The notes below the pieces were generated by a model. It ran no database searches and was not told the DNA's origin. It was given only the letters and a program-made list of their open reading frames with translations. Shown in pieces: positions 1-64,000 of a DNA stretch of 64,000 nucleotides (the first letter of the stretch is position 1; every line of letters starts with the position of its first letter). The DNA is taken from contig NZ_HE978601.1 of assembly GCF_000285835.1 (NCBI RefSeq), positions 317,827 through 381,826 on the forward strand. The letters are read 5' to 3'. This stretch comes from Brevibacterium senegalense. Lineage in GTDB: Bacteria > Actinomycetota > Actinomycetes > Actinomycetales > Brevibacteriaceae. A program made the position numbers and the translations under genes.

Positions 1-540
1 CACCTGGGCGGCGCCGGAGTCCACGCGGACCTCGACCTGCTCGTCGGTCGCGATGATGAGCGGCTCGGTGCCGGTGCGCGCACCCGCCGCCTCCGCGGTG
101 CCCGGGTCCGGGCCGTCACCGGCGAGCACGTCGAGCTCGATCCAGTCGCCTGCCGCCTTGTTCTCATCGAGGACGCGGTACTCGACGGTCTCCGGAGCAT
201 CGGATGCGCCCAGCTCCCAGCTGACGCCCACGACGGCCACAGTGTCGTCACTCGCGTCCACGTCCACCTGGGCGGTGGCACCGGACACGATCTCCTGCGT
301 ACTCCCATCGACGGGCACCGGAGTCTGGTCGTCGGCCTCGGCGGGCTGCGCGGTCGACGGCGTGGGCATCGGCGCGTCCGCGTCTGCCTCGTCGGACACC
401 GTCAATGACGGCTCGGTGGCCGTGGACTCGGTCGTTCCGGTAGCACCCAGCCCCGCTGAGGCCTGCGCGGGCAGGGACCCCACCACCAGGGTCAGCGCGG
501 CTGTCGCAGCGATCGTCGGGACCAGCATCTGTCTGCGCAT
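1..540 (-). CDS. N-acetylmuramoyl-L-alanine amidase (PGRP type), N-terminal part
   Basis: This is the first 180 codons of a secreted protein that runs off the left edge. The ATG at 540 follows AAGGAG (546-551). Residues 1-30 form a signal peptide: a basic MRRQ start, a hydrophobic core and an AQA-SA cleavage area. A Thr/Ala/Asp-rich linker follows, then a beta-rich domain containing VVGVSWELG, a GPDPGTAEA stretch and a VEVRVDSG segment. This layout is what I know from the region before the zinc amidase domain of actinobacterial peptidoglycan-recognition amidases, which cut cell-wall stem peptides outside the cell. The catalytic domain itself is off-window, so the activity is inferred from the N-terminal module only. 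Confidence 0.65.
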   Translation of the reverse strand, partial: MRRQMLVPTIAATAALTLVVGSLPAQASAGLGATGTTESTATEPSLTVSDEADADAPMPTPSTAQPAEADDQTPVPVDGSTQEIVSGATAQVDVDASDDTVAVVGVSWELGASDAPETVEYRVLDENKAAGDWIELDVLAGDGPDPGTAEAAGARTGTEPLIIATDEQVEVRVDSGAAQV

Positions 541-752
541 GGGCGCTCCTTCACGTCATGTGTCTTCCACCAGGCGTGCGCTGTCACCAGCGGACATGAG
601 TGGAGCCCTGCAGTCGTCGATCCGGCGACCCTCAGCAGAGGCTCAAGGGATTCCGTACGTTTCCTGAAGGGTCGCCATCCGCATGATAGCGCGCCTGAGG
701 ACGGTTCGCGCCACTCGATCAGGCCTCTGGCCCGCAGCCGGAGACCGACGAC
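541..752. other. intergenic spacer, nothing recognised
   Basis: Apart from the amidase ribosome binding site at 546-551, I see no convincing gene, repeat or RNA between the amidase start and the tRNA-Thr hairpin. Confidence 0.5.
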
Positions 753-820
753 GGGCTCCACCACGAAAGGCCCCTCACGCAGCATTTCTGCTGGTGAGGG
801 GCCTTCTCGTGGTGGAGCCC
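753..820 (-). terminator. long inverted repeat downstream of tRNA-Thr
   Basis: The arms at 753-778 and 794-820 pair almost perfectly around an AT-rich loop (779-793). The core AGGCCCCTCAC/GTGAGGGGCCT is a strong terminator stem for tRNA-Thr. The outer part continues through the encoded CCA into the acceptor strand: GGGCTCCA at 753-760 is an inverted copy of the tRNA 3' end (813-820). Confidence 0.75.
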
Positions 821-889
821 CCTGCCGGATTCGAACCGGCGACCCTCTGTTTACAAGACAGATGCTCTGGCCAACTGAGCTAAGGAGGC
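813..889 (-). tRNA. tRNA-Thr (anticodon TGT)
   Basis: The reverse strand folds as a complete cloverleaf. The acceptor GCCTCCT pairs with AGGGGGC (one G-T pair), the D-arm is AGCTCAGTTGG-like, and the anticodon stem TCTGT/ACAGA encloses the loop CTTGTAA. The T-arm carries GGTTCGAATCC. Discriminator T73 is followed by an encoded CCA. The anticodon TGT reads ACA and related threonine codons. Confidence 0.96.
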
Positions 890-901
890 ATACGGCGGCC
901 C

Positions 902-907
902 AGTCTA
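902..907 (-). promoter_or_regulatory. -10 box of tRNA-Thr
   Basis: The reverse strand reads TAGACT 12 bases upstream of the mature tRNA 5' end. The same hexamer precedes tRNA-Lys. No clear -35 is visible in the GTGTGTGCG-rich sequence upstream. Confidence 0.55.
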
Positions 908-979
908 ATCCACCCCGCGCACACACGCACACAGGACGGATCCGGCGTGGGCGTCACCCACACCGGACCCTCCACGTGG

Positions 980-1864
980 TCAGCCCTGGCCGGACATCCG
1001 GATGAGGTCTGCGGCGAAGGCCTCGCGGTTCGACCAGTCGCCCTCGTACTCCTCGCCGTTGACCTTGACGTACGGGGTGCCCTGCAGCCCCTCGTCACCC
1101 AGCGCGTCCTGTGTGGTGCGCTCGACGTAGCGGTCGAAGCCCATGCCGGACATGCAGTCGCGGACCGTCGCGATCTCCTCGTCGTCGACGGTGACGGCGG
1201 CGTCCAGATCGACGCCCGCGCCCTCGGCGACGGCCATGAGCTCCTCGTCCGAGCGGCCCTCGCTGCCCTCCTCCGGCTGCTGCGCGAACAGGTCCGCGAA
1301 GAGGTCCGGGAGCACCGCGTGCTGGCCGGAGTCCGCGACGCAGGCGATCATGTTCGCCGTGCGGGTCGAGTACTCGTTGCCGCTGGAGTAGCGGTCCAGG
1401 ATCGCGACCGGCTCGTACTCGAGGACGATCGAGCCCTCTTCCGCGAGGCGCTTGAGCGTCTCCGCGTTCGTGTCCTCGAAGGCCTGGCAGCCGGGGCACT
1501 GGAAGTCCAGGTAGACCTTGACGACCGCCGCGCCGTCCTGGACTCCGGCCTCGGCGGGCGTGGGCAGCGCGGACACATCCGCGTTCTCGTCCTCGCCCTC
1601 CGGCAGCACGGCCTGCAGCCCCTCGCCCTCACCGGGACCGAACGCCACGGTGCCGGACACCATGCCCACCGGCGCGGGTGCGGGTCGCGACGACTGCCAC
1701 ACGAGCGTGCCGACGACGGCGATGACTGCGATCACCACGACCGCGATGCCGCCGTAGAGGATGGCCTTGGCCCTCTTCTCCTTCTGCGCCTGCGCGGCCG
1801 CGATCTGCCGCGCCTTCTCGCGTGCGTTCGCGCGGCGGTCATCAGCGGACGGGTTCTTCGCCAT
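980..1864 (-). CDS. membrane-anchored DsbA-like thioredoxin-fold protein
   Basis: The 294-residue product has a charged helical N-terminus (1-33), one membrane segment (about 34-56) and an exported thioredoxin-like domain. The active-site motif CPGC is at residues 123-126 in the context DFQCPGCQAFE. A cis-proline loop GTPYVKVNG lies near 262. This is the usual architecture of actinobacterial DsbA-family oxidoreductases that form or isomerise disulfides outside the membrane. The ATG at 1864 has GAGGGGC as ribosome binding site. It lies downstream of the Ser/Thr kinase on the same strand with a 134-base gap, so co-transcription is possible but not shown. The substrate is unknown. Confidence 0.88.
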   Translation of the reverse strand: MAKNPSADDRRANAREKARQIAAAQAQKEKRAKAILYGGIAVVVIAVIAVVGTLVWQSSRPAPAPVGMVSGTVAFGPGEGEGLQAVLPEGEDENADVSALPTPAEAGVQDGAAVVKVYLDFQCPGCQAFEDTNAETLKRLAEEGSIVLEYEPVAILDRYSSGNEYSTRTANMIACVADSGQHAVLPDLFADLFAQQPEEGSEGRSDEELMAVAEGAGVDLDAAVTVDDEEIATVRDCMSGMGFDRYVERTTQDALGDEGLQGTPYVKVNGEEYEGDWSNREAFAADLIRMSGQG

Positions 1865-1998
1865 AGCCCCTCATGTCTGTCGACTGTCGGATCGATCGTT
1901 GATACTTGTATCTCTTGAGACGAAGGGTACCGCGCACGCCCGTGCCGCGACCCTCAGTCGGTTCTCAGCCGACGCTCCCGCACGCGGTGCCGCGTGCA

Positions 1999-3966
1999 TC
2001 AGGCGCCGGGCTCCGGCAGATACTCGAACGGGTTCTCCGGCAGCGGCCACCAGACCGCCGACGCCCCGCCCAGCACGGTCGTGAACGCCAGGACGGCGAG
2101 CGCACCCAGCACGATCGCGGCGATCATCCCGGATCTCCCGGACTTCGTGAGCGGTGAGAAGAGGACCCGCGAGCCCAGTCGCAGGTTGTGCGACCCCGGC
2201 CCCAGCCACAGGACGACGCTGAAGACCAGCGCCGCCGCCCACAGTGCCCACTCCTCGTTGCGCCCCGTGGGCACGATGCCCACGATGTCCAGCCACGCGA
2301 GGATCGCCGCCGCCAGTGCCGCGACGGTGGGCAGCAGCAGGCTCAGCAGCGTCGTGAACACGGAGGCGACCGCGGAGCCTGGTGCGCGTGCGGCCGCGGA
2401 CCAGGCGCCGGCCGCCTGCGGGCCGTACTCGACGACACGGCGGCGGCGCGCGGTGTGCAGGCGGCCCGCCGTGCGCGCCAGGACCTGCCACACGATCATG
2501 ACGGCCGCGACGAGGATCGGTCCCAGTGCCGTGAAGACGATGCCGAAGAGGTTGAACGCCAGCAGCAGCCACGGTACCGTCGGCACGCGAGCGCCCTGCG
2601 GCGAATACGGCGAGTAGCCCCCCACTGCACCGTCCGGCCCGTGGGTCTGCACCGGGCCCGGGTGCTGGTTGTGGGGCTGGAGTCCCTGTCGCTCGTTCCG
2701 CTGTCGCTGCACCTCGTCCAGCGACAGCGCACCGTACGGTCGCTGTCCGTGGGGCGCGAAGGCCGCCGGCGCCGAGGCCTGGGCGACACCCGCTGGACCG
2801 GGACCGTGCGTGCCCGGTCCGCTCTGGGGTGCGAACTGCTGCTGCGGGTGTCCGTAGCCCTGTGAACCGTGCCCCTGCTGCGCGGGTGCGCCCTGCCAGC
2901 CCTGCGGTCCCCCGCCCTGTCGACCCTGCGGTCCCGGCTGCCCGTGCTGTCCCTGATGGGCGACGGCCGGCAGGCCCACCGCTGTCTGCGGCGGACCGTG
3001 GTGCGCGCGCGGCTGCCCCGGATAGGAGCCCGCGCCCGCTGCGCCCATGGCAGCACCCGCCGCGGCTCCTGCGACGGCCCCGCCGGCCACGGCGCCTGCG
3101 CCGTCGGGCTCGGAGTTCTGGACCGCACCGGCCTGCGGGATCTGCGTGCGGGTGGCACCGCCCAGTTCCGGCACACGGCCGGATTCGATGTCGACGAGCG
3201 CCTGGAGGATCATCGCGCCGGACGGCCGTCGCTCCGGCTTGGGCTCGAGGCACGCGCGCAGCAGCGGCACGAACCTCTGGGGCACGCCGTCCAGGTCCGC
3301 CTTGCCCATCGCGACGCGGCCCAGCACCGCCTCGAGCGGACCGGAGCCGAACGGGTTGCGGCCCGTCGCGGCGAACACCATCGTCGCCGCCCAGCCCCAC
3401 CAGTCCGTCTTCTCGCTCGAGGGCTTGCCGTCCGCGATCTCCGGGCTCAGGTAGCCGGGCGTGCCCATGACCAGACCCGTCGCGGTCACCTTGACCTCGT
3501 CCGCGACCTGGGCGATGCCGAAGTCGATGACCATCGGCTCGCCGTCCATGATCATGACGTTGGCGGGCTTGAGGTCGCGGTGGATGACCCCGGCCTCGTG
3601 CACGGCGTTGAGGGCGTCCAGCAGCGCGTGGCCGAAGTGGACGAGCTCGTCCTCCTGGAACGGCCCGTGCTCGCGGACGTCCGCGGACAGGGTCGTGCCG
3701 TCGACGAACTCCGTGACGATGAACGGACGGTCGGATTCGAGCTCCGCGTCCAGGACCTCTGCGATCCGCGGGTGCTTGATGCGCCGCAGCGTGCGGGTCT
3801 CGCGGGCCAGGCGCCGGCGGGCGGTGTCGTCGCTGGAGATGTGCGGGTGGAGGACCTTGACCGCGACGGGGCTGTTGCCGCCGTCGACGCCCAGGTACAC
3901 GACGCCCATGCCGCCGGCACCCAGCTCCTCGATCAGGCGATACCCGCCCAGTTCCTCCGTTTCCAC
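1999..3966 (-). CDS. membrane Ser/Thr protein kinase (Hanks type)
   Basis: Residues 1-265 are a full Hanks kinase domain: glycine loop GAGGMG (16-21), VAVK lysine 37, catalytic HRDLKPAN (129-136), DFG (148-150) and GTPGYLSPE in the activation segment. A Pro/Gln/Gly-rich linker follows (about 270-465). The C-terminus has four or five hydrophobic segments instead of the single membrane helix plus PASTA repeats of PknB. The GTG start at 3966 sits 7 bases after a TAAGCT -10, so the message is probably leaderless. It is divergent from otsA. No dedicated phosphatase or FHA partner is adjacent. The target is unknown. Confidence 0.93.
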   Translation of the reverse strand: METEELGGYRLIEELGAGGMGVVYLGVDGGNSPVAVKVLHPHISSDDTARRRLARETRTLRRIKHPRIAEVLDAELESDRPFIVTEFVDGTTLSADVREHGPFQEDELVHFGHALLDALNAVHEAGVIHRDLKPANVMIMDGEPMVIDFGIAQVADEVKVTATGLVMGTPGYLSPEIADGKPSSEKTDWWGWAATMVFAATGRNPFGSGPLEAVLGRVAMGKADLDGVPQRFVPLLRACLEPKPERRPSGAMILQALVDIESGRVPELGGATRTQIPQAGAVQNSEPDGAGAVAGGAVAGAAAGAAMGAAGAGSYPGQPRAHHGPPQTAVGLPAVAHQGQHGQPGPQGRQGGGPQGWQGAPAQQGHGSQGYGHPQQQFAPQSGPGTHGPGPAGVAQASAPAAFAPHGQRPYGALSLDEVQRQRNERQGLQPHNQHPGPVQTHGPDGAVGGYSPYSPQGARVPTVPWLLLAFNLFGIVFTALGPILVAAVMIVWQVLARTAGRLHTARRRRVVEYGPQAAGAWSAAARAPGSAVASVFTTLLSLLLPTVAALAAAILAWLDIVGIVPTGRNEEWALWAAALVFSVVLWLGPGSHNLRLGSRVLFSPLTKSGRSGMIAAIVLGALAVLAFTTVLGGASAVWWPLPENPFEYLPEPGA

Positions 3967-3970
3967 GCGG

Positions 3971-3980
3971 CTAAGCTTAG
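3971..3980. promoter_or_regulatory. symmetrical -10 element between kinase and otsA
   Basis: The perfect palindrome CTAAGCTTAG presents TAAGCT on both strands. On the minus strand it lies 7 bases before the kinase GTG. On the plus strand it could serve otsA with a leader of about 120 bases. Confidence 0.45.
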
Positions 3981-4103
3981 GGGAGAGATCTGAATGTCCC
4001 CGATCCGCCCGCCGGGTCGTGGCTCAGCGCGGGGAGACGCGCGGCGTGTCCTCGCCGCGCGGCACCGCAGCTCCACCGCCCGGTGGAGGGAGGAGTCCCA
4101 CCC

Positions 4104-5693
4104 ATGTCCACCGTCGGGAACGACGACACGACGTTCGACTTCGTCGTCATCGCCAACCGCCTCCCGGTCGACCGGGACGACACGGTCGATCCGCCTGCGT
4201 GGAGGGCCTCCCCCGGCGGCCTCGTCACCGCCGTCGCCCCCGTCATGCGCAGCACGCGCGGCGCATGGGTGGGGTGGGCCGGCGCGACGGACCAGGAGTT
4301 CGAGCCGTTCGACCTCGAGGACATGCACCTGGTCCCCGTGCCGCTCAGCTCAGAGGACATCGAGCGCTACTACGAGGGCTTCTCCAACGCGACGCTGTGG
4401 CCGCTCTACCACGACCTCATCGTGCACCCGGAGTACCACCGCACCTGGTGGGACAGCTATGTGGCGGTGAACGAGCGGTTCGCCGCCCGGGCCGCGCAGA
4501 TCGCCGCGCCGGGCGCCGTCGTGTGGGTGCACGACTACCAGCTGCAGCTGGTCCCGGCACTGCTGCGGCGGGCCCGTCCGGACCTGGCGATCGGGTTCTT
4601 CAACCACATCCCGTTCCCCGGCTGGGAGATCTTCGCGCAGCTGCCGTGGCGGGCGCAGATCCTCGAGGGCATGCTGGGCGCGGATCTCATCGGCTTCCAG
4701 CGACCGGCGGACGCCGCGAACTTCCGCCGCGCCGTGCGGATCACGCTCAAGCGGTCGACGAAGGACACCGCCGTCAGCGTGCCCGGACCGGACGGCGCGG
4801 AATCGCACGTCGCGCATGCCCGGTCGTTCCCCATCTCGATCGACACCGCGCAGCTGGACGCGATGGCCCGGTCGGAGGCGACGATCGCCCGCGCCCGCGA
4901 GATCCGCCGGGAGCTGGGCGATCCGGAGATCCTCCTCCTGGGCGTCGACCGCATGGACTACACGAAGGGGATCCGGCACCGGATCAAGGCCTTCGGCGAG
5001 CTGCTGGACGACGGCAGCGTCTCCTCCGGCGAGGCGACGCTCGTCCAGATCGCGACACCCAGCCGCGAGCGGATCGGGCAGTACCGGCAGCTGCGCGACG
5101 ACGTCGAGCAGGCGGTGGGCCGCCTCAACGGCGAGCACTCGACGCTGCACCACCAGCCGGTCCACTACTTCCACCACTCGTACCCCCGCGACGAGATGGC
5201 CGCGTACTACCTGGCAGCGGACGTCATGCTCGTGACGGCGCTGCGCGATGGGATGAACCTCGTGGCGAAGGAGTACGTCGCGTGCCGCACGGAGGACGAC
5301 GGCGTGCTGGTGCTCAGCGAGTTCACCGGTGCGGCGGAGCAGCTGACCCAGGCCGTCACCGTGAATCCGTACGACATCACCGGCCTCAAGGCGAGCATCC
5401 TGCAGGCGGTCCGCATGCCCCAACAGGAGCGCCGCCGCCGGATGCGCGCAATGCGCCGCCGGCTGCACACGGAGGACGTCGCCCGCTGGTCCGCGGACTT
5501 CCTGGGCACCCTGCGCGGGATCGCCGCCACCCGCCGAGGCGCCGCCCACGCCGTCACCGCCGCCCCCGGCTCGCTCCCCTCGGACACAGCCCCTTCGGAC
5601 ACAACCCCCTCCGACGCGTCCACCCCACCCCGCAGCCCCTCCGTCACCCCTCCCCCGGACACATCCGACCCCACCCCGGAGACGCCCCTGTGA
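4104..5693 (+). CDS. otsA: trehalose-6-phosphate synthase
   Basis: This 529-residue GT20 glycosyltransferase joins UDP- or ADP-glucose to glucose-6-phosphate, giving trehalose-6-phosphate in the cytoplasm. Family signatures appear in order: SPGGLVTA near the N-terminus, VWVHDYQLQLVP, GFFNHIPFPGWEIF, GADLIGFQ, GVDRMDYTKGI and DGMNLVAKEYV. I chose the ATG at 4104 because GGGAGGAG (4088-4095) is ideally spaced; an upstream in-frame GTG at 4083 overlaps that site. The last 45 or so residues are a Ser/Thr/Pro/Asp-rich tail beyond the enzyme core. The stop overlaps the otsB GTG by four bases, so the two are coupled. Confidence 0.96.
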   Translation: MSTVGNDDTTFDFVVIANRLPVDRDDTVDPPAWRASPGGLVTAVAPVMRSTRGAWVGWAGATDQEFEPFDLEDMHLVPVPLSSEDIERYYEGFSNATLWPLYHDLIVHPEYHRTWWDSYVAVNERFAARAAQIAAPGAVVWVHDYQLQLVPALLRRARPDLAIGFFNHIPFPGWEIFAQLPWRAQILEGMLGADLIGFQRPADAANFRRAVRITLKRSTKDTAVSVPGPDGAESHVAHARSFPISIDTAQLDAMARSEATIARAREIRRELGDPEILLLGVDRMDYTKGIRHRIKAFGELLDDGSVSSGEATLVQIATPSRERIGQYRQLRDDVEQAVGRLNGEHSTLHHQPVHYFHHSYPRDEMAAYYLAADVMLVTALRDGMNLVAKEYVACRTEDDGVLVLSEFTGAAEQLTQAVTVNPYDITGLKASILQAVRMPQQERRRRMRAMRRRLHTEDVARWSADFLGTLRGIAATRRGAAHAVTAAPGSLPSDTAPSDTTPSDASTPPRSPSVTPPPDTSDPTPETPL

Positions 5694-6583
5694 CCGCACT
5701 GCTCGACCCGCCCCTCACGGCTCCCTCGGCCCTCGACCTCTCCCCTCTCACCACCGCACACACCCTGCTGGTCGCTCTCGACTTCGACGGCGTCATCGCG
5801 CCGCTGCAGGACGACCCGGCGGCCTCCCGCCCCCTGCCCCGCTCGGCGGAGGCCGTCGCACAGCTGGCCGCGCTGCCGAACACCCCGGTGGGCTACATCT
5901 CCGGCCGCAGCATGGAGGTCCTGCAGGACCTGTCCGCCGCCCCGGACTCCGTCCTCTTCATCGGCTCCCACGGCCTGGAGACGGACTTCTCCGCCCTGCC
6001 CGCGGACCCGGCCGCGGTGGAGACTCCCGCCGCCGGCGCACCCGGCTGGTCCACTCCCCTCACCGCCGCCGAGGCCGCCCTCCTCGACGAGCTGGACGCC
6101 GGCTTCCGCTCCATCGCCGCCGGCACCCCGGCCCAGGGTCACGGGGAGCTGCGGATCGAGCCCAAGCCGCTGGGCCGGACCGCGCACACGCGCGGGGTCA
6201 GCGAGAATCGCGCGGACTACTTCCACGCGGAACTGGCCGTCCTGGCCGCGCGACTCACCGGACTGCGCAGCTTCGCCGGTCACGCGATGACGGAGTTCGC
6301 GGTCCGCATGGAGACGAAGGGCGACGGCCTGGCCCGCATGATCGCGGCGACGCAGGCGGACGCCGTCCTCTTCCTGGGCGACGACACGACGGATGAGGAC
6401 GCCTTCGCGCACCTGAACGAGCGCACCGACCTCGTGGGCCTGGGCGTCAAGGTGGGCGATCAGGCCACGGCCGCCCCGCACCGCATCGCGGGCCCGGAGG
6501 CCGTCGCGGACCTGCTGACCCGGCTGGTAGCGGAGCGGCGGGCCGCGCTGGGACGGGACCGCGACCTCGGCGACGGGGTGTGA
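5690..6583 (+). CDS. otsB: trehalose-6-phosphate phosphatase
   Basis: This 297-residue HAD-family phosphatase removes the phosphate made by OtsA to give trehalose, an osmolyte and stress sugar. The nucleophile motif is DFDGV (31-35), with IGSHGLE in the cap region and FLGDDTTDEDAF as the metal-binding motif near the end. The GTG at 5690 overlaps the otsA stop (GTGA) and has GGAG at 5678-5681. An open frame extends far upstream, but homology starts only here, inside the coupled junction. The next gene is convergent and ends five bases later. Confidence 0.94.
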   Translation: MTALLDPPLTAPSALDLSPLTTAHTLLVALDFDGVIAPLQDDPAASRPLPRSAEAVAQLAALPNTPVGYISGRSMEVLQDLSAAPDSVLFIGSHGLETDFSALPADPAAVETPAAGAPGWSTPLTAAEAALLDELDAGFRSIAAGTPAQGHGELRIEPKPLGRTAHTRGVSENRADYFHAELAVLAARLTGLRSFAGHAMTEFAVRMETKGDGLARMIAATQADAVLFLGDDTTDEDAFAHLNERTDLVGLGVKVGDQATAAPHRIAGPEAVADLLTRLVAERRAALGRDRDLGDGV

Positions 6584-6587
6584 GTCC

Positions 6588-7601
6588 TCAGCGCTTGGTG
6601 ACCGGGCGGATCGAGGCGCGCAGCACCAGCTCCGGGACGACCCGGTAGTGGGCGGCATCGGCCTGCGTGCCGGCGGCGCGCTGGTCGATGACGCGGCGCA
6701 GCTCCGCGACCGCGGACTCCGCCAGCCGCGCCCAGTCGTACGTCACCTGCGACATGGGCGGATCCAGGACGTCCGCGTCCTGCAGGTCGCCCACGGACAG
6801 CAGGGACAGGTCGCGGGGCACGTGCAGGCGGGCCTGCGCGGTCGCCTCGAAGAAGCCCAGGGTGAGCGCGGGCGAGGTCGTGATGGCGGCGGTGATGTCC
6901 TGGGCGAGGAGGACCTCGGCGGCGTGGGTGCCGGCGTGCTGGCCCTCGCGGGCGAACTCGACCGGGGCCTCGGACCGGGTGGCCGGCACGTGCAGCGTCT
7001 GGGAGACGGCCTGGCGGAACACGTGGGCGCGGGATTCCGCGGCGGAGTTCTGCATGACCGCGAACCCGATCCGCCTGTGCCCCATGTGGACGAGGTGGCG
7101 GACGGCCGTCTCGATGCCGCTGGACGCGTCGAGGACGAACTGGGGCAGCCCCGAATGCGGCGCGTTCGAGATGCGCACGACCGGGATGCCGGCCTGCGCC
7201 AGCCGGGGTGCGCTGCGGCCGGCCTCCGCACCGCCCAGCACGATCGCACCGGCGACCCCGCGGGCGGCGAAGGCGGGAGCGGGATCGAGGTCCTCGGCGG
7301 CGGTGGCGGACACCGCGATGTGCCCGCGCGCGAAGATCTCGCGGTTGAGCGCCAGCGCCACCGTCCCGTAGTGGTCGACGTCCGGCTCCTCCAGCTGGTT
7401 CGACACGACGCCGATGAGCTGGGGACCCGCGGCGGGGGCGCCCGGGTCCGGCGACGGCTCGACCCCCAGCCCGCGCAGGGCGACGGCGACGGCCTCGCGG
7501 GCGGCCGGAGACGTCCCGGGGACCCGGCGCAGGACGCGGGAGACGGTCGACGGGGACAGGTCCGCGGCCTGGGCGATCTGGCGCAGGGTGGGGCGGCTCA
7601 T
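6588..7601 (-). CDS. LacI-family transcriptional regulator (downstream copy)
   Basis: This is a 337-residue repressor-type protein. The N-terminal helix-turn-helix is at about 5-25 (TLRQIAQAADLSPSTVSRVL), followed by a hinge and a periplasmic-binding-protein-like effector domain (GVVSNQLEEPD, VRHLVHMGHRRIGFA). The ATG at 7601 overlaps the stop of the upstream LacI gene (ATGA) and no strong ribosome site precedes it, so translation is probably coupled. The effector is likely a sugar or sugar acid by family. The nearest candidate target is the dehydrogenase at 8683. The two tandem regulators are clearly diverged, not recent copies. Confidence 0.87.
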   Translation of the reverse strand: MSRPTLRQIAQAADLSPSTVSRVLRRVPGTSPAAREAVAVALRGLGVEPSPDPGAPAAGPQLIGVVSNQLEEPDVDHYGTVALALNREIFARGHIAVSATAAEDLDPAPAFAARGVAGAIVLGGAEAGRSAPRLAQAGIPVVRISNAPHSGLPQFVLDASSGIETAVRHLVHMGHRRIGFAVMQNSAAESRAHVFRQAVSQTLHVPATRSEAPVEFAREGQHAGTHAAEVLLAQDITAAITTSPALTLGFFEATAQARLHVPRDLSLLSVGDLQDADVLDPPMSQVTYDWARLAESAVAELRRVIDQRAAGTQADAAHYRVVPELVLRASIRPVTKR

Positions 7602-8581
7602 CGCTGCACCGCCGTCGTCGAGCGCCGGGCGATGAGGGACGGGCGGAAGGTGGGCGGGACGGCGGGCAGCCGATCGCCGGGCAGGTCCAGGACGGTGCGG
7701 GCGGCGGCGGTGAGCGACTCCGCCATCCCGTTCGTGTCGAAGCCCAGGACCGTGGCCGGCGGCTGCGTGTAGCGCAGTGTCAGCGAATCGCCCAGGCTCA
7801 CCGCGGACAGGTCGCGGGGGACAACGAGGCCGCGCTGCCGGATGCCGTGGAACACGCCGTAGAGCTGCAGGCCGGACTGGACGATGACGGCGGTGCACGT
7901 GCGGTCCTTGAGGCGCAGGGCTGCGTCGATGCCACCGGCGAACGACTTGGGGACCGGCGCGATCCAGTCCTCCAGACCGTCGTGGAACCGCGCCATCGGG
8001 TGGTCGGCCAGGAAGCGGGCGCGCAGCTGATCCGCCAGCACGCCGCTGTCGTTGCAGATGAGGCCTATCCGCCGGTGTCCGATCGCCAGCAGATGGTCGA
8101 ACGCGAGGGTGAGGCCGCCGGCCAGGTCGATGCGCGCAGCGATCGTCTCGCCGGGGTAGGGCTCACGAGTGCTGTCCCGGGCGGCCTCCGCGAAGCGCAC
8201 GACTGGTACCGGCAGGTCGACCGGTGTGAAGGTGGGGGTGAGGACGAGCGAGGCACCGGCGGCGACGACGGCCTCGACCTCGGACAGGTCCGCTCCGATC
8301 GAGGGGGTCGCGGTGAGGACGCCGCTGCGCTGGAGGGCGACGTCGACGCGGTTGAGGACGTCCAGCTGCCAGTGCTCCGGGCGCGCGGGTGCGCAGACGG
8401 CGACGAGCGGGTGGACGGTGCGCTCCAGGAGCGTCGAGCGGGTGTACCCCAGCTCACGCATCGCCGCCCGCACGCGGTCCGCGGTCGCCTGCGCCACGAC
8501 GCCCCGGTCGTTGAGGACGCGCGAGACCGTCGAGAGGGAGACCCCCGCCCGCGCCGCGATGTCCTCGACCGTCACCGTCAT
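7598..8581 (-). CDS. LacI-family transcriptional regulator (upstream copy)
   Basis: This 327-residue LacI/GalR protein has its DNA-binding helix-turn-helix at residues 4-24 (VEDIAARAGVSLSTVSRVLN) and a C-terminal ligand domain with LLAIGHRRIGLI. The ATG at 8581 lies 6 bases after a TAGGAT -10 (8588-8593) without a Shine-Dalgarno, which predicts a leaderless message. It is divergent from the short-chain dehydrogenase at 8683, the most likely regulated gene. I could not find a clean LacI-type palindrome in the roughly 100-base gap between them. Confidence 0.87.
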   Translation of the reverse strand: MTVTVEDIAARAGVSLSTVSRVLNDRGVVAQATADRVRAAMRELGYTRSTLLERTVHPLVAVCAPARPEHWQLDVLNRVDVALQRSGVLTATPSIGADLSEVEAVVAAGASLVLTPTFTPVDLPVPVVRFAEAARDSTREPYPGETIAARIDLAGGLTLAFDHLLAIGHRRIGLICNDSGVLADQLRARFLADHPMARFHDGLEDWIAPVPKSFAGGIDAALRLKDRTCTAVIVQSGLQLYGVFHGIRQRGLVVPRDLSAVSLGDSLTLRYTQPPATVLGFDTNGMAESLTAAARTVLDLPGDRLPAVPPTFRPSLIARRSTTAVQR

Positions 8582-8587
8582 GCGTCC

Positions 8588-8593
8588 ATCCTA
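8588..8593 (-). promoter_or_regulatory. -10 box for the LacI pair
   Basis: TAGGAT on the reverse strand, 6 bases before the ATG at 8581. This is a leaderless configuration. Confidence 0.5.
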
Positions 8594-8682
8594 GGGCTGG
8601 CCGGTATGCGGACCATTCGTGCACATCTGGGTGCCGATGGACGATGATCGGAGGGACCATCGCAACCCCAGGAAGGCCCACC

Positions 8683-9474
8683 ATGTCCGAGCTCCCCCAC
8701 ATCCCCTCCCTCTTCGACCTGAGCGATCGCACGGCGGTCGTGGTCGGCTCCGCCTCCGGACTGGGACGCGCGACGGCCGTGGGTCTCGCGGACGCCGGCG
8801 CCCGTGTCGTCTGCGGGGACCTCAACACGGACGGCGCCCAGGAGACCGCGCAGATCATCGCCTCCCGCGGCGGCACGGCGGAGGCCGTCGCCCTGGACAT
8901 CACGTCGACGGAGAACGTCGAGGAGGTCGCGCAGCGCTTCGCGGACGCAGAGGTGCTGGTCATGACCCCGGGCTTCAACGTGCGCAAGAAGATGGCGGAG
9001 ACGACGGACGAGGAGTTCGACCGCGTCATCGACATCAACCTCAAGGGCACCTACCGCCTCATGCGCGCGTTCGGCACTCGGATGGCCCAGCGCGGACGCG
9101 GTTCGATCATCACGTTCGCCAGCTTCCGCGCGCTCGTCATCGAGCCGGGCCAGGGCCTGTACGCGGCGGCGAAGGCGGGCGTCGTGCAGCTGACGAAGAC
9201 CCTGGCGAGCGAGCTGGGCGGCTCCGGCGTGCGCGTCAACTCGATCCTGCCCGGCCCGTTCGAGACTCCGCTGACGGAGCAGATCAAGGCCGACCGCGAG
9301 TGGTGGGACGCCTACGCGGAGAAGGGCACGCTGGGCCGCTGGGGCGTCCTCCACGAGATCGCGGGCCCGGTCCTGTTCCTGGCGTCGGACGCGTCCTCGT
9401 ACGTGACCGGCCACTCGCTGCTGGTCGACGGCGGCTGGATGGCGCAGGACGGCCGCTTCACCCCCCGGGTCTGA
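8683..9474 (+). CDS. short-chain dehydrogenase/reductase
   Basis: This 263-residue classical SDR has the cofactor motif GSASGLGRA near the N-terminus and the catalytic pair Tyr160/Lys164 (YAAAK), with SFR supplying the serine. The C-terminus GHSLLVDGGWMAQDG is standard. The usual NNAG motif is replaced by TPGFN. By family resemblance and the LacI neighbours it may act on a sugar, polyol or sugar acid (gluconate 5-dehydrogenase-like), but the substrate is not shown. The ATG at 8683 is chosen because AGGAAGG (8670-8676) precedes it; an upstream in-frame start at 8644 lacks support. Confidence 0.85.
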   Translation: MSELPHIPSLFDLSDRTAVVVGSASGLGRATAVGLADAGARVVCGDLNTDGAQETAQIIASRGGTAEAVALDITSTENVEEVAQRFADAEVLVMTPGFNVRKKMAETTDEEFDRVIDINLKGTYRLMRAFGTRMAQRGRGSIITFASFRALVIEPGQGLYAAAKAGVVQLTKTLASELGGSGVRVNSILPGPFETPLTEQIKADREWWDAYAEKGTLGRWGVLHEIAGPVLFLASDASSYVTGHSLLVDGGWMAQDGRFTPRV

Positions 9475-9477
9475 GGC

Positions 9478-9508
9478 GCGTCTGCCGCGACCCCGCCGCG
9501 GCAGACGC
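9478..9508 (+). terminator. hairpin after the SDR gene
   Basis: A perfect 12-base stem, GCGTCTGCCGCG (9478-9489) with CGCGGCAGACGC (9497-9508), starts 4 bases after the stop codon. It has no T-run, as is common in high-GC actinobacteria. Confidence 0.65.
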
Positions 9509-9536
9509 AGCACGCGGCGCTCTCTACCTACGACGA

Positions 9537-9578
9537 AACTCGCGGTGTACGTGAATGCTTTCACGTACACCGCGAGTT
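9537..9578. terminator. perfect 19-base inverted repeat
   Basis: Arms 9537-9555 and 9560-9578 are perfectly complementary around a 4-base loop. It lies between the convergent SDR and DUF35 genes and can stop transcription from either side. A weaker 10-base inverted repeat follows at 9622-9631/9650-9659. Confidence 0.65.
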
Positions 9579-9697
9579 CCGTTTCGGGGGCTGAGCCGCA
9601 CGCGATCTACATGCGGCTTCGCTCGCGAAGTCCGGGCGAGCATTCCCGCACTTCGCGAGTACCGTGTCGGGGTGGCGCTGGAGTCAGTCGCTTCGTG

Positions 9698-9758
9698 GCC
9701 GGCTGGGGTCAGCCGCTCAGGCCGCCGGCCGGGGTCAGCCGCTCAAGCCGCCGGCTGG
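9698..9758. repeat. 26-base tandem repeat across the DUF35 stop codon
   Basis: Copy 1 (9698-9723) and copy 2 (9724-9749) differ at two positions, and a partial third copy covers 9750-9758. Copy 2 contains the stop codon of the DUF35 gene. The period is not a multiple of three, which suggests replication slippage at the gene end. Confidence 0.7.
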
Positions 9759-10258
9759 AAGCGCGGCAGCGCGGAGCCGTCTCCCGTGTCGTGGAAGACG
9801 ACGCGGACCGGCAGGCCGATGCGCAGATCCGCCTCGTCGACCTCGACGATGTTCGTCATGAGGCGCACGCCCTCGTCCAGTTCGACGTAGGCCAGCACGT
9901 ACGGCGGGCCGCCGGCGTACGGACCCAGCGCGCCGCGACGGACGATCGTGAAGCTGTGGACGGTGCCGGTGCCGGCCGCCTCCTCCCACGTCACGTCGAG
10001 GGTGCCGCAGTGCGGGCAGAACTCCCGCGGATACCACGTGGGCTGAGCGCACGCGTCGCAGCGGGTGAAGAGGAGGCGCCCCTCCGTCGTCGCCTTCCAG
10101 AAGCCCGCCGTCTCCACGTTCTGCGAGGGTGCCGGGGTCGGCAGGTCGGAACCGATGCGCGCACGGCCGGTCACATCCGACGCCGAGGCCGCAGCACCCG
10201 CCGCTGCATCCGCCGTCACAGCGCCACCCGCTGCCGTGTTCGCCTTCTCCCTCATCAT
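9743..10258 (-). CDS. DUF35 OB-fold/zinc-ribbon protein
   Basis: This 171-residue protein has an Ala-rich leader of about 45 residues, a rubredoxin-like zinc ribbon (CDAC and CPHC pairs in CDACAQPTWYPREFCPHCG) and a C-terminal OB fold (GTVHSFTIVRRG, YVLAYVELDEG). DUF35 proteins act as partners of thiolase-like enzymes on acyl-CoA substrates. The ATG overlaps the stop of the thiolase gene (ATGA at 10255-10258), so the two are translated together and probably form one complex. The 3' end lies in a 26-base tandem repeat. Confidence 0.9.
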   Translation of the reverse strand: MMREKANTAAGGAVTADAAAGAAASASDVTGRARIGSDLPTPAPSQNVETAGFWKATTEGRLLFTRCDACAQPTWYPREFCPHCGTLDVTWEEAAGTGTVHSFTIVRRGALGPYAGGPPYVLAYVELDEGVRLMTNIVEVDEADLRIGLPVRVVFHDTGDGSALPRFQPAA

Positions 10259-11418
10259 GCCTCCCGTCCCAGGATCAGAGTCGCGGACCCCATGCGGGTC
10301 CCCAGTGAACCGCCCGTGCCGTGCGCCAGGGCGATGTCGCAGTCCGGCACCTGCACGGCGGCGTGCGCCTCTCCGCGCAGCTGGCGGACCGCCTCGAGCA
10401 CCTTCGTCATGCCGCCGCGGTTGACCGGGTGGTTGTTGCAGAGCCCGCCGCCGTCCGTGTTGAACGGCAGCCCGCCGTCGGGGGCGCGCAGCGCGCCGGA
10501 CGCGACGAAGGCGCCGCCCTGGCCCTTCTCGCAGAAGCCCAGGTCCTCGATCGATTCGATGACCGTGATGGTGAACGAGTCGTAGATCGAGGCGTAGTCG
10601 ATGTCCGCGTGGGTGACCCCGGCCTCGGCGAAGGCCTTCGGTCCCGACCAGACCGCGCCGGTGTGCGTGAGGTCGATGCGGCCGCCGGCAGCGGTCTTGG
10701 GCGCCTCGCCGTGTCCCAGCACGGTGACCGACTGACGCTCGAGGCGCTTCGCGACCGCCGGACTCACGACGACGACCGCGCCGCCGCCGTCGGTGATGAC
10801 GCAGCAGTCCAGGCGGTGGAGCGGGTCGGCGATGTACGGGGAGTTCAGCACGTCCTCGACCGTGACCGGCTTCTGGAGGAGCGCGTTCGGGTTGTGCTGG
10901 GCGTGGAGGGAGGCGGCGACCTTGACCTCCGCCAGCTGCTGAGCCGTCGTGCCGTACTCGTGCATGTGCCGCTGCGCCGCGAGCGCGTACATCGCCGGGG
11001 TCGTCGTGCCGAAGACGTTCTCGAAGGCGTACTCCGGGTTGTCCGGGTTGTTCACCGCGGAGAACGGGGGGCCCTGCAGTGGCAGTCCACCCAGGGTCAC
11101 GAGCGCCACCTCGCACTTCCCCGCCGCGATCGCCGCGGCCGCGTGGCCGATGTGGGCGACGTACGACGAGCCGCCGATGTCCGTCGAGTCGACGTAGCGG
11201 AGGTTCGTGAGCCCCATGTAGTCGGCCATGGACAGTGGGCCGAACCCCGGTGCGTCACCCGCGCAGAAGTACGCGTCGACGTCCGCGAAGGTGAGACCCG
11301 CGTCCGCGAGGGCCCCCGCCGCGACCTCCGCGTGGAGGCGCGGGATGGAGATGTCCGGGATCCTGCGCAGCGGGTGCTCGAACGCCCCTGCGATCATCGC
11401 TTCACCGCGAATGCTCAC
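10255..11418 (-). CDS. thiolase-like (SCP-x / lipid-transfer) protein
   Basis: This 387-residue thiolase-fold protein belongs to the SCP-x/lipid-transfer class. Seen motifs are YFCAGDAPGFG, ALVTLGG, CVITDGGGAVVVVS, IYDSFTITVIESIEDLGFC and the C-terminal AHGTGGSLGTRMGSATLIL. With its DUF35 partner it resembles Ltp2-ChsH2-type pairs, which cleave beta-hydroxyacyl-CoA side chains by retro-aldol reaction, but a true thiolase role is possible. I chose the GTG at 11418 because AGGAG precedes it by 7 bases; the ATG at 11397 is an alternative. There are no other steroid or fatty-acid catabolism genes nearby. Confidence 0.85.
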   Translation of the reverse strand: MSIRGEAMIAGAFEHPLRRIPDISIPRLHAEVAAGALADAGLTFADVDAYFCAGDAPGFGPLSMADYMGLTNLRYVDSTDIGGSSYVAHIGHAAAAIAAGKCEVALVTLGGLPLQGPPFSAVNNPDNPEYAFENVFGTTTPAMYALAAQRHMHEYGTTAQQLAEVKVAASLHAQHNPNALLQKPVTVEDVLNSPYIADPLHRLDCCVITDGGGAVVVVSPAVAKRLERQSVTVLGHGEAPKTAAGGRIDLTHTGAVWSGPKAFAEAGVTHADIDYASIYDSFTITVIESIEDLGFCEKGQGGAFVASGALRAPDGGLPFNTDGGGLCNNHPVNRGGMTKVLEAVRQLRGEAHAAVQVPDCDIALAHGTGGSLGTRMGSATLILGREA

Positions 11419-11433
11419 GCTCCGACTCCTAGT

Positions 11434-11456
11434 GATCGATCGTTCAATTGAGATCG
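11434..11456. promoter_or_regulatory. AT-rich dyad upstream of the thiolase gene
   Basis: A conspicuous AT-rich patch in a GC-rich gap combines GATCGATC, a TCAATTGA palindrome and a second GATCG. It lies just 5' of the AGGAG site, where a TetR-type operator could sit. This is a pattern only. Confidence 0.3.
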
Positions 11457-11545
11457 AGCCTAGTGCACGAGTGATCCTGACCACTCGGCTGTCTCATCCG
11501 CGGAGATCCACCCCTCGGCCCCACCGCCGTCAGTCTGGGCCCGCC

Positions 11546-12502
11546 TCAGGCCTGTTCCGCTCCCCGCACCCGTGCGATCTCGTACAGGCTCACCGCTGCA
11601 GCGACACCCGCGTTGAGCGATTCCGTCGAGGCGGCGATCGGGATCGACACGATCTGGTCGCAGACGTCGCGCACCAGTCGGGACAGCCCCTTGCCCTCGG
11701 AGCCCACGACCAGGCAGACGGGTGCGTCCGCGATCGCGAGGCCCGGCAGCTCGACGTCGCCGTCCATGTCGAGGCCCAGGACGAACACGCCCTGCTTCTT
11801 GAGCTCCTGCAGCGACCGCACGAGGTTGACGACCTGCGCGACGGGGATGCGCGCCGCGGCACCCGCAGAGGTCTTCCACGCCGCCGCGGTCATGGCCGCC
11901 GCGCGCCGCTCCGGCACGATGACGCCGTGCCCGCCGAACGCGGCGGTCGACCGCACGATCGCCCCCAGGTTCCGCGGATCCGTGATCCCGTCCAGCGCGA
12001 CCAGCAGCGGCTTCTCCAGCCGTCCGGCCGCCCGCGCCAGGAGCTGGTCCGGATCCGCGTACTCGTACGGCGGCACCTGCAGCGCGATGCCCTGGTGGAT
12101 CGCGTCGTCCGTGAGTCGGTCCAGGTCCGCCCTGCTCGCCTCGAGCATGACGATGCCGCGCTCACCGGCGATCGTGACGGCCTCCTTGAGGCGGTCGTCC
12201 ACGTCCGGCCGGCCCACGATGTAGAGGGCCGTGGCGGGCACGCCCTCGCGCAGCGCCTCCAGCACGGAGTTGCGGCCGGCGACGGTGTCCTTCCCCGCCT
12301 CCTTCTTCCGGCGGGTCGACTGCTGCCGGCGCTGCTCCTTCTGCCGATCGTGCTCGCTCTTGTAGGCCTTGTGGTAGGTGCGGTCCTCCGCCTTGGGCGT
12401 GGGGCCCTTGCCCTCGAGCTTCCGCCGGCCGTGGCCGCCGGTGCCCTTCGTGGGCCCCTTCTTGCCGCGGCGGCTGCCGCCGCTGCGTGGTGACGTCGTC
12501 AT
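11546..12502 (-). CDS. rlmB: 23S rRNA (guanosine-2'-O-)-methyltransferase RlmB/TrmH family
   Basis: This 318-residue SPOUT methyltransferase uses S-adenosylmethionine to methylate a ribose in rRNA. The first 75 or so residues are a Lys/Arg/Gly-rich extension typical of actinobacterial members. A substrate-binding domain follows (DTVAGRNSVLEALREG), then the knotted catalytic core with DPRNLGAIVRSTAAFGGHG, GSEGKGLSRLV and IPIAASTESLNAGVAAAV. The ATG at 12502 has GAGGAG (12508-12513). It lies directly downstream of cysS with a 46-base gap, the usual actinobacterial order. Confidence 0.93.
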   Translation of the reverse strand: MTTSPRSGGSRRGKKGPTKGTGGHGRRKLEGKGPTPKAEDRTYHKAYKSEHDRQKEQRRQQSTRRKKEAGKDTVAGRNSVLEALREGVPATALYIVGRPDVDDRLKEAVTIAGERGIVMLEASRADLDRLTDDAIHQGIALQVPPYEYADPDQLLARAAGRLEKPLLVALDGITDPRNLGAIVRSTAAFGGHGVIVPERRAAAMTAAAWKTSAGAAARIPVAQVVNLVRSLQELKKQGVFVLGLDMDGDVELPGLAIADAPVCLVVGSEGKGLSRLVRDVCDQIVSIPIAASTESLNAGVAAAVSLYEIARVRGAEQA

Positions 12503-12548
12503 GGTGTCTCCTCGTCCGAGGTCGTCGTGAGTGCGCGTATCCGGCGCG

Positions 12549-14045
12549 TCAGTGCCCGGCCAGTTCGTAGCGGTAGCCGCCCGGGGTGTCCTCGATGAGG
12601 ACGCCCGCCTCCCGCAGACGGTCCCGCAGTGCATCCGCGGTCGCGAAGTCCTTCTTAGCCTTCGCCGTCAGCCGCTGCTGGGCGATGTGGTCGACGAGCG
12701 AGTCCAGTGCCGTCCGCACCGGATCCTGCGCGGACGCGCCCTCCGTCGCCGAGGCCGTGGTCGCCTGCGCGCCCCACGCCGGGTCCCCGGGGTTGACCCC
12801 CAGGATGTCGAGCATGAGCTCGACCTGCGCGACGACGGTGCGCAGAGCGCCCCGGTCGTCCGCCGCGGTCTCCTGCCCCTTCTCCCCCAGCAGACGCTGG
12901 CCCTCGCGCACCGTGGAGAAGACGACGGACAGGGCACGGGGGACCGCGAGGTCCTCGTCCATCGCGGTCGCGAAGTCCTGGGGCACGTCCGCGATGCGGT
13001 CCGTGTAGCCGTCGAGCGCGCGCGGCTGTGCCGGTGCGTCCGCGCCCAGCACCTCGCGGGCGCGGGAGAGGAACGCGGCGATGCGGTCGTATGCTGCACG
13101 CTGCGACTCGACGAGGCGGGGCGTGAACTCGAGGACCGACCGGTAGTGGGCGGTCGAGAGGAAGTACCGGATGACCGCCGCGGGGTACTGGTCGAAGAGG
13201 TCGTGGGCGAACACGGAGTTGCCCAGCGACTTCGACATCTTGTCCCCGCCCACGTTGAGCATCCCGATGTGCATCCAGATGCGGGCGAAGGGGTCCCCGG
13301 CCGCGGTCGACTGCGCCAGCTCGTTCTCGTGGTGCGGGAAGCGCAGGTCCAGGCCGCCGCCGTGGATGTCGAACTCCGCGCCCAGGTACTTCGTCGACAT
13401 CGCGGAGCACTCGATGTGCCAGCCGGGACGCCCGCGCCCCCACGGGGAGGGCCACGACGCGGTGGCTGGCTCGCCCTCCTTGTGACCCTTCCACAGGGCG
13501 AAGTCGCGCACGTCGCGCTTGCCCCGCGGGTCCGCGTCCTCCGCGTCCGTCATGTCGTCGACGCTCTGGTGCGTGAGTGCCCCGTAGTCCGGCCACGAGC
13601 GCACGTCGAAGTAGACGTCGCCGGAGTCGTCCTCCGCCGGGTAGGCGTGACCGGCGGCGATGAGGCGGTCGATGAGCTCGATCATCTCCGGGATGTGCCC
13701 GGTGGCGCGCGGCTCGTACGTGGGAGGCAGGACGCCCAGCGTCCGGTACGCGTCGGTGAAGACGAGCTCGTAGTGATAGGCGTGCGCCCACCACTCGCGG
13801 CCCTCCTCGACGGACTTCGTGAGGATCTTGTCGTCGATGTCCGTCGTGTTGCGCACCAGCGTGACCTGCAGCCCGCGGTAGAGGAGCCAGCGGCGCAGCT
13901 GGTCGTAGACGACGCCGGCGCGCATATGTCCCATGTGCGGGGCTCCCTGCACGGTGGCACCGCAGACGTACATCCCCACGTGTCCGTCGCGCACGGGCGA
14001 CAGGGGGACGAAGGTGCCGGAATCGGTGCTGTGCAGTCGTATCAC
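12549..14045 (-). CDS. cysS: cysteine--tRNA ligase
   Basis: This 498-residue class I synthetase charges tRNA-Cys with cysteine. Seen are the zinc-site and HIGH-like region YVCGATVQGAPHMGHMR, the zinc ligands around WHIECSAMS, the KMSKS loop (GDKMSKSLGN) and a C-terminal DALR-type helical domain. The full length separates it from MshC, the shorter mycothiol paralog. The GTG at 14045 lies 7 bases after a TAGACT -10 (14053-14058) with no Shine-Dalgarno, so a leaderless start is likely; a longer frame upstream has no homology. Confidence 0.95.
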   Translation of the reverse strand: MIRLHSTDSGTFVPLSPVRDGHVGMYVCGATVQGAPHMGHMRAGVVYDQLRRWLLYRGLQVTLVRNTTDIDDKILTKSVEEGREWWAHAYHYELVFTDAYRTLGVLPPTYEPRATGHIPEMIELIDRLIAAGHAYPAEDDSGDVYFDVRSWPDYGALTHQSVDDMTDAEDADPRGKRDVRDFALWKGHKEGEPATASWPSPWGRGRPGWHIECSAMSTKYLGAEFDIHGGGLDLRFPHHENELAQSTAAGDPFARIWMHIGMLNVGGDKMSKSLGNSVFAHDLFDQYPAAVIRYFLSTAHYRSVLEFTPRLVESQRAAYDRIAAFLSRAREVLGADAPAQPRALDGYTDRIADVPQDFATAMDEDLAVPRALSVVFSTVREGQRLLGEKGQETAADDRGALRTVVAQVELMLDILGVNPGDPAWGAQATTASATEGASAQDPVRTALDSLVDHIAQQRLTAKAKKDFATADALRDRLREAGVLIEDTPGGYRYELAGH

Positions 14046-14052
14046 GCGGGCC

Positions 14053-14058
14053 AGTCTA
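14053..14058 (-). promoter_or_regulatory. -10 box of cysS (leaderless)
   Basis: TAGACT on the reverse strand, with 7 bases to the cysS GTG. Confidence 0.5.
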
Positions 14059-14217
14059 CCGAGCGACCCGCAGGTCACCGCCTGCTGGCGAACCGAGACC
14101 GGATCGGAATCTCCGAGTGTCGGAGCGCCACGGCTCCAAACGACGAAAGAGTACTATCATCGTCGTGATGCACGCCACATCTGGGGGAATATTCTCAGGG
14201 AGTACCCGGCTGTGATC

Positions 14218-14223
14218 TAGACT
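14218..14223 (+). promoter_or_regulatory. -10 box of metP-metS
   Basis: TAGACT 46 bases before the metP ATG. AAAGGAAG (14256-14262) is the ribosome site in the leader. Confidence 0.45.
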
Positions 14224-14268
14224 CCGGACTCTCAGTGCAGCGACGCACACCGCAGAAAGGAAGTGTCC

Positions 14269-15858
14269 ATGTCCACGGCAACGAACGCACCAGGTCGTCA
14301 GGTGTTCGTGAGCCGCACCGCCTTCATCTTGGCCGCGATCGGATCCGCGATCGGACTGGGGAACATCTGGCGCTTCCCCTACGTGGCCTACTCGAGCGGC
14401 GGCGGCGCGTTCATCGTCCCCTACCTGATCGCACTCCTGACGGCGGGCATCCCGCTGCTCTTCATGGTGTACGCGATCGGCCACCGCGCCCGGTCCTCCG
14501 CGCCTCTGGCGTACCGCGACATGCACCCCGCCGCAGAGCCGATCGGCTGGTTCAAGGTCGGCATCGCCACCTGCATCGGCATCTACTACGCCGTCATCGT
14601 CGGCTGGGCCGTCTCCTACACCGGGTTCTCCGTCACCCGGGCGTGGGGCGATGATCCGGAGGGCTTCTTCATCGGCGAGTATCTCCAGCAGAACGGCGAG
14701 GCCGGACTGTCGGGCGACTTCGTGCCCGGCGTCCTCATCCCGCTCATCGCCGTCTGGATCGTCTGCCTCGCCATCCTGTTCGCGGGCGTGCAGGCCGGCA
14801 TCGCGCGGTTCTCGAAGGTCTTCGTGCCGCTGCTCATCGTCCTCTTCGCGGCCCTCGTCGTGCGCGCGCTGTTCCTGCCGGGCGCACTCGAGGGCCTCGA
14901 CGCGCTCTTCGCCCCGGACTGGGCGGCCCTCACGAGCCCCACCGTGTGGGTGGCGGCCTACGGACAGATCTTCTTCTCGCTCTCGATCATGTTCGGCATC
15001 ATGCTGACCTACGCGTCGTACCTCAAGCGGAAGACGAACCTGACCGGTTCCGGCCTGGTCGTGGGCTTCGCGAACTCCGGCTTCGAGATGCTGGCCGGCG
15101 TGGGCGTGTTCGCCGCACTGGGCTTCATGGCGCACACCGCCAACGTGGGCGTCGACGAAGTCGTGAGCAACGGCGTGGGCCTCGCGTTCATCGCGTTCCC
15201 CACGATCATCAGCGAGATGCCCGGCGGCGCGATCTTCGGCGTCCTGTTCTTCCTCTCTCTCATCTTCGCGGGCCTCACGTCGCTCGTGTCGATCATCCAG
15301 GTGCCCATCTCCGCGATCGCGGACAAGACGGGCTGGAGCGAGCGGACGTCCACCGTCGTCGTGGGCGGCCTCATGGCGATCATCTCGATCCTCATCATGC
15401 CGACCGCCACCGGCCTGAGCGTCCTCGACACGATCGACGCGTTCACGAACAACCTGGGCATCGTGGGCGTCGCACTCACCGCGATCATCGCCGTGGGCTG
15501 GCTGCTGGTGGGCCTGCCCAAACTGCGCGATCACCTCAACAGCGTGTCCTCGTTCAAGCTGGGGCCCGTCTGGATCATCTGCGTCTCCGTCGTCACACCG
15601 ATCGTGCTGGGCTTCATGCTCATCCAGCAGATCATGGTCTACGCGCAGGAGGGCTACGAGGGCTACCCGACCTGGCACCTGCTGCTGTTCGGATGGGGCC
15701 TCATTGCGGCACTCGCGTACCTCTCCTACCTGGTCAGCATCATCCCGTGGCCCCGGAAGAGCCTCGACCGCGTCGCCCGGGCACGCGCGGAGTTCGAGGC
15801 TGAGGCGGGCGGCGCCCCGTCGCCCACGACGGCCCCGACAGGAGGTGAGGAGGCATGA
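14269..15858 (+). CDS. metP: NSS-family Na+-dependent methionine/alanine importer
   Basis: This 529-residue neurotransmitter:sodium symporter-type transporter has 11-12 membrane helices. TM1 has the sodium/substrate signature AIGSAIGLGNIWRFPY, followed by SSGGGAFIVPY. In Corynebacterium the same pair MetP-MetS imports methionine and alanine with sodium, and here the small partner follows directly with a four-base overlap. The ATG at 14269 is chosen because AAAGGAAG is well spaced; a GTG at 14263 overlaps the ribosome site. The C-terminal tail is cytoplasmic and Ala/Glu/Pro-rich. Confidence 0.9.
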   Translation: MSTATNAPGRQVFVSRTAFILAAIGSAIGLGNIWRFPYVAYSSGGGAFIVPYLIALLTAGIPLLFMVYAIGHRARSSAPLAYRDMHPAAEPIGWFKVGIATCIGIYYAVIVGWAVSYTGFSVTRAWGDDPEGFFIGEYLQQNGEAGLSGDFVPGVLIPLIAVWIVCLAILFAGVQAGIARFSKVFVPLLIVLFAALVVRALFLPGALEGLDALFAPDWAALTSPTVWVAAYGQIFFSLSIMFGIMLTYASYLKRKTNLTGSGLVVGFANSGFEMLAGVGVFAALGFMAHTANVGVDEVVSNGVGLAFIAFPTIISEMPGGAIFGVLFFLSLIFAGLTSLVSIIQVPISAIADKTGWSERTSTVVVGGLMAIISILIMPTATGLSVLDTIDAFTNNLGIVGVALTAIIAVGWLLVGLPKLRDHLNSVSSFKLGPVWIICVSVVTPIVLGFMLIQQIMVYAQEGYEGYPTWHLLLFGWGLIAALAYLSYLVSIIPWPRKSLDRVARARAEFEAEAGGAPSPTTAPTGGEEA

Positions 15859-15974
15859 GCGCAGCAGCCGTGATCATGATGATCATCTCGCTGGGAACCA
15901 TCTGGGGCGGGCTCGCCTGGTCGATCCTGCACCTGCGTCGTCACCCCGATACGACGACGGGCGAGGTCGACTGA
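15855..15974 (+). CDS. metS: MetS small subunit of the methionine/alanine importer
   Basis: This 39-residue protein has one membrane helix (about 4-25, VIMMIISLGTIWGGL) and a short basic, then acidic tail (LRRHPDTTTGEVD). It matches the MetS class of tiny subunits needed by MetP-type transporters. The ATG overlaps the metP stop (ATGA), and GGAGG (15848-15852) inside the metP end serves as ribosome site. Confidence 0.9.
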   Translation: MSAAAVIMMIISLGTIWGGLAWSILHLRRHPDTTTGEVD

Positions 15975-15993
15975 CCGACCCCCGCCCACCCCT

Positions 15994-16045
15994 CCCGAGG
16001 CCGGGGTCCGGTGCCGCACAGACGGCACCGGACCCCGGCCTCGGG
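15994..16045 (+). terminator. terminator after metPS
   Basis: A perfect 22-base stem: 15994-16015 pairs with 16024-16045 around an 8-base loop, 20 bases after the metS stop. Confidence 0.85.
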
Positions 16046-16084
16046 CGCATCCGTCCAGGACTGGGCAGGCGCGATGCGCGCCGA

Positions 16085-16158
16085 TAGGCTGGCCGTGTCC
16101 CACACACCGCGTCTGCGACGCGGAGTCCTCCCGCAGCCGTGCGCGCACCTGCGGGAGG
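16085..16158 (+). promoter_or_regulatory. mscR: mscR promoter and two-hairpin leader
   Basis: TAGGCT (16085-16090) is a plausible -10. The leader then holds two hairpins. CCGCGTC/GACGCGG (16107-16113, 16117-16123) has a 3-base loop. CCTCCCGCAG/CTGCGGGAGG (16127-16136, 16149-16158) ends 2 bases before the GAAAGGAG ribosome site. The second could act on translation or be a protein-binding dyad. Confidence 0.45.
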
Positions 16159-16172
16159 TTGAAAGGAGTCTC

Positions 16173-17270
16173 ATGCCGACAACGGTCAAGGGAGTCATCT
16201 CCCGCGCCAAGGGCGCACCCGTGGAGCTCGTCGACATCGTCATCCCGGACCCCGGTCCGGGTGAGGTCGTCGTCGACGTGCAGTCCTGCGGGGTCTGCCA
16301 CACCGACTTCCACTATCGAGAGGGCGGAATCGGAGACGAGTACCCGTACCTGCTGGGTCACGAGTCCGCGGGCGTCGTGTCCCAGGTGGGCGAGGGCGTC
16401 ACGGAGGTCGCCGTCGGGGACTTCGTCGTCCTCAACTGGCGTGCGATCTGCGGCGACTGCCGCGCGTGCGACCGGGGCGAGCCCTGGTACTGCTTCGACA
16501 CCCACAACGCGAGCCAGAAGATGACGCTGGCGGAGGACGGCACGGAGCTGTCGCCGGCGCTGGGCATCGGGTCCTTCGCCGAGAAGACGCTCGTCGCCGC
16601 CGGCCAGTGCACGAAGGTGCCGGAGGCGGACCCCGCCGTCGTGGGCCTCCTGGGCTGCGGCGTCATGGCGGGCATCGGCGCCGCGATCAACACCGGCGAG
16701 GTGACCCGCGGGAAGTCCGTCGCCGTGATCGGCTGCGGCGGTGTGGGCATGGCCTCGATCGTCGGATCGCAGCTGGCCGGCGCCGGCACGATCATCGCGA
16801 TCGACCGTGACCCCCGCAAGCTCGAGTGGGCCCTGGAGCGGGGCGCGACACACACGATCGACTCGTCCGACCTGGACGAGGACGGCGTGGTCGCGGCCGT
16901 GCAGGAGCTCACGGGCGGGTTCGGCGCGGACGTCGTGATCGACGCGGTGGGCCGGCCGGAGACCTGGCGCCAGGCGTTCTACGCGCGCGACCTGGCGGGC
17001 ACCGTCGTCCTGGTGGGCGTGCCCACCCCGGAGATGGAGCTGACCGTGCCGCTGCTGGACGTGTTCGGCCGCGGCGGCAGCCTCAAGTCGTCCTGGTACG
17101 GCGACTGCCTGCCCAAGCGCGACTTCCCCATGCTCGTCGACCTCTACAAGCAGGGCCGCCTGCCGCTGGAGAGCTTCGTGTCCGAGCGCATCGGCATCGA
17201 GGACGTCGAGGAGGCGTTCGCGAAGATGGGCCGGGGCGAGGTCCTGCGATCGGTGGTGGAGATCCCGTGA
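16173..17270 (+). CDS. mscR: S-(hydroxymethyl)mycothiol dehydrogenase
   Basis: This 365-residue zinc-dependent alcohol dehydrogenase of class III type uses mycothiol in place of glutathione to oxidise formaldehyde. The catalytic zinc site is [14 protein letters not shown] with LGHESAGVV. The structural zinc cysteines are in [15 protein letters not shown], and the Rossmann motif is [12 protein letters not shown]. The ATG at 16173 follows GAAAGGAG. The stop overlaps the GTG of the metallo-hydrolase by four bases. That tight pairing is the known mycothiol formaldehyde-detoxification arrangement. mshA and mshD elsewhere in the window confirm the mycothiol context. Confidence 0.92.
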
Positions 17271-17947
17271 GCGCGCGCATCGAGAGGCTCGTGACGTCCG
17301 GGACGTTCTCCCTGGACGGCGGCACGTTCGACGTCGACAACAACGTGTGGATCGTGGGCGACGATGAGGAGGTCATCATCATCGACCCCGCGCACGACGC
17401 GGAGGCGGTCGCCGCCGCAGTGGGCGGACGGAAGGTCAAGGCCATCCTCCTGACCCACGGGCACGACGACCACATCCGTGCGGTCGCGGACACCGCTCGC
17501 GCGGTGGGGGACCCGCCCATCCACCTGAATGACGACGATCGGGTGCTGTGGGACATGGTCTACCCCACCACCGGACCGGACCGGTCGATCGACCCGGGTG
17601 CGGAGTACGCCGTGGCGGGTGTGCATCTCAAGGCGCTGCACACCCCGGGGCACTCCCCCGGCTCCACGTGCTTCTACGTGAGCGAGACGCTGCGGATCCC
17701 CCAGGACGTGCTGCCGGAGGGCGCCTCCGCCTCCAGCCCCGTGCTGTTCTCCGGCGACACCCTGTTCCAGGGCGGCCCCGGAGCGACCGGACGGTCGTAC
17801 TCGAGCTTCGACACGATCATCCAGTCGATCGCGGAGACGCTCTTCGAGCTGCCGGACCGCACGGTCGTCCTGACCGGTCACGGCGATTCGACGACGATCG
17901 GAGCGGAATCCCCGAACCTGCAGGACTGGCTGGACCGCGGCCACTGA
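17267..17947 (+). CDS. MBL-fold metallo-hydrolase paired with mscR
   Basis: This 226-residue metallo-beta-lactamase-fold hydrolase has the zinc motif [13 protein letters not shown], then [20 protein letters not shown] and a late TGHGDSTT histidine. This set matches glyoxalase II-like thioester hydrolases. Because it is translationally coupled to mscR (GTGA overlap at 17267), the likely substrate is S-formylmycothiol, giving formate and free mycothiol, as S-formylglutathione hydrolase does in other bacteria. That step is inferred from context. A strong terminator follows. Confidence 0.86.
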
Positions 17948-18036
17948 TCCGCTGCTGACACGGCCGCCGTGTCGCACGCGGACGCGGCACGGGCCGTGGG
18001 CTCGACGTCCGCGCGGGCCTCGAGTGCCCGCCGCCT

Positions 18037-18083
18037 TCGCCCCCGTGGCCCTCTCTGCATCGCGGAGAGGGCCACGGGGGCGA
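18037..18083 (+). terminator. terminator after the mscR operon
   Basis: A 19-base perfect stem, 18037-18055 with 18065-18083, and a 9-base loop. Confidence 0.85.
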
Positions 18084-18113
18084 GGTGCGTCACACGCGGT
18101 GCCACGGGATCTG

Positions 18114-18119
18114 TAGGAT
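18114..18119 (+). promoter_or_regulatory. -10 box of the amino-acid permease (leaderless)
   Basis: TAGGAT with 7 bases to the GTG at 18127 and no ribosome site. Confidence 0.5.
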
Positions 18120-18126
18120 CTGGGCT

Positions 18127-19512
18127 GTGAACGACCAGATCAGCAGTGGAGACGACCGGACCAGCAGCGGCCTGCGTCCGGCGATGCGACCGCGCCACCT
18201 CGTCATGATGAGCCTGGGCTCCGCGATCGGCGCGGGCCTGTTCGTGGGCTCCGGCGCCGGCATCGCCGCGGCCGGTCCCGCCGTCCTCGTGTCCTACGCG
18301 ATCGCGGGCCTCATCGTCATCGCCGTCATGCGGATGCTGGGCGAGATGGTCGCGGCGGACCCCAACCCGGGTGCGTTCTCCTACTACGCGGGCAAGGCGC
18401 TGGGACCGTCGACGGCGTTCGCGGTGGGATGGCTGTGGTGGATCACGCTGTGCCTCGTCGTCGCCGCAGAGGCGACGGCCGCCGCCCAGATCCTGGCGGG
18501 CATCGTTCCGCTCTTCCCGCAGTGGATCTACGCGCTCGTCTTCATGGTCGTCTTCACGTGGATCAATCTGTGGGGCGTCAAGAACTTCGGCGAGTTCGAG
18601 TTCTGGTTCTCCTTCATCAAGGTCGCCTTCGTCGTCCTCTTCCTCATCCTGGGCGTCGCCTTCCTGCTGGGGTGGACGCCGGCGGACAGCCCCGGCCTCA
18701 CGCACGTGGCGAGCGGTCTCATGCCCAACGGCATCAGCGGGATCGCGGCGGGCCTGCTGGTCGTCGTCTTCGCGTTCGGCGGCATCGAGATCGTCGCGGT
18801 CGCGGCGGCAGAGACCGCTCAGCCGGAGAAGTCGATCGCGACCGCCACCCGCACGATCGTGTGGCGCATCCTGCTCTTCTACATGGGGTCCGTGGGCATC
18901 ATGGTCCTCGCCCTTCCGTGGGACGATCCGGACCTGCTGCAGAGCCCGTTCGTCGCGGTCCTCAACACGGCGGGGCTGCCGGTGCTGGGCGCGATCATCG
19001 GCTTCATCATCGTCGCCGCGCTCCTGAGCTCGCTCAACGCGAACATGTACGGCGCCTCCCGCATGTACTTCTCGCTGGCGCAGCGAGGAATGGCGCCCCA
19101 GCGCACGGGGCGCCTGAACGACCGGGCGGTGCCCGCGGCGGGCGTCTGGATGTCCGTCGCGTTCGGCTTCGTCGCGGTGCTCCTCAACTACCTCTGGGCG
19201 GAGGCGGTGCTGGGCATGCTGCTCAACCTCGTGGGCTCCACCCTCATCGCCACGTGGCTGGCCGCGATCATCTCGCACCTGATCCTCCGCACGCGGGCGG
19301 AGCGGGCCGGCCAGCACCTGCCGCTCAAGATGTGGCTGTTCCCGTACCTGTCGTGGGCGACGCTGGCCGCCCTGGTCGCCGTCATCGTCCTGGGCTTCAC
19401 GGTCCCGGACGTGCGCTCGCAGCTGCTGGCGACCCTGGGCCTGTACGTCGCCCTCTTCATCGCCGGCCGCATCGTCACCGCGCGGATCGCGCCCCGGCAC
19501 ACCGCCGGCTGA
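18127..19512 (+). CDS. APC-family amino-acid permease
   Basis: This 461-residue transporter has 12 predicted membrane helices. TM1 carries the APC signature SLGSAIGAGLFVGSGAGI, followed by AAGPAVLVSYAIAGL, and FAFGGIEIVAVAAAETAQPE is the conserved TM6/loop region. It belongs to the GabP/AnsP/ProY-like amino acid permeases driven by protons; the substrate is undetermined. GTG 18127 is chosen from the leaderless -10 and from where homology begins. The frame continues upstream through the terminator hairpin, which argues against a longer protein. Confidence 0.88.
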   Translation: MNDQISSGDDRTSSGLRPAMRPRHLVMMSLGSAIGAGLFVGSGAGIAAAGPAVLVSYAIAGLIVIAVMRMLGEMVAADPNPGAFSYYAGKALGPSTAFAVGWLWWITLCLVVAAEATAAAQILAGIVPLFPQWIYALVFMVVFTWINLWGVKNFGEFEFWFSFIKVAFVVLFLILGVAFLLGWTPADSPGLTHVASGLMPNGISGIAAGLLVVVFAFGGIEIVAVAAAETAQPEKSIATATRTIVWRILLFYMGSVGIMVLALPWDDPDLLQSPFVAVLNTAGLPVLGAIIGFIIVAALLSSLNANMYGASRMYFSLAQRGMAPQRTGRLNDRAVPAAGVWMSVAFGFVAVLLNYLWAEAVLGMLLNLVGSTLIATWLAAIISHLILRTRAERAGQHLPLKMWLFPYLSWATLAALVAVIVLGFTVPDVRSQLLATLGLYVALFIAGRIVTARIAPRHTAG

Positions 19513-19527
19513 CACATGAACCAGTAG

Positions 19528-20769
19528 TTGTCAGCTCAGCCACCGCGGAAGGAGACGAGCGACCTGTCAGCACACGCCGGCCGCCTCTCGTTCGACCCCG
19601 TCCGCGGCGCCTTGGGACTGTCCGTGGCGATGGGCATGGGCCGCTTCTTCTACACCCCCGCCCTGCCGCTCATGGTCGCAGCCCTGCACTGGAGCTCGGC
19701 CCCCGGAGCGTGGATCGCAACCCTGAACTACGTCGGCTACTTCATCGGCACCCTCGTCATCGCCCGAGGCTGGGTCCAGCCCAACCGCTTCGTCTACCGG
19801 CTCAGCCTCGTCGTCTCCACCATCGGTCTGGCCGCGGTCGCCCTGACCCCGAACCTCATCTGGCAGGGCAGCATCCGCACGATCGCCGGATTCGCCTCGG
19901 GGCTGATCTTCGTATGCGTCACCCAACGGATCCCCGCGAACTCCCGCAGACCGCGCGACGGCGGCATCTCCTACGGCGGAGTCGGCCTGGGCATCCTCGT
20001 CTCCGGAACCATCGTGCTCGTCGCAGGCGGCTTCGCCGATTGGCGTCAGCTGTGGCTCATCTGCGCGGCCGTCTCCGCCGTGTTCTCGCTCATCGCGTGG
20101 AACTGGCCGATCCCGGCCCGGATCGCAGTCCACACCCCCGCCCAGGCCGCCCACCCCAGCGAACCCACCGACCGCTCCCCCACCCAGTCCACCGACCGGA
20201 CAGGCGCGGCCACCCCGTTCGAGACCAGCCGTCGCCGGGCCATGGCCTTCCTCTCCACCGGCTACTTCTTCCAGGGCGGCGGCTACATCATCATCGGCAC
20301 CTACCTCGTGGTGCTGGCCGAACCGGTCTTCGGGGGAACTGCGGCCGCGTCGACGTGGATGATCGCAGGCATCGCGACAGCGGTGTCTCCCCTGACCTGG
20401 TCAGCGGTCGCAGCCCGGATCGGCACCGTCAAAGCGCTCACCGTCTGCTACTCCCTGCAGGTCTTCGGCGCTCTGCTCGCGGTCTTCGGAGAGACCCCGA
20501 TCGTGCTCATCATCGCGGCCGCCCTGTTCGGATTCACGTTCATCGGAGCAGTCATGATGACGATCGGTGTCGGCACGCAGATGGGAGTCGCGAACGCTTC
20601 GGCGAAGCTGACGTCGTGGTACAGCATCGGTCAGATCATCGGCCCGGCCATCGTCGCCGCGGCCCTGAGCGACCGGATCGCCCTGGCCTTCATCGCCTCG
20701 GCGATCGCTCTGGCCGTCGCCATGGCGTTGACGTTGATCGGTGTGATCGCCGGCAACATCAATCGCTGA
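19528..20769 (+). CDS. MFS transporter, YbfB/YjiJ type
   Basis: This 400-413-residue major facilitator has 12 helices. The first begins near GALGLSVAMGMGRFFYTPALP, the hallmark of the YbfB/YjiJ group (MFS_4), and GYFFQGGGYIIIGTYLV starts the second half. The substrate is unknown. The start is unclear. The frame opens with a TTG (19528) lacking a ribosome site, whereas AAGGAG (19549-19554) points to a CTG at 19564. There is no ATG or GTG before the first helix. A mis-sequenced or eroded start is possible. The style (more C-ending codons, a 45-residue Ser/Thr/Pro loop mid-protein) differs slightly from its neighbours. Confidence 0.8.
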   Translation: MSAQPPRKETSDLSAHAGRLSFDPVRGALGLSVAMGMGRFFYTPALPLMVAALHWSSAPGAWIATLNYVGYFIGTLVIARGWVQPNRFVYRLSLVVSTIGLAAVALTPNLIWQGSIRTIAGFASGLIFVCVTQRIPANSRRPRDGGISYGGVGLGILVSGTIVLVAGGFADWRQLWLICAAVSAVFSLIAWNWPIPARIAVHTPAQAAHPSEPTDRSPTQSTDRTGAATPFETSRRRAMAFLSTGYFFQGGGYIIIGTYLVVLAEPVFGGTAAASTWMIAGIATAVSPLTWSAVAARIGTVKALTVCYSLQVFGALLAVFGETPIVLIIAAALFGFTFIGAVMMTIGVGTQMGVANASAKLTSWYSIGQIIGPAIVAAALSDRIALAFIASAIALAVAMALTLIGVIAGNINR

Positions 20770-20821
20770 TCATGCGAAACCCTCACTCCGATTCTCACGC
20801 GGACTGAGGCACTGCGCGGAC

Positions 20822-21370
20822 TCAGCGCCGCGGCACCACCAGGGCGGTCGCGATCGCGGCGGCGCCTTCGCCCCGGCCCGTGAGCCCCAGCCCGTCCGTC
20901 GTCGTCCCGGACACGGACACGGGCGCGCCGGCGGCCTCGCTCAGCACCCGCTGCGCCTCGTCGCGGCGGGTGCCGATCTTCGGCCGCACGCAGATCGCCT
21001 GCACGGACACGTTGCCGATCCGGAAGCCGGCGTCCCGGACCAGCCGGGCCGCCTCCGCCAGGAGGACCGTTCCCGAGGCCCCCGCCAGTTCCGGACGACC
21101 GGTCCCGAAGTGCGCTCCCAGGTCCCCGATGCCAGCGGCGGCGAACAGGGCGTCGCAGCACGCGTGCGCGACGACGTCCGCGTCCGAGTGCCCCTCGAGT
21201 CCCGTCTGGCCCTCCCACAGGAGCCCCGCGATCCACAGCGGGCGGGTGGGGTCCTGCGAGTAGGCGTGCACGTCGACGCCCGTGCCCACGCGGGGCAGCG
21301 CGATTGAGCCGGACTGTGCGGAAGCGGGATGTGCGGGGGCGGCGTGAGCCGGGCGGGGATCGCCGGTCAT
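20822..21370 (-). CDS. ispF: 2-C-methyl-D-erythritol 2,4-cyclodiphosphate synthase
   Basis: This 182-residue enzyme forms the cyclodiphosphate in the MEP isoprenoid pathway, as a trimer. The metal-binding motif is [10 protein letters not shown]. The core signature [20 protein letters not shown] is followed by GDLGAHFG, and [19 protein letters not shown] closes the fold. A 25-residue Pro/Ala-rich N-terminal extension precedes the domain. The ATG overlaps the ispD stop (ATGA at 21367-21370), so the two pathway genes are coupled. It is convergent with the MFS gene. Confidence 0.95.
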
Positions 21371-22140
21371 GTCAGGTCTCCTGCGTCTTCGAGGAGGAGC
21401 TGCGCGATCCGCAGGTCCAGCGGGTGGGTGATCTTGAGGGAGGCCTCGTCACCGTCGACCGCGGTGAGCGCGGTGCCGATCCGCTCGACGAATCCCGCGT
21501 CGTCCGTGAGTGCCGGGTCGGGGTCGTCGAGGTGCGCGGTGTGCGCGGCATGGAGCACCGCACGGCGGAACCCCTGCGGCGTCTGGACGCGGCGCAGGAC
21601 GGAGCGGTCCAGGCCGCCGTTCAACGTCCCGTCCTCCGCCTGGGTCCGGACCGTGTCCGTGACCGGGAGGACGGGGACCACGGCGCGGGCCCCGTCCTGC
21701 AGCGCGGCGTGCACGCGGTGGAAGACCTCGATCGGGGTGAGGCAGCGGGCCGCGTCGTGGACGAGGACGGTCTCCGCCTCCGGCACGGCGGCCAGCGCCG
21801 CGGCGACGGACACGGTCCGCTCCTCTCCCCCGGCCACGACGAGGATCGAGACGGGGGCGGGGGCCGTATCCGCGGTGCCGGTTGCCGGATCACGGCCCTC
21901 AGCGCCCGGGGCACGCGCGGTGACCGCGGCAGCTGCGGCGGTCCGTGCGATGCCCTCCGCCTCCCGCAGGAGATGCGCAGGGGCGGCGATGACGATGGTG
22001 TCGACGACGCCGGAGCGGACGCCTCCGTCGACGGCACGGGCCAGCAGGGTCCGGCCGGCCAGCGGGACGAAGGCCTTGGGCAGGCCCGCGCCCAGGCGGG
22101 TGCCGGAGCCCGCGGCGGGGATGAGCAGTGCCGTCGACAT
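21367..22140 (-). CDS. ispD: 2-C-methyl-D-erythritol 4-phosphate cytidylyltransferase
   Basis: This 257-residue nucleotidyltransferase transfers CMP from CTP to methylerythritol phosphate, the third MEP-pathway step. It shows the glycine-rich CTP motif [30 protein letters not shown] and VTDTV...QTPQGFRR. The ATG at 22140 is 6 bases after TATCCT (22147-22152) without a Shine-Dalgarno, so a leaderless start is likely; longer frames add residues without homology. It is directly coupled to ispF. Confidence 0.94.
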
Positions 22141-22146
22141 GCGCTC

Positions 22147-22152
22147 AGGATA
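22147..22152 (-). promoter_or_regulatory. -10 box of ispDF (leaderless)
   Basis: TATCCT on the reverse strand, 6 bases before the ispD ATG, inside the 35-base gap after the thioesterase gene. Confidence 0.4.
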
Positions 22153-22175
22153 CGGGGCCGGGGTGCGGCCGGACC

Positions 22176-22787
22176 TCAGGCTGTGCGGGGCAGGATCCAC
22201 AGCCCCTCGGCGCGGACGCGCACCTCGCCGGCGCAGACGATCTCCGCCTCGAGGAACCGCTTGCGGCCCTCCTGGCGGACGACGCGCCCACGCACCGTGA
22301 GGGGCTCCCCGATGGGCGTGCCGCCGTCGTAGTTGATCGTCAGGTACCGCGTCATCGACCGGGCCGGTCCCGCCAGTGCGGCCGCGTGCCCCAGGAGGTG
22401 GTCGACGAGCGTCGCGACGATGCCGCCGTGCACCCGCCCGGGCGGTCCCTGGTACTGCAGCGGGAGGGTGAGGTCGCAGCGGTAGCCGTCCCCGTCCGGG
22501 ACGATCCGCATGGGCGGGGCGATCGGGTTGCGGACGGACGAGGCCGGCGAGACGTCGCGCTCGATGTGGTTGGGGACCAGATCCGTGTCCTCGACCCGCA
22601 CGGCGCGGGGATCCGCCGCCGCGTCCGCGAGGCGTGCGGCGAGGTCCGCGACCTGTCCCGCCAGCGCATCGACGTCGTCTTCCGTCACGAGCGCGGTGAT
22701 GAGGTCGCGGGTGATGCGGGCGGTGTGCTCGGCGTAGTGCAGCAGCGCGTCGCGCTCGTCGGTGGGGGTTCCAGCAGCAGGAGTCAT
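22176..22787 (-). CDS. PaaI-type hotdog-fold thioesterase
   Basis: The 203-residue protein has a helical N-terminal third (1-90) and a C-terminal hotdog domain with the PaaI-like signature GRVHGGIVATLVDHLLGHAA and the pairing strand RYLTINYDGGTPIGEPL. It probably hydrolyses an acyl- or aryl-CoA; the substrate is not indicated. The ATG at 22787 is preceded by GAAGGATC. It shares strand with carD upstream and ispD downstream. Confidence 0.85.
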   Translation of the reverse strand: MTPAAGTPTDERDALLHYAEHTARITRDLITALVTEDDVDALAGQVADLAARLADAAADPRAVRVEDTDLVPNHIERDVSPASSVRNPIAPPMRIVPDGDGYRCDLTLPLQYQGPPGRVHGGIVATLVDHLLGHAAALAGPARSMTRYLTINYDGGTPIGEPLTVRGRVVRQEGRKRFLEAEIVCAGEVRVRAEGLWILPRTA

Positions 22788-22949
22788 CGTCGATCCTTCG
22801 TCGGGGCCTTCTGTCCAGTCCTACACTGCCGGGAGGAGCACGCGCCGGGGCGTCTCACGGGCGGAGCGAGACGGACCCCGTCTGAACAGAACCCGTACGA
22901 GCGGACCCCGCACGAACGGCACCTGCGGGACCGCGCTGCGACATGCGAA

Positions 22950-22979
22950 CGGCCGGTCACCCTCAGGGGTGACCGGCCG
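22950..22979 (-). terminator. terminator after carD
   Basis: A perfect 13-base stem, CGGCCGGTCACCC (22950-22962) with its complement at 22967-22979, and a TCAG loop, 31 bases past the carD stop. Confidence 0.8.
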
Positions 22980-23010
22980 GTGCGTTCCGCGTGTGCGGTG
23001 GGTGTGGAGA

Positions 23011-23493
23011 TCAGGAGGCGAGGACTTCGTCCAGCAGCGCCTCCGCCTCCTCCTCTTCCTTCTTCTCCGCCAGGGCGAGTTCGGAGACGAGGACCTGCCG
23101 CGCCTTCGCCAGCATCCGCTTCTCTCCGGTGGACAGGCCCCGGTCCTGCTCGCGACGCCACAGATCGCGCACGACCTCTGCGACCTTGATGACATCGCCG
23201 GACTGGAACTTCTCCAGATTCGCCTTGTAGCGGCGGGACCAGTTCGTGGGCTCTTCCGTCACATCCGCGCGCAGGACCTGGAAGACCTGCTCGAGGCCCT
23301 CTTCGCCGACGACATCTCGGACTCCCACGAGGTCGCAATTGTCCGCGGGCACCTCGATGACGAGATCACCGTGGGACACCTGCAGTTTCAGATAGAGCTT
23401 CTCCACTCCCTTGATCGCGCGAGTCTTGATCTCCTGGACAGTCGCCGCCCCGTGATGGGGGTAGACAACGGTATCGCCGACCTGAAATGCCAT
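23011..23493 (-). CDS. carD: CarD-family RNA polymerase-binding regulator
   Basis: This 160-residue CarD has an N-terminal Tudor-like domain that binds the RNA polymerase beta lobe ([27 protein letters not shown]) and a helical C-terminal DNA-binding domain with the minor-groove tryptophan region [17 protein letters not shown]. It stabilises open complexes, notably at rRNA promoters, in actinobacteria. The ATG at 23493 has AAAGGGG; TAGACT (23522-23527) is the -10. The acidic tail [15 protein letters not shown] is typical. It is divergent from the lipoprotein gene. Confidence 0.96.
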
Positions 23494-23521
23494 ATTCTGT
23501 GAACCCCTTTCGCAGTGACCA

Positions 23522-23527
23522 AGTCTA
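23522..23527 (-). promoter_or_regulatory. -10 box of carD
   Basis: TAGACT on the reverse strand, 28 bases before the ATG; the short leader carries AAAGGGG. Confidence 0.5.
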
Positions 23528-23708
23528 GCATGTGACGCGCCGAGGAAATGAGGAGGGTCACAGCGATCCGATGGTAGGGTCCGGCCCTTCTCACGATACG
23601 GACTCGACGCACCGTCGCACGAGGCCGACCGGGATCGGGTGCGGGCCTGCGCATTCATGGTTCTGTCAGCGGAATCGAAGCGAGTTCTACGTCTGGTCGA
23701 AAGGACGC

Positions 23709-23714
23709 TAGGAT
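23709..23714 (+). promoter_or_regulatory. -10 box of the lipoprotein gene
   Basis: TAGGAT 44 bases before the GTG at 23759; the leader carries AAGGAG (23745-23750). Confidence 0.4.
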
Positions 23715-23758
23715 GGCCACGAAGTTCCGTGTCGTCGTACGTCCAAGGAGCCCGGATC

Positions 23759-24343
23759 GTGAAGAAGAGGACCGCGCGCCTGGCAGTGGCCGCAGCAGCG
23801 TTCGCAGTCATCGCCCCCCTCGCCGGTTGTGCCAACATGCTGTCGGCCGACCAGACAGCGAATTACGAGTACAACGGGGGTGACGGCGCCTGGTCCCGCG
23901 AGGACCTGGAGGGCGTCGAGGTCCGCGGCCTGCTCATCCTCCAGAACGAGGACGGAGACGCGAACGTCTTCTACAGCCTCATCAACGGCTCGGACGAGTC
24001 GCGTCAGGTGACGCTGGAGATCGGCCCGGAGACGGTCGAGACCACCCTGCAGCCCGGTGAGTCGTTCCACCAGAACCCGCAGAACCCGGAGTCGGGCGTC
24101 GAGCCCCTCATCGTCAGCGGCCTCAACGCCGAGGTGGGATCGCTGGTCGACGTCGAGGCGACCGTGGGCAGCGCATCGGAGACGATCCGCGCCCAGGTCC
24201 TGGACGACTCCCTCCCTGAGTACGCGGACCTGCTGCCCACCGCACCGGCGGCCGACCCGACGACGGACCCCACGGAGGGCGCGACGGAGGAGGGCGTGCC
24301 CAACGAGGACGGCACCACCGGCGAGGGCACGACCACCGGCTGA
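23759..24343 (+). CDS. putative lipoprotein of unknown function
   Basis: This 194-residue exported protein has a basic VKKR start, a hydrophobic core and the lipobox LAGC with Cys24 as the lipidated residue. The mature part is acidic with a beta-rich domain ([26 protein letters not shown]-type strands) and ends in a Thr/Glu/Pro-rich low-complexity tail from about residue 160. Similar lipoproteins often lie between carD and the regX3-senX3 genes in actinobacteria. The function is not known to me. The GTG at 23759 is fixed by AAGGAG 8 bases upstream. Confidence 0.85.
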
Positions 24344-24364
24344 CCCTCAGCCCCGCAGACACGA

Positions 24365-24404
24365 GAACGGGGTGCACGACGGATTCCCGTCGTGCACCCC
24401 GTTC
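24365..24404. terminator. bidirectional terminator between lipoprotein and regX3
   Basis: An 18-base perfect stem, 24365-24382 with 24387-24404, and a 4-base ATTC loop between convergent genes. Confidence 0.85.
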
Positions 24405-24424
24405 GTCTGTCCGGGTCCGGACTC

Positions 24425-25105
24425 TCAGGCCTCGAACTTGTAGCCCAGACCCCGCACCGTCACGAGGAGGCGGGGCGTGGAAGGCTCCGTCTCGACCTTC
24501 GCCCGCAGGCGCTTGATGTGGACGTCGAGGGTCTTCGTGTCGCCCACGTAGTCCTGGCCCCAGATCCGGTCGATGAGCTGGCCGCGGGTCATGACGCGGC
24601 CCGCATTGCGCACCAACATCTCCAGCAGCTCGAACTCCTTGAGCGGCAGCGACACCTCTTCACCCCGAACGGACGCCACGTGGCGGTCGACGTCGATGCG
24701 CACCCCGCTGGCCTCGATGACCGAGTCCATGAGGTCCGCCTGGTCCGCGTTCCGGCGCAGCACGGCACGCACGCGGGCCAACAGCTCACGCGAGGAGTAA
24801 GGCTTCGTCACGTAGTCGTCGGCGCCCAGTTCCAGGCCCACGACCTTGTCGATCTCCGAGTCCTTCGCCGTCAGCATGATGATGGGGACGTTCGACTTCG
24901 AGCGCAGCTGTCGGCAGACCTCCGTGCCGGAGGCGCCGGGCAGCATGAGGTCCAGCAGCACCAGGTCCGCACCCGCGCGTTCGAACTCTGCGATCGCGAC
25001 CAGTCCGTCTGCGGCGACCGTCACGTCGTACCCCTCCTTCTCCAGCAGGTACGACAGCGGATCCGAGAACGACTCCTCGTCTTCGACAAGCAGAATGCGG
25101 GTCAC
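24425..25105 (-). CDS. regX3: phosphate-responsive response regulator RegX3 (OmpR/PhoB type)
   Basis: The 226-residue regulator has a receiver domain with phospho-acceptor Asp52 (LLDLMLPG), acidic pocket ED at 9-10 and YVTKPY lysine near 101. The C-terminal winged helix (GDTKTLDVHIKRLRAKVE, VTVRGLGYKFEA) binds direct-repeat sites. It is the partner of SenX3, with its GTG overlapping the senX3 stop. Matching 11-base direct repeats occur upstream of phoU and pstS in this window, so these are probable targets. Confidence 0.94.
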   Translation of the reverse strand: MTRILLVEDEESFSDPLSYLLEKEGYDVTVAADGLVAIAEFERAGADLVLLDLMLPGASGTEVCRQLRSKSNVPIIMLTAKDSEIDKVVGLELGADDYVTKPYSSRELLARVRAVLRRNADQADLMDSVIEASGVRIDVDRHVASVRGEEVSLPLKEFELLEMLVRNAGRVMTRGQLIDRIWGQDYVGDTKTLDVHIKRLRAKVETEPSTPRLLVTVRGLGYKFEA

Positions 25106-26430
25106 AGTGCTCCTCTTCCTGAAGTGTCTTCGTGGTGTTCATCTTCCTCGACGGGCGCCCCGTCTTCAATGGGCGGCGGCACCTCAGCACCACCGGCCGG
25201 CGCCTCGCCTGCGGACGGGTCCCCACCGGGTTCGTCGACGGCCCCGTCGTCCGCGGCGTCCAGCAGGATGCCCTGCCGCGCGGCCTCCGCGAGCCCCGAT
25301 GTGAAGTCCTCCGGGTGCGCCTGCGGCAGGAGGATCGTGAAGGTCGACCCCTGTCCCAGCCGCGACCAGACGCGGACGTCGCCGCCGTGCGTTGCGACGA
25401 TGTGCTTGACGATGCTGAGCCCCAGGCCGGTGCCACCGGTGATCCGCGAGCGCGCCGGATCGACCCGGTAGAAGCGCTCGAAGACCCGCTGCGTGTCCTC
25501 CGTGCTGAGCCCGATCCCCTGGTCCGTCACCGCGATCGCCACCCGCTCGTCCTCGAGCTTGGCGCCCACCCCCACGCGGGTCCCCTCATTGGAGTAGTGG
25601 ATCGCGTTGTCGATGAGATTGCGCACCGCGTTGACCAGCAGCTCGTAGCTGCCCTCGATGTACCAGTCGCCGCCGTGCAGCACGGACAGCTCGATGCCCT
25701 TGCCGTCCGCGACGGTGCGCGCACGGTCGACGGCCTCCTCGACGACCCGGGCGACCGGCACGCGCTCGGGCGCGGCCGGGACCTCGTGGTCCTGGACCCG
25801 GGACAGGTCGATGATCTCCTTGACCAGCTGCGTGAGCCGGGTCGACTCCCGCTGCATGCGACCGCCGAATCGGGCGACGGCCTCGGGGTCGTCCGCGAAG
25901 TCCGTGACGGCCTCCGCCAGCAGCGACATGGCCCCGATCGGGGTCTTGAGCTCGTGGGAGACGTTCGCGATGAAGTCGCGGCGGACCGCGTCGACGCGAC
26001 GGGCCTCCGTCTGGTCGTCGCACAGCACCAGCACGAACGCCGGCCCCAGCGCGGCGACGCGGGCGTGCAGGTAGCGGGGCGAGCCTGCGGAGCCCACGGA
26101 GTGCTCGAACTCGATCTCCTCGATGAGGCCCCGGGAGCGGACCCGCGAGACGACGGCCAGCAGCTCGTCGACCACGAGCGAGTGCCCGCGCACCAGACCG
26201 AACGTGTAGGCCACCGGCGAGGCCTTGACGACGTCGTCTCCGGCGTCGACGACGATCGCGGCGCTGGGGAGCACCGCGAGCACCTCTGCGATGCCGTCCG
26301 GGAGGTCGTTGTCCGAATGGAGGTCCGCGGCGCTGCGGCTGCGTTCGGAGAAGCGGAACGCGAGGATCCCGGCGATGCCGAGTCCCAACCCCACGGTTCC
26401 CGTGAGCACGGCGACGATGAGCAGATCCAC
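25102..26430 (-). CDS. senX3: sensor histidine kinase SenX3
   Basis: The 442-residue kinase has an N-terminal membrane anchor (about 3-25), a PAS-like sensor region (50-140), an HisKA box with His159 (FIANVSHELKTPIGAM), and HATPase motifs N (NLIDNAIHYSNEG), G1 (VTDQGIGLS) and G2 (GTGLGLSIVKHIV). The C-terminal 60 residues are acidic and disordered. It phosphorylates RegX3 under phosphate limitation. The GTG at 26430 lies 6 bases after TAGGGT, predicting a leaderless mRNA. It is divergent from phoU, across a PHO box. Confidence 0.93.
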   Translation of the reverse strand: MDLLIVAVLTGTVGLGLGIAGILAFRFSERSRSAADLHSDNDLPDGIAEVLAVLPSAAIVVDAGDDVVKASPVAYTFGLVRGHSLVVDELLAVVSRVRSRGLIEEIEFEHSVGSAGSPRYLHARVAALGPAFVLVLCDDQTEARRVDAVRRDFIANVSHELKTPIGAMSLLAEAVTDFADDPEAVARFGGRMQRESTRLTQLVKEIIDLSRVQDHEVPAAPERVPVARVVEEAVDRARTVADGKGIELSVLHGGDWYIEGSYELLVNAVRNLIDNAIHYSNEGTRVGVGAKLEDERVAIAVTDQGIGLSTEDTQRVFERFYRVDPARSRITGGTGLGLSIVKHIVATHGGDVRVWSRLGQGSTFTILLPQAHPEDFTSGLAEAARQGILLDAADDGAVDEPGGDPSAGEAPAGGAEVPPPIEDGAPVEEDEHHEDTSGRGAL

Positions 26431-26436
26431 GCCCCC

Positions 26437-26442
26437 ACCCTA
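26437..26442 (-). promoter_or_regulatory. -10 box of senX3 (leaderless)
   Basis: TAGGGT on the reverse strand, 6 bases before the GTG. A second possible -10, ATCCTA (26485-26490, reverse), lies next to the PHO box. Confidence 0.4.
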
Positions 26443-26500
26443 GACCGACGAAGGGCCCACGTCCGCCGGATCGGGGCCCGCCGGTAGGATGTGCCCCAAG

Positions 26501-26529
26501 GTTCACCGTCGGGTCAGTCGCCATTCACG
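26501..26529 (+). promoter_or_regulatory. PHO box upstream of phoU
   Basis: Three direct repeats with an 11-base period: GTTCACC (26501), GGTCAGT (26512) and ATTCACG (26523). This is the actinobacterial PhoP/RegX3 recognition pattern (GTTCACC-like heptamers separated by 4 bases). It sits between divergent senX3 and phoU. Confidence 0.7.
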
Positions 26530-26601
26530 CACCGGTGCGATGGTGGCACGTGGATCTGTGCCCACCCGGCGCGATGACCATGCGGAAAGGATCACCCCAG
26601 A

Positions 26602-27261
26602 ATGCGCGAAGTCTTCCAGAACGAACTCGACTCACTGGCCGACATGCTCGTCGAGATGACGCAGAAGGTCAGCGTCGCGATGGAGAAGTCCAAGGAGGCG
26701 CTGCGGACCAACGACCTGGAACTGGCGGAAGAGGTCATCGCCGGGGACGTGGAGATCGACCGTCTCCAGCTGGAGCTCGACAAGTCCGCGGCAGAGATCC
26801 TGGCGCTCCAGGCCCCCGTCGCCCGCGACCTGCGCGTCGTCATCGCGACCCTGCGGATGAGCGCCTCGATCGAGCGGATGGGCGATCTGGCCCGCCACGT
26901 GTCCCAGCAGGTGCGGATCCGCTTCCCGGAGTCGGCCGTCCCGGACGACTTCCGCCAGATCCTCAAGGACATGACGACGGCGGCCGTGCGCATCGCGCAC
27001 GCGATCCAGGAGCTCGTCTCCGAGCCCGGCCTCGACGCGGTCCCCACGATCGACGACCTGGACGAGACGCTCGACACCCTCCACCTGGCGGTCTTCACGA
27101 AGATCGCAGGCTCCAGCCTGAGCCCGTCACAGGTCGCGGACGTCACGCTGCTCTCCCGTTACCTCGAGCGCTTCGGCGACCACGCGGTCTCGATCGCTCA
27201 GCGCATCGAGTACCTGCTGACCGGGTCGTGGACGTCGGAGCTCATCCCCGGCACCGAATGA
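26602..27261 (+). CDS. phoU: phosphate-signalling protein PhoU
   Basis: This 219-residue all-helical protein is two PhoU repeats of three helices. Metal-binding motifs are ERMGDLARHV in the first half and YLERFGDHAVSIAQRI in the second. PhoU links the Pst transporter to the sensor kinase and keeps the phosphate-starvation response off when phosphate is ample. The ATG at 26602 follows GAAAGGATC. It is separated from pstSCAB by 25 kb but is divergent from senX3, the common actinobacterial layout. A strong terminator follows. Confidence 0.95.
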   Translation: MREVFQNELDSLADMLVEMTQKVSVAMEKSKEALRTNDLELAEEVIAGDVEIDRLQLELDKSAAEILALQAPVARDLRVVIATLRMSASIERMGDLARHVSQQVRIRFPESAVPDDFRQILKDMTTAAVRIAHAIQELVSEPGLDAVPTIDDLDETLDTLHLAVFTKIAGSSLSPSQVADVTLLSRYLERFGDHAVSIAQRIEYLLTGSWTSELIPGTE

Positions 27262-27317
27262 TCAGGCCTGCCCGACCGGCGCCCGCTCCGGCTGCGCCCG
27301 GCACGACGGCACCAGAC

Positions 27318-27354
27318 AGAAGCCCGCTCCCGGATGTTCCGGGAGCGGGCTTCT
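27318..27354. terminator. bidirectional terminator between phoU and gpmA
   Basis: A 17-base perfect stem, 27318-27334 with 27338-27354, and a TGT loop between convergent genes. Confidence 0.88.
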
Positions 27355-27422
27355 GCGTGAGGTCGGTCAGGTGCGTCGGTCTGCGATCCCGGCCGGCGGT
27401 GCCGACTGGTGGAACCGGGGAC

Positions 27423-28166
27423 TCAGCGCCCCTGGTTGGCGACCGCGCCGATCGCGGCCTCCGCGGCCTCGGGGTCCAGGTAGCGGCCCTTCCCGCCCAC
27501 GGGGGTCAGGGACTCGTCCAGCTCGTAGTGCAGCGGGATGCCGGTGGGGACGTTGAGCCCGGTGATCTCGTCGTCGGAGATGCCTTCGAGGTGCTTGATG
27601 AGGGCGCGCAGCGAGTTGCCGTGCGCGGCGACCAGCACGGTGCGGCCGCGCTGCAGGTCCGGGACGATCGCGTCGTACCAGTACGGCAGGAGGCGCACGA
27701 TGACGTCCGCCAGGCACTCCGTGCGCGGCAGGGCGGCGCCCAGGTTGGCGTAGCGCTGCTCGGCGGCCTGCGACCACTCGGAGGAGTCGTCCAGCGGCGG
27801 GGGCGGGGTGCTGAAGGAGCGGCGCCACTCCATGAACTGGTCCTCGCCGAACTCGTCGCGGATCTCCTTCTTGTCCTTCCCCTGCAGTGCGCCGTAGTGG
27901 CGCTCGTTCAGGCGCCACGACCGGGTCGTGGGGATCCAGGAGCGGTCCGCGGCCTCGAGCGTGATCTGCGCGGTGAGGATCGCGCGCTTGAGCAGCGAGG
28001 TGTGCAGGACGTCCGGCAGCAGGTCGTGCTCACGCAGCAGCGCACCTGCACGCACACCCTCGCCGCGGCCCTTCTCCGTGAGCGGGACATCCACCCAACC
28101 GGTGAAGAGGTTCTTCTGGTTCCATTCGCTCTCCCCGTGGCGGAGCAGCACAAGGTTGTACGTCAT
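27423..28166 (-). CDS. gpmA: 2,3-bisphosphoglycerate-dependent phosphoglycerate mutase
   Basis: This 247-residue cofactor-dependent mutase interconverts 3- and 2-phosphoglycerate in glycolysis. The phospho-histidine motif [10 protein letters not shown] is near residue 6; [10 protein letters not shown] and [11 protein letters not shown] complete the active site. The ATG at 28166 starts at the point of homology and lies 7 bases after CAGAAT, a possible leaderless -10. An ATG at 28175 would add three residues. The order phoU / gpmA / YbjN / mshA is well known in actinobacteria. Confidence 0.95.
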
Positions 28167-28212
28167 GGCTCTCATTCTGGCACGAGCCCGCGCATCATCT
28201 CACCGCGCGTCC

Positions 28213-28242
28213 GCGGAGCGGTCCAGCAGGCGTCCGCTCCGC
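28213..28242 (-). terminator. hairpin after the YbjN gene
   Basis: GCGGAGCG (28213-28220) pairs with CGCTCCGC (28235-28242), starting 5 bases past the stop codon. Confidence 0.5.
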
Positions 28243-28247
28243 CCCCG

Positions 28248-28802
28248 TCAGGTGCTCTCCGGCTCCTCGTCCAGGTCCGTGAACGTCCCGATGAACTCGT
28301 TGCCGTCACCGGCGACCAGATGCTCGAACGCCTCGAGGTTGCGGGTCGATTCGCCGCGGGCGATCCGCCACGCCCACTCCCGCTTCATGCTCGTGAGGAA
28401 GCCCAGTGCCAGCAGATCGTTGAACGACCGGTCCGCGATCGCGAGGAACCGGCCCAGGTAGGAGTCCAGCACGTCGTCCGCGTCCTCCCCCGCGAAGGCC
28501 TGCGGCGGCAGGCTCGCGTTCAGGTACACGTCGTCGTAGCGGTCGACGGAGAACGACAGCCCGCCCAGTCGACCGTTCTGCTGGAGCAGCCACTGGAAGA
28601 AGCGCTCGCGGTTCTCGTCCGGCCGCCGCACGACGAACGCCTGGAAGTCGATCGTGTGCGCGGTCTCCCGGATCGAGACGTTCGTCTTGAGCTTCTTCTC
28701 CCCCGGCAGGATGACGACGGCCTGCGACTCGCTGACCGACTCGAGTTCCACCTCGTTCTCCGCCGCCCACCGGCGGACCAGATCGATGACTGCCTCGCTC
28801 AT
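28248..28802 (-). CDS. YbjN domain-containing protein
   Basis: This 184-residue soluble protein has the YbjN fold: an alternating beta/alpha N-terminal half (VILPGEKKLKTNVSIRET, TIDFQAFVVRRPDENRE) and a helical half (VLDSYLGRFLAIADRSFNDLL). In actinobacteria this gene sits directly after mshA, as here, with a four-base overlap (ATGA at 28799-28802). The role is undefined; YbjN proteins are sometimes described as chaperone- or regulator-like. The tail is acidic. Confidence 0.88.
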   Translation of the reverse strand: MSEAVIDLVRRWAAENEVELESVSESQAVVILPGEKKLKTNVSIRETAHTIDFQAFVVRRPDENRERFFQWLLQQNGRLGGLSFSVDRYDDVYLNASLPPQAFAGEDADDVLDSYLGRFLAIADRSFNDLLALGFLTSMKREWAWRIARGESTRNLEAFEHLVAGDGNEFIGTFTDLDEEPEST

Positions 28803-30115
28803 GCGTCACTCCTCTCCGTCGCGCCCCGGCTGTCCGTCGTGCCCCGCGTGCCGGCGGCGGCCAGTTCCGTGAGCACGCCCAGCATGCCAGCCTCCGCTGT
28901 CTCCCAGCTGAGTTCGTCGCGCATCCGGGTCGCCCCGACCGCCAGCCGCGATCGCAGCCCCGGGTCCGCCAGGAGTGCCGCGATCGCCCCCGCCCACGTG
29001 TAGGGACTGCGGTCCGCGACCAGCACGCCGGAGACCCCCGGCCGCACGATGTGGGCCAGCCCGCCCACCTGGGAGGCGAGGACGGGCGTGCCGCTGGCGA
29101 CGGCCTCGGCGGCCACGAATCCGAAGGATTCGGACCGGGACGGTACGACGACGAGGTCCGCGGCCCGGTACCAGTCTGCCAGCACGGACGCCGGGACCGG
29201 GTCCCGGAACTCGATGAGACCCCCCGCCGCCGAGGCCGCGGCCCGCTCCTGCAGTCGCGTCGCGTCCGCTTCGCCCGAGGCTCCGCCCAGCATGACGACG
29301 CGTGTCCGGGCAGCGAGGACGGGCTCGGTCGTGGCGAGCTGCGCGAGTGCCTCGAGGAGGATGTCCGTGCCCTTGACGTGCTGCATGCGACCGACCCCCA
29401 GGACGAGGAGGTCGGCGGACTCCACCCCGACGGCACGGCGCGCGTCCTGCAGCGGGCCGGGCCGGAAGGTGGCCGTGTCGACGCCGGGCGGGACGACGCG
29501 GATGCGGGCGGGGTCCGCGTGGAGGAGATCCCGCATGTCCGCCGCCTCGGAGGCGGTGTTGGCGACGAGGAGGTCGGCCTCGCGGGCGATGCGGAGCTCC
29601 GCGTCCAGGCGGAGGGCGGGTTCGCGGGCATCCCCCAGGTCCCGGTCCTTGACCGCAGCGATCGTGTGGAACGACATCGCGAGGGCGGGACCGGACTGCC
29701 GTGCGGATCCGTACGGTGGCACCGGGCCGGGAGCGGGCGCCGTGCGGGCGAGTGCGCGCAGGTCGCAGGCGACCAGGCCCGACACCCAGTAGTGGGCCCA
29801 CACGACGTCCGCGCCGCGCAGCAGGGGGGCGAGCTCCGGGTCTGCCGCGATCCGCCGGGCGATGGCGCCGGCCTCCTCGCCCATCTCGTCCTTGGTCGTC
29901 GCATCGACGGCGAGGATGTGGAGGCGGACGCCCTCGTCCAGGTCGACGGCGGCGTTGCAGTCCGCGGCCGGGTCCGCGGTGATGATGTCGACCGCGTGTC
30001 CGGCGCGGACGAGGTGCGCGGCGGTGTGCGACACGTAGACGTTGAGCCCGCCGGCGTCCCCCGTGCCGGGCTGCGCCGCGGGCGAGGTGTGGAGGGAGAG
30101 GAGGACGATGCGCAC
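28799..30115 (-). CDS. mshA: D-inositol-3-phosphate glycosyltransferase (mycothiol synthesis)
   Basis: This 438-residue GT4 enzyme joins N-acetylglucosamine from UDP-GlcNAc to inositol-3-phosphate, the first step to mycothiol. The N-terminal domain opens with LLSLHTSPAAQPGTGDAGGLN and VSHTAAHL. The C-terminal nucleotide-sugar domain has GVGRMQHVKGTDIL and SRSESFGFVAAEAVASGTPV. The GTG at 30115 lies 6 bases after TAGACT (30122-30127) without a ribosome site, so it is probably leaderless. It is coupled to the YbjN gene. mshD and mscR occur elsewhere in the window; mshB and mshC do not. Confidence 0.95.
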   Translation of the reverse strand: MRIVLLSLHTSPAAQPGTGDAGGLNVYVSHTAAHLVRAGHAVDIITADPAADCNAAVDLDEGVRLHILAVDATTKDEMGEEAGAIARRIAADPELAPLLRGADVVWAHYWVSGLVACDLRALARTAPAPGPVPPYGSARQSGPALAMSFHTIAAVKDRDLGDAREPALRLDAELRIAREADLLVANTASEAADMRDLLHADPARIRVVPPGVDTATFRPGPLQDARRAVGVESADLLVLGVGRMQHVKGTDILLEALAQLATTEPVLAARTRVVMLGGASGEADATRLQERAAASAAGGLIEFRDPVPASVLADWYRAADLVVVPSRSESFGFVAAEAVASGTPVLASQVGGLAHIVRPGVSGVLVADRSPYTWAGAIAALLADPGLRSRLAVGATRMRDELSWETAEAGMLGVLTELAAAGTRGTTDSRGATERSDA

Positions 30116-30121
30116 GCCCGG

Positions 30122-30127
30122 AGTCTA
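30122..30127 (-). promoter_or_regulatory. -10 box of mshA (leaderless)
   Basis: TAGACT on the reverse strand, 6 bases before the GTG. Confidence 0.5.
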
Positions 30128-30203
30128 TCCGGGTGTCGGACAGGTGGAGGGGCGGTGTCGGGGCGCGTGCGTGGGAACCGCTCTGAGCGATGGCGTGCGA
30201 GCG

Positions 30204-30809
30204 TCAGGCACGGCGCTGTGCGCGGACGAGGCGGGTCGCGAAGCGGCGGGCGCGCGATCGGCGGAGGCGGTGGCTGGCAGAACCGGGAACCTGGTCGAGG
30301 CCCAGCGCGTCCGCGGTGCGCGCGAGGAGCACCCGGTACCGCTCGTGCGCCTCGACGAGGTCGAGGACGTGGTCGCCCGTCACGGCGCAGAGGAACTCGT
30401 CCGCCGTCTGGATCTCATAGCCCCGCTCCTCGTCCGTGAGCGGAGCGAAAGCGTGGACGTCATCCGTCACGAGCGCCCCCACGCCCAGCCGCAGCGCGTC
30501 CGCATCGAGGAACGCGTCGCCCGGGTCGAGGACCCGGGGACGCTGGGAGGCGGGTGGGGCTGACGGCCCGGCCGCGGCCTCGGCGACGGTGAGGGAGTCG
30601 AGTCGCAGGCGGGCCGCGAGGTCCGCGCGCCGGCGGTCCAGGCGGGGGTCGACGCGGCGCAGGGCGTGGCGCAGCTCGCGGGCGACGCCGTCGGTCACGA
30701 GCAGCTGCGGGCGCTGCGCTGCGGGGATGCCGTCGGTGAGGGCGAGGGTCCAGAGCCAGAGCGGTTCGGGGGCGAGGACGCTCGTGTCGAGGAGGATGCG
30801 GCGGTGCAC
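30204..30809 (-). CDS. PIN-domain-like protein
   Basis: This protein of about 201 residues has features of the PIN nuclease fold: an opening strand ILLDTSVLAPEPLW with the first acidic residue, VTDGVARELRHALRR with the Glu, FLDADALRLGVGALVTDDVHAF with later acidic residues, and a basic C-terminus (SRARRFATRLVRAQRRA). The GTG at 30809 starts 8 bases after the hydrolase stop, so they are one operon. No small antitoxin gene is adjacent, so a VapBC-type system is not supported. A housekeeping RNase or a domesticated PIN protein are alternatives. The start is uncertain. Confidence 0.62.
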   Translation of the reverse strand: MHRRILLDTSVLAPEPLWLWTLALTDGIPAAQRPQLLVTDGVARELRHALRRVDPRLDRRRADLAARLRLDSLTVAEAAAGPSAPPASQRPRVLDPGDAFLDADALRLGVGALVTDDVHAFAPLTDEERGYEIQTADEFLCAVTGDHVLDLVEAHERYRVLLARTADALGLDQVPGSASHRLRRSRARRFATRLVRAQRRA

Positions 30810-30817
30810 GGGTGCCG

Positions 30818-31675
30818 TCAGTCGTTGAAGAAGGACGTGAGGATCGCGCGGATGCGCGTGCGGCCGCGCCACAGGATCGAACCGGGCGGCAGGATCTCCA
30901 GCTGCGCGTGCGGGAACGCGGCGGCGTAGTCGCGGGCGACCTCGACGGGGTGGGAGGGGTCGTCCTCGTGGGTGAGGACGAGGACGTCACCGGCGAAGGC
31001 GGCGGCGGCCTGGGGGTGGTCGACGGCGATCTGCTGCGCCAGGCCCACCCCGTCGGACATGTCCGTCGTGAGGAGGGCGTCGACCTTCTGCGCGGCCCAG
31101 GCGCGAGCGGGCTCGAGGGCCTGGACTTCGGCCGGCTCGCGGGAGAGGAGATACGTGATGAGGCCGGCGCGGTCGCGGGCCTCCAGGAGGGCGCGCACCT
31201 GGGCGACGCCCTCGTCGATCGCGTCGGACAGAGCCGGCGAGAAGCCGCTCCACGAGGCCGGGAGGACGAAGGCGACCTTCTGCAGCGCGGTCGCGTGCGG
31301 GTCGCGCTGGGTGAGGAGCCGGGCCAGACCGCCCGCGCTCATCGAGACCCCCAGTGCGCGCGTGGCCTGCGTGGCGGCGAGTGCCTGGGACAGCTGCGCG
31401 GCGATCGTGCCGTAGTCCCAGCCGGGACCGGGCGACGGACGGCCGCCGTGCCCACCCAGGTGCACGAGCGCGCGGGTGCCGTCGATGCCCGCGGCGAACG
31501 GGCGGGTGTCGCGGATCTGTCCGGAGAAGCCGTGGGCGAAAAGGGTGACCGGGTCACCGGTGCCGAAGCGGGAGATCCAGTCCGTGTCTGCGCCGGGGCG
31601 ATTGCGGTCGGGAGCCTGCGGGGTGGTGGGGCGCGCGGACGTCCCGTGCACAGCATCTGATGAGCGGTCCGTCAT
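30818..31675 (-). CDS. alpha/beta-hydrolase family protein
   Basis: This 285-residue protein has an alpha/beta-hydrolase layout: oxyanion-side LFAHGFSGQIRDTRPF, a nucleophile elbow GVSMSAGG with Ser in the GxSxG position, and a late acid/histidine region (LVLTHEDDPSHPVEVARDY). The first 35 residues are a low-complexity extension. The substrate is unknown. The start at 31675 follows GGGGGA and a TACGCT hexamer. It sits upstream of the PIN-like gene in the same operon. Confidence 0.8.
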   Translation of the reverse strand: MTDRSSDAVHGTSARPTTPQAPDRNRPGADTDWISRFGTGDPVTLFAHGFSGQIRDTRPFAAGIDGTRALVHLGGHGGRPSPGPGWDYGTIAAQLSQALAATQATRALGVSMSAGGLARLLTQRDPHATALQKVAFVLPASWSGFSPALSDAIDEGVAQVRALLEARDRAGLITYLLSREPAEVQALEPARAWAAQKVDALLTTDMSDGVGLAQQIAVDHPQAAAAFAGDVLVLTHEDDPSHPVEVARDYAAAFPHAQLEILPPGSILWRGRTRIRAILTSFFND

Positions 31676-31738
31676 GGTCCCCCAGCGTAGTCAGCGAACG
31701 TCCCACTGCTTCCCACCGGTGGGACGCAAGCGGGAGGC

Positions 31739-32050
31739 TCAGCGCTTCCGGCGGCGCGGGTCCACCCGGCGCAGGGCGGGGCGGGCGTCCAGCCAGTAGA
31801 CGGCGGTCGCGACGAAGGCGATGATCGTGATGAACATGGGCATCGCGTTGAGGGGCGGCAGGCCCAGGAAGCTCACGAGCACCGCGCCGCCCAGCATGAG
31901 CGACCAGAACTTCTTCGTCCGTTTGTCCGCTGCGCGGTACATCTCGTCCGAGTAGAGCAGCGACGAGATCAGCGCGACCACGGCGAACACGAAGATCGCC
32001 GTGACGAGGAGGAGGAAGATGGTGCTCTGGATCGAGCCGAGGGCCTGCAT
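31739..32050 (-). CDS. DUF2516 family membrane protein
   Basis: This 103-residue protein has three hydrophobic helices (about 8-31, 48-66, 68-88) and the family features AADKRTKKFWSLMLGGA and a VYWLDARPALRR end. DUF2516 proteins are conserved in actinobacteria without assigned function. The ATG at 32050 lies 6 bases after TAGGCT (32057-32062), predicting a leaderless message. Confidence 0.85.
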   Translation of the reverse strand: MQALGSIQSTIFLLLVTAIFVFAVVALISSLLYSDEMYRAADKRTKKFWSLMLGGAVLVSFLGLPPLNAMPMFITIIAFVATAVYWLDARPALRRVDPRRRKR

Positions 32051-32056
32051 GCGATC

Positions 32057-32062
32057 AGCCTA
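32057..32062 (-). promoter_or_regulatory. -10 box of the DUF2516 gene (leaderless)
   Basis: TAGGCT on the reverse strand, 6 bases before the ATG. Confidence 0.45.
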
Positions 32063-32110
32063 CCGGCTGAGTCTGAGCGGCCCCCTCAGCCCGCGACGAT
32101 CAGAGTGCGC

Positions 32111-32455
32111 TCACCAGCCGAAGCCGGTCGCGCGGATGACCGCGCACACGACCATGCCCAGCACGACGCAGAGGAGCATGGGCACTTTGAGGATGCCGGC
32201 GGTCATCCCGGCCGCCACCCCCAGCACCTTGCCGGCGTCCGCGACCTCCTGACCATCGAAGAAGCCGCCGGTCACGGCCACCGCGAGGATGAGGACGACG
32301 ACGGCGCGGTCCATCCAGACGCGCGCCGGCGACGGCGCCTGGTCCGTCTCGCCGCCGGCCCGGGCGCGGGCGCCCAGCCGGACTCCCAGCAGACGCATCG
32401 CATACGTGCCGCCGGCCAGTCCCGTCAGCGCGAGGAGGAAGGGGATCGTCTCCAT
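32111..32455 (-). CDS. azlD: AzlD-type branched-chain amino acid exporter subunit
   Basis: This 114-residue protein has four hydrophobic helices and the AzlD pattern TYAMRLLGVRLG...VWMDRAVVVLILAVAV. It is the small partner of AzlC in an exporter for leucine, isoleucine or valine analogues (LIV-E family). It starts one base after the azlC stop, so translation is coupled. Confidence 0.87.
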   Translation of the reverse strand: METIPFLLALTGLAGGTYAMRLLGVRLGARARAGGETDQAPSPARVWMDRAVVVLILAVAVTGGFFDGQEVADAGKVLGVAAGMTAGILKVPMLLCVVLGMVVCAVIRATGFGW

Positions 32456-32456
32456 G

Positions 32457-33260
32457 TCAGCCCTCCCGTCCCGTGGTCCCGGTGAATCCCGATCCCGAGG
32501 CCGCACCGCCTGCGTGCGCGTCCCCGGTGTCCGACGTGACCGGATCCGGTGAATCCGCCCTTCGCCGCCGCAGGCGCAGGATGCCGGCCGCCGGCAGCAG
32601 TGCGAGCAGGGCGCCCACGGACGCCAGTCCCAGCGGTGCCACCGGGGTGAGGGCGAGCGCGATGATCGCGCCGGCCGCCGCGGTCGCACCCAGGAACCGG
32701 TTCCGCATGTCCCCCACGACCAGGCAGAACAGCAGGATCGGCAGGGCCGTGTCGAGCCCCAGCATGTTCGCGTCCAGGACGGTGCCCAGCAGCTGTCCCA
32801 GCGCGGCGCCTCCCACCCATGCGATGAAGAGGAGGATGGCGGAGATCGTGAATCGCGACCACTTCTCACGGTCGTTGCGTCCGGCCCGACCGAACGCGGT
32901 CGCCTCGTCGTTGGCCAGGTGCGCGGCCAGGTAGGTGCGCCAGCCGGACGGCGCGTACTGGCCGATGCTCAGGCCGAACGCGAAGTTGCGCGCATTCACC
33001 AGCAGACCGCCCAGCACCGCGAAGACGGGCAGGCCGCCGGCCGCGATGACGCCCACGAACGTGAGCTCCGCGGCACCGCCGGTCGCCACCGCCGCCAGCA
33101 GCACCGTCTGCCACAGGGGGAAGCCCGCTGTCTGCGAGATGGCACCGTAGGACAGCCCGACCAGCAGGATCATCACATTCATGACGATCGCGTCCCGCCA
33201 GACGGGCCCGGGGATGCCTCTCAGTGCGTGCATGAGAATCATGGTGCCCAGCACCCGCAC
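32457..33260 (-). CDS. azlC: AzlC-type branched-chain amino acid exporter subunit
   Basis: This protein of up to 267 residues has about seven membrane helices. AzlC features are VWRDAIVMNVMILLVGLSYGAIS, GGAAELTFVGVIAAGG, VNARNFAFGLSIG and the loop LANDEATAF. It exports branched-chain amino acids with AzlD. The start is uncertain: GTG 33260, ATG 33242 or ATG 33233; homology begins at about the last of these. The C-terminal 30 residues are a Ser/Gly/Thr-rich tail. It is divergent from an XRE-cupin gene, which typically regulates azlCD. Confidence 0.87.
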   Translation of the reverse strand: MRVLGTMILMHALRGIPGPVWRDAIVMNVMILLVGLSYGAISQTAGFPLWQTVLLAAVATGGAAELTFVGVIAAGGLPVFAVLGGLLVNARNFAFGLSIGQYAPSGWRTYLAAHLANDEATAFGRAGRNDREKWSRFTISAILLFIAWVGGAALGQLLGTVLDANMLGLDTALPILLFCLVVGDMRNRFLGATAAAGAIIALALTPVAPLGLASVGALLALLPAAGILRLRRRRADSPDPVTSDTGDAHAGGAASGSGFTGTTGREG

Positions 33261-33278
33261 GTTCCGTCAAGCGAACAC

Positions 33279-33308
33279 TTAGACCATATGACGAACGAAC
33301 GGTAGAAT
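33279..33308 (+). promoter_or_regulatory. promoter of the XRE-cupin gene (leaderless)
   Basis: TTAGAC (33279-33284) and TAGAAT (33303-33308) with an 18-base spacer; the ATG at 33316 begins 7 bases after the -10. The whole azlC-regulator gap is only about 55 bases, so regulator binding here would affect both genes. Confidence 0.5.
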
Positions 33309-33315
33309 GCGTCGT

Positions 33316-33906
33316 ATGGACACCGGACCGGATCCCGCACCCTCCGACGGCCCCGCACCGGGCTCCCCCATGGACCGCCTGGCGCATGCGCTGCGCCGTG
33401 AGCGCGAGCGCCGCGGACTGAGCCTGTCGGAGACCGCGAAGCGGGCCGGGATCGGCAAGTCGACGCTGTCGCAGCTGGAGGGCGGCAGCGGCAATCCCAG
33501 CGTCGAGACGCTGTGGGCACTGGCGACCGCACTGGACGTCCAGCTGTCACAGCTGCTGGACCCGGACCGCCCGCAAGTCTCCGTCATCCGTCGGGGCGAG
33601 GCGATGGACCTGCCGTCGTCGGCCGCGGACTACTCCGCCGCGCTCCTGAGCGCGTGCCCCCCGCACGCGCGCCGGGACATCTACCTCATCCACCAGGAGC
33701 CCGGCGCCCCGCGCGTCGCGCAGCCGCACCCCTCCGGCACGATCGAGCACCTCGTCATCTCCACCGGCGCACTCCGCCTCACCGTCGACGGCGAGCCGAT
33801 CGATGCCGCCCCCGGCGACTACATCCGCCATCCGGGCGACACCCTCCACATCTACGAGGCCCTGGCGCCCGGCACCATGTACCTCTGCGTCGTCGAATCG
33901 AGCTGA
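33316..33906 (+). CDS. XRE-family regulator with cupin domain
   Basis: This 196-residue regulator has a helix-turn-helix at about 25-75 (LSLSETAKRAGIGKSTLSQLE, NPSVETLWALATALDV) and a C-terminal cupin sensor (GTIEHLVISTGALRLTVDGE, GDYIRHPGDTLHIYEAL). HTH-cupin proteins commonly lie divergent to azlCD and control it in response to amino acids. An ATG at 33307 overlaps the proposed -10, so I prefer 33316. Its stop is one base from that of the convergent FUSC gene. Confidence 0.87.
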   Translation: MDTGPDPAPSDGPAPGSPMDRLAHALRRERERRGLSLSETAKRAGIGKSTLSQLEGGSGNPSVETLWALATALDVQLSQLLDPDRPQVSVIRRGEAMDLPSSAADYSAALLSACPPHARRDIYLIHQEPGAPRVAQPHPSGTIEHLVISTGALRLTVDGEPIDAAPGDYIRHPGDTLHIYEALAPGTMYLCVVESS

Positions 33907-33907
33907 C

Positions 33908-35203
33908 TCAGACCCCGCCGGGATCCCGCCGGTCCTCCCGGGCGTCCGCGTCCTCCGCTCCCGCGGCCCCGGGCCCGTCCGTCGAGGCGGGCTCGTCCGC
34001 GGAGGCGCCTCCTCCTGCGGAGCCGGCTGCAGCCTCGGCGGCGTCGTCCGCCTCCTCGACGTACCGCAGCGCGCCGGTCTCCGGCTCGACCTCGAGGGTG
34101 GGCAGCGCGGCCTGCGCCTCGTCGTTCGACGCGCCGGCGGCCTGCAGGAGGTCGACGACCAGGGGGCGCAGGAGCAGCAGCATCGTCGTCTGCTCGATGT
34201 CCTCATGCATGGCGATGGTGGGCCGCAGGGTGCGGGCGACTCCGGTGAGCTTCCGCTCCGCCTCGATGCGGTCTCGCCCCTCGCGCAGGGCTGCGCGCAG
34301 GAGGTCCGCGGCCTCCGCCATCTGATACGCGGACTCGGCCAGCAGCGGATCGGAGGGGCCGTTCTCCGACACGGACACGGCCCGGCGCAGAACCACCCGC
34401 AGCATGCGCATCGAGCGGTCAGCGAACTCGCAGGCGCGGGCCAGGCGGGTCACCTCCGCCACGTAGCGGCGGGAGCGGGCGTTGATGCGGGCGGCCTCCT
34501 CCGCGATGCGCAGCGCGGCCCGCCAGGAGTCGACGTACTGCTGGGAGTCGCGCGCCCGGGCCAGCGCGCGGCGGGCGGCCTGCGGGTCGGACCGCCGCAG
34601 CGCATCGCCGGTCTCGCGCAGCAGCAGCGCGATCTCCTCGAGGAGGTTCGCGGCCTGGTTGCGGGGCCGCTTGCGGGCGTCGGAGGGCGTGATGAACGCC
34701 AGCAGCACCGCGGTCGACGCACCCACCGTCGCATCGATCGTGCGGGAGAAGGCGCCGTCCGTCATCGCGACGGGGACGGTCACGATGTAGATGGACTGGA
34801 TGCCCAGCTGCGTCACGAAGATCGCGCCGGAGTTCATGACCATGCCCAGGCAGACCGCCAGGAACAGCATGACGCTCAGCTGCCACAGACCCCCGCCGAA
34901 GACGTGCACGAACAGCTCGCCGAAGAGCACGCCCAGCACCGCGCCGAATCCGATCTCCATCGACCGGCGCAGACGCCGGTCCAGCATGGGGCCGATCCCC
35001 ACGACGGCGGCGACGGCGGCGAAGAACGGCATCTGGTGACCCAGGACGTAGACGCAGAAGCCGTAGGCGAACGTGGCCGCGACCGTCAGCTGGAGGACCT
35101 GGCCGAAGTTGAGGCGCAGCCGACGGGCGCCCATGCGCGCGCGGTTGCGGACGACCAGTCCCGTCGTCGCCGTCCACCTGCGCATCCGCCCGCCGTCAGC
35201 CAC
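33908..35203 (-). CDS. FUSC-family (aromatic acid exporter-like) membrane protein
   Basis: The 431-residue protein has six N-terminal helices (about 30-170) of the FUSC type (LQLTVAATFAYGFCVYVLG, MLDRRLRRSMEIGFGAVLGVLFG, VGASTAVLLAFITPSDARKR). A long cytoplasmic helical domain (170-360) follows, then a Glu/Ala/Asp-rich tail. FUSC proteins are linked to export of aromatic acids or drugs; the substrate here is unknown. The GTG at 35203 lies 6 bases after TAGAGT (35210-35215), a leaderless arrangement. Confidence 0.85.
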   Translation of the reverse strand: MADGGRMRRWTATTGLVVRNRARMGARRLRLNFGQVLQLTVAATFAYGFCVYVLGHQMPFFAAVAAVVGIGPMLDRRLRRSMEIGFGAVLGVLFGELFVHVFGGGLWQLSVMLFLAVCLGMVMNSGAIFVTQLGIQSIYIVTVPVAMTDGAFSRTIDATVGASTAVLLAFITPSDARKRPRNQAANLLEEIALLLRETGDALRRSDPQAARRALARARDSQQYVDSWRAALRIAEEAARINARSRRYVAEVTRLARACEFADRSMRMLRVVLRRAVSVSENGPSDPLLAESAYQMAEAADLLRAALREGRDRIEAERKLTGVARTLRPTIAMHEDIEQTTMLLLLRPLVVDLLQAAGASNDEAQAALPTLEVEPETGALRYVEEADDAAEAAAGSAGGGASADEPASTDGPGAAGAEDADAREDRRDPGGV

Positions 35204-35209
35204 ACGACA

Positions 35210-35215
35210 ACTCTA
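35210..35215 (-). promoter_or_regulatory. -10 box of the FUSC gene (leaderless)
   Basis: TAGAGT on the reverse strand, 6 bases before the GTG. Confidence 0.45.
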
Positions 35216-35332
35216 TCGACCCCGCTGTGGAATGGGCTGGGCGTGGACGGATGCCCCTCCCCTGCGGGCCGGGACGGGCCACCGGCGAAGCCCCCGTCGC
35301 CACTCCCCACCCGCCTGTGACATGCTGACGGA

Positions 35333-38107
35333 ATGGGCCACGACGAGGAACGAGAGGCCGCAGTGACGCAGGCCGCGACCCCGCAGACCGCAGCGCCAGC
35401 GCCCCGCGCGCCGCGCACCACCAACCTGACGCGCGCGGAGGCCCGGGAGCGCAGCGCGCTGCTGAGCGTCGATGGCTACGCCGTCGACCTCGACCTCTCC
35501 GGTGCCGCGGATCCGCAGGTCGCCGTGTTCGGCAGTCGCACGGTCATCGATCTGACGGCGCGCACGGACGGCTCCACGTTCATCGACCTCATCGCGCCGC
35601 GGGTCCACGTCGTCACCCTCAACGGGGAGGACCTGGACCCCGCACAGGTGTTCGACGGAGCGAGGATCCGCTTCGACGTGCGCGAAGGCGCCAACCGCCT
35701 CATCGTCGTCGCGGACGCCGCGTACTCCCGCTCCGGCGAGGGCATGCACCGCTTCACGGATCCCGCGGACGGCCTCACCTACCTCTACACCCAGTACGAG
35801 CCCACGGACGCCCGCCGCGTCGCCGCGGTCTTCGACCAGCCGGACCTCAAGGCGCGCTACGTCTTCCAGGTCCTGGCCCCGGCGGAGTGGACGGTCCTGA
35901 ACAACACGGCGGCGGAGTCCGTCACCCCGCTCACCGCCCGGGAAGCCGGCACCCGCCCGGAGCACGGCCCCGTCCGCCTGCACCGGTTCGCCCCCACCCT
36001 GCCGGTCTCCTCGTACCTCACGTGCGTGTGCGCCGGTCCGTACGCGTCGTTCACCGGGGAGCACCGGGTCGCGCGCACAGGCGAGACGATCCCGCTGGGC
36101 GTGCATGTGCGGCAGTCGCTGGCCGCGCACGTCGACGCGGAGGACATCCTGCGCGTGACCGGGCAGGGCCTGGACTTCTTCCACGGGATCTTCGACCAGG
36201 CCTACCCGTGGGGGAAGTACGACCAGATCTTCGTGCCGGAGTACAACCTGGGCGCGATGGAGAATCCGGGCCTCGTCACGTTCACGGACTCCTACATCCA
36301 CCGCGATCGCGCCACCCGCGCCGAGCGCGAATCCCGCGCCACCACCATCCTCCACGAGATGGCCCACATGTGGTTCGGCGACCTCGTGACGATGGCGTGG
36401 TGGGACGACCTGTGGCTCAAGGAGTCCTTCGCGGACTACATGGGCGGCCACGCCCTGGCCAGCGCGACGGCGTACGAGGACGGATGGGTCAGCTTCGCCC
36501 TGCGCCGCAAGGACTGGGCCTACCGCCAGGACCAGTACCCCACCTCGCACCCGATCGTCGCGGACATCCCTGACGTCGAGGCCGCCAAGCTCAACTTCGA
36601 CGGCATCACCTACGCGAAGGGCGCCAGCGTCCTCAAGGCGCTCGTCGCCTACGTGGGCGAGGACGCGTTCCTCGCCGGCTCGAACGCCTACTTCGCGGCC
36701 CACGCGTTCGGCACCGCGACGCTCGATGACTTCCTCACAGCCCTCGACTCCGCCGCACCGGACCGCGACGTGCGCGCGTGGGCGGCCGCCTGGCTGCAGA
36801 CGCGCGGCACCTCCGAGCTGCGGCTCGAGATCGAGACGGACGACGCCGAGGCCGGGGAGACGCCCGCGGTGGACTCCCCCGCCCCGCGCATCACCTCCGC
36901 CCGGCTGACCCAGCGGGACGGCTTCGCCCCCGACGGCGAGCCCGGCACGCTGCGCCCGCACCGCCTCGTGCTGGCCGCGTTCGATGAGGTCGACGAGGGC
37001 GGCCTGCGCCTGCGCCGGACGTGGGAGGTCGAGGTGACCGGGGCCTCGGCGGCGGTCGACGGACTGGTGGGCGAGCCAGGGCCCGCACTGCTCCTGCTCA
37101 ATCACGGCGACGGCGACTACGCGAAGATCCGGCTGGACCCGGTCTCCGAGGCGACCGCCGTCGCCCGGGTGGGCGATCTGGAGCCGCTGGACCGGGCGAT
37201 CGTGAACTCGTCGTTCGCGAACGCGGTGCGCGACGGGGTCATGCCCGTGCCCGCGTACCTGCGAGCGGCCTCGGGGGTGCTGACGACGGAAGAGCACCCG
37301 GGGATCCTGAGTTCGGTCATGACGACGCTGGGGACGGCCCTCAACCGCTGGGTGCGCGAGGACGAGCGGATCGACGCGATCGCCGCGGTCCTCGAGACGG
37401 TGCTGGAGGCCCTCGCGCAGGCGGAAGCGGGCACGGACCGGCAGCTGAGCCTCGCCCGCTTCGCACTCTCGCTCACCGCGCGGACCGCAGGCGCGCGCGG
37501 CTCCGACCGTTCGCTCACGCACGGGCGGGCCTTCGCCCAGCACGTGCTGGCGACGCTGCCGGGTGATGCGCTCGCGGAGGGCGCACCCGGCCTGGTCGTC
37601 GACCACGCGCTGCGGTGGACGGCGCTGCGGGCGCTCGTGATCCTGGGCTGGGCGGACACGGAGCACATCGACGCCGAGGCCGCCCTGGACCGGACCGGAT
37701 CCGGCGCCGTCAACGCGGCGATGGTCCGGGCGGCCCGTCCGCTGGCGATCGCGCGCGACACCGCCTGGATGGAGGCGACCCGGGACGAGTCGCTCAGCAA
37801 CGACCATCTGTCCGCACGGATCGGCGGGATCACGGCGCCCATGCCGCACCCCCTGCTGGAGGCGCGCGTCGACGACTACTTCGAGCAGCTCGAGACGTTC
37901 TGGGCGACGCGCCCCATCGAGATCTCACGCCGGCTGGTCGTGGGTCTGTTCCCGTCGTGGTCGGCACGGCCCCGGCGCGTGGTGGCGCGGACGGAGGCCT
38001 GGTTGCAGGAGCATCCGGAGGCACCGGCCGCGCAGCGACGGCTCCTCATCGAGTCCCTGGACGACCTGCAGCGGAGCATCCGCCTGCGCGACGCCCCGCG
38101 CGACTGA
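35333..38107 (+). CDS. pepN: aminopeptidase N (M1 family)
   Basis: This zinc aminopeptidase of about 924 residues removes N-terminal amino acids from peptides in the cytoplasm. The substrate-anchoring GAMEN motif is near 306. The zinc site HEMAHMWFGDLV starts at His341, with the third ligand in LKESFADY. The C-terminal half is the helical ERAP1-like domain of the actinobacterial PepN. The ATG at 35333 lies 6 bases after CATGCT (possible leaderless start); GTG 35363 after GAGAGG is an alternative. Both add about 20-30 residues before the conserved TNLTRAEARER. Confidence 0.95.
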   Translation: MGHDEEREAAVTQAATPQTAAPAPRAPRTTNLTRAEARERSALLSVDGYAVDLDLSGAADPQVAVFGSRTVIDLTARTDGSTFIDLIAPRVHVVTLNGEDLDPAQVFDGARIRFDVREGANRLIVVADAAYSRSGEGMHRFTDPADGLTYLYTQYEPTDARRVAAVFDQPDLKARYVFQVLAPAEWTVLNNTAAESVTPLTAREAGTRPEHGPVRLHRFAPTLPVSSYLTCVCAGPYASFTGEHRVARTGETIPLGVHVRQSLAAHVDAEDILRVTGQGLDFFHGIFDQAYPWGKYDQIFVPEYNLGAMENPGLVTFTDSYIHRDRATRAERESRATTILHEMAHMWFGDLVTMAWWDDLWLKESFADYMGGHALASATAYEDGWVSFALRRKDWAYRQDQYPTSHPIVADIPDVEAAKLNFDGITYAKGASVLKALVAYVGEDAFLAGSNAYFAAHAFGTATLDDFLTALDSAAPDRDVRAWAAAWLQTRGTSELRLEIETDDAEAGETPAVDSPAPRITSARLTQRDGFAPDGEPGTLRPHRLVLAAFDEVDEGGLRLRRTWEVEVTGASAAVDGLVGEPGPALLLLNHGDGDYAKIRLDPVSEATAVARVGDLEPLDRAIVNSSFANAVRDGVMPVPAYLRAASGVLTTEEHPGILSSVMTTLGTALNRWVREDERIDAIAAVLETVLEALAQAEAGTDRQLSLARFALSLTARTAGARGSDRSLTHGRAFAQHVLATLPGDALAEGAPGLVVDHALRWTALRALVILGWADTEHIDAEAALDRTGSGAVNAAMVRAARPLAIARDTAWMEATRDESLSNDHLSARIGGITAPMPHPLLEARVDDYFEQLETFWATRPIEISRRLVVGLFPSWSARPRRVVARTEAWLQEHPEAPAAQRRLLIESLDDLQRSIRLRDAPRD

Positions 38108-38114
38108 GGCCGCG

Positions 38115-39188
38115 TCAGAGGTAGCGGCGGGCCTCGACGAACTGGTTGCCGGAGTCCCAGGCCTTCCAGTCGACGATCTCGACGGACTTCGAGGCGTTGG
38201 GAGCGTGGATCATCTTCCCGTCGCCCACGTAGATGCCCACGTGGTGGGCGCGTCCCTTGCCGCCGGACGCGAAGAAGATGAGGTCGCCGTACTTGAGGCC
38301 GGAGCTGGAGACGGCCTTGCCCTGCTTCTGCTGGTCGCCGGCATCGCGGGCCAGGTCGACGCCGTGGGCGCGGTAGACGGTGTAGGTGAAGCCGGAGCAG
38401 TCGAAGCCGTACGGGCTCACGCCGCCCCACAGGTAGCGCAGGTCCTCGAACTGGCGGGCCGTCTTCACGATGTCGGACCGCGAGGGCTTGTCGACGGTGA
38501 AGCCGTGCTCCGAGTCCTCGATGCGCACGTCGTCGTAGTCGATCCACGCGGCACCGCCGCCGGGCAGTGCGACCCGGACGTCGTCGACGTCCTGGGCGAT
38601 GAGGGGAAGTGCGACGTTGATCGTCGCCCGGGGGGTCTCGTCTCCGGGCAGCTCCGCGTACTGGACGTGCTCCAGCTTCGCGGTCTTGGCGGTGACGACG
38701 GCGGTGGGGTGGTCGTCCAGGAACTCCGTGAAGCGGTCGTTCTCGACGAGCTGGGACTTCGGCACCCAGCCGGGGTAGCCGCGCTTCTCCTTGGGGGTGG
38801 ACTGATCCGCGACCGCGACCTTGGCCCACTTCCCCTGGGTGGCGAGGACCGTGACCTCGGCGCCGTAGGGCGCCTGTGTCTGCACGAGTCCAGTGAGGCC
38901 TCGGCGGTCGGAGGTCTTGGACAGCGCACGGTTCCAGGCGGCCAGATCGACGGGCGCCTTCGTGGCAGGGGCGTCGATCGACCGCGGTGAGTCCGGGGAC
39001 GTCCACACCGTCGCTGCGGTCACCGCGACGTAGGCCGTGTCGCCCTTCGAGAGCTTGCCGTCCGACTGAGCGCGCAGAGCGACGCCGTCGTCCGTGCCTC
39101 CGGACATGTCCGGGGCGGCGAGGGCGGGCTGTGCGATGAGCGCGCTCATGCACAGCCCGATGATGGGCAGGAGTGCTTTCGCATTCAC
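38115..39188 (-). CDS. secreted NlpC/P60 peptidoglycan hydrolase
   Basis: The 357-residue protein has a signal peptide (residues 1-24, ending ALA-A), an SH3-like or wall-binding middle region (VLATQGKWAKVAVADQ, GYPGWVPKSQL) and a C-terminal NlpC/P60 domain. The catalytic Cys is in YGFDCSGFTY, the His in AHHVGIYVG and the third polar residue in MIHAPN. It cleaves cell-wall peptides outside the membrane. The GTG at 39188 begins the signal peptide, with AGAGA upstream. The roughly 100-base leader is strongly structured (39200-39288). Confidence 0.9.
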   Translation of the reverse strand: MNAKALLPIIGLCMSALIAQPALAAPDMSGGTDDGVALRAQSDGKLSKGDTAYVAVTAATVWTSPDSPRSIDAPATKAPVDLAAWNRALSKTSDRRGLTGLVQTQAPYGAEVTVLATQGKWAKVAVADQSTPKEKRGYPGWVPKSQLVENDRFTEFLDDHPTAVVTAKTAKLEHVQYAELPGDETPRATINVALPLIAQDVDDVRVALPGGGAAWIDYDDVRIEDSEHGFTVDKPSRSDIVKTARQFEDLRYLWGGVSPYGFDCSGFTYTVYRAHGVDLARDAGDQQKQGKAVSSSGLKYGDLIFFASGGKGRAHHVGIYVGDGKMIHAPNASKSVEIVDWKAWDSGNQFVEARRYL

Positions 39189-39199
39189 AGGATTCTCTT

Positions 39200-39288
39200 T
39201 TCGGTCAGCACCGGCCGCAGTGCGGCAGGTCCCGGTGCATGGGGGAAGACACCGTTTCACCCTCGAGGGTAACGGCTGACCGCGCGCT
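39200..39288 (-). promoter_or_regulatory. structured leader of the NlpC/P60 gene
   Basis: On the minus-strand transcript a closing stem CGGTCAGC/GCTGACCG encloses two hairpins. One is CCGTT..CCCTCGAGGG..AACGG (39251-39275). The other is GCACCGG/CCGGTGC with inner CCGCA/TGCGG (39209-39237). It ends 12 bases before the GTG. NlpC/P60 genes are classic c-di-AMP (ydaO) riboswitch targets, but I do not see that consensus, so this is a candidate RNA element only. Confidence 0.4.
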
Positions 39289-39411
39289 GCGTAAACCTCG
39301 GGGAGGGCGGGAGAACCGTTGAGGTGCATGCACGGGCCTGAGAACTCGCACGCGCGTGCGGGCCGGCTGCGTGCACCTCGAAGACGCGAGCGTGGCCAGC
39401 GAGTCTGCGGA

Positions 39412-40500
39412 TCAGCTGCGCTCGAGCCCGAACTCCTGGGCGAGCGCCTCGACCGTGTCGACGCGCGCCGGCTGGGTGTCCAGCGGATCATCCGGGCGGG
39501 CACCCGCGATCGGGTGGACCATGATCTCGTCCACCCCGAACTCCTGTGCGATCTCACGCAGGCGGTCCGCGACCTGGGTTGCGGTGCCCACGGCCCACGA
39601 GTCCCACATAGACTCGCCCACCCTGCGGTGGCCGTCGGTCAGGACGGACTCGACGTCCTCGCCCACCAGGCGCTGCGCCTCGAGCGGGGTGCCCAGGCGC
39701 AGCTGGCCCATCTGATAGACGTGCGGCTGCACGAGGTCCCACGCCTCCTGGGCGGTCGACCCCACCGCCGCGTTGACGGTCACGAAGGTCCGCGGCTCGT
39801 CGCCGTGCTGCGACGGCTCGAAGGAGTCCCGGTACAGCTGGATCGCGGCGGCGGTGCCGCGACCGGCGAAGTGGTTGGCGAAGACGTAGGGCAGACCCAG
39901 CGCGGCCGCCAGCTGCGCGGAGTAGCCACTGGATCCCAGCAGCCACACCTGTGCCGAGTCGTCGACGCGCGGAGAGGCGTGCAGGGTGTGCTGGCCCGTG
40001 CGCACCGGGAAGGTGGCACCGGCGGGGGTGAGCAGCGCGAGGATGTCCATGATGTGCTGCGGGAACTGCTCGACCGGGTCGATCGGGTTCCCCTGGAGGT
40101 CGACCATGCGCCCTTCGCCCAGGTGCCCGCGCATCGCGGCGGACGTGTAGGGGTCCGTGCCCGGTGCGCGCCCGATCCCCAGATCGATCCGGTCGCCGTA
40201 GACCGCGGACAGCAGTGCGAACTGCTCCGCGACCGCCAGCGGGGCGTGGTTGGGCAGCATGACGCCGCCGGAGCCCAGGCGGATACGGGTGGTGCGCTGG
40301 CCCAGGTGCATGAGCTCGAGCGCCGGCGACGTCGAGGCGACGGCGGGCATGTTGTGGTGCTCGGCCACCCAGTAGCGGTGGAACCCGAACCGGTCAGCGG
40401 TCTCCACCAGCTCCTTCGATGCCGCAAGGGCCTGGCCGGTGGTCTGCCCCCGTCTGACGGGGATGAGGTCGAGGATCGAGAGCGCCGGTGAAGTCGTCAT
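39412..40500 (-). CDS. LLM-class flavin-dependent oxidoreductase
   Basis: This 362-residue luciferase-like monooxygenase fold (TIM barrel) belongs to the MsnO8/YhbW-like group. Seen are LDLIPVRRGQTTGQAL, YWVAEHHNMPAVASTSPA, GSGGVMLPNHAPLAVAEQF and DLGIGRAPGTDP. It uses FMN or F420 to act on an unknown substrate. The ATG at 40500 matches where homology starts. It is divergent from the BASS transporter. Confidence 0.88.
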   Translation of the reverse strand: MTTSPALSILDLIPVRRGQTTGQALAASKELVETADRFGFHRYWVAEHHNMPAVASTSPALELMHLGQRTTRIRLGSGGVMLPNHAPLAVAEQFALLSAVYGDRIDLGIGRAPGTDPYTSAAMRGHLGEGRMVDLQGNPIDPVEQFPQHIMDILALLTPAGATFPVRTGQHTLHASPRVDDSAQVWLLGSSGYSAQLAAALGLPYVFANHFAGRGTAAAIQLYRDSFEPSQHGDEPRTFVTVNAAVGSTAQEAWDLVQPHVYQMGQLRLGTPLEAQRLVGEDVESVLTDGHRRVGESMWDSWAVGTATQVADRLREIAQEFGVDEIMVHPIAGARPDDPLDTQPARVDTVEALAQEFGLERS

Positions 40501-40672
40501 ACCTGGGTGAACGTGCCGGTCGCGCTGGATCATCCCATCAGCGGCGCGACCCTCACCCGCGCACAGACCGGACCGCCTGCCGGAATCGGCCGCCAGCCGC
40601 CTGCGTGGGGGGGATAGCCTGTGCGCACGCACGGCACTCGCGTGCGCGACAGTGACGACGGAGGAGTGGACA

Positions 40673-41689
40673 GTGGAGGATGAGCACCCGGACACGCGCA
40701 CCAGCGCAGCGAAGGAGATCGGGCAGACCGGACCGCACGATCCTGTCGCACAGCGTCGCACGGAGCGCAATGCGCGGATCGCCGTCACGATCTTCCCGCT
40801 CCTCGTCATCGCCGGAGGAGTGATCGGGTTCCTGGGGAGCGACTCGATCAGCGCACTCGCCCCCACCATCCCGTGGGGACTGGGCGTCATCATGTTCTTC
40901 ATGGGTGTCACGCTCACCCTGCCGGACTTCGCACGCATCGCCAAGCGCCCCTGGGTCGTCGCGCTGGGCACCGGCAGCCAGTTCATCGTCATGCCTGTGG
41001 CGGGCTGGGCCATCGCGCAGCTGCTGGGGCTGCCGCCCGCCTTGGCGATCGGCGTGATCCTCGTGGGCTGCGCCCCGGGCGGTACCGCGTCGAACGTCGT
41101 CACGTACCTGGCGAAGGGCGATGTCGCCCTGTCCGTCTCCGTCACGACCGTGTCGACCCTGCTGGCACCGCTCCTCACTCCCGTGCTCACGCTCTGGCTG
41201 GCCGGGTCCTACATGGACGTCTCCGCAGGCGCCATGATGCTGTCGATCGTGCAGACCGTGCTCGTCCCCGTCATCGCCGGAGTCGTCGTGCGCGCGCTCT
41301 TCTCGCGCCTCATCGATCTGCTGGGGCCCGTCCTCCCGTGGCTGTCGACCATCGCCATCGCCTACGTCGTGGCGGTCGTGGTCGCCGGTTCCGCCGGTTC
41401 GCTCATGACCGCAGGCGCCCTGGTGTTCGTCGCGGTCATCCTGCACAACGGAGTGGGACTCACGCTGGGCTACGTCGCCGCCCGCCTCGCAGGCCTCAGA
41501 ACGGCGGAACGTCGGGCTCTGTCCTTCGAGGTGGGACTGCAGAACTCCGGACTGGCGTCCTCACTGGCCGCGACCCACTTCCCCAGCGAGCCGACCGCCG
41601 CGCTTCCCGGTGCGGTCTTCTCCGTGTGGCACAACGTGTCCGGTGCGATCCTCGCGGCCCTCTACGCGCGCCGACCGATCACGGACTGA
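40673..41689 (+). CDS. bile acid:sodium symporter family (BASS) transporter
   Basis: This 338-residue transporter has 9-10 helices. BASS signatures are FFMGVTLTLPDFARI, GCAPGGTASNVVTYLAKGDVALSV and FEVGLQNSGLASSLA. Members import organic anions such as bile acids, pyruvate or pantoate with sodium; this substrate is unknown. The GTG at 40673 has GAGGAG (40661-40666); an in-frame GTG at 40652 lies before that site. TAGCCT (40615-40620) may be the -10. The first 35 residues are charged and cytoplasmic. Confidence 0.88.
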   Translation: MEDEHPDTRTSAAKEIGQTGPHDPVAQRRTERNARIAVTIFPLLVIAGGVIGFLGSDSISALAPTIPWGLGVIMFFMGVTLTLPDFARIAKRPWVVALGTGSQFIVMPVAGWAIAQLLGLPPALAIGVILVGCAPGGTASNVVTYLAKGDVALSVSVTTVSTLLAPLLTPVLTLWLAGSYMDVSAGAMMLSIVQTVLVPVIAGVVVRALFSRLIDLLGPVLPWLSTIAIAYVVAVVVAGSAGSLMTAGALVFVAVILHNGVGLTLGYVAARLAGLRTAERRALSFEVGLQNSGLASSLAATHFPSEPTAALPGAVFSVWHNVSGAILAALYARRPITD

Positions 41690-41694
41690 CGCGG

Positions 41695-41716
41695 CCCGAC
41701 ACTCCAGTACGTCGGG
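41695..41716. terminator. short hairpin between convergent genes
   Basis: CCCGAC (41695-41700) pairs with GTCGGG (41711-41716), between the BASS and hydratase stops. Confidence 0.4.
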
Positions 41717-41717
41717 G

Positions 41718-42566
41718 TCAGACGGCGTGCAGTGAGAGGCCGGGCAGCGGCAGACCGTGGACCTGGGTCTCCCAGCGCTGGCCCGTGCGGATCGGGTACG
41801 CACGGGGGACGGTGCCGGTCGTGACGATGTCACCGGGCCGCACGATCACATCGCCGTGCACCCGCGCGCTCTCCTCGACGAAGTGCCGCAGGGCCGACAG
41901 CGGTCCACCCAGCACGTTCTCCCCGCGACCGGAGCCTTCCACCCCGTCGTCGCTGCGGATCGTGATGCTGAAGTCGGTCAGCGCCCGCGCCCACTCGTCC
42001 CGGTCCGCCTCACCCACCGCGAACCACGCCCCGGTCGCCAATCCGCCGTGCAGCCCGGCCGCCGCCATCGTGTCGACCGGCCGGAACGACCACCCGGGGT
42101 ACGGGCACCGCACGATCTCGAAGGAATGACTGATCCCGTCGATCACATCGAGCAGCGCGCGCTCGTCGGCACCCACCCGCGGGACCGCGGAGAAGCGGAA
42201 CGCGATCTCCGCCTCGATCTGCGGTTCCGTCAGTCCGGCGAGCGCCCACTCCCCCGCACGCAGATCGTCGACCGGCTGAGCGAGCGGCCGCGTCGTCGTG
42301 TCGTACATCGGCCCCCAGATCGGAGCGCGGACCCCGTACTGGTCCCAGATCGTGCGGTTCGTGAATCCGATCTTCCAGCCGATCACCCGCTCGCCCGCAG
42401 CCTCGCGCTCCTGTCGGACCAGGTCGGCGATCGCGTAGGCGTCCGCGACCGTCATGTCCGGGTGCTCGTCCGTGAGCGGGGCGATCGACTCGCCGCGTGA
42501 GTACGCCCCCGCGATCCGCGCGGCACAGGCGGCCAGGGTCTCGTCGTTCCCACTCTTCACATCCAT
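41718..42566 (-). CDS. 2-keto-4-pentenoate hydratase / FAH-superfamily enzyme
   Basis: This 282-residue protein resembles MhpD-type hydratases, which add water to 2-hydroxypenta-2,4-dienoate in aromatic meta-cleavage. Seen are GERVIGWKIGFTNR, YGVRAPIWGPMYD, AEIAFRFSAVP with the metal-binding acidic residues, and GDIVTTGTV at the end. No ring-cleavage dioxygenase or aldolase gene is nearby, so the pathway role is open. The ATG at 42566 is preceded by GAGAGGAC. Confidence 0.85.
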   Translation of the reverse strand: MDVKSGNDETLAACAARIAGAYSRGESIAPLTDEHPDMTVADAYAIADLVRQEREAAGERVIGWKIGFTNRTIWDQYGVRAPIWGPMYDTTTRPLAQPVDDLRAGEWALAGLTEPQIEAEIAFRFSAVPRVGADERALLDVIDGISHSFEIVRCPYPGWSFRPVDTMAAAGLHGGLATGAWFAVGEADRDEWARALTDFSITIRSDDGVEGSGRGENVLGGPLSALRHFVEESARVHGDVIVRPGDIVTTGTVPRAYPIRTGQRWETQVHGLPLPGLSLHAV

Positions 42567-42635
42567 GTGACCGTCCTCTCATCCACCGTGTGAGCGTCAG
42601 TCTCGCATCCCCCACGGAATCGAAGGAGCCCGCCG

Positions 42636-42700
42636 ATGCCCGCATACTTCATCGCGACGATGACCGTCCACGATCCCCAGACCTACCGGAAGTACACGGC
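42636..42700 (+). pseudogene. truncated DUF1330 gene (5' remnant)
   Basis: A good ribosome site GAAGGAG (42622-42628) and ATG open a frame whose first 22 residues (PAYFIATMTVHDPQTYRKY region) match the N-terminus of DUF1330 proteins, which are about 95 residues. The similarity stops abruptly at the 3' end of gabT. The frame then reads antisense into gabT and stops at 42768-42770, giving a 44-residue chimera. The rest of the gene is missing, so a deletion or rearrangement joined the two genes here. Confidence 0.72.
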
Positions 42701-42702
42701 CC

Positions 42703-44067
42703 TCACCCCAGGGCCTGAGCGAAACCCTTCTCCAGCACGTCGAACGCCTCCTCCAGCAGCGCGTCGCTGATGGTGAGCGGGGGCAGGAACCGCAGCACGT
42801 TGCCGAAGGTGCCGGTCACCAGCACCAGCACGGCGTTCGCCGCCGCGTGGTCCGCGACCGCCTTCGCGAGCTCCGGGTTGGGGTCGATCGAATCGCGCTG
42901 CACCAGCTCGATCGCCTGCATCGCACCGCGTCCGCGCGCGTGCCCGATCTCCGGGTGCTTCGCCTGCAGCGCCTCGACGCGGCGGACGATGATCTCGCCG
43001 ATCTCCACGGCCCGCTCCAGCAGCCCGTCGTTCTCGTACGCCTCGATCGCGCCCAGCGCTGCGGCCACGGCGGTGGGGTTGCCGCCGTACGTGCCGCCCA
43101 GGCCGCCCGCGCCCACGGAGTCCATGATCTCCGCACGCCCGGTCACCGCGGCCAGCGGCAGTCCGCCGGCCAGACCCTTCGCCGTCGTGACGAGGTCGGG
43201 GACGATCCCCTCGTGCTCGGAGGCGAACATCGCGCCGGTCCGCGCGAAGCCGGCCTGCACCTCGTCCGCGACGAACACGATCCCGTTGGCCTTCGCGTAG
43301 TCGGCCAGCGCCGGCAGGAAGCCCTCTGCCGGCACGATGAAGCCACCCTCGCCCTGGATGGGCTCGATGACGATCGCCGCGACGTCGTCCGCGCCGATCT
43401 GCTTGTCGATCATCGAGATCGCACGGGCCGCCGCGTCCTCGCCGCTGACCTTCGTCCCGGCCGCCGCGTCATCGCGGTACGGGTACGACATGGGGGCGCG
43501 GTACACCTCGCCCGCGAACGGCCCGAACCCCTTCTTGTACGGCGCCGCCTTCGACGTCATCGCCATCGTGAGGTTGGTCCGGCCGTGGTACGCGTGGTCG
43601 AAGACGACGACCGCATTGCGCTTCGTGTGGACGCGCGCGATCTTGACCGCGTTCTCCACGGCCTCCGCACCCGAGTTCAGCAGCACCGTCCGCTTCTCGT
43701 GATCCCCCGGCGTCAGCCTGTTGAGGGCCTCCGCGACCTCGACATACGACTCGTACGGGTTCACCATGAAGCACGTGTGCGTGAACGCGGCCAGCTGCTC
43801 CTGCGCCCGCGCGACGACCCGCTCGTTCGAGTTCCCCACAGTCGTGACCGCGATGCCCGACCCCAGGTCGATGATCCGGTTCCCGTCCGCGTCCTCGAGG
43901 ATCCCGCCGCCGGCCGCGACGACATAGGCCGGCATGCTCGAGCCCACGCCCGGCGCCACCGCCTTCCTGCGGCGCGCCTCCAGCTCCTGCGACCGGGGTC
44001 CCGGGATCGCCGTGTTGATCGTCCGCTCCTGCGGCAGCCCTGGGCCGCCCACTGCTCCGTGTGCCAT
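42703..44067 (-). CDS. gabT: 4-aminobutyrate aminotransferase
   Basis: This 454-residue class III PLP aminotransferase moves the amino group of GABA to 2-oxoglutarate, giving succinate semialdehyde. Motifs are LLNSGAEAVENAVKIAR, FDHAYHGRTNLTMAMT, EPIQGEGGF, VADEVQAGFARTG and the PLP lysine in TTAKGLAGG. No gabD is nearby. The ATG at 44067 lies 6 bases after TAGGTT (44074-44079), a leaderless arrangement. Its 3' end abuts the DUF1330 remnant, so the rearrangement boundary is right at its stop codon. The protein itself looks complete. Confidence 0.94.
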   Translation of the reverse strand: MAHGAVGGPGLPQERTINTAIPGPRSQELEARRRKAVAPGVGSSMPAYVVAAGGGILEDADGNRIIDLGSGIAVTTVGNSNERVVARAQEQLAAFTHTCFMVNPYESYVEVAEALNRLTPGDHEKRTVLLNSGAEAVENAVKIARVHTKRNAVVVFDHAYHGRTNLTMAMTSKAAPYKKGFGPFAGEVYRAPMSYPYRDDAAAGTKVSGEDAAARAISMIDKQIGADDVAAIVIEPIQGEGGFIVPAEGFLPALADYAKANGIVFVADEVQAGFARTGAMFASEHEGIVPDLVTTAKGLAGGLPLAAVTGRAEIMDSVGAGGLGGTYGGNPTAVAAALGAIEAYENDGLLERAVEIGEIIVRRVEALQAKHPEIGHARGRGAMQAIELVQRDSIDPNPELAKAVADHAAANAVLVLVTGTFGNVLRFLPPLTISDALLEEAFDVLEKGFAQALG

Positions 44068-44073
44068 ACCTCG

Positions 44074-44079
44074 AACCTA
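44074..44079 (-). promoter_or_regulatory. -10 box of gabT (leaderless)
   Basis: TAGGTT on the reverse strand, 6 bases before the ATG. Confidence 0.45.
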
Positions 44080-44132
44080 ACCGTCGCCGAGGCCGCTGTC
44101 ACCACTCGGCTCGCGTCACCTCCGGTCGGCGG

Positions 44133-45356
44133 TCACCGCCGGCGCTGATCGACCTCGCGGTTGCGCTGCACCTGCGGGCCGGACGGCTCGCGCTTCGTCA
44201 CGACGATCGGCTCCTGCGCGGCGACGACCAATTCCTCGGGACCGCCGGAGTCCGCGGACTCACCGGACTGGGAGGCGTCCGCGTGAGCGTCCGTCCGGGC
44301 GGCCTCGGCGGGGGTGCCGCTCCCCTCCGCCCCGCGGACCACGACGTGCAGCGTCGCCTCCGGGTCGACGGACCGCTTGATGACGGCCAGCGCGACGGGA
44401 CCCAGCTCCCAGTGGAGCGCGGACGTGGTCACGTGGCCCACGGCGCGCAGCTGGCCGCGGACCTCGGCGCGGACCTCGGCTCCGGCGTCCGGGACGAGGT
44501 GCCCGGAGCCGTCCAGGTGGAGGAACACGATCCGGCGGGGCGGCTGGCCCAGGTTGTGGACGCGGGCGACGGCCTCCTGGCCGCGGTAGCAGCCCTTCGC
44601 CAGGTGCACGGCGGTGCGCAGCAGGTCCAGCTCGCCCACGAGCGCGCGGTGGTCGATGTCCTGCGCGTCCGGCCGCCACGCCTCGATGCGCAGCGCGTCC
44701 CACGCGTCACGACCGGCGACCTCGAGGCCCTCGTGCCGCCATTCCCGCAGCACCTCCCGTTCGACGACGGCGATGCGGAAGTCGATCGAGGCGCCCGGGT
44801 GGCTGGACGACGCGGCCTGCTGGCCCGCGTCGACCACGGCGTACGAGGCGGAGCCCAGACCGATCGCCGGCCACGGATCGTCCCACACGATCGTGGTCGC
44901 GAGGTCCGCTGGCGGTGCGCCCACGAACCCGACCGCCTGGTGGCTGGCGGTCATGTCCTCGATCTCGACGCGCAGCATGAAGCGCATGCGGTCGAGGAAG
45001 CCGATCGCCTCGTCCGTGCGCAGGTCCGACAGGGCCCAGAGGACCTCGCCGTCGTCGACGAGGCGCAGCCAGCCCTCGATGTGGCCGGTGGGCGAGAGCA
45101 CGAGCGTCTCCGTCGACTGCCCCGGTGCCAGCTGATCGATCTTCTGCGAGGTGAGCGAGTTGAGCCACGTGAGCCGGTCCGGGCCGGTGAAGCGGAAGAC
45201 GCGGGTGGCGGACAGGTCCGCGACCGCCGCGCCGTCGGCCAGCTGGCGCTGCTCCTTGAGCGGGATGCCGAAGTGGGCGACCTCGCCAGCGCGCTCATCC
45301 TGGCCGAACACCGCGGACGACCGCGGGAAGATCAGGGCGTTCGGGGGCGTGCTCAT
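44133..45356 (-). CDS. ygfZ: YgfZ/GcvT-like folate-binding protein
   Basis: This 407-residue protein resembles the T-protein of glycine cleavage but carries the YgfZ signature KGCYRGQEAVARVHNLG. YgfZ proteins bind tetrahydrofolate and support assembly or repair of iron-sulfur enzymes. The N-terminal folate domain includes FRFTGPDRLTWLNSLTSQK. The C-terminal 50 residues are a low-complexity extension. The ATG at 45356 has GGAGGAG 7 bases upstream. Confidence 0.92.
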   Translation of the reverse strand: MSTPPNALIFPRSSAVFGQDERAGEVAHFGIPLKEQRQLADGAAVADLSATRVFRFTGPDRLTWLNSLTSQKIDQLAPGQSTETLVLSPTGHIEGWLRLVDDGEVLWALSDLRTDEAIGFLDRMRFMLRVEIEDMTASHQAVGFVGAPPADLATTIVWDDPWPAIGLGSASYAVVDAGQQAASSSHPGASIDFRIAVVEREVLREWRHEGLEVAGRDAWDALRIEAWRPDAQDIDHRALVGELDLLRTAVHLAKGCYRGQEAVARVHNLGQPPRRIVFLHLDGSGHLVPDAGAEVRAEVRGQLRAVGHVTTSALHWELGPVALAVIKRSVDPEATLHVVVRGAEGSGTPAEAARTDAHADASQSGESADSGGPEELVVAAQEPIVVTKREPSGPQVQRNREVDQRRR

Positions 45357-45395
45357 GGGGGCTCCTCCATCGGTCGGTGGGTCGGTGCAGGCGGC

Positions 45396-46157
45396 TCAGC
45401 CCGGGCGCCTGCTGAGGGCGCCGTCGACCGCGTCGCGGATCCGCTCGACGAAACCGTCCAGCAGCTCTCCTCCCGAGTCCAACGCGCCCAGGACCGGGCC
45501 GTATTCCGAGGCGCTGTCGCAGGCCTCGCGGATCGAGGCGGACAGGTCCCCGATGGGACGGGCGACGGGGTCCATGACGGAGCTGAGGTCGATCGCCTCG
45601 AGCGTGTCCGCGGCGGTGCAGAGGGAGTCGAGCGCGTCCGCGCCCTGCGTCGCGATGTCGCCCAAGGAGTCGAAGGTGCTGCGCCAGCCGGTGTCCGCGG
45701 GGTTCCGCAGGCTCCCGGTCTCCAGGTCCACGACGGTCGCGACGGAGATGAGGGTGGGCGCCACATCGTCGACCAGCGAGTCCGCGACCGCGAGGGTCCG
45801 GCTGGCCGCGTCCATGTCGTCGCGCAGGCCGGGCACCCATTCGAGCTGCGGCATCGGGAATGCGGCGAGCTCCTCCTGGGCGTCGTCCAGCGAGTCGCGG
45901 ACGCGGGTCAGGTCCGCGTCCGCCGCGGCGGGGTCCGCCAGGAGGGTGTCGAAGAGCGAGTCCGCGCTGTCCGTCGTCGCATCCAGTGCGGCGGTGAGCC
46001 GGTCGACCCGGTTGTAGACGGTGACGGCGCACGCGGCGAGGACCAGCAGCAGGACCAGGAGGACCACGCCGGTGGACAGCAGCACGCGCGGCCAGCGCCG
46101 GGGCGGCGGACCGGGGTCGTGCGCGTGGGGGCGCGCGAGGATCCGGGTGGACTCCAC
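45396..46157 (-). CDS. single-pass membrane protein of unknown function
   Basis: This protein of about 253 residues has a basic N-terminus rich in Pro/His/Arg (1-25), one membrane helix (LLSTGVVLLVLLLVLAACAV, about 27-47) and a 200-residue external helical domain, acidic and rich in Asp/Ser/Leu (RVDRLTAALDATTDSADSLF and similar), suggesting coiled coils. I do not recognise the family. The GTG at 46157 follows the stop of the FABP-like gene by 7 bases, so they share an operon. The start is not firm. Confidence 0.65.
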   Translation of the reverse strand: MESTRILARPHAHDPGPPPRRWPRVLLSTGVVLLVLLLVLAACAVTVYNRVDRLTAALDATTDSADSLFDTLLADPAAADADLTRVRDSLDDAQEELAAFPMPQLEWVPGLRDDMDAASRTLAVADSLVDDVAPTLISVATVVDLETGSLRNPADTGWRSTFDSLGDIATQGADALDSLCTAADTLEAIDLSSVMDPVARPIGDLSASIREACDSASEYGPVLGALDSGGELLDGFVERIRDAVDGALSRRPG

Positions 46158-46164
46158 GCCGGGG

Positions 46165-46785
46165 TCAGCCCAGGACGGACGGAGTGGTGCGGGTGAGGTC
46201 CGCAGAGACGTGGGCGGCGGCCTCGTGGCCGTTCGCGGCCATCTCCCACACCCACATGAGGCGTCCCTCGACCAGGCCGTACATGCGGCTGGAGGCGCTG
46301 TAGTCCAGTGCGGTGGGGGTCTTGACGCCGCCGTCGGAGACGAGGTCCACCCGCGGGCCCGCGACGCGTCCCGCGTAGTGCTCCATGAGGCCGTGCGGAT
46401 AGGACAGGGCGACCTCGAGGTCGAAGTCGTCGCGCTCCGTGCGCAGCTCCTCGACCGCGGCGGCGGTGGTGTACGGCGAGTCCGCGGTGGGCGGCAGCAG
46501 GCCGGGCCCGGTGTCATGGTCGCCGCGGGTGCGCGCCAGCTGCCAGATGCCCGTCTCCACGCCCAGCAGTTCGTGGGGCTCGCCGGCCGGGCCGTCGGTC
46601 AGCCACGTGCGCCCCGTGTAGAGCAGGTACGGCGCGTTCCCCTCCCGGGTGAAGGAGAGGTGCTGGCGGATGGGGCGCTCAGGGACGTCCGTGTAGACGA
46701 CGGCGCCGTGTCCCTCCCAGTCCCCGATGAGCCAGGCGAGCGGGACGAGTTCCGGCTGCAGGTCGACGGGGATCTCGACGGGCAT
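46165..46785 (-). CDS. FABP-family (nitrobindin-like) protein
   Basis: This 206-residue ten-stranded beta-barrel protein is of the DUF1794/nitrobindin type. The hallmark N-terminal motif GxWxGxG appears as LIGDWEGHGAV, and a late histidine (ANGHEAAAHVS) is where heme-binding members place a ligand. Related actinobacterial proteins are described as heme-binding peroxynitrite isomerases; heme binding here is not shown. It starts 3 bases after the 38-residue gene stop, so the three genes 45396-46905 form one operon. Confidence 0.85.
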   Translation of the reverse strand: MPVEIPVDLQPELVPLAWLIGDWEGHGAVVYTDVPERPIRQHLSFTREGNAPYLLYTGRTWLTDGPAGEPHELLGVETGIWQLARTRGDHDTGPGLLPPTADSPYTTAAAVEELRTERDDFDLEVALSYPHGLMEHYAGRVAGPRVDLVSDGGVKTPTALDYSASSRMYGLVEGRLMWVWEMAANGHEAAAHVSADLTRTTPSVLG

Positions 46786-46788
46786 GGG

Positions 46789-46905
46789 TCAGCGCTTCAC
46801 CTTGAAGAGGTTGACGACGACCTTGACGCCCACGCCCAGGGCACCCAGAGCGGCCAGGGCGACGAGCGCCTCGAAGAAGAGGACGAGTCCGGTGTAGTTC
46901 TCCAT
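46789..46905 (-). CDS. 38-residue membrane micro-protein
   Basis: The frame ATG 46905 to stop 46789 encodes one hydrophobic helix (LVLFFEALVALAALGALGVG) with a short basic end (NLFKVKR). Support for a real gene: a TAGACT -10 (46913-46918) exactly 7 bases before the ATG, as at other leaderless genes here; a clean membrane-protein composition; and only 3 bases to the next gene. The function is unknown. Confidence 0.65.
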   Translation of the reverse strand: MENYTGLVLFFEALVALAALGALGVGVKVVVNLFKVKR

Positions 46906-46912
46906 GGGCGGC

Positions 46913-46918
46913 AGTCTA
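46913..46918 (-). promoter_or_regulatory. -10 box of the 46905-45396 operon (leaderless)
   Basis: TAGACT on the reverse strand, 7 bases before the ATG of the 38-residue gene. Confidence 0.5.
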
Positions 46919-46948
46919 ACCCAGGGATCTCACAGACATGCAGGCGGC

Positions 46949-47743
46949 TCAGATGCCGGCGACGCGGGTGAGGACGTAGACGATGACGCCGCCCAGCGCG
47001 ATGGGCGCCGCCCCCAGCGAGGCGTGCACCGCGAAGAGCCGGGCCTTGTCGCGCCGGGTCGAGTCCGACAGCGCCTGCGCCTGGTACTTCGACTGGGCGA
47101 CGAGGCCCAGCAGCCGGTCGACCGCCGCCGCCAGCACGCCCATGATCGCGCCCAGCACGCCTGCCAGCACGAGGCCGGAGGCGAGGTCGCCCAGCAGGAG
47201 CGCGACGATGAGTCCGCCCACTGCTCCGGCCGCGATCGCCAGCGGCGAGGTGTAGCGCGCCGGCCACGGCAGCGCCGTCGCGGCGAGCGCCAGGACGACG
47301 GCGACGAGACCGGCGAGGATCGTGCCGTGGTCCGGCGTCAGACGGAACGTCGCGATCCAGGTCGCCGCGGACAGGATGATGGCCACTCCCGCCACCTGCG
47401 CGGCTACGTTCGCGGTCGCGTGCGTCGCGCCCATCCCGCGGGAGAGGTTCTGGACGAACGCCCACAGCAGGCCGATGCCCACGAGCGTGGGCAGCCACTC
47501 GAGGAACGGCTCCGCCTCCGCCAGCACCGTCGCGGACAGGCCCGCACCGCCCAAGACCGCCAGCATGATCGAGGTGGCGCGCGGCTGCGGAGAATCCGTG
47601 AGCCGGGGCCACCCGTAGGCGAACACGAGCATGACGAGCGCAGCCCCCGGCGCGAACGCCAAGGACGGTTTGAAGAGGTGCTCGCCCAGCACCGTCGACA
47701 CCCCCAGCACCAGGGTGAGGCACAGGGCGATCACGACGCGCAT
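46949..47743 (-). CDS. multi-pass membrane protein of unknown function
   Basis: This 264-residue protein has about seven hydrophobic helices (starting MRVVIALCLTLVLGVSTVLG), short loops and a central AAQVAGVAIILSAATW region. The C-terminal part holds a cytoplasmic loop (SKYQAQALSDSTRRDKARLF) and a final helix. No transporter signature is recognised. ATG 47743 is chosen because GGAGGGG lies 11 bases upstream; other starts extend the frame by up to 37 residues. It is divergent from mshD. Confidence 0.68.
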   Translation of the reverse strand: MRVVIALCLTLVLGVSTVLGEHLFKPSLAFAPGAALVMLVFAYGWPRLTDSPQPRATSIMLAVLGGAGLSATVLAEAEPFLEWLPTLVGIGLLWAFVQNLSRGMGATHATANVAAQVAGVAIILSAATWIATFRLTPDHGTILAGLVAVVLALAATALPWPARYTSPLAIAAGAVGGLIVALLLGDLASGLVLAGVLGAIMGVLAAAVDRLLGLVAQSKYQAQALSDSTRRDKARLFAVHASLGAAPIALGGVIVYVLTRVAGI

Positions 47744-47868
47744 CCATCTCAACACCCCTCCATCCTGCATCACCGGCCCGCACGTGTCGCATCGCCGCGC
47801 ACGGGTGGGCGTCCGCGGGTCGCCCGGGCCTAAGCTGGTGCGACGGCGACGCATGCGCAGGAGGACCC

Positions 47869-48813
47869 TTGACTCACAGCACCGCGGGCACCGCCCGCCT
47901 CATCACCCCCATGGACCTGGACGGGGCGCGGGCGCTCCTCGAGTCCGCGACCCGCGCGGACGGACCGGCACCGCTGTCCGACGGACTGCTCGAGGCGGCC
48001 GCCGCCGGCACCGCCGTCCTCGTGGGCGTCACCGTCCCCGCGGACGACGAGGCCGCCCTGTCCGCTCCGCTCCTGGGCGTGGGCGCCGCCGCCCTGCAGG
48101 GAGACCGCTGGGCCGCCGAGGCCGTCGTCGACCCCGCACACCGCGGCCGAGGCCTGGGCCGGCTCCTCGTGACCGCCCTGGACCGCGCCGCCCGGGAGGC
48201 CGGCGGCCGGCCGTGGTTCTGGTCGCACGGCGACCACCCCGCCGCAGCGCACATGGCCGCGCAGTCAGGCTTCTCCCGCTCCCGCGAGCTGCTCCAGCTC
48301 ACGACGGAGGGGGTCCCCGACCCCCCGGAGCCCCGGGTGCCCGAGGGCACGGTGCTGCGCAGCGTGCGCCCGGCCGATGCCGAGGCCTGGGCCCGGGTCA
48401 ACAACGCGGCCTTCAGCTGGCACCCGGAGCAGGGCGGACAGGACCCCGCGGACTACCGGGCGCGGCTTCAGGATCCGGACTTCGACCTCGGCGGCGTCGT
48501 CATCGCAGAGGCGACGGCCGACGGCCGGCTGCTGGGATTCCACGAGACGAAGATGCACGCGGACCACCCGTCGGGGCTGCGGATGGGCGAGGTCCACGTC
48601 ATCGGCGTCGACCCTCAGGTGCACGCGCGCGGCCTGGGCCGGGCGCTCCTGCTCGAGGGGATGCGACGGCTGGTCTCGGCGGGGGCGGAGGCCATCGAAC
48701 TCTACGTCGAGAGCGACAACGAGAAGGCTCTGCCGCTGTACAGGGCGGTCGGATTCTCACGTACCGTTGTCCACGTGAGTTACGAGCCCGCGGAGGACCC
48801 CCATGCAGCATGA
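47869..48813 (+). CDS. mshD: mycothiol synthase
   Basis: This 314-residue protein has two GNAT acetyltransferase domains. The first has [14 protein letters not shown], and the active C-terminal one has [23 protein letters not shown]. MshD acetylates Cys-GlcN-Ins with acetyl-CoA, the last mycothiol step. The start is TTG 47869, fixed by GGAGGA (47860-47865); TAAGCT (47831-47836) is a plausible -10. The end overlaps the ppk start by 11 bases, so mycothiol synthase and polyphosphate kinase are translationally linked. Confidence 0.93.
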
Positions 48814-50983
48814 CGTGACGGCCTTCGGGGACGAGCACGACCTGCCGGCGGCGCCGGACCGCTTCCTGGACCGGGAGCTGTCGTGGCTCGCGTTCAACGA
48901 GCGCGTCCTCGACATGGCCGCGGACCAGACGCTCCCCCTGCTGGAGCGGGTCAACTTCCTGTCGATCTTCGCCTCGAACCTGGACGAGTTCTTCATGGTG
49001 CGCGTCGCGGGCCTCAAGCGGCGGATCTCGACGGGGCTGGCCGTCCCGTCCGTCACCGGCACCCAGCCCCGCGCCACGATGAAGGCGATCACGCAGAAGG
49101 CGAGCGCGCTGGCCCGCCGCCATGCCGACCTCTACCGACTGGACATCCGACCCCGCCTCGAAGGGGAGGACATCCACGTCGTGGGCCTGGACGACCTGAC
49201 GGAGGCGGAGCGGGCCAGCATGGCCCGCCTCTTCGAGGAGCGCGTCTTCCCCGTGCTCACCCCGCTGGCCGTCGACCCGGCCCACCCGTTCCCCTACGTG
49301 TCCGGGCTGTCGCTCAACCTGGGCGTCGTCCTGCGCCATCCGCGGTCCGGCGTGGAGCACTTCGCCCGCGTCAAGGTCCCGCCGGTCCTGCCCCGCTTCA
49401 TCGACGTCGCCTCGATCCAGCCGGACGGGCAGAGCGGGCGCGGCTCCCGGACCACCGCGGACCCGGACGCGGCCGCCCGGTTCCTGCCCATCGAGGAACT
49501 CATCACCGCCCACCTCGACATCCTGTTCGAAGGCATGGAAGTCGTGTCCGCCTCGTGCTTCCGCATCACCCGCAACGAGGACGTCGCCGTCGAGGAGGAC
49601 GACGCGGAGAACCTCCTCAAGGCGCTGGAGCAGGAGCTGGAGCGCCGCCGGTTCGGCCCCGCCGTCCGCCTCGAGGTCACGGACGACATGCACCCGCGCG
49701 TGCGCGAGCTGCTGGTGTCCGAGCTGGCCCTGAACGAGTCGGAGATCTACGAGCTGCCCACCCCGCTCGACCTGCGCGGGCTGTCGATCCTGGCGGACAT
49801 CCCGCGCGAGGACCTCCACTACCCCAAGGCCGTGCCGTTCGTCAGCCGCGCCCTGGCGGAGGCGGAGTCCTCCGACCAGCCGGACGTCTTCAGCGCGCTG
49901 CGCGATCGCGAGATCCTGCTGCAGCACCCGTACGAGTCCTTCTCCACGAGCGTCCAGGCGTTCATCGAGCAGGCCGCGGCGGACCCGCACGTCGTCGCGA
50001 TCAAGCAGACCCTCTACCGCACCAGCGGCGACTCCCCCATCGTCGACGCACTCATCGAGGCGGCGCAGGCCGGCAAGCAGGTGCTGGCGGTCGTGGAGAT
50101 CAAGGCGCGCTTCGACGAGGCGAACAACATCACGTGGGCCCGCAAGCTGGAGCGCGCCGGCGTCCACGTGGTCTACGGGATCGTGGGCCTCAAGACGCAC
50201 GCGAAGCTGTGCATGGTCGTGCGCCAGGAGCCGGGCGGCCTGCGCCGCTACTGCCACGTGGGCACCGGCAACTACCACCCCAAGACCGCCCGCATCTACG
50301 AGGACCTGGGCCTGCTGAGCTCCGATCCGGTCGTGGGCCGCGACATCGCGAAGCTCTTCAACCAGCTGTCCGGCCTGGCTCCGGACACCACGTACTCCCG
50401 CCTGCTCGTCGCACCGTCGCGGGTGCGCGAGGGCCTGCTGGAGCACGTCCGGGAGGCGACGGAGCGCGCGCGGCGGGGCGAGCGGGCGCGCATCCGGATG
50501 AAGATGAACTCGATCGTCGACGAGGCCATCATCGACCACCTCTACCTGGCCTCGCGCGCAGGTGTGGAGGTGCAGCTGTTCGTGCGCGGGATCTGCGCGA
50601 TCCGCCCCGGCATCCCCGGCCTCAGCGACAACATCGAGGTGCGGTCGATCCTGGGCCGCTTCCTGGAGCACTCGCGGGCCTTCGTCTTCGAGCACGGGGA
50701 CCGGCTGCAGCACGCGGAGGCGTCGATCGGCTCCTCCGACCTCATGCACCGCAACCTGGACCGCCGGGTCGAGGCGCTTGTCCGCCTCCAGGACCCGCAG
50801 CACGTCGACGAGGTCCGCCAGATGCTCGACCTGGCCTTCAGCGACTCGACCGCGCACTTCGAGCTGGACTGCGACGGCGTCTGGACGCGCATCGCCTCCG
50901 ATGCCGACGGCGCGGCACTGGACGACTATCAGCAGCAGCTCTACCGGGCCCACCGCACGCGCTGGTCGAGGCAGCGCGGATGA
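48803..50983 (+). CDS. ppk: polyphosphate kinase 1
   Basis: This 726-residue PPK1 makes polyphosphate from ATP reversibly. The N-terminal domain opens with [18 protein letters not shown], and the head and catalytic domains follow. The phospho-accepting histidine is His466 in [12 protein letters not shown], with [20 protein letters not shown] downstream and [19 protein letters not shown] near the C-terminal domain. It overlaps mshD by 11 bases upstream and mutT1 by four bases downstream. With pst, pit and senX3-regX3 in the window it fits a local phosphate theme, but I see no PHO box directly before mshD-ppk. Confidence 0.96.
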
Positions 50984-51954
50984 GCCCCACCCCCGTCAGC
51001 CACGCCGGGGAGTCCGCCCGCCTCAAAGCGGACGTCCTGGCCGCGGGCTGCGTCCTGTGGCGCGAGCGCCAGTACGGCCTGGAAGTCCTCCTGGTGCACC
51101 GCCCGCGCTACCGCGACTGGTCGTGGCCCAAGGGCAAGGTGGACAAGGGCGAGACCCTGCCCGAGGCCGCGGTCCGGGAGGTGCGCGAGGAGACCGGGTA
51201 CGACGTCCAGCTGGGCCTGCCGCTGCCCAGCGCGCGGTACACGGTGGGCAAGAACCTGCGGAAGCACGTCGCCTACTGGGCCGCGGAGGTGACGGAACGG
51301 CCCCGGGGCACGATCGCGGACCTCAAGGAGATCGACGAGGCGGAGTGGATGACGGTCGAGGAGGCGCGCCGGCGCCTCACCCGGTTCGCCGACCGCGAGC
51401 AGCTGGACAAGGTCGAACAGGCGCACGCCTCCGGCAGTCTGCGCGCGTGGCCGTTCATCATCGTCCGGCACGGGAAGGCGTTCCCGCGCAGCAAGTGGCA
51501 CGAGACGGAGCACGAGCGCCCCCTCCTGGCGATCGGCACGCGACAGTCGCTGGCGCTCACGGGGCTGCTGTCCGCCTGGCCCGTCAAGCGCCTGGTCTCC
51601 AGCCCCTGGAAGCGCTGCGTGGCGACGCTGACGCCGTTCGCAGCCGCGAGCGGCAAGCGGGTCCGCAAGAGCGGGCCACTGAGCGAGAAGGCCAACGCGA
51701 AGGACGCCGCGAAGACGGAGGCGGTGCTCACGAAGATCCTGCACAAGGGGATCCCCACCGCGCTGTGCACGCACCGTCCGGTGCTGCCGACCGTGCTGGA
51801 CGTCCTGGCCCGGCACTCGCCGGAGGGACTGGCGAAGTCGCTGCCCCCGCGGGATCCGTACATGAACCCGGGCGAGATCCTCGTCGCCTACGTGCGCCCG
51901 GGTCCCGTCCCCCGGATCGTCGAGCTCGAGCGCTACCGCCCCATCGACACGTGA
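50980..51954 (+). CDS. mutT1: NUDIX hydrolase fused to histidine phosphatase (MutT1 type)
   Basis: The 324-residue protein has an N-terminal Nudix domain with the complete box [20 protein letters not shown] (about 49-68) and a C-terminal histidine-phosphatase domain starting [14 protein letters not shown], with CTHRPVLP later. Mycobacterial MutT1 has this two-domain plan and clears 8-oxo-dGTP and diadenosine polyphosphates; the same role is inferred. The ATG overlaps the ppk stop (ATGA at 50980-50983). Pairing with ppk is conserved in many actinobacteria. Confidence 0.9.
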
Positions 51955-52062
51955 CGGCGGCGACACCCCGCGGCCGGCGCGCGGTCGCAGCGTGACGCCC
52001 GTCACCACGGCTGGACGCCCACTGCGAGGACTGTGAGCAGAATCCCATGCTCCGGGGATCCC

Positions 52063-52102
52063 ATTCACCGCGTGTTCACATTCCGCAACCTTGTGGGTCA
52101 CC
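52063..52102 (+). promoter_or_regulatory. PHO box upstream of pstS
   Basis: Direct repeats with an 11-base period: ATTCACC (52063), GTTCACA (52074), a weak GCAACCT (52085) and GGTCACC (52096). A TAACGT hexamer (52112-52117) is suitably placed as -10. The same pattern lies before phoU, so RegX3-type control of pst is likely. Confidence 0.75.
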
Positions 52103-52194
52103 CGGCACTCGTAACGTGTGGACCGCACTCGGGGACATCCCCCTGCACTGGGGAATCCCCCGGATGTCCCACACCTTGATCGAAAGGCACCCAC

Positions 52195-53286
52195 GTGAAG
52201 CTCAAGCGTTTCGGCACGGCCGCAGCATTCCTCGCGGCCGGAGCACTCACCCTCTCCGCCTGCGGCGGCGGCGACACCTCCGGCTCCGAGGGCGGCGAGT
52301 CCGCTGACGCGGGTTCGGCGGCCGGCACCCTGATCGGCGGCGGCGCCTCCTCGCAGGAGTCCGCCATGACCGCCTGGACGCAGGGCGTCACCGAGGTCTC
52401 CCCCGACCTCACCGTCAACTACGACCCGGTCGGCTCCGGCGCGGGCCGCGAGGGCTTCCTCGCCGGCCAGTACTCCTTCGCGGGCTCCGACGCCGCGATG
52501 GACGAGGAGGAGCAGGCATCGGCAGAGGAGATCTGCGGCCCGGAGGGCGTCTTCCACGTCCCGTCCTACATCTCCCCCGTCGCTGTCGCCTTCAACCTCG
52601 AGGGCGTCGACACCGTGAACATGGACGCGGAGACGATCGCTCAGGTCTTCGCCGGTGAGATCACCACCTGGAACGACGAGAAGATCGCGGAGCAGAACGA
52701 GGGCACGGAGCTCCCCGACACCCCGATCACCGTCGTGCACCGCGCCGACGACTCGGGCACGACGGAGAACTTCACGGCGTACCTCACCGAGGCCGCGGGC
52801 GACGCCTGGGAGTACGACGAGGTCGAGACCTGGCCGTCCGAGATCGCAGCGGAGTCCGCGCAGCAGACCTCCGGTGTCGTCTCGCTGGCCGGCAGCACCG
52901 ACGGTGCGATCACCTACGCGGACGCCTCGCAGGTGGGCGAGCTGGGCACTGTCGCCGTGGGCGTGGGCGACGAGTACGTCGAGTACTCCGCTGACGCCGC
53001 CTCGGCCGCCGTCGACGCCTCCGAGCAGAACGAGGACGGCTCCGTCGAGCTGGACCGCAGCACGGAGGAGGCCGGCGTCTACCCGATCGTCCTCGTCTCG
53101 TACCACATCTACTGCCAGCAGTACCAGGATCAGGAGACCGCTGACCTGGCCAAGGCATTCGGTGAGTACGTCATCTCCGAGGAGGGCCAGCAGGCCGCCG
53201 CGGACTCGGCCGGCTCCGCGCCGATCTCCGAGGACACCCGCTCCGCCGCTGCTGAGCGCCTGGGCGCCATCGCGGTCCAGGGCTGA
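52195..53286 (+). CDS. pstS: phosphate-binding lipoprotein PstS
   Basis: The 363-residue protein has a lipoprotein signal (VKLKRFG start, lipobox LSAC with Cys23), then an acidic Ser/Glu linker and a type II periplasmic-binding fold. Phosphate-binding elements include LIGGGASSQESAM, NYDPVGSGAGREGF, AGSDAAM and HRADDSGTTENF. It delivers phosphate to PstCA from the cell surface. The GTG at 52195 follows GAAAGGCAC. A stable hairpin lies between it and pstC, likely lowering expression of the downstream genes relative to pstS. Confidence 0.96.
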   Translation: MKLKRFGTAAAFLAAGALTLSACGGGDTSGSEGGESADAGSAAGTLIGGGASSQESAMTAWTQGVTEVSPDLTVNYDPVGSGAGREGFLAGQYSFAGSDAAMDEEEQASAEEICGPEGVFHVPSYISPVAVAFNLEGVDTVNMDAETIAQVFAGEITTWNDEKIAEQNEGTELPDTPITVVHRADDSGTTENFTAYLTEAAGDAWEYDEVETWPSEIAAESAQQTSGVVSLAGSTDGAITYADASQVGELGTVAVGVGDEYVEYSADAASAAVDASEQNEDGSVELDRSTEEAGVYPIVLVSYHIYCQQYQDQETADLAKAFGEYVISEEGQQAAADSAGSAPISEDTRSAAAERLGAIAVQG

Positions 53287-53315
53287 CGGACAGCTCTGAC
53301 GCACCATCCGGCGAC

Positions 53316-53348
53316 GCCGCCGGTCCGCTCGTGGAGCGGGCCGGCGGC
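53316..53348 (+). terminator. intra-operon hairpin between pstS and pstC
   Basis: Arms 53316-53330 and 53334-53348 form a 15-base stem with one wobble pair and a GTG loop. It sits 30 bases after pstS with pstC 95 bases further on, suiting a partial terminator or a 3' stabiliser of pstS mRNA. Confidence 0.6.
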
Positions 53349-53443
53349 ACCGTCGGTCCTGCACACTGGTACGCAGCAGGACGAACGAAACCGACACACG
53401 CCCGGGCCGCCGCCCGGATCGCGACACTCCGAGGGGAGTCACA

Positions 53444-54415
53444 GTGGCTGAGCAGGTCACAGAAGCGAGGAGCGCATCCGCCTCGCCCACCACGAAGTCA
53501 TCAGGGAGCGCCTCCGCGGACAAGATCTTCGCCGGGCTCGCCTACGGGGCGGGCGGACTCATCCTCCTGGTGCTCGCCTTCGTGGCGATCTTCCTCGTCA
53601 CCGAGTCGCTGCCCGCACTGGCACCGAAGGTCTTCTCCAACGTCGACTCGATCAAGAGCGCGGAGAACTTCTGGGTCTACGTCATGCCGCTCATCGGCGG
53701 CACGCTCATGGCCTCCGCGATCGCCATCCTCCTCGCCACGCCCGTCGCGGTGGGCATCGCCCTCTTCATCTCGCACTACGCGCCGCGGAAGCTCGCGACG
53801 CCCATCGGCTACGTCATCGATCTGCTGGCAGCGATCCCCTCCGTCGTCTTCGGCGCCTGGGGCATGATCACGCTGTCGTCCGCGATGGTCCCGATCTACG
53901 GATGGCTGCACGACAACCTGGGCTTCATCCCCTTCTTCGCGGGCAGCCCCTCGACCACGGGCCGCACGCTGCTGACCTCCGGAGTGGTCCTCGCGGTCAT
54001 GATCCTGCCGATCATCACCTCGCTGTGCCGCGAGATCTTCCTCCAGACGCCCAAGCTGCACGAGGAGGCCGCCCTGGCGCTGGGCGCCACACAGTGGGAA
54101 ATGGTCAAGATGACCGTCTTCCCCTTCGCCCGCGCCGGCATCATCTCCTCGATCATGCTGGGCCTGGGCCGCGCGCTGGGTGAGACCATGGCCGTCACGC
54201 TCGTCCTGTCCGGCGGCGTCTTCTCCCTCAGCCTCATCTCCTCCGGCAACCAGACGATCCCGTCGGAGATCGCCCTGAACTTCCCCGAGGCGTTCGGCAT
54301 GCGCCAGTCCGAGCTCATCGCCGCAGGCCTCATGCTCTTCGTCATCACGCTCGTCGTGAACATGATCGCCCGCTGGATCGTCAGCCGCCACAAGGAATTC
54401 TCGGGAGCCAACTGA
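53444..54415 (+). CDS. pstC: phosphate ABC transporter permease PstC
   Basis: The 323-residue permease has six membrane helices with the binding-protein-dependent transport signature (EEAALALGATQWEMVKMTVFP). The N-terminal helix precedes a domain with VMPLIGGTLMASAIAILLATP. It forms the channel with PstA. The GTG at 53444 has GAGGGGAG upstream. The stop overlaps the pstA ATG by one base (TGATG). Confidence 0.95.
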   Translation: MAEQVTEARSASASPTTKSSGSASADKIFAGLAYGAGGLILLVLAFVAIFLVTESLPALAPKVFSNVDSIKSAENFWVYVMPLIGGTLMASAIAILLATPVAVGIALFISHYAPRKLATPIGYVIDLLAAIPSVVFGAWGMITLSSAMVPIYGWLHDNLGFIPFFAGSPSTTGRTLLTSGVVLAVMILPIITSLCREIFLQTPKLHEEAALALGATQWEMVKMTVFPFARAGIISSIMLGLGRALGETMAVTLVLSGGVFSLSLISSGNQTIPSEIALNFPEAFGMRQSELIAAGLMLFVITLVVNMIARWIVSRHKEFSGAN

Positions 54416-55614
54416 TGTCGACTGAACTGAAGAATCAGGACCAGAGCGGCGCCGCACCCGCGCCCGCCGTGAAGAAGAACGGCCGCGGCAGCAGCGGCAC
54501 GCTCACCGAGGGCCAGAAGCCCGCGTGGACCTGGGCCGCCGTCGCCGGCGGCGCCCTCGTGGTCGGCGCGGGGATCGCCGCAGTCATGGGTGACGGCTTC
54601 TCCATCACCGGCTGGCTCATCGTCTCCGCCGTCGTCTACGTGATCGGCATGTACATCGCGACGCGCGTGGTCGAGAACAGGAGGCGCGCGACGGACGGCC
54701 TGTGGCGCAACCTGGTGTGGGCCGCGTTCATCATCGCGCTCATCCCGCTGATCTCGCTCCTGTGGACGGTGTTCGCCCAGGGTCTGCCCACCCTCATCAC
54801 GAACCCGGGTCTCCTGGTGGACGACATGTCCACCACGAACGGCGCGACGGACGCGGCCACGCAGGACCAGGGCGAACCGCTGTCCGGCGGCTTCGTCCAC
54901 GGCCTGGTGGGCACCCTCATGATCACGATCGTCGCGACGATCATCTCCGTCCCGATCGGCATGCTCACCTCGATCTACCTGGTCGAGTACAGCCGGGGCG
55001 GCTGGTTCGCCCGCGCGATCACCTTCTTCGTCGACGTCATGACCGGCATCCCCTCGATCGTCGCGGGACTGTTCGCCTTCGCGGCGGTGCAGCTGTTCAT
55101 CACCACCTTCATCGGGTCCAGCCCGGTCCACCTGCAGATGGTCAAGATGGGCCTGACGGCGTCGATCGCGCTGTCGGTCCTCATGATCCCCGTCGTCGTC
55201 CGCTCGACGGAGGAGATGCTGCGGGTGGTCCCCAACGAGCTGCGCGAGGCCTCCTACGCACTGGGCGTCCGCAAGTGGCGGACGATCATGATGGTCGTCC
55301 TCCCCACGTCGATCTCCGGCATCGCGTCCGGTGTCACGCTGGCCATCGCCCGCGTGACCGGTGAGACGGCGCCCATCCTCGTGACGGCCGGCTTCCTCGC
55401 CACCACGACGTGGAACCCGTTCAGCGGCTGGATGACCGCCCTGCCGGTCTACATCTACCGCCAGCTCGTCAACCCCACCGCCCCGGGCGCCCCGCTGCCG
55501 TCGGAGCTGCGCGCATGGGCCGCGGCGCTCGTGCTCATCATCATCGTGATGCTGCTCAACCTCATCGCGCGCATCATCGCCCAGGCGTTCGCTCCCAAGA
55601 AGTCCGGACGCTGA
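54415..55614 (+). CDS. pstA: phosphate ABC transporter permease PstA
   Basis: The 399-residue permease is longer than typical PstA (about 280-300). Its first 100 residues hold a charged region and two extra helices before the six-helix core ([55 protein letters not shown]). The extension is common in actinobacterial PstA. It starts at the pstC stop. The last step before pstB leaves a 61-base gap with GAATCGAAGGAA as ribosome site. Confidence 0.94.
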
Positions 55615-55675
55615 TCGCCCGGCGATCGCACGGAACAGCACGAGCAGGCTCAGAACCAAAGGAATCGAAGGAACC

Positions 55676-56455
55676 ATGGCAAAGCGCATCGACGCCGTCG
55701 ACCTGAACGTCTACTACGGCAGCTTCCTGGCTGTCGAGGGCGTGAACATCCGCATCGAACCCCGGGCGGTCACCGCCTTCATCGGTCCGTCCGGCTGCGG
55801 CAAGACGACCTTCCTCCGCACGATCAACCGCATGCACGAGGTGCTCCCCGGCGCGTACGCCGAGGGCCAGATGCTGCTGGACGGCGAGAACATCTACGGA
55901 CCCGGGGTCGACCCGGTCCGGATCCGTGCGGAGGTGGGGATGGTGTTCCAGCGCCCCAACCCGTTCCCGACGATGTCGATCCGCGAGAACGTGCTGGCCG
56001 GCTACAAGCTCAACGGCACGCGCCTGTCGAAGTCGGATGCGGACGCGATCGTCGAGAAGTCGCTGCGCGGCGCCAACCTGTGGAACGAGGTCAAGGACCG
56101 CCTCGACAAGCCGGGCTCGGGCCTGTCCGGCGGCCAGCAGCAGCGTCTGTGCATCGCCCGCACGGTCGCCGTCGAGCCGTCCGTCATCCTCATGGACGAG
56201 CCGTGCTCCGCGCTGGACCCGATCTCCACCCTGGCGGTCGAGGACCTCATCAACGAGCTGAAGGCGGACTACACCGTCGTCATTGTCACGCACAACATGC
56301 AGCAGGCGGCGCGCGTGGCGGACAAGACCGCGTTCTTCAACATCCAGGGCACCGGCAAGCCGGGCAAGCTCATCGAGTACGCGGAGACCTCCACGATCTT
56401 CCAGAACCCGGAGAACGAGCAGACGCTCAACTACGTCTCCGGCCGCTTCGGCTGA
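55676..56455 (+). CDS. pstB: phosphate ABC transporter ATPase PstB
   Basis: The 259-residue ATPase powers phosphate uptake. Walker A is [19 protein letters not shown], the signature [19 protein letters not shown], Walker [14 protein letters not shown] and the switch histidine in [15 protein letters not shown]. It is the last gene of pstSCAB and is followed by a terminator shared with the convergent pit gene. Confidence 0.97.
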
Positions 56456-56493
56456 TCCGCACAGGGGGCGCTCCCCCGCTGATGCCTGCACCA

Positions 56494-56525
56494 GATGCGG
56501 CGCGCTCCTCCGAGCGCGCCGCATC
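56494..56525. terminator. bidirectional terminator between pstB and pit
   Basis: A 14-base perfect stem, 56494-56507 with 56512-56525, and a CTCC loop between the two convergent phosphate operons. Confidence 0.85.
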
Positions 56526-56563
56526 AGTCGTCCTGCGAGTGCGGCCGGATCCCTGGTCGCGTC

Positions 56564-57574
56564 TCAGATCCCTGCCAGCACCAGGAGTCCCGCCAGTCCG
56601 GCGCCCAGGAGAGCGGTCACGGGGATCGCCAGCAGGGCCGTGCCCACGACCGGCAGGAGGAAGCGCAGGCGGACGACGCCGCGGCGACCGGAGAACTGCG
56701 TCCCCACGTTCGCGGCGGTCACGGAGTAGACGATCGAGACGGGGACGGCGACGGCGAACGCGGCGACCAGGGTCGCGGTCGCGGCCACGCCGTTGGCCAG
56801 GACGGACTTGAGCGGGTCCAGCCGCACGATGCGGGTCGCGACGGTCCGCGCCACGCGCCAGCCGGAGGTCAGGGTGCCGATCGCCAGGGCGGCGGCGATG
56901 AGGAGCCGCACCGGCCACGACACGTCCGTCGACTCACCGTCGACGAAGTCGATGCCCTGGTAGGCCAGTACCGCGATCATGAGGACCGCGGCGGACTTCT
57001 GCGCGTCCTGCACGCCGTGGCCCAGTGCCAGGATGCCCGTCACGACCGCATCGGCCGCCCGCGCATTGCGGAACAGCGGTTTGGGGGCGGCGTTCTCCGC
57101 CAGCCGGGACACGACGGCCGTCACGAGGGCGGACATCGCGAGGACCACGACGGGCGCCAGGAGCAGCGGCAGGATGAGTCGCAGCATCATGCCCTGGAGG
57201 TCCGCGACCGCGCCGTAGACCAGGCCCGCGCCCAGCAGTCCGCCCACGAGGGTGTACGTCGACGACACCGGGACGGCGGCCAGGTAGGTGATGACGCCCC
57301 ACACGATCGCTGCGGTCAGACCCGCGAACACGACGGACAGCAACCGGTGCGGATCGTGCGGCAGGGTCACGGTGTTCTCTGCCACGGTCAGGGCGACGCC
57401 CTGCCCCAGCAGAGCCCCGATGAAGTTGAAGACGCCGGCCATGACGAGCGCGATCCACGGGTTCAGCGCGCGGTTCTTGACCGCATTGCCCACTGTGACA
57501 CCGGCGTCGTGGAATCCGTTGACGAAGGCGAATCCGGTGGTCGCCAGCACGGCGGCGAGGAAGAGGTACTCCAC
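56564..57574 (-). CDS. pit: low-affinity inorganic phosphate transporter (PiT)
   Basis: The 336-residue transporter has about 10 helices. The duplicated PiT signature appears as FAFVNGFHDAGVTVGNAVKNRALNP in the first half and ILALGHGVQDAQKSAAVLM in the second. It takes up metal phosphate with protons. It is the second gene of a two-gene operon after the DUF47 gene (9-base gap) and faces pstSCAB end to end. Confidence 0.93.
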   Translation of the reverse strand: MEYLFLAAVLATTGFAFVNGFHDAGVTVGNAVKNRALNPWIALVMAGVFNFIGALLGQGVALTVAENTVTLPHDPHRLLSVVFAGLTAAIVWGVITYLAAVPVSSTYTLVGGLLGAGLVYGAVADLQGMMLRLILPLLLAPVVVLAMSALVTAVVSRLAENAAPKPLFRNARAADAVVTGILALGHGVQDAQKSAAVLMIAVLAYQGIDFVDGESTDVSWPVRLLIAAALAIGTLTSGWRVARTVATRIVRLDPLKSVLANGVAATATLVAAFAVAVPVSIVYSVTAANVGTQFSGRRGVVRLRFLLPVVGTALLAIPVTALLGAGLAGLLVLAGI

Positions 57575-57583
57575 TGTCGTCGC

Positions 57584-58204
57584 TCAGGATTCCCGGACGG
57601 CGATCTCCGCCACGACACCGCCCAGCGCCGCGAAGGACCGCGCGGCCTCGTAGAACATCTGGCCCAGCAGCGTCGCAGCCGCCAGGTGGACCAGTCCGCG
57701 CCGGGCTGCCGGCACCGCGTCGGACACTTGCAGGTGCAGCATCTCCGCGCGGTGGAACAGGCGCGACATCGACTCGACGTACTGCCACTGGTCGGGCTTC
57801 GCCGGCAACCGCTTGAGCATGCTGTGGGTCTGGTCCGAAGCGTTCGACAGGACCGCCAGGAACTCGTGGACGCCCACGGGGAACTCCTCGAACGCGGAGG
57901 ACGACAGGGCGAATCCCACCGCTTCCAGCCGGTGGACCGTCTCGCGCAGCGTCGAGGCGAGCCGGTAGAGCGCGTCCCGGTCGACGGGGGTGGCGTAGTT
58001 CTCCCGGAGCGCGCGCAGGACGGCGGATTCCGCGGCGTCCGCCGTGTCGGAGACCTCCGTGAGGCGGCTGACGGCGCCGCGCCGCTCCTCCATCGGGATG
58101 CCCGTGAGTTCCGCGAGGATCAGCGTGCCGTTGCGGAGGCTGGTCGCGAGGTCCGCGAGGCGCGTGAAGTACTCCGCCTCATTCGACAGCCTGCGCAGGC
58201 GCAC
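57584..58204 (-). CDS. DUF47/PhoU-like Pit accessory protein
   Basis: The 206-residue helical protein is of the DUF47 family (TIGR00153 type), distantly related to PhoU. It starts LRRLSNEAEYFTRLADLATS and has a central LYRLASTLRETVHRLEAVG helix. DUF47 proteins sit next to pit genes and are thought to control transporter activity. GTG 58204 has GAGGTGATC 6 bases upstream. Its leader is a multi-branched inverted-repeat structure (58236-58320). Confidence 0.9.
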   Translation of the reverse strand: MRLRRLSNEAEYFTRLADLATSLRNGTLILAELTGIPMEERRGAVSRLTEVSDTADAAESAVLRALRENYATPVDRDALYRLASTLRETVHRLEAVGFALSSSAFEEFPVGVHEFLAVLSNASDQTHSMLKRLPAKPDQWQYVESMSRLFHRAEMLHLQVSDAVPAARRGLVHLAAATLLGQMFYEAARSFAALGGVVAEIAVRES

Positions 58205-58235
58205 GGGGAGATCACCTCACTGGTCTGGTTGTGGT

Positions 58236-58320
58236 GGGTGCCGGACTGAGAGCGCCTCTCGGCGGTAGGCCGCTCGAAGCGGCTGATGTTGGAGCCCGGG
58301 GCTTCAGCAGCCCGGCACCC
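58236..58320 (-). promoter_or_regulatory. multi-branched structured leader of the DUF47-pit operon
   Basis: GGGTGCCGG (58236-58244) pairs with CCGGCACCC (58312-58320), and CTG/CAG extends the stem inward past one mismatch. Three hairpins fill the interior: GAGAG-CGC-CTCTC, GCCGCT-CGA-AGCGGC and AGCCC/GGGCT. This makes a four-way junction about 32 bases before the GTG. It matches no riboswitch class I know. A SAM-IV resemblance was considered and rejected. Confidence 0.5.
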
Positions 58321-58414
58321 GGCGTGACCCGAGGGCCACGCCCCCATCGTACTCTCCGAGTGTTCTGCGGGCATCAACCGCGGATCGTGATGCTTCTCAG
58401 CATGAGAACCGTCA

Positions 58415-58434
58415 CCCGGGCACCCTCGCCCGGG
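58415..58434 (-). terminator. hairpin after the 59134-58469 gene
   Basis: CCCGGGC (58415-58421) pairs with GCCCGGG (58428-58434), 35 bases past the stop. Confidence 0.4.
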
Positions 58435-58468
58435 CATCGTCATTCTGCGGGGGTCGCCCCGGGGTCCG

Positions 58469-59134
58469 TCATCCCAGGGATCCCGCCGCGAAGGCGCGGG
58501 CGGCGGAGGTGAGGTCGGAGGCCAGCTGTTCGAACGCACGGGACCCCTCGTGGCGGTCCAGCTCCCAGCGGCCGGCGGCCGCGACCTCGGCGAAGGCGGC
58601 CGCCCGCAGGAGGGCCATCGCGAAGTCCCCGCGGAAGGCACCGGCCAGGATCTGGTCCGCCGCGCGCACCACCTGGTCCGGTCCGGGCGGGTCCTCGACT
58701 CCCGCGATCAGCTCCGCGAGGTACGGGTCGACGCGGATGCGCCCGCCCACCCCCTGGGCCCGGGAGACGGCCCGGCCCGCCGTGAACTCGTCCGCGGACA
58801 GGCGCGGGTTGCGCGCGATCCACTCGCGCAGCGCGTACAGCCGCCACAGGACCCCCGGCAGCGACACGGCCGGTGCGGTCGACCAGATCTCCGCGATCGC
58901 CTCGAGCCCGATGTCGTCGGCCAGATGGACGAAACGCGCGGTGGCCTCGTCGTCGCGAGCGGCACGGGAGACACGCGCGGGACTGTCCGCGTCCTCGGCG
59001 GCGGGTTCCGGCTCCGTCGACCCGTGCACCAGCAGGGCGGCGGTCGCGTGGGCGATCTCCGCCAGCTGCGCGGGGTCGGGGCGCGCGTCGTAGGCGTCCA
59101 GGTCGGGCTTGAGCACGGGCTTGTGGTGGCGCAT
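58469..59134 (-). CDS. conserved actinobacterial protein of unknown function
   Basis: The 221-residue soluble protein is mostly helical and Ala-rich. A recognisable core, APAVSLPGVLWRLYALREWI, is followed by GVEDPPGPDQVVRAADQILAG and AFRGDFAMALLRAAAFAEVAAAG. I recall similar proteins across actinobacteria without assigned function. The ATG at 59134 lies 7 bases after TAGCCT (59142-59147), a leaderless arrangement; a GTG at 59164 would add ten residues. Confidence 0.75.
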   Translation of the reverse strand: MRHHKPVLKPDLDAYDARPDPAQLAEIAHATAALLVHGSTEPEPAAEDADSPARVSRAARDDEATARFVHLADDIGLEAIAEIWSTAPAVSLPGVLWRLYALREWIARNPRLSADEFTAGRAVSRAQGVGGRIRVDPYLAELIAGVEDPPGPDQVVRAADQILAGAFRGDFAMALLRAAAFAEVAAAGRWELDRHEGSRAFEQLASDLTSAARAFAAGSLG

Positions 59135-59141
59135 CCGGACC

Positions 59142-59147
59142 AGGCTA
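59142..59147 (-). promoter_or_regulatory. -10 box of the 59134-58469 gene (leaderless)
   Basis: TAGCCT on the reverse strand, 7 bases before the ATG. Confidence 0.4.
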
Positions 59148-59287
59148 CTCCCCGTCCCCGGCACACATGCGAGCGATTCTCAGGAATGGGCGGACACTCA
59201 GACTGTGTTTGTACTGTCGTGAGTGCGTCCCCGCCCGGCGATCCTGCGGCGGACACCCGGGCGCACCCCAGGCCCCGAGGAGGACCG

Positions 59288-60250
59288 ATGACCACGAACA
59301 GCAAGGCACAGAAGCGGATCGGCGCCGCGTCCAGGTTCGCGTTCACGAAGAACGGCGAGCTCCGTCCGCATGCGCAGACGCTCCTGGGCCGCGCCCTGTC
59401 CGTCCAGCGGCCCGTCGTCCTCGCCTACATCCGCAGCGTGCGCAGGCGGCACCCGCACGCCACGCCGGCGGAGATCGCGGAGATCCTCCGCAAGCACTAC
59501 GTGAACCTCACGACCGGCGGCGGCGCTGCCGTGGGCGCGACCGCGGTCGTCCCCGGGCTGGGCACCGGCGCGGCGCTGGGCCTGGCCGCCGTGGAGACCG
59601 GTGGCTTCCTGGAGATGTCCGCTCTCTACGCGCAGTCGCTGGCGGAACTGCATGACCTCCAGGTGAAGGACCCCGCACGCGCGAACGCGCTGGTCATGGG
59701 GCTCATGCTGGGCAGCGCCGGGAAGGACCTGGTCCGCCAGTTCTCCCAGCAGGCCGACGGCGGGCCCGCCGTGCATTCCAACTTCGGATCGCTCGTGACC
59801 CGGCAGCTGCCGTCCGTCGTCATCGACCCGCTGGTGCGCAAGCTGCGCAAGAAGCTGATCCGCACGTACGCGGCGCGCACGGGCGGTTCCGTCGTGGGAC
59901 GCGCCCTGCCCTTCGGCGTGGGAGCCGTGGTGGGTGGCGTCGCCAACCGGATGATGGCGGGCACGGTCGTGAAGAACGCGCAGACCGCCTTCGGTGACAT
60001 GCCGGGCCACTTCCCGGCGGACCTGGACCCCGCCTCCAGCTCCGCGCTCAAGGACGCAGACCTCATGGCCGGCCTGCGGCACCTCATGACCGCGCGCAAG
60101 CGCCGGAACGACATCCAGGGCGAGACCGTCGACCAGCTGGGACTGCCCGAGGTCGACGAGACGGACGCGGCCGACGCACCGGACGCTGCGGACGGCACGG
60201 AGTCCGCGCCCGAGGTCCCCAAGACGTGGCGGCCCGACGTGCGGCTCTGA
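59288..60250 (+). CDS. EcsC-like helical membrane-associated protein, function unknown
   Basis: The 320-residue protein has a basic N-terminal helical region (1-75), a glycine/alanine hydrophobic hairpin (GGGAAVGATAVVPGLGTGAA, about 77-100), a helical core (SALYAQSLAELHDLQVKDPA), a second glycine-rich hydrophobic patch (LPFGVGAVVGGVANRMMAG) and an acidic tail. The pattern recalls EcsC-family proteins, but I hold that loosely. ATG 59288 has GAGGAGG (59277-59283). It is divergent from the unknown gene at 59134. Confidence 0.7.
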   Translation: MTTNSKAQKRIGAASRFAFTKNGELRPHAQTLLGRALSVQRPVVLAYIRSVRRRHPHATPAEIAEILRKHYVNLTTGGGAAVGATAVVPGLGTGAALGLAAVETGGFLEMSALYAQSLAELHDLQVKDPARANALVMGLMLGSAGKDLVRQFSQQADGGPAVHSNFGSLVTRQLPSVVIDPLVRKLRKKLIRTYAARTGGSVVGRALPFGVGAVVGGVANRMMAGTVVKNAQTAFGDMPGHFPADLDPASSSALKDADLMAGLRHLMTARKRRNDIQGETVDQLGLPEVDETDAADAPDAADGTESAPEVPKTWRPDVRL

Positions 60251-60266
60251 GACCCCTCCGCTCGTG

Positions 60267-60310
60267 AGACCGCCCCGGGACGGGCCTGTCGGCCCACCCC
60301 GAGGCGGTCT
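60267..60310. terminator. terminator between convergent genes
   Basis: AGACCGCC (60267-60274) pairs with GGCGGTCT (60303-60310), with an inner GGGCC/GGCCC stem (60282-60286, 60291-60295). Confidence 0.65.
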
Positions 60311-60329
60311 GTCGTCGCAGGCGTGTGCG

Positions 60330-61304
60330 TCAGGAGACGCTCGCGGCCTCCTCCGTGACGGTCTCGAACGCGTCCTGCAGGCGGTCGTCCTCCACGTCGA
60401 GGCGGACGACGCGGCCGAAGTGCTCTTCGTCGATCGCCTCCGTGACGCGCGGATCGTCGTAGGACTCGCGCAGCACGTCCCAGACCGGATCGTCCGCGCG
60501 GTCCGCGGTCGTCGCGATGACGTTCGCGTACTGGAGCGTCTCGTCGCCCTGCGGGTCGTCCGCGATGAGCGCGTCGTCGATCGTGATCTCCTGGCTGGGA
60601 TCGAAGTAGTTCGACCCCACGACGACGGCGTCCAGCGACGGGTCGTCGTACTGCTGGGGGATCGTCGTCGCCTGCAGCTCCGTGAACGTGAGGTCCTTGG
60701 GGTTGTCCTCGATGTCCTCCAGCGAGGCGAGGCCGCCGGCACCCTCCCGCAGGGTGATGAGGTCCGCGCTGTCGAGGATCCCCAGGGCACGGGCGGAGTT
60801 CGCCGCGTCGTCCGGGATCGCGATGGTGGCCCCGTCCGGCAGGTCCTCGATCGAGTCGTAGTCCGGGGAGAAGACGCCCCACCGGGTCACGACGGTCGTG
60901 AACACCGGGACGATGTCGTCATCGTTCTGCTCGTTGTAGGTGGCGAGGAACCGGATGTGCTGGAAGGCGTTGCCGTCCAGGGCGCCGTTCGAGACCTCGG
61001 AGTTGGGGAGGACCCAGTCGTCGAGGTTGACCCACTCGACGTCGACGCCCTTCTCGCCCGCGACCTCTGCGACCGCGTCGAAGTACGCGTTGTCCTCGGA
61101 CGTCGCGAGCTTCAGCGACTGCCGCTCCGCCTGCGCGTCGCCGTCGTCGTCGCCGCCGGTGACGGCCAGTGTCACACCGGCGACGAGCGCGATCGCGGCG
61201 ACGCCCGCTCCCGCTCCCAGCAGGAGCGAGCGCTTGCGCTTGCGCGCCGCCAGCTCCTCGCGGATGCCCGAACCCGTCGGTCCGCCCGTCGTCTTCTCCG
61301 CCAT
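60330..61304 (-). CDS. MetQ/NlpA-family substrate-binding protein, anchored by a helix
   Basis: The 324-residue protein has a basic N-terminus (1-24), one hydrophobic segment (SLLLGAGAGVAAIALVAGVT, about 26-45) and an NlpA/MetQ binding domain. Seen are VNLDDWVLPN, NGALDGNAFQHIRFLATYN, TRWGVFSPDYDSIEDLPDGA, PDDAANSARAL and LQATTIPQQYDD. MetQ delivers methionine to MetNI. There is no lipobox cysteine after the hydrophobic segment, and metN/metI are absent on both sides, so it is an orphan. The ATG at 61304 has AGAGGAG. Confidence 0.86.
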   Translation of the reverse strand: MAEKTTGGPTGSGIREELAARKRKRSLLLGAGAGVAAIALVAGVTLAVTGGDDDGDAQAERQSLKLATSEDNAYFDAVAEVAGEKGVDVEWVNLDDWVLPNSEVSNGALDGNAFQHIRFLATYNEQNDDDIVPVFTTVVTRWGVFSPDYDSIEDLPDGATIAIPDDAANSARALGILDSADLITLREGAGGLASLEDIEDNPKDLTFTELQATTIPQQYDDPSLDAVVVGSNYFDPSQEITIDDALIADDPQGDETLQYANVIATTADRADDPVWDVLRESYDDPRVTEAIDEEHFGRVVRLDVEDDRLQDAFETVTEEAASVS

Positions 61305-61509
61305 CGTCCCGCTCCTCTGTCTGCCGTGGTCGTGAACGAGACAACAGTGGTGCAGTCCGGCTCCGGCGCGCGGTCACCGCGTCACACAGCGACACGGTTC
61401 GACACACGGATCGCCCGGCAGGAGGGTGGAGCGGCTCAGGACGGCGGAGTGGGCGTGACGAGCGGGGCGGGCTCGCCGGGGCCGGGCGGGCCTGACGGGC
61501 GGGACCGGC

Positions 61510-63225
61510 TCAGAGGAGCTGGCGCATGTTCGCTTTCGCCAGATCGATGAGCTCCGTCCCCCGGCCGGACAGGACGGTGCGGATGGCGAACAGGGCGAAG
61601 CCCGCCGCCTGCTCCGCCTTGATCGACGGCGGCAGCGACAGCTCCTGCCGCTCCACGACGACGTCCAGCAGTGCCGGGCCGTCGTGGGCCAAGAACTCCT
61701 GCACCGTCGTCTCGAGGTCCTTGGGTTTCTCGACGCGGAAGCCCTTGACCCCCAGCGCGTCCGCGACTGCCGCCAGGTCCGGGCTGTTGAGGTCCGTCGC
61801 GTGGGTGACGAAGCCGGCGGCCTTCATCTCCAGCTCCACGAAGTTGAGGGAGTCGTTGTTGTAGACGACGGTCTTGACCGGCAGCTGATGCTGGGTGAGA
61901 GTGAGCAGCTCGCCCAGGAGCATCGTGAGGCCGCCGTCACCGGCCAGCGCGACGACCTGCCGGTCCGGCTCCGCGGACTGCACCCCGATCGACTGGGACA
62001 GCGCGTTCGCCATCGATCCGTGGGTGAACGAGCCCAGCAGCCGGCGCTTCCCGTTCATCGTGAGGTGGCGGGCCGCCCACATCACGGGAGATCCCACATC
62101 GGGGAGGAAGACCGCGTCGTCCGCGGCCGCCTCGTCGATGAGGCGCGTGAGGTACTGCGGGTGGATGCGGCGACGGGCCGGGGTCGCGAGCTCGTCCAGC
62201 TCCTTCCGCGTCTTCCCGTAGTGCTTGACCATGCGGTCCAGGTGCTTCGAGTTCGTCTTCTGCGTCAGCAGCGGCAGCAGCGCCTGGACGGTGGAGCGGA
62301 CGTCGCCCACGAGGGGGTGCTCGACGCTGATGCGGCGACCGATCTGCCCGCCGCGCACGTCCACCTGGATGACGGTCGCGTCCTGCGGGAGGAACTGCGG
62401 GTAGGGGAAGTCCGTGCCCAGCAGGACGAGGGTCTCCGCACCCATCATCGCGTGATAGCCGGAGGAGAAGCCCAGCAGACCGGTCATCCCCACGTCATAC
62501 GGGTTGTCGTGCTCGATGAACTCCTTGCCGCGCAGCGCGTGGACGATGGGGGCCTGGAGACGCTGTGCCAGGTCGACGACCTCGTCATGCGCGCCCTCGA
62601 CCCCGGCACCGGCCAGGATCGTCACCTTCGTGCAGTCGTTGAGGGCCTGCGCCGCGCCGGCCAGAGCGGGCCCCGCCGGGACGAGTGAGGTCTGCGTGGG
62701 GAGGACGGCCTCGGCGGCGGCGTCGACGCTGTCCAGCAGCACGTCCCCCGGGATGACGAGGACGGCGGGGCCGCGCTGGGCGAGCGCCTCGCGGATCGCG
62801 ATGCGCAGCAGGCGGGGCAGCTGGGAGGCGTGGTTGACCGGCTGCACGTAGACGCTCGCCTCGCGGAAGAGCTCCTGGGGGTTGGTCTCCTGGAAGTAGC
62901 CCGTGCCCATCTCCTCGCTGGGGATCTGCGCGGCCAGGGCGACGACGGGGACCCGGGAGCGCTTCGCGTCGTAGAGCCCGTTGATGAGGTGGGTGTTGCC
63001 GGGCCCACAGGAACCGGCGCAGGCGGCGAGGCCGCCGGTGAGCCCGGCCTCTGCGGAGGCGGCGAAGGCGGCGGCCTCCTCGTGGCGGGTGCTGATCCAG
63101 TCGATGCCGTCCGTGTCGCGGAGGGCGTCCGTGAAGCCGTTGAGCGAGTCGCCGGCGATCCCGTAGACGCGGCTCACCCCGCTCAGTGCCAGTGTGTCGA
63201 CGACGTGCTGTGCTGCGGTGACCAT
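61510..63225 (-). CDS. poxB: pyruvate dehydrogenase (quinone) / pyruvate oxidase
   Basis: The 571-residue thiamine-diphosphate enzyme has three domains: N-terminal Pyr domain (VYGIAGDSLNGFTDALRD, catalytic Glu in STRHEEAAAF), central FAD/nucleotide domain and C-terminal TPP domain with GDGGLTMLLGELLTL and YNNDSLNF. It decarboxylates pyruvate to acetate and feeds electrons to menaquinone at the membrane. The C-terminal end (LIDLAKANMRQLL) matches the membrane-binding tail region. The ATG at 63225 has GAGGAG; TAGGCT (63264-63269) is the likely -10. Confidence 0.94.
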   Translation of the reverse strand: MVTAAQHVVDTLALSGVSRVYGIAGDSLNGFTDALRDTDGIDWISTRHEEAAAFAASAEAGLTGGLAACAGSCGPGNTHLINGLYDAKRSRVPVVALAAQIPSEEMGTGYFQETNPQELFREASVYVQPVNHASQLPRLLRIAIREALAQRGPAVLVIPGDVLLDSVDAAAEAVLPTQTSLVPAGPALAGAAQALNDCTKVTILAGAGVEGAHDEVVDLAQRLQAPIVHALRGKEFIEHDNPYDVGMTGLLGFSSGYHAMMGAETLVLLGTDFPYPQFLPQDATVIQVDVRGGQIGRRISVEHPLVGDVRSTVQALLPLLTQKTNSKHLDRMVKHYGKTRKELDELATPARRRIHPQYLTRLIDEAAADDAVFLPDVGSPVMWAARHLTMNGKRRLLGSFTHGSMANALSQSIGVQSAEPDRQVVALAGDGGLTMLLGELLTLTQHQLPVKTVVYNNDSLNFVELEMKAAGFVTHATDLNSPDLAAVADALGVKGFRVEKPKDLETTVQEFLAHDGPALLDVVVERQELSLPPSIKAEQAAGFALFAIRTVLSGRGTELIDLAKANMRQLL

Positions 63226-63263
63226 GACGCGCTCCTCAGTGGATCGGGTGTGAGTCTGCCCCG

Positions 63264-63269
63264 AGCCTA
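63264..63269 (-). promoter_or_regulatory. -10 box of poxB
   Basis: TAGGCT on the reverse strand, 38 bases before the ATG. Confidence 0.4.
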
Positions 63270-63309
63270 ACCCCGGTCACCAGCGCGTCGGTAGGTCGGT
63301 GGGGACCGG

Positions 63310-63315
63310 TAGACT
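63310..63315 (+). promoter_or_regulatory. -10 box of tRNA-Lys
   Basis: TAGACT 6 bases before the mature tRNA 5' end, the same hexamer as at tRNA-Thr. Confidence 0.5.
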
Positions 63316-63321
63316 CTGCGT

Positions 63322-63394
63322 GGGCCTATAGCTCAGTTGGTAGAGCAGCGGACTTTTAATCCGCGGGTCGTGGGTTCGATCCCCACTGGGCCCA
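63322..63394 (+). tRNA. tRNA-Lys (anticodon TTT)
   Basis: A full 73-base cloverleaf: acceptor GGGCCTA/TGGGCCC, D-arm AGCTCAGTTGG, anticodon stem GCGGA/TCCGC with loop CTTTTAA, T-arm GGGTTCGATCCCC and discriminator A73. CCA is not encoded (ACCC follows). A serine recombinase frame runs antisense into it, which marks this tRNA as a probable integration site. Confidence 0.97.
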
Positions 63395-64000
63395 CCCGAC
63401 GCACAAGGCTCGAACCCTTGCCAACAGATTCGTTGGTGGTGGTTCGGGCCTTGTCTGCATTCTCGGCCCAGGTGAGGGCGTTGGCGTTGATCTCGGGGTC
63501 GAGGAGCATCTCGAAGGGTCGGTTGTTCTCGGCGCGTAGTTCGTCGTCTTCGTCGATGTAGACCTTGGTGAAGAACGCCTGGTTGCATAGGCGTCGGTTG
63601 GCGTCGTCGCACCGGTTGTAGATGTCAGCGCAGTTGGTCAGCAGGTCCAGGGCGTCGTCGAGGTGGGCTCGGGCGTCGGCGTATTCGCCGTGGTGGGCGT
63701 CGATGCGCCGGTTGACTTGGTCGAGTTCGCCCAGGATGCGATCTTGTTCGCGTTTGAGCAGGGCAAGCGGGATCGCGTCGGCGTAGTGGGCTTGCAGGAG
63801 CCGTTCCTGCTCGTGTTGGAGGCGGTCGCGGTTGGCGGTGAGCTGGGCCAGTTCGTCGACTTCGGCGGACATGAGCTGATCGAACTCGTGGTGGAGCATG
63901 CCGGCGAGTGCTTTGCGGCGGGCGGGGGTGATCTGGATGCGCTGGTAGTAGTCCTCGATCAGCTTCTCGACATCGGCGATGAGGATTGCGCTGCGGTCAC
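63333..64000 (-). CDS. serine recombinase, C-terminal part, reading into tRNA-Lys
   Basis: The frame enters from the right edge and shows the C-terminal half of a large serine recombinase: helical coiled-coil DVEKLIEDYYQRIQITPARR, LKREQDRILGELDQVNRRID, then NQAFFTKVYIDEDDELRAEN and RPFEMLLDPEINANALTW. The catalytic N-terminus lies beyond the window. The last 19 or so codons are antisense to tRNA-Lys and the stop (63333-63335) is inside its D-arm. The DNA is visibly less GC-rich than its neighbours, consistent with an acquired element. Confidence 0.85.
   Translation of the reverse strand, partial: DRSAILIADVEKLIEDYYQRIQITPARRKALAGMLHHEFDQLMSAEVDELAQLTANRDRLQHEQERLLQAHYADAIPLALLKREQDRILGELDQVNRRIDAHHGEYADARAHLDDALDLLTNCADIYNRCDDANRRLCNQAFFTKVYIDEDDELRAENNRPFEMLLDPEINANALTWAENADKARTTTNESVGKGSSLVRRVGPVGIEPTTRGLKVRCSTN

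Follow-up and report, generated by a model that had tools for sequence, protein, structure and literature searches.

A large serine recombinase gene of Brevibacterium senegalense that ends inside tRNA-Lys and probably spans the attachment site of its element

The right end of the window, meaning the whole stretch of 64,000 nucleotides of Brevibacterium senegalense analysed here (G000:C2:317827-381826), is best explained as the attL of a conjugative-type element that has integrated here and encodes a large serine recombinase (LSR). According to the full reading of this locus, which is considered highly probable, the element targets the T-arm and the end of tRNA genes, its recombinase gene spans attP, the C-terminus of the recombinase is swapped upon integration, probably as a switch, and the copy in the window has decayed. 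Judged from the coding sequences, every integration would exchange a C-terminal double-HTH domain of the recombinase for tRNA-encoded codons. An ending within a tRNA gene is a family trait. The features concerned, in the window and elsewhere in the same genome, are the following:

63321..63397, plus strand: tRNA-Lys (ttt), intact, the attB half of attL (ARAGORN)
63373..63379, plus strand: T-arm motif GGTTCGA, a candidate for zinc-ribbon (ZD) recognition in the attB half-site (sequence and family-wide motif spacing)
63388..63396, plus strand: GGGCCCACC, expected crossover region by analogy with the sister Val element
63398..63419, plus strand: element-side half-site P' (GACGCACAAGGCTCGAACCCTT; attL junction alignment)
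63410-63416: inverted T-arm-like motif TCGAACC within the P' half-site
63333..64000, minus strand: C-terminal part of the LSR gene
C1:30.8-41.7 kb: sister element at tRNA-Val
C1:370.9-445.0 kb (G000:C1:370881-445100): tandem pair at tRNA-Ala
C6: disrupted element at tRNA-His

The LSR of 590 amino acids, containing Resolvase, Recombinase and zinc-ribbon domains (Pfam), enters the window from the right, its start being located about 1.1 kb beyond the window (C2:382931; L009:2932). As stated in the original prediction, its frame on the minus strand is open through antisense tRNA-Lys and terminates in the D-arm; the stop is a TGA at 63333. The final codons (GTG GGC CCA GTG GGG ATC GAA CCC ... TGA) are antisense tRNA-Lys. 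The tail of borrowed tRNA codons is hence real, although about 21 codons were counted from the 3' end of the tRNA to the stop, instead of the 19 or so given before. The announced drop in base composition beyond the tRNA was found as well, with the G+C content falling from 0.716 (1-kb bin to the left of the tRNA) to 0.63-0.65 in the two bins containing the tRNA and the recombinase. The motif GGTTCGA is located 12 nt before CCAC and 16 nt before the end of the core, and alignment of attL junctions revealed that the P' half-site is conserved among relatives with different tRNA targets. As comparison of the sites revealed, the chromosome supplies the tRNA up to the core and the element the remainder, leaving the tRNA gene intact.

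The ending of the LSR in a tRNA gene is not a matter of chance. Indeed, 68 out of 80 relatives, gathered with the recombinase protein alone as query, also end antisense in the 3' end of a tRNA gene, which supports the earlier claim that the element was integrated at the tRNA. The targets were tRNA-His (30), tRNA-Ala (28, with three anticodons), tRNA-Val (3), tRNA-Arg (3), tRNA-Leu (2), and tRNA-Lys (2). Subfamily A (about 80% identical) used the Ala, Lys, Val, Leu, and Arg targets, and the more distant subfamily B the His target. For the 67 of these 68 relatives with a stop in the available sequence, the stop was found inside the tRNA in 44 cases and beyond it, by up to approximately 350 codons, in 23 cases, so that its exact position is incidental. 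Recombinase C-termini such as GIEPTTRGLKVRCSTN are antisense tRNA and not protein families, which explains a common annotation oddity. In L020, L021 and L050/L135, elements were found at 3' fragments of tRNA genes rather than at whole genes, the fragment in L050/L135 being located just after a tyrosine-integrase-like ORF recognised by eye. It thus seems that the T-arm and the acceptor 3' strand form the minimal target, and the attachment remnant of one element seems to serve as the target of the next one. Members of the same LSR family (80-85% identical) also occurred on contigs of metagenome-assembled genomes (MAGs) labelled Trueperaceae (L064) and Acidobacteria (L052), reflecting either cross-phylum transfer or a binning error.

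The tRNA-Lys locus was read in nine further genomes of the genus. Eight of these lacked a recombinase beside tRNA-Lys, including the closest relative, G037 (97% in poxB); only G035 carried a related element at this site (recombinase, 61%; coupling protein, 82%). Hence, the proposed comparison with empty sites favoured integration, and adjacency of recombinase and tRNA in all relatives, which would have spoken against it, was not found. The best recombinase match outside the genus was 94% identical and came from Dietzia cinnamea, indicating that the element is mobile across genera. The interval to the right of tRNA-Lys in the genomes of the genus is an integration hotspot; between tRNA-Lys and a downstream lactate-dehydrogenase-like gene, both length (about 3 to 11 kb) and content varied (L121-L130).

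The rest of the element had been expected to the right of the window. About 6 kb of it is present right of tRNA-Lys, but this is little, ending truncated at an ISL3 transposase, and chromosomal-type genes start from about 10 kb. The LSR is followed by an unknown ORF of 200 amino acids, an SSB-like ORF, and a TraG/VirD4-type coupling protein, the last identified by Pfam, whose frame is broken by an in-frame stop just ahead of the ATP-binding motif. Regarding membership of the ICEs, the coupling protein is thus present in interrupted form and the conjugation ATPase is represented by a truncated VirB4-like ORF, a C-terminal fragment that was recognised by eye, gave no Pfam match and ends at the ISL3 transposase at about L009:7.2 kb. 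The second copy of the tRNA-Lys 3' end that had been anticipated as attR was not found in the 40 kb right of the window, about 3.3 kb of which consists of N, and the copy of the window has no recognisable attR there. Similarly, a profile search of contig C2 (with the same 3.3 kb of N in this 40-kb stretch) retrieved no attR-side (P-arm) HTH gene, and no IS inverted repeats were found at the right end of the remnant, a region that is partly N. Given the broken coupling-protein gene, the ISL3 truncation and the missing attR, the copy of the window is a decayed remnant that retains attL only, the attR with its P arm and HTH domain having been lost. The N stretches are located at L009:8233-9870 and in L010 near 5.2-6.5 kb; the former is flanked by both ends of an ISL3 transposase frame, which exceeds its expected length by about 1.5 kb and thereby suggests a second insertion.

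The attachment sites could be read from the sister elements, as attL, attR and an empty attB at the tRNA gene were retrieved for two of them, the Val element and the Ala tandem, the empty sites coming from relatives and the copies themselves being partly IS-disrupted:

Val attB (G037): ..CTCTGGGCCCACC / CATGCGGAG; short form ..GGGCCCACC / CATGCGG
Val own attL: ..GGGCCCACC / AGAAGATCG; short form ..GGGCCCACC / AGAAGAT
Val own attR: ..CTACGGAGGCCCACC / CATGCGGAG; short form ..GGAGGCCCACC / CATGCGG
Ala attB (G055; an Ala attB was also read in G054): ..TTAGCTCCAC / AGACGGTCCTGGG
Ala own attL: ..TTAGCTCCAC / GTAAAGTTGAACG
Ala own attR: ..CGTAGGTCCAC / GATCGTCCTGGG, with a matching terminator-like hairpin after it

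The segment common to attL, attR and attB of the Val element is GGCCCACC, and the crossover falls within the final 5-8 bases of the tRNA gene (..CCAC). As the shared block measures 5-8 bp and the apparent symmetry of attP is odd by one base, the crossover is given as this block rather than as one central dinucleotide. Among the unique half-sites (34 each of attB and attP), GGTTCGA gave a single strong match in attP, located 21 nt from the end of the core compared with 16 nt in attB. A zinc-ribbon motif 5 bp farther out in attP than in attB is a structure-based rule for LSRs (Rutherford et al., PMC3783163). The shift found here equals this displacement, which makes the T-loop the most likely zinc-ribbon site. 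Free circular copies were not found in plasmid, phage or viral (IMG/VR) collections; plasmid and phage records contained none at a level of at least 60% identity, and one viral contig represented an integrated copy.

The extension of the recombinase gene beyond the core was revealed by the attR side. In 67 aligned junctions, a conserved attR-side peptide begins at the core in the frame of the recombinase (V-D-L-R-R-E-F-E-N-P in subfamily A and G-C-L-S-S-T-F-G-N-S in subfamily B), the other side being host DNA. The first 52 codons contained no stop in this frame in any of the 67 junctions, compared with stops in 49-65 out of 67 in each of the five alternative frames. The median dN/dS of the linker, computed for codons 13-48 only and hence outside the half-site, was 0.33 for subfamily A and 0.30 for subfamily B. 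When the recombinase directly abuts a P arm, 11 out of 14 junctions form a single ORF (p = 7e-4), the three others being out of frame. Likewise, virtual joining of attL and attR of three sister elements yielded an uninterrupted LSR-linker-HTH-HTH frame in all three, so that both the virtual attP sites and the 11 natural in-frame junctions contain one ORF across the crossover of the circular form. In loci without a tRNA gene (L045, L047, and L083), the recombinase frame runs on into the HTH-coding region. A profile of this region matched (E <= 1e-15) in 43 of the 45 genomes carrying the LSR, compared with 9 out of 97 genomes class-wide with a slightly different profile (Fisher, 6e-25).

Such data have to be weighed against an alternative, namely that the LSR ends naturally near the core, that the tRNA codons, or any others that come next, are meaningless, and that the HTH ORF is an unrelated neighbour. 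The variable tails described above, 44 stopping in the tRNA and 23 running on without conservation, are in line with this plain read-through. It is nevertheless very unlikely, since, in two subfamilies, the P arm encodes a conserved peptide that starts right at the core, in the recombinase frame only, stop-free and under purifying selection, and most natural junctions form one ORF. An origin of the in-frame ORFs and tandem junctions in assembly artefacts is hardly conceivable; although some junctions stem from draft assemblies or MAG contigs, the virtual attP built from separate attL and attR sites of the same element gives the same frame, and the majority of the 67 P arms represent ordinary attR ends, with host terminator-like hairpins next to many of them.

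Alternatively, the attR-side HTH gene may encode a regulator or directionality factor of its own, with a start at the core GTG or inside the gene, its shared frame being a by-product. The presence of GTG at the core in all 33 subfamily A P arms and of ATG at codon index 49 in 29 of them is in favour of this possibility, which is regarded as unlikely all the same. Indeed, the core of subfamily B lacks a start codon (GGG TGC or GGG TCC), whereas conserved coding reaches the core there too, and a start at codon index 49 does not account for the roughly 48 conserved codons ahead of it. A separate HTH protein may be made in addition to the fusion; in subfamily A, this could start from the GTG at the core or, often, from the ATG at codon 50.

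Concerning the domain itself, the fused relatives also contain the Resolvase, Recombinase and zinc-ribbon domains (Pfam), and the part following these LSR domains showed weak similarity to the Pfam HTH families HTH_23, HTH_38, and Sigma70_r4, and a PDB profile search matched 2lvs across the whole double-HTH stretch (2e-6). An AlphaFold model of the L047 fusion, predicted once and of low confidence (mean pLDDT 60, pTM 0.29), displayed a complete LSR with long coiled-coil helices, followed by a disordered linker that includes the core and by two three-helix units (residues 609-645 and 657-693, pLDDT about 68-85). With the core in a disordered linker between the complete LSR and the HTH units, the swap would leave the catalytic part intact.

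Taken together, a mechanism can be proposed in which the LSR recognises tRNA genes by their universal T-arm and CAC(C) end, recombination taking place in the final tRNA bases. On the circle, the LSR frame would continue over the core into the linker and the two HTH units encoded at the attR end. After integration, attL would hold a complete LSR whose tail is random and tRNA-encoded, and attR an HTH fragment, start-less or internally started; the full gene would be rebuilt upon excision. Targeting of tRNA 3' ends, the crossover region, the 5-bp motif shift, the coding continuity across attP and the purifying selection on the linker are read directly from the compared sequences, and the protein products are putative. 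Most likely, the arrangement is a directionality switch of the kind found in phage Mx8. The circle would make the full-length protein, LSR-HTH, as integration enzyme, its additional domain being needed for integration or for blocking excision, and the integrated element would make the truncated LSR only, a form unable to reintegrate or favouring excision, until excision resets the gene. It is possible, albeit doubtful, that the C-terminal swap is itself the directionality control, the DNA arrangement recording the permitted reaction and making a separate directionality factor superfluous or less necessary.

Like the integrases of SSV-type archaeal viruses, in which integration splits the integrase itself, Mx8 Int belongs to the tyrosine recombinases. 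In the case of Myxococcus phage Mx8, attP lies within int, and integration provides the gene with a new 3' end, which changes but does not abolish integrase activity; this has been reviewed as a molecular switch (PMC6070905). It is the nearest precedent, sharing an attP inside the integrase coding sequence. The present family differs by its LSR, with serine instead of tyrosine recombinase domains (Pfam), by the conserved double-HTH beyond attP, and by its many different tRNA targets. The SSV-type integrase, which also extends across attP, is named alongside Mx8 in Islander (PMC4383910); in contrast to that system, the LSR at attL is still complete here. The tRNA islands of Islander with a tyrosine integrase share integration at the tRNA 3' end with restoration of the tRNA, whereas the present enzyme is a serine recombinase and its attL, attR and attB have only about 5-8 bp in common. 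With the Listeria LI/A118-type enzymes, the layout of Resolvase, recombinase, zinc-ribbon and coiled-coil and the 5-bp difference in position of the zinc-ribbon motifs between attB and attP are shared (PMC3783163), but those have other targets and no C-terminal double-HTH that is split off by integration.

Serine integrases are not known to target tRNA genes according to Islander (PMC4383910). In the passages of Ghinet et al. that deal with them, serine recombinases acting at tRNA genes are described as rare, encompassing the Mycobacterium AICEs (tRNA-Leu) and the filamentous phage phiRSM1 (3' end of tRNA-Ser); they resemble the present family in integrating at a tRNA gene, but have, by that description, one tRNA target each and no integrase gene spanning attP (PMC3218068). 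The open-access literature searched contained no LSR that combines an attP inside its own gene with a domain swap. Provisionally, and within that literature, the combination of a serine enzyme, multiple tRNA targets and a domain swap is considered new. Serine integrases are widely used genome-engineering tools, described as not or rarely using tRNA genes (PMC4383910, PMC3218068), and an LSR family recognising the T-arm common to tRNA genes may offer landing sites in many bacteria. Moreover, an integrase gene that is cut and remade whenever its element integrates and excises would exemplify, in nature and in testable form, how the DNA itself can carry directionality.

Finally, tandem arrays of LSR elements at one tRNA occurred at G000:C1:370881-445100 and G035:C1:647000-658300. 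The junction between two elements in such an array recreates an attP-like site, with the LSR-HTH ORF in frame in G000 and out of frame in G035. The tandem junctions that restore the full-length gene in the chromosome (11 cases) may be relevant to the behaviour of these arrays.
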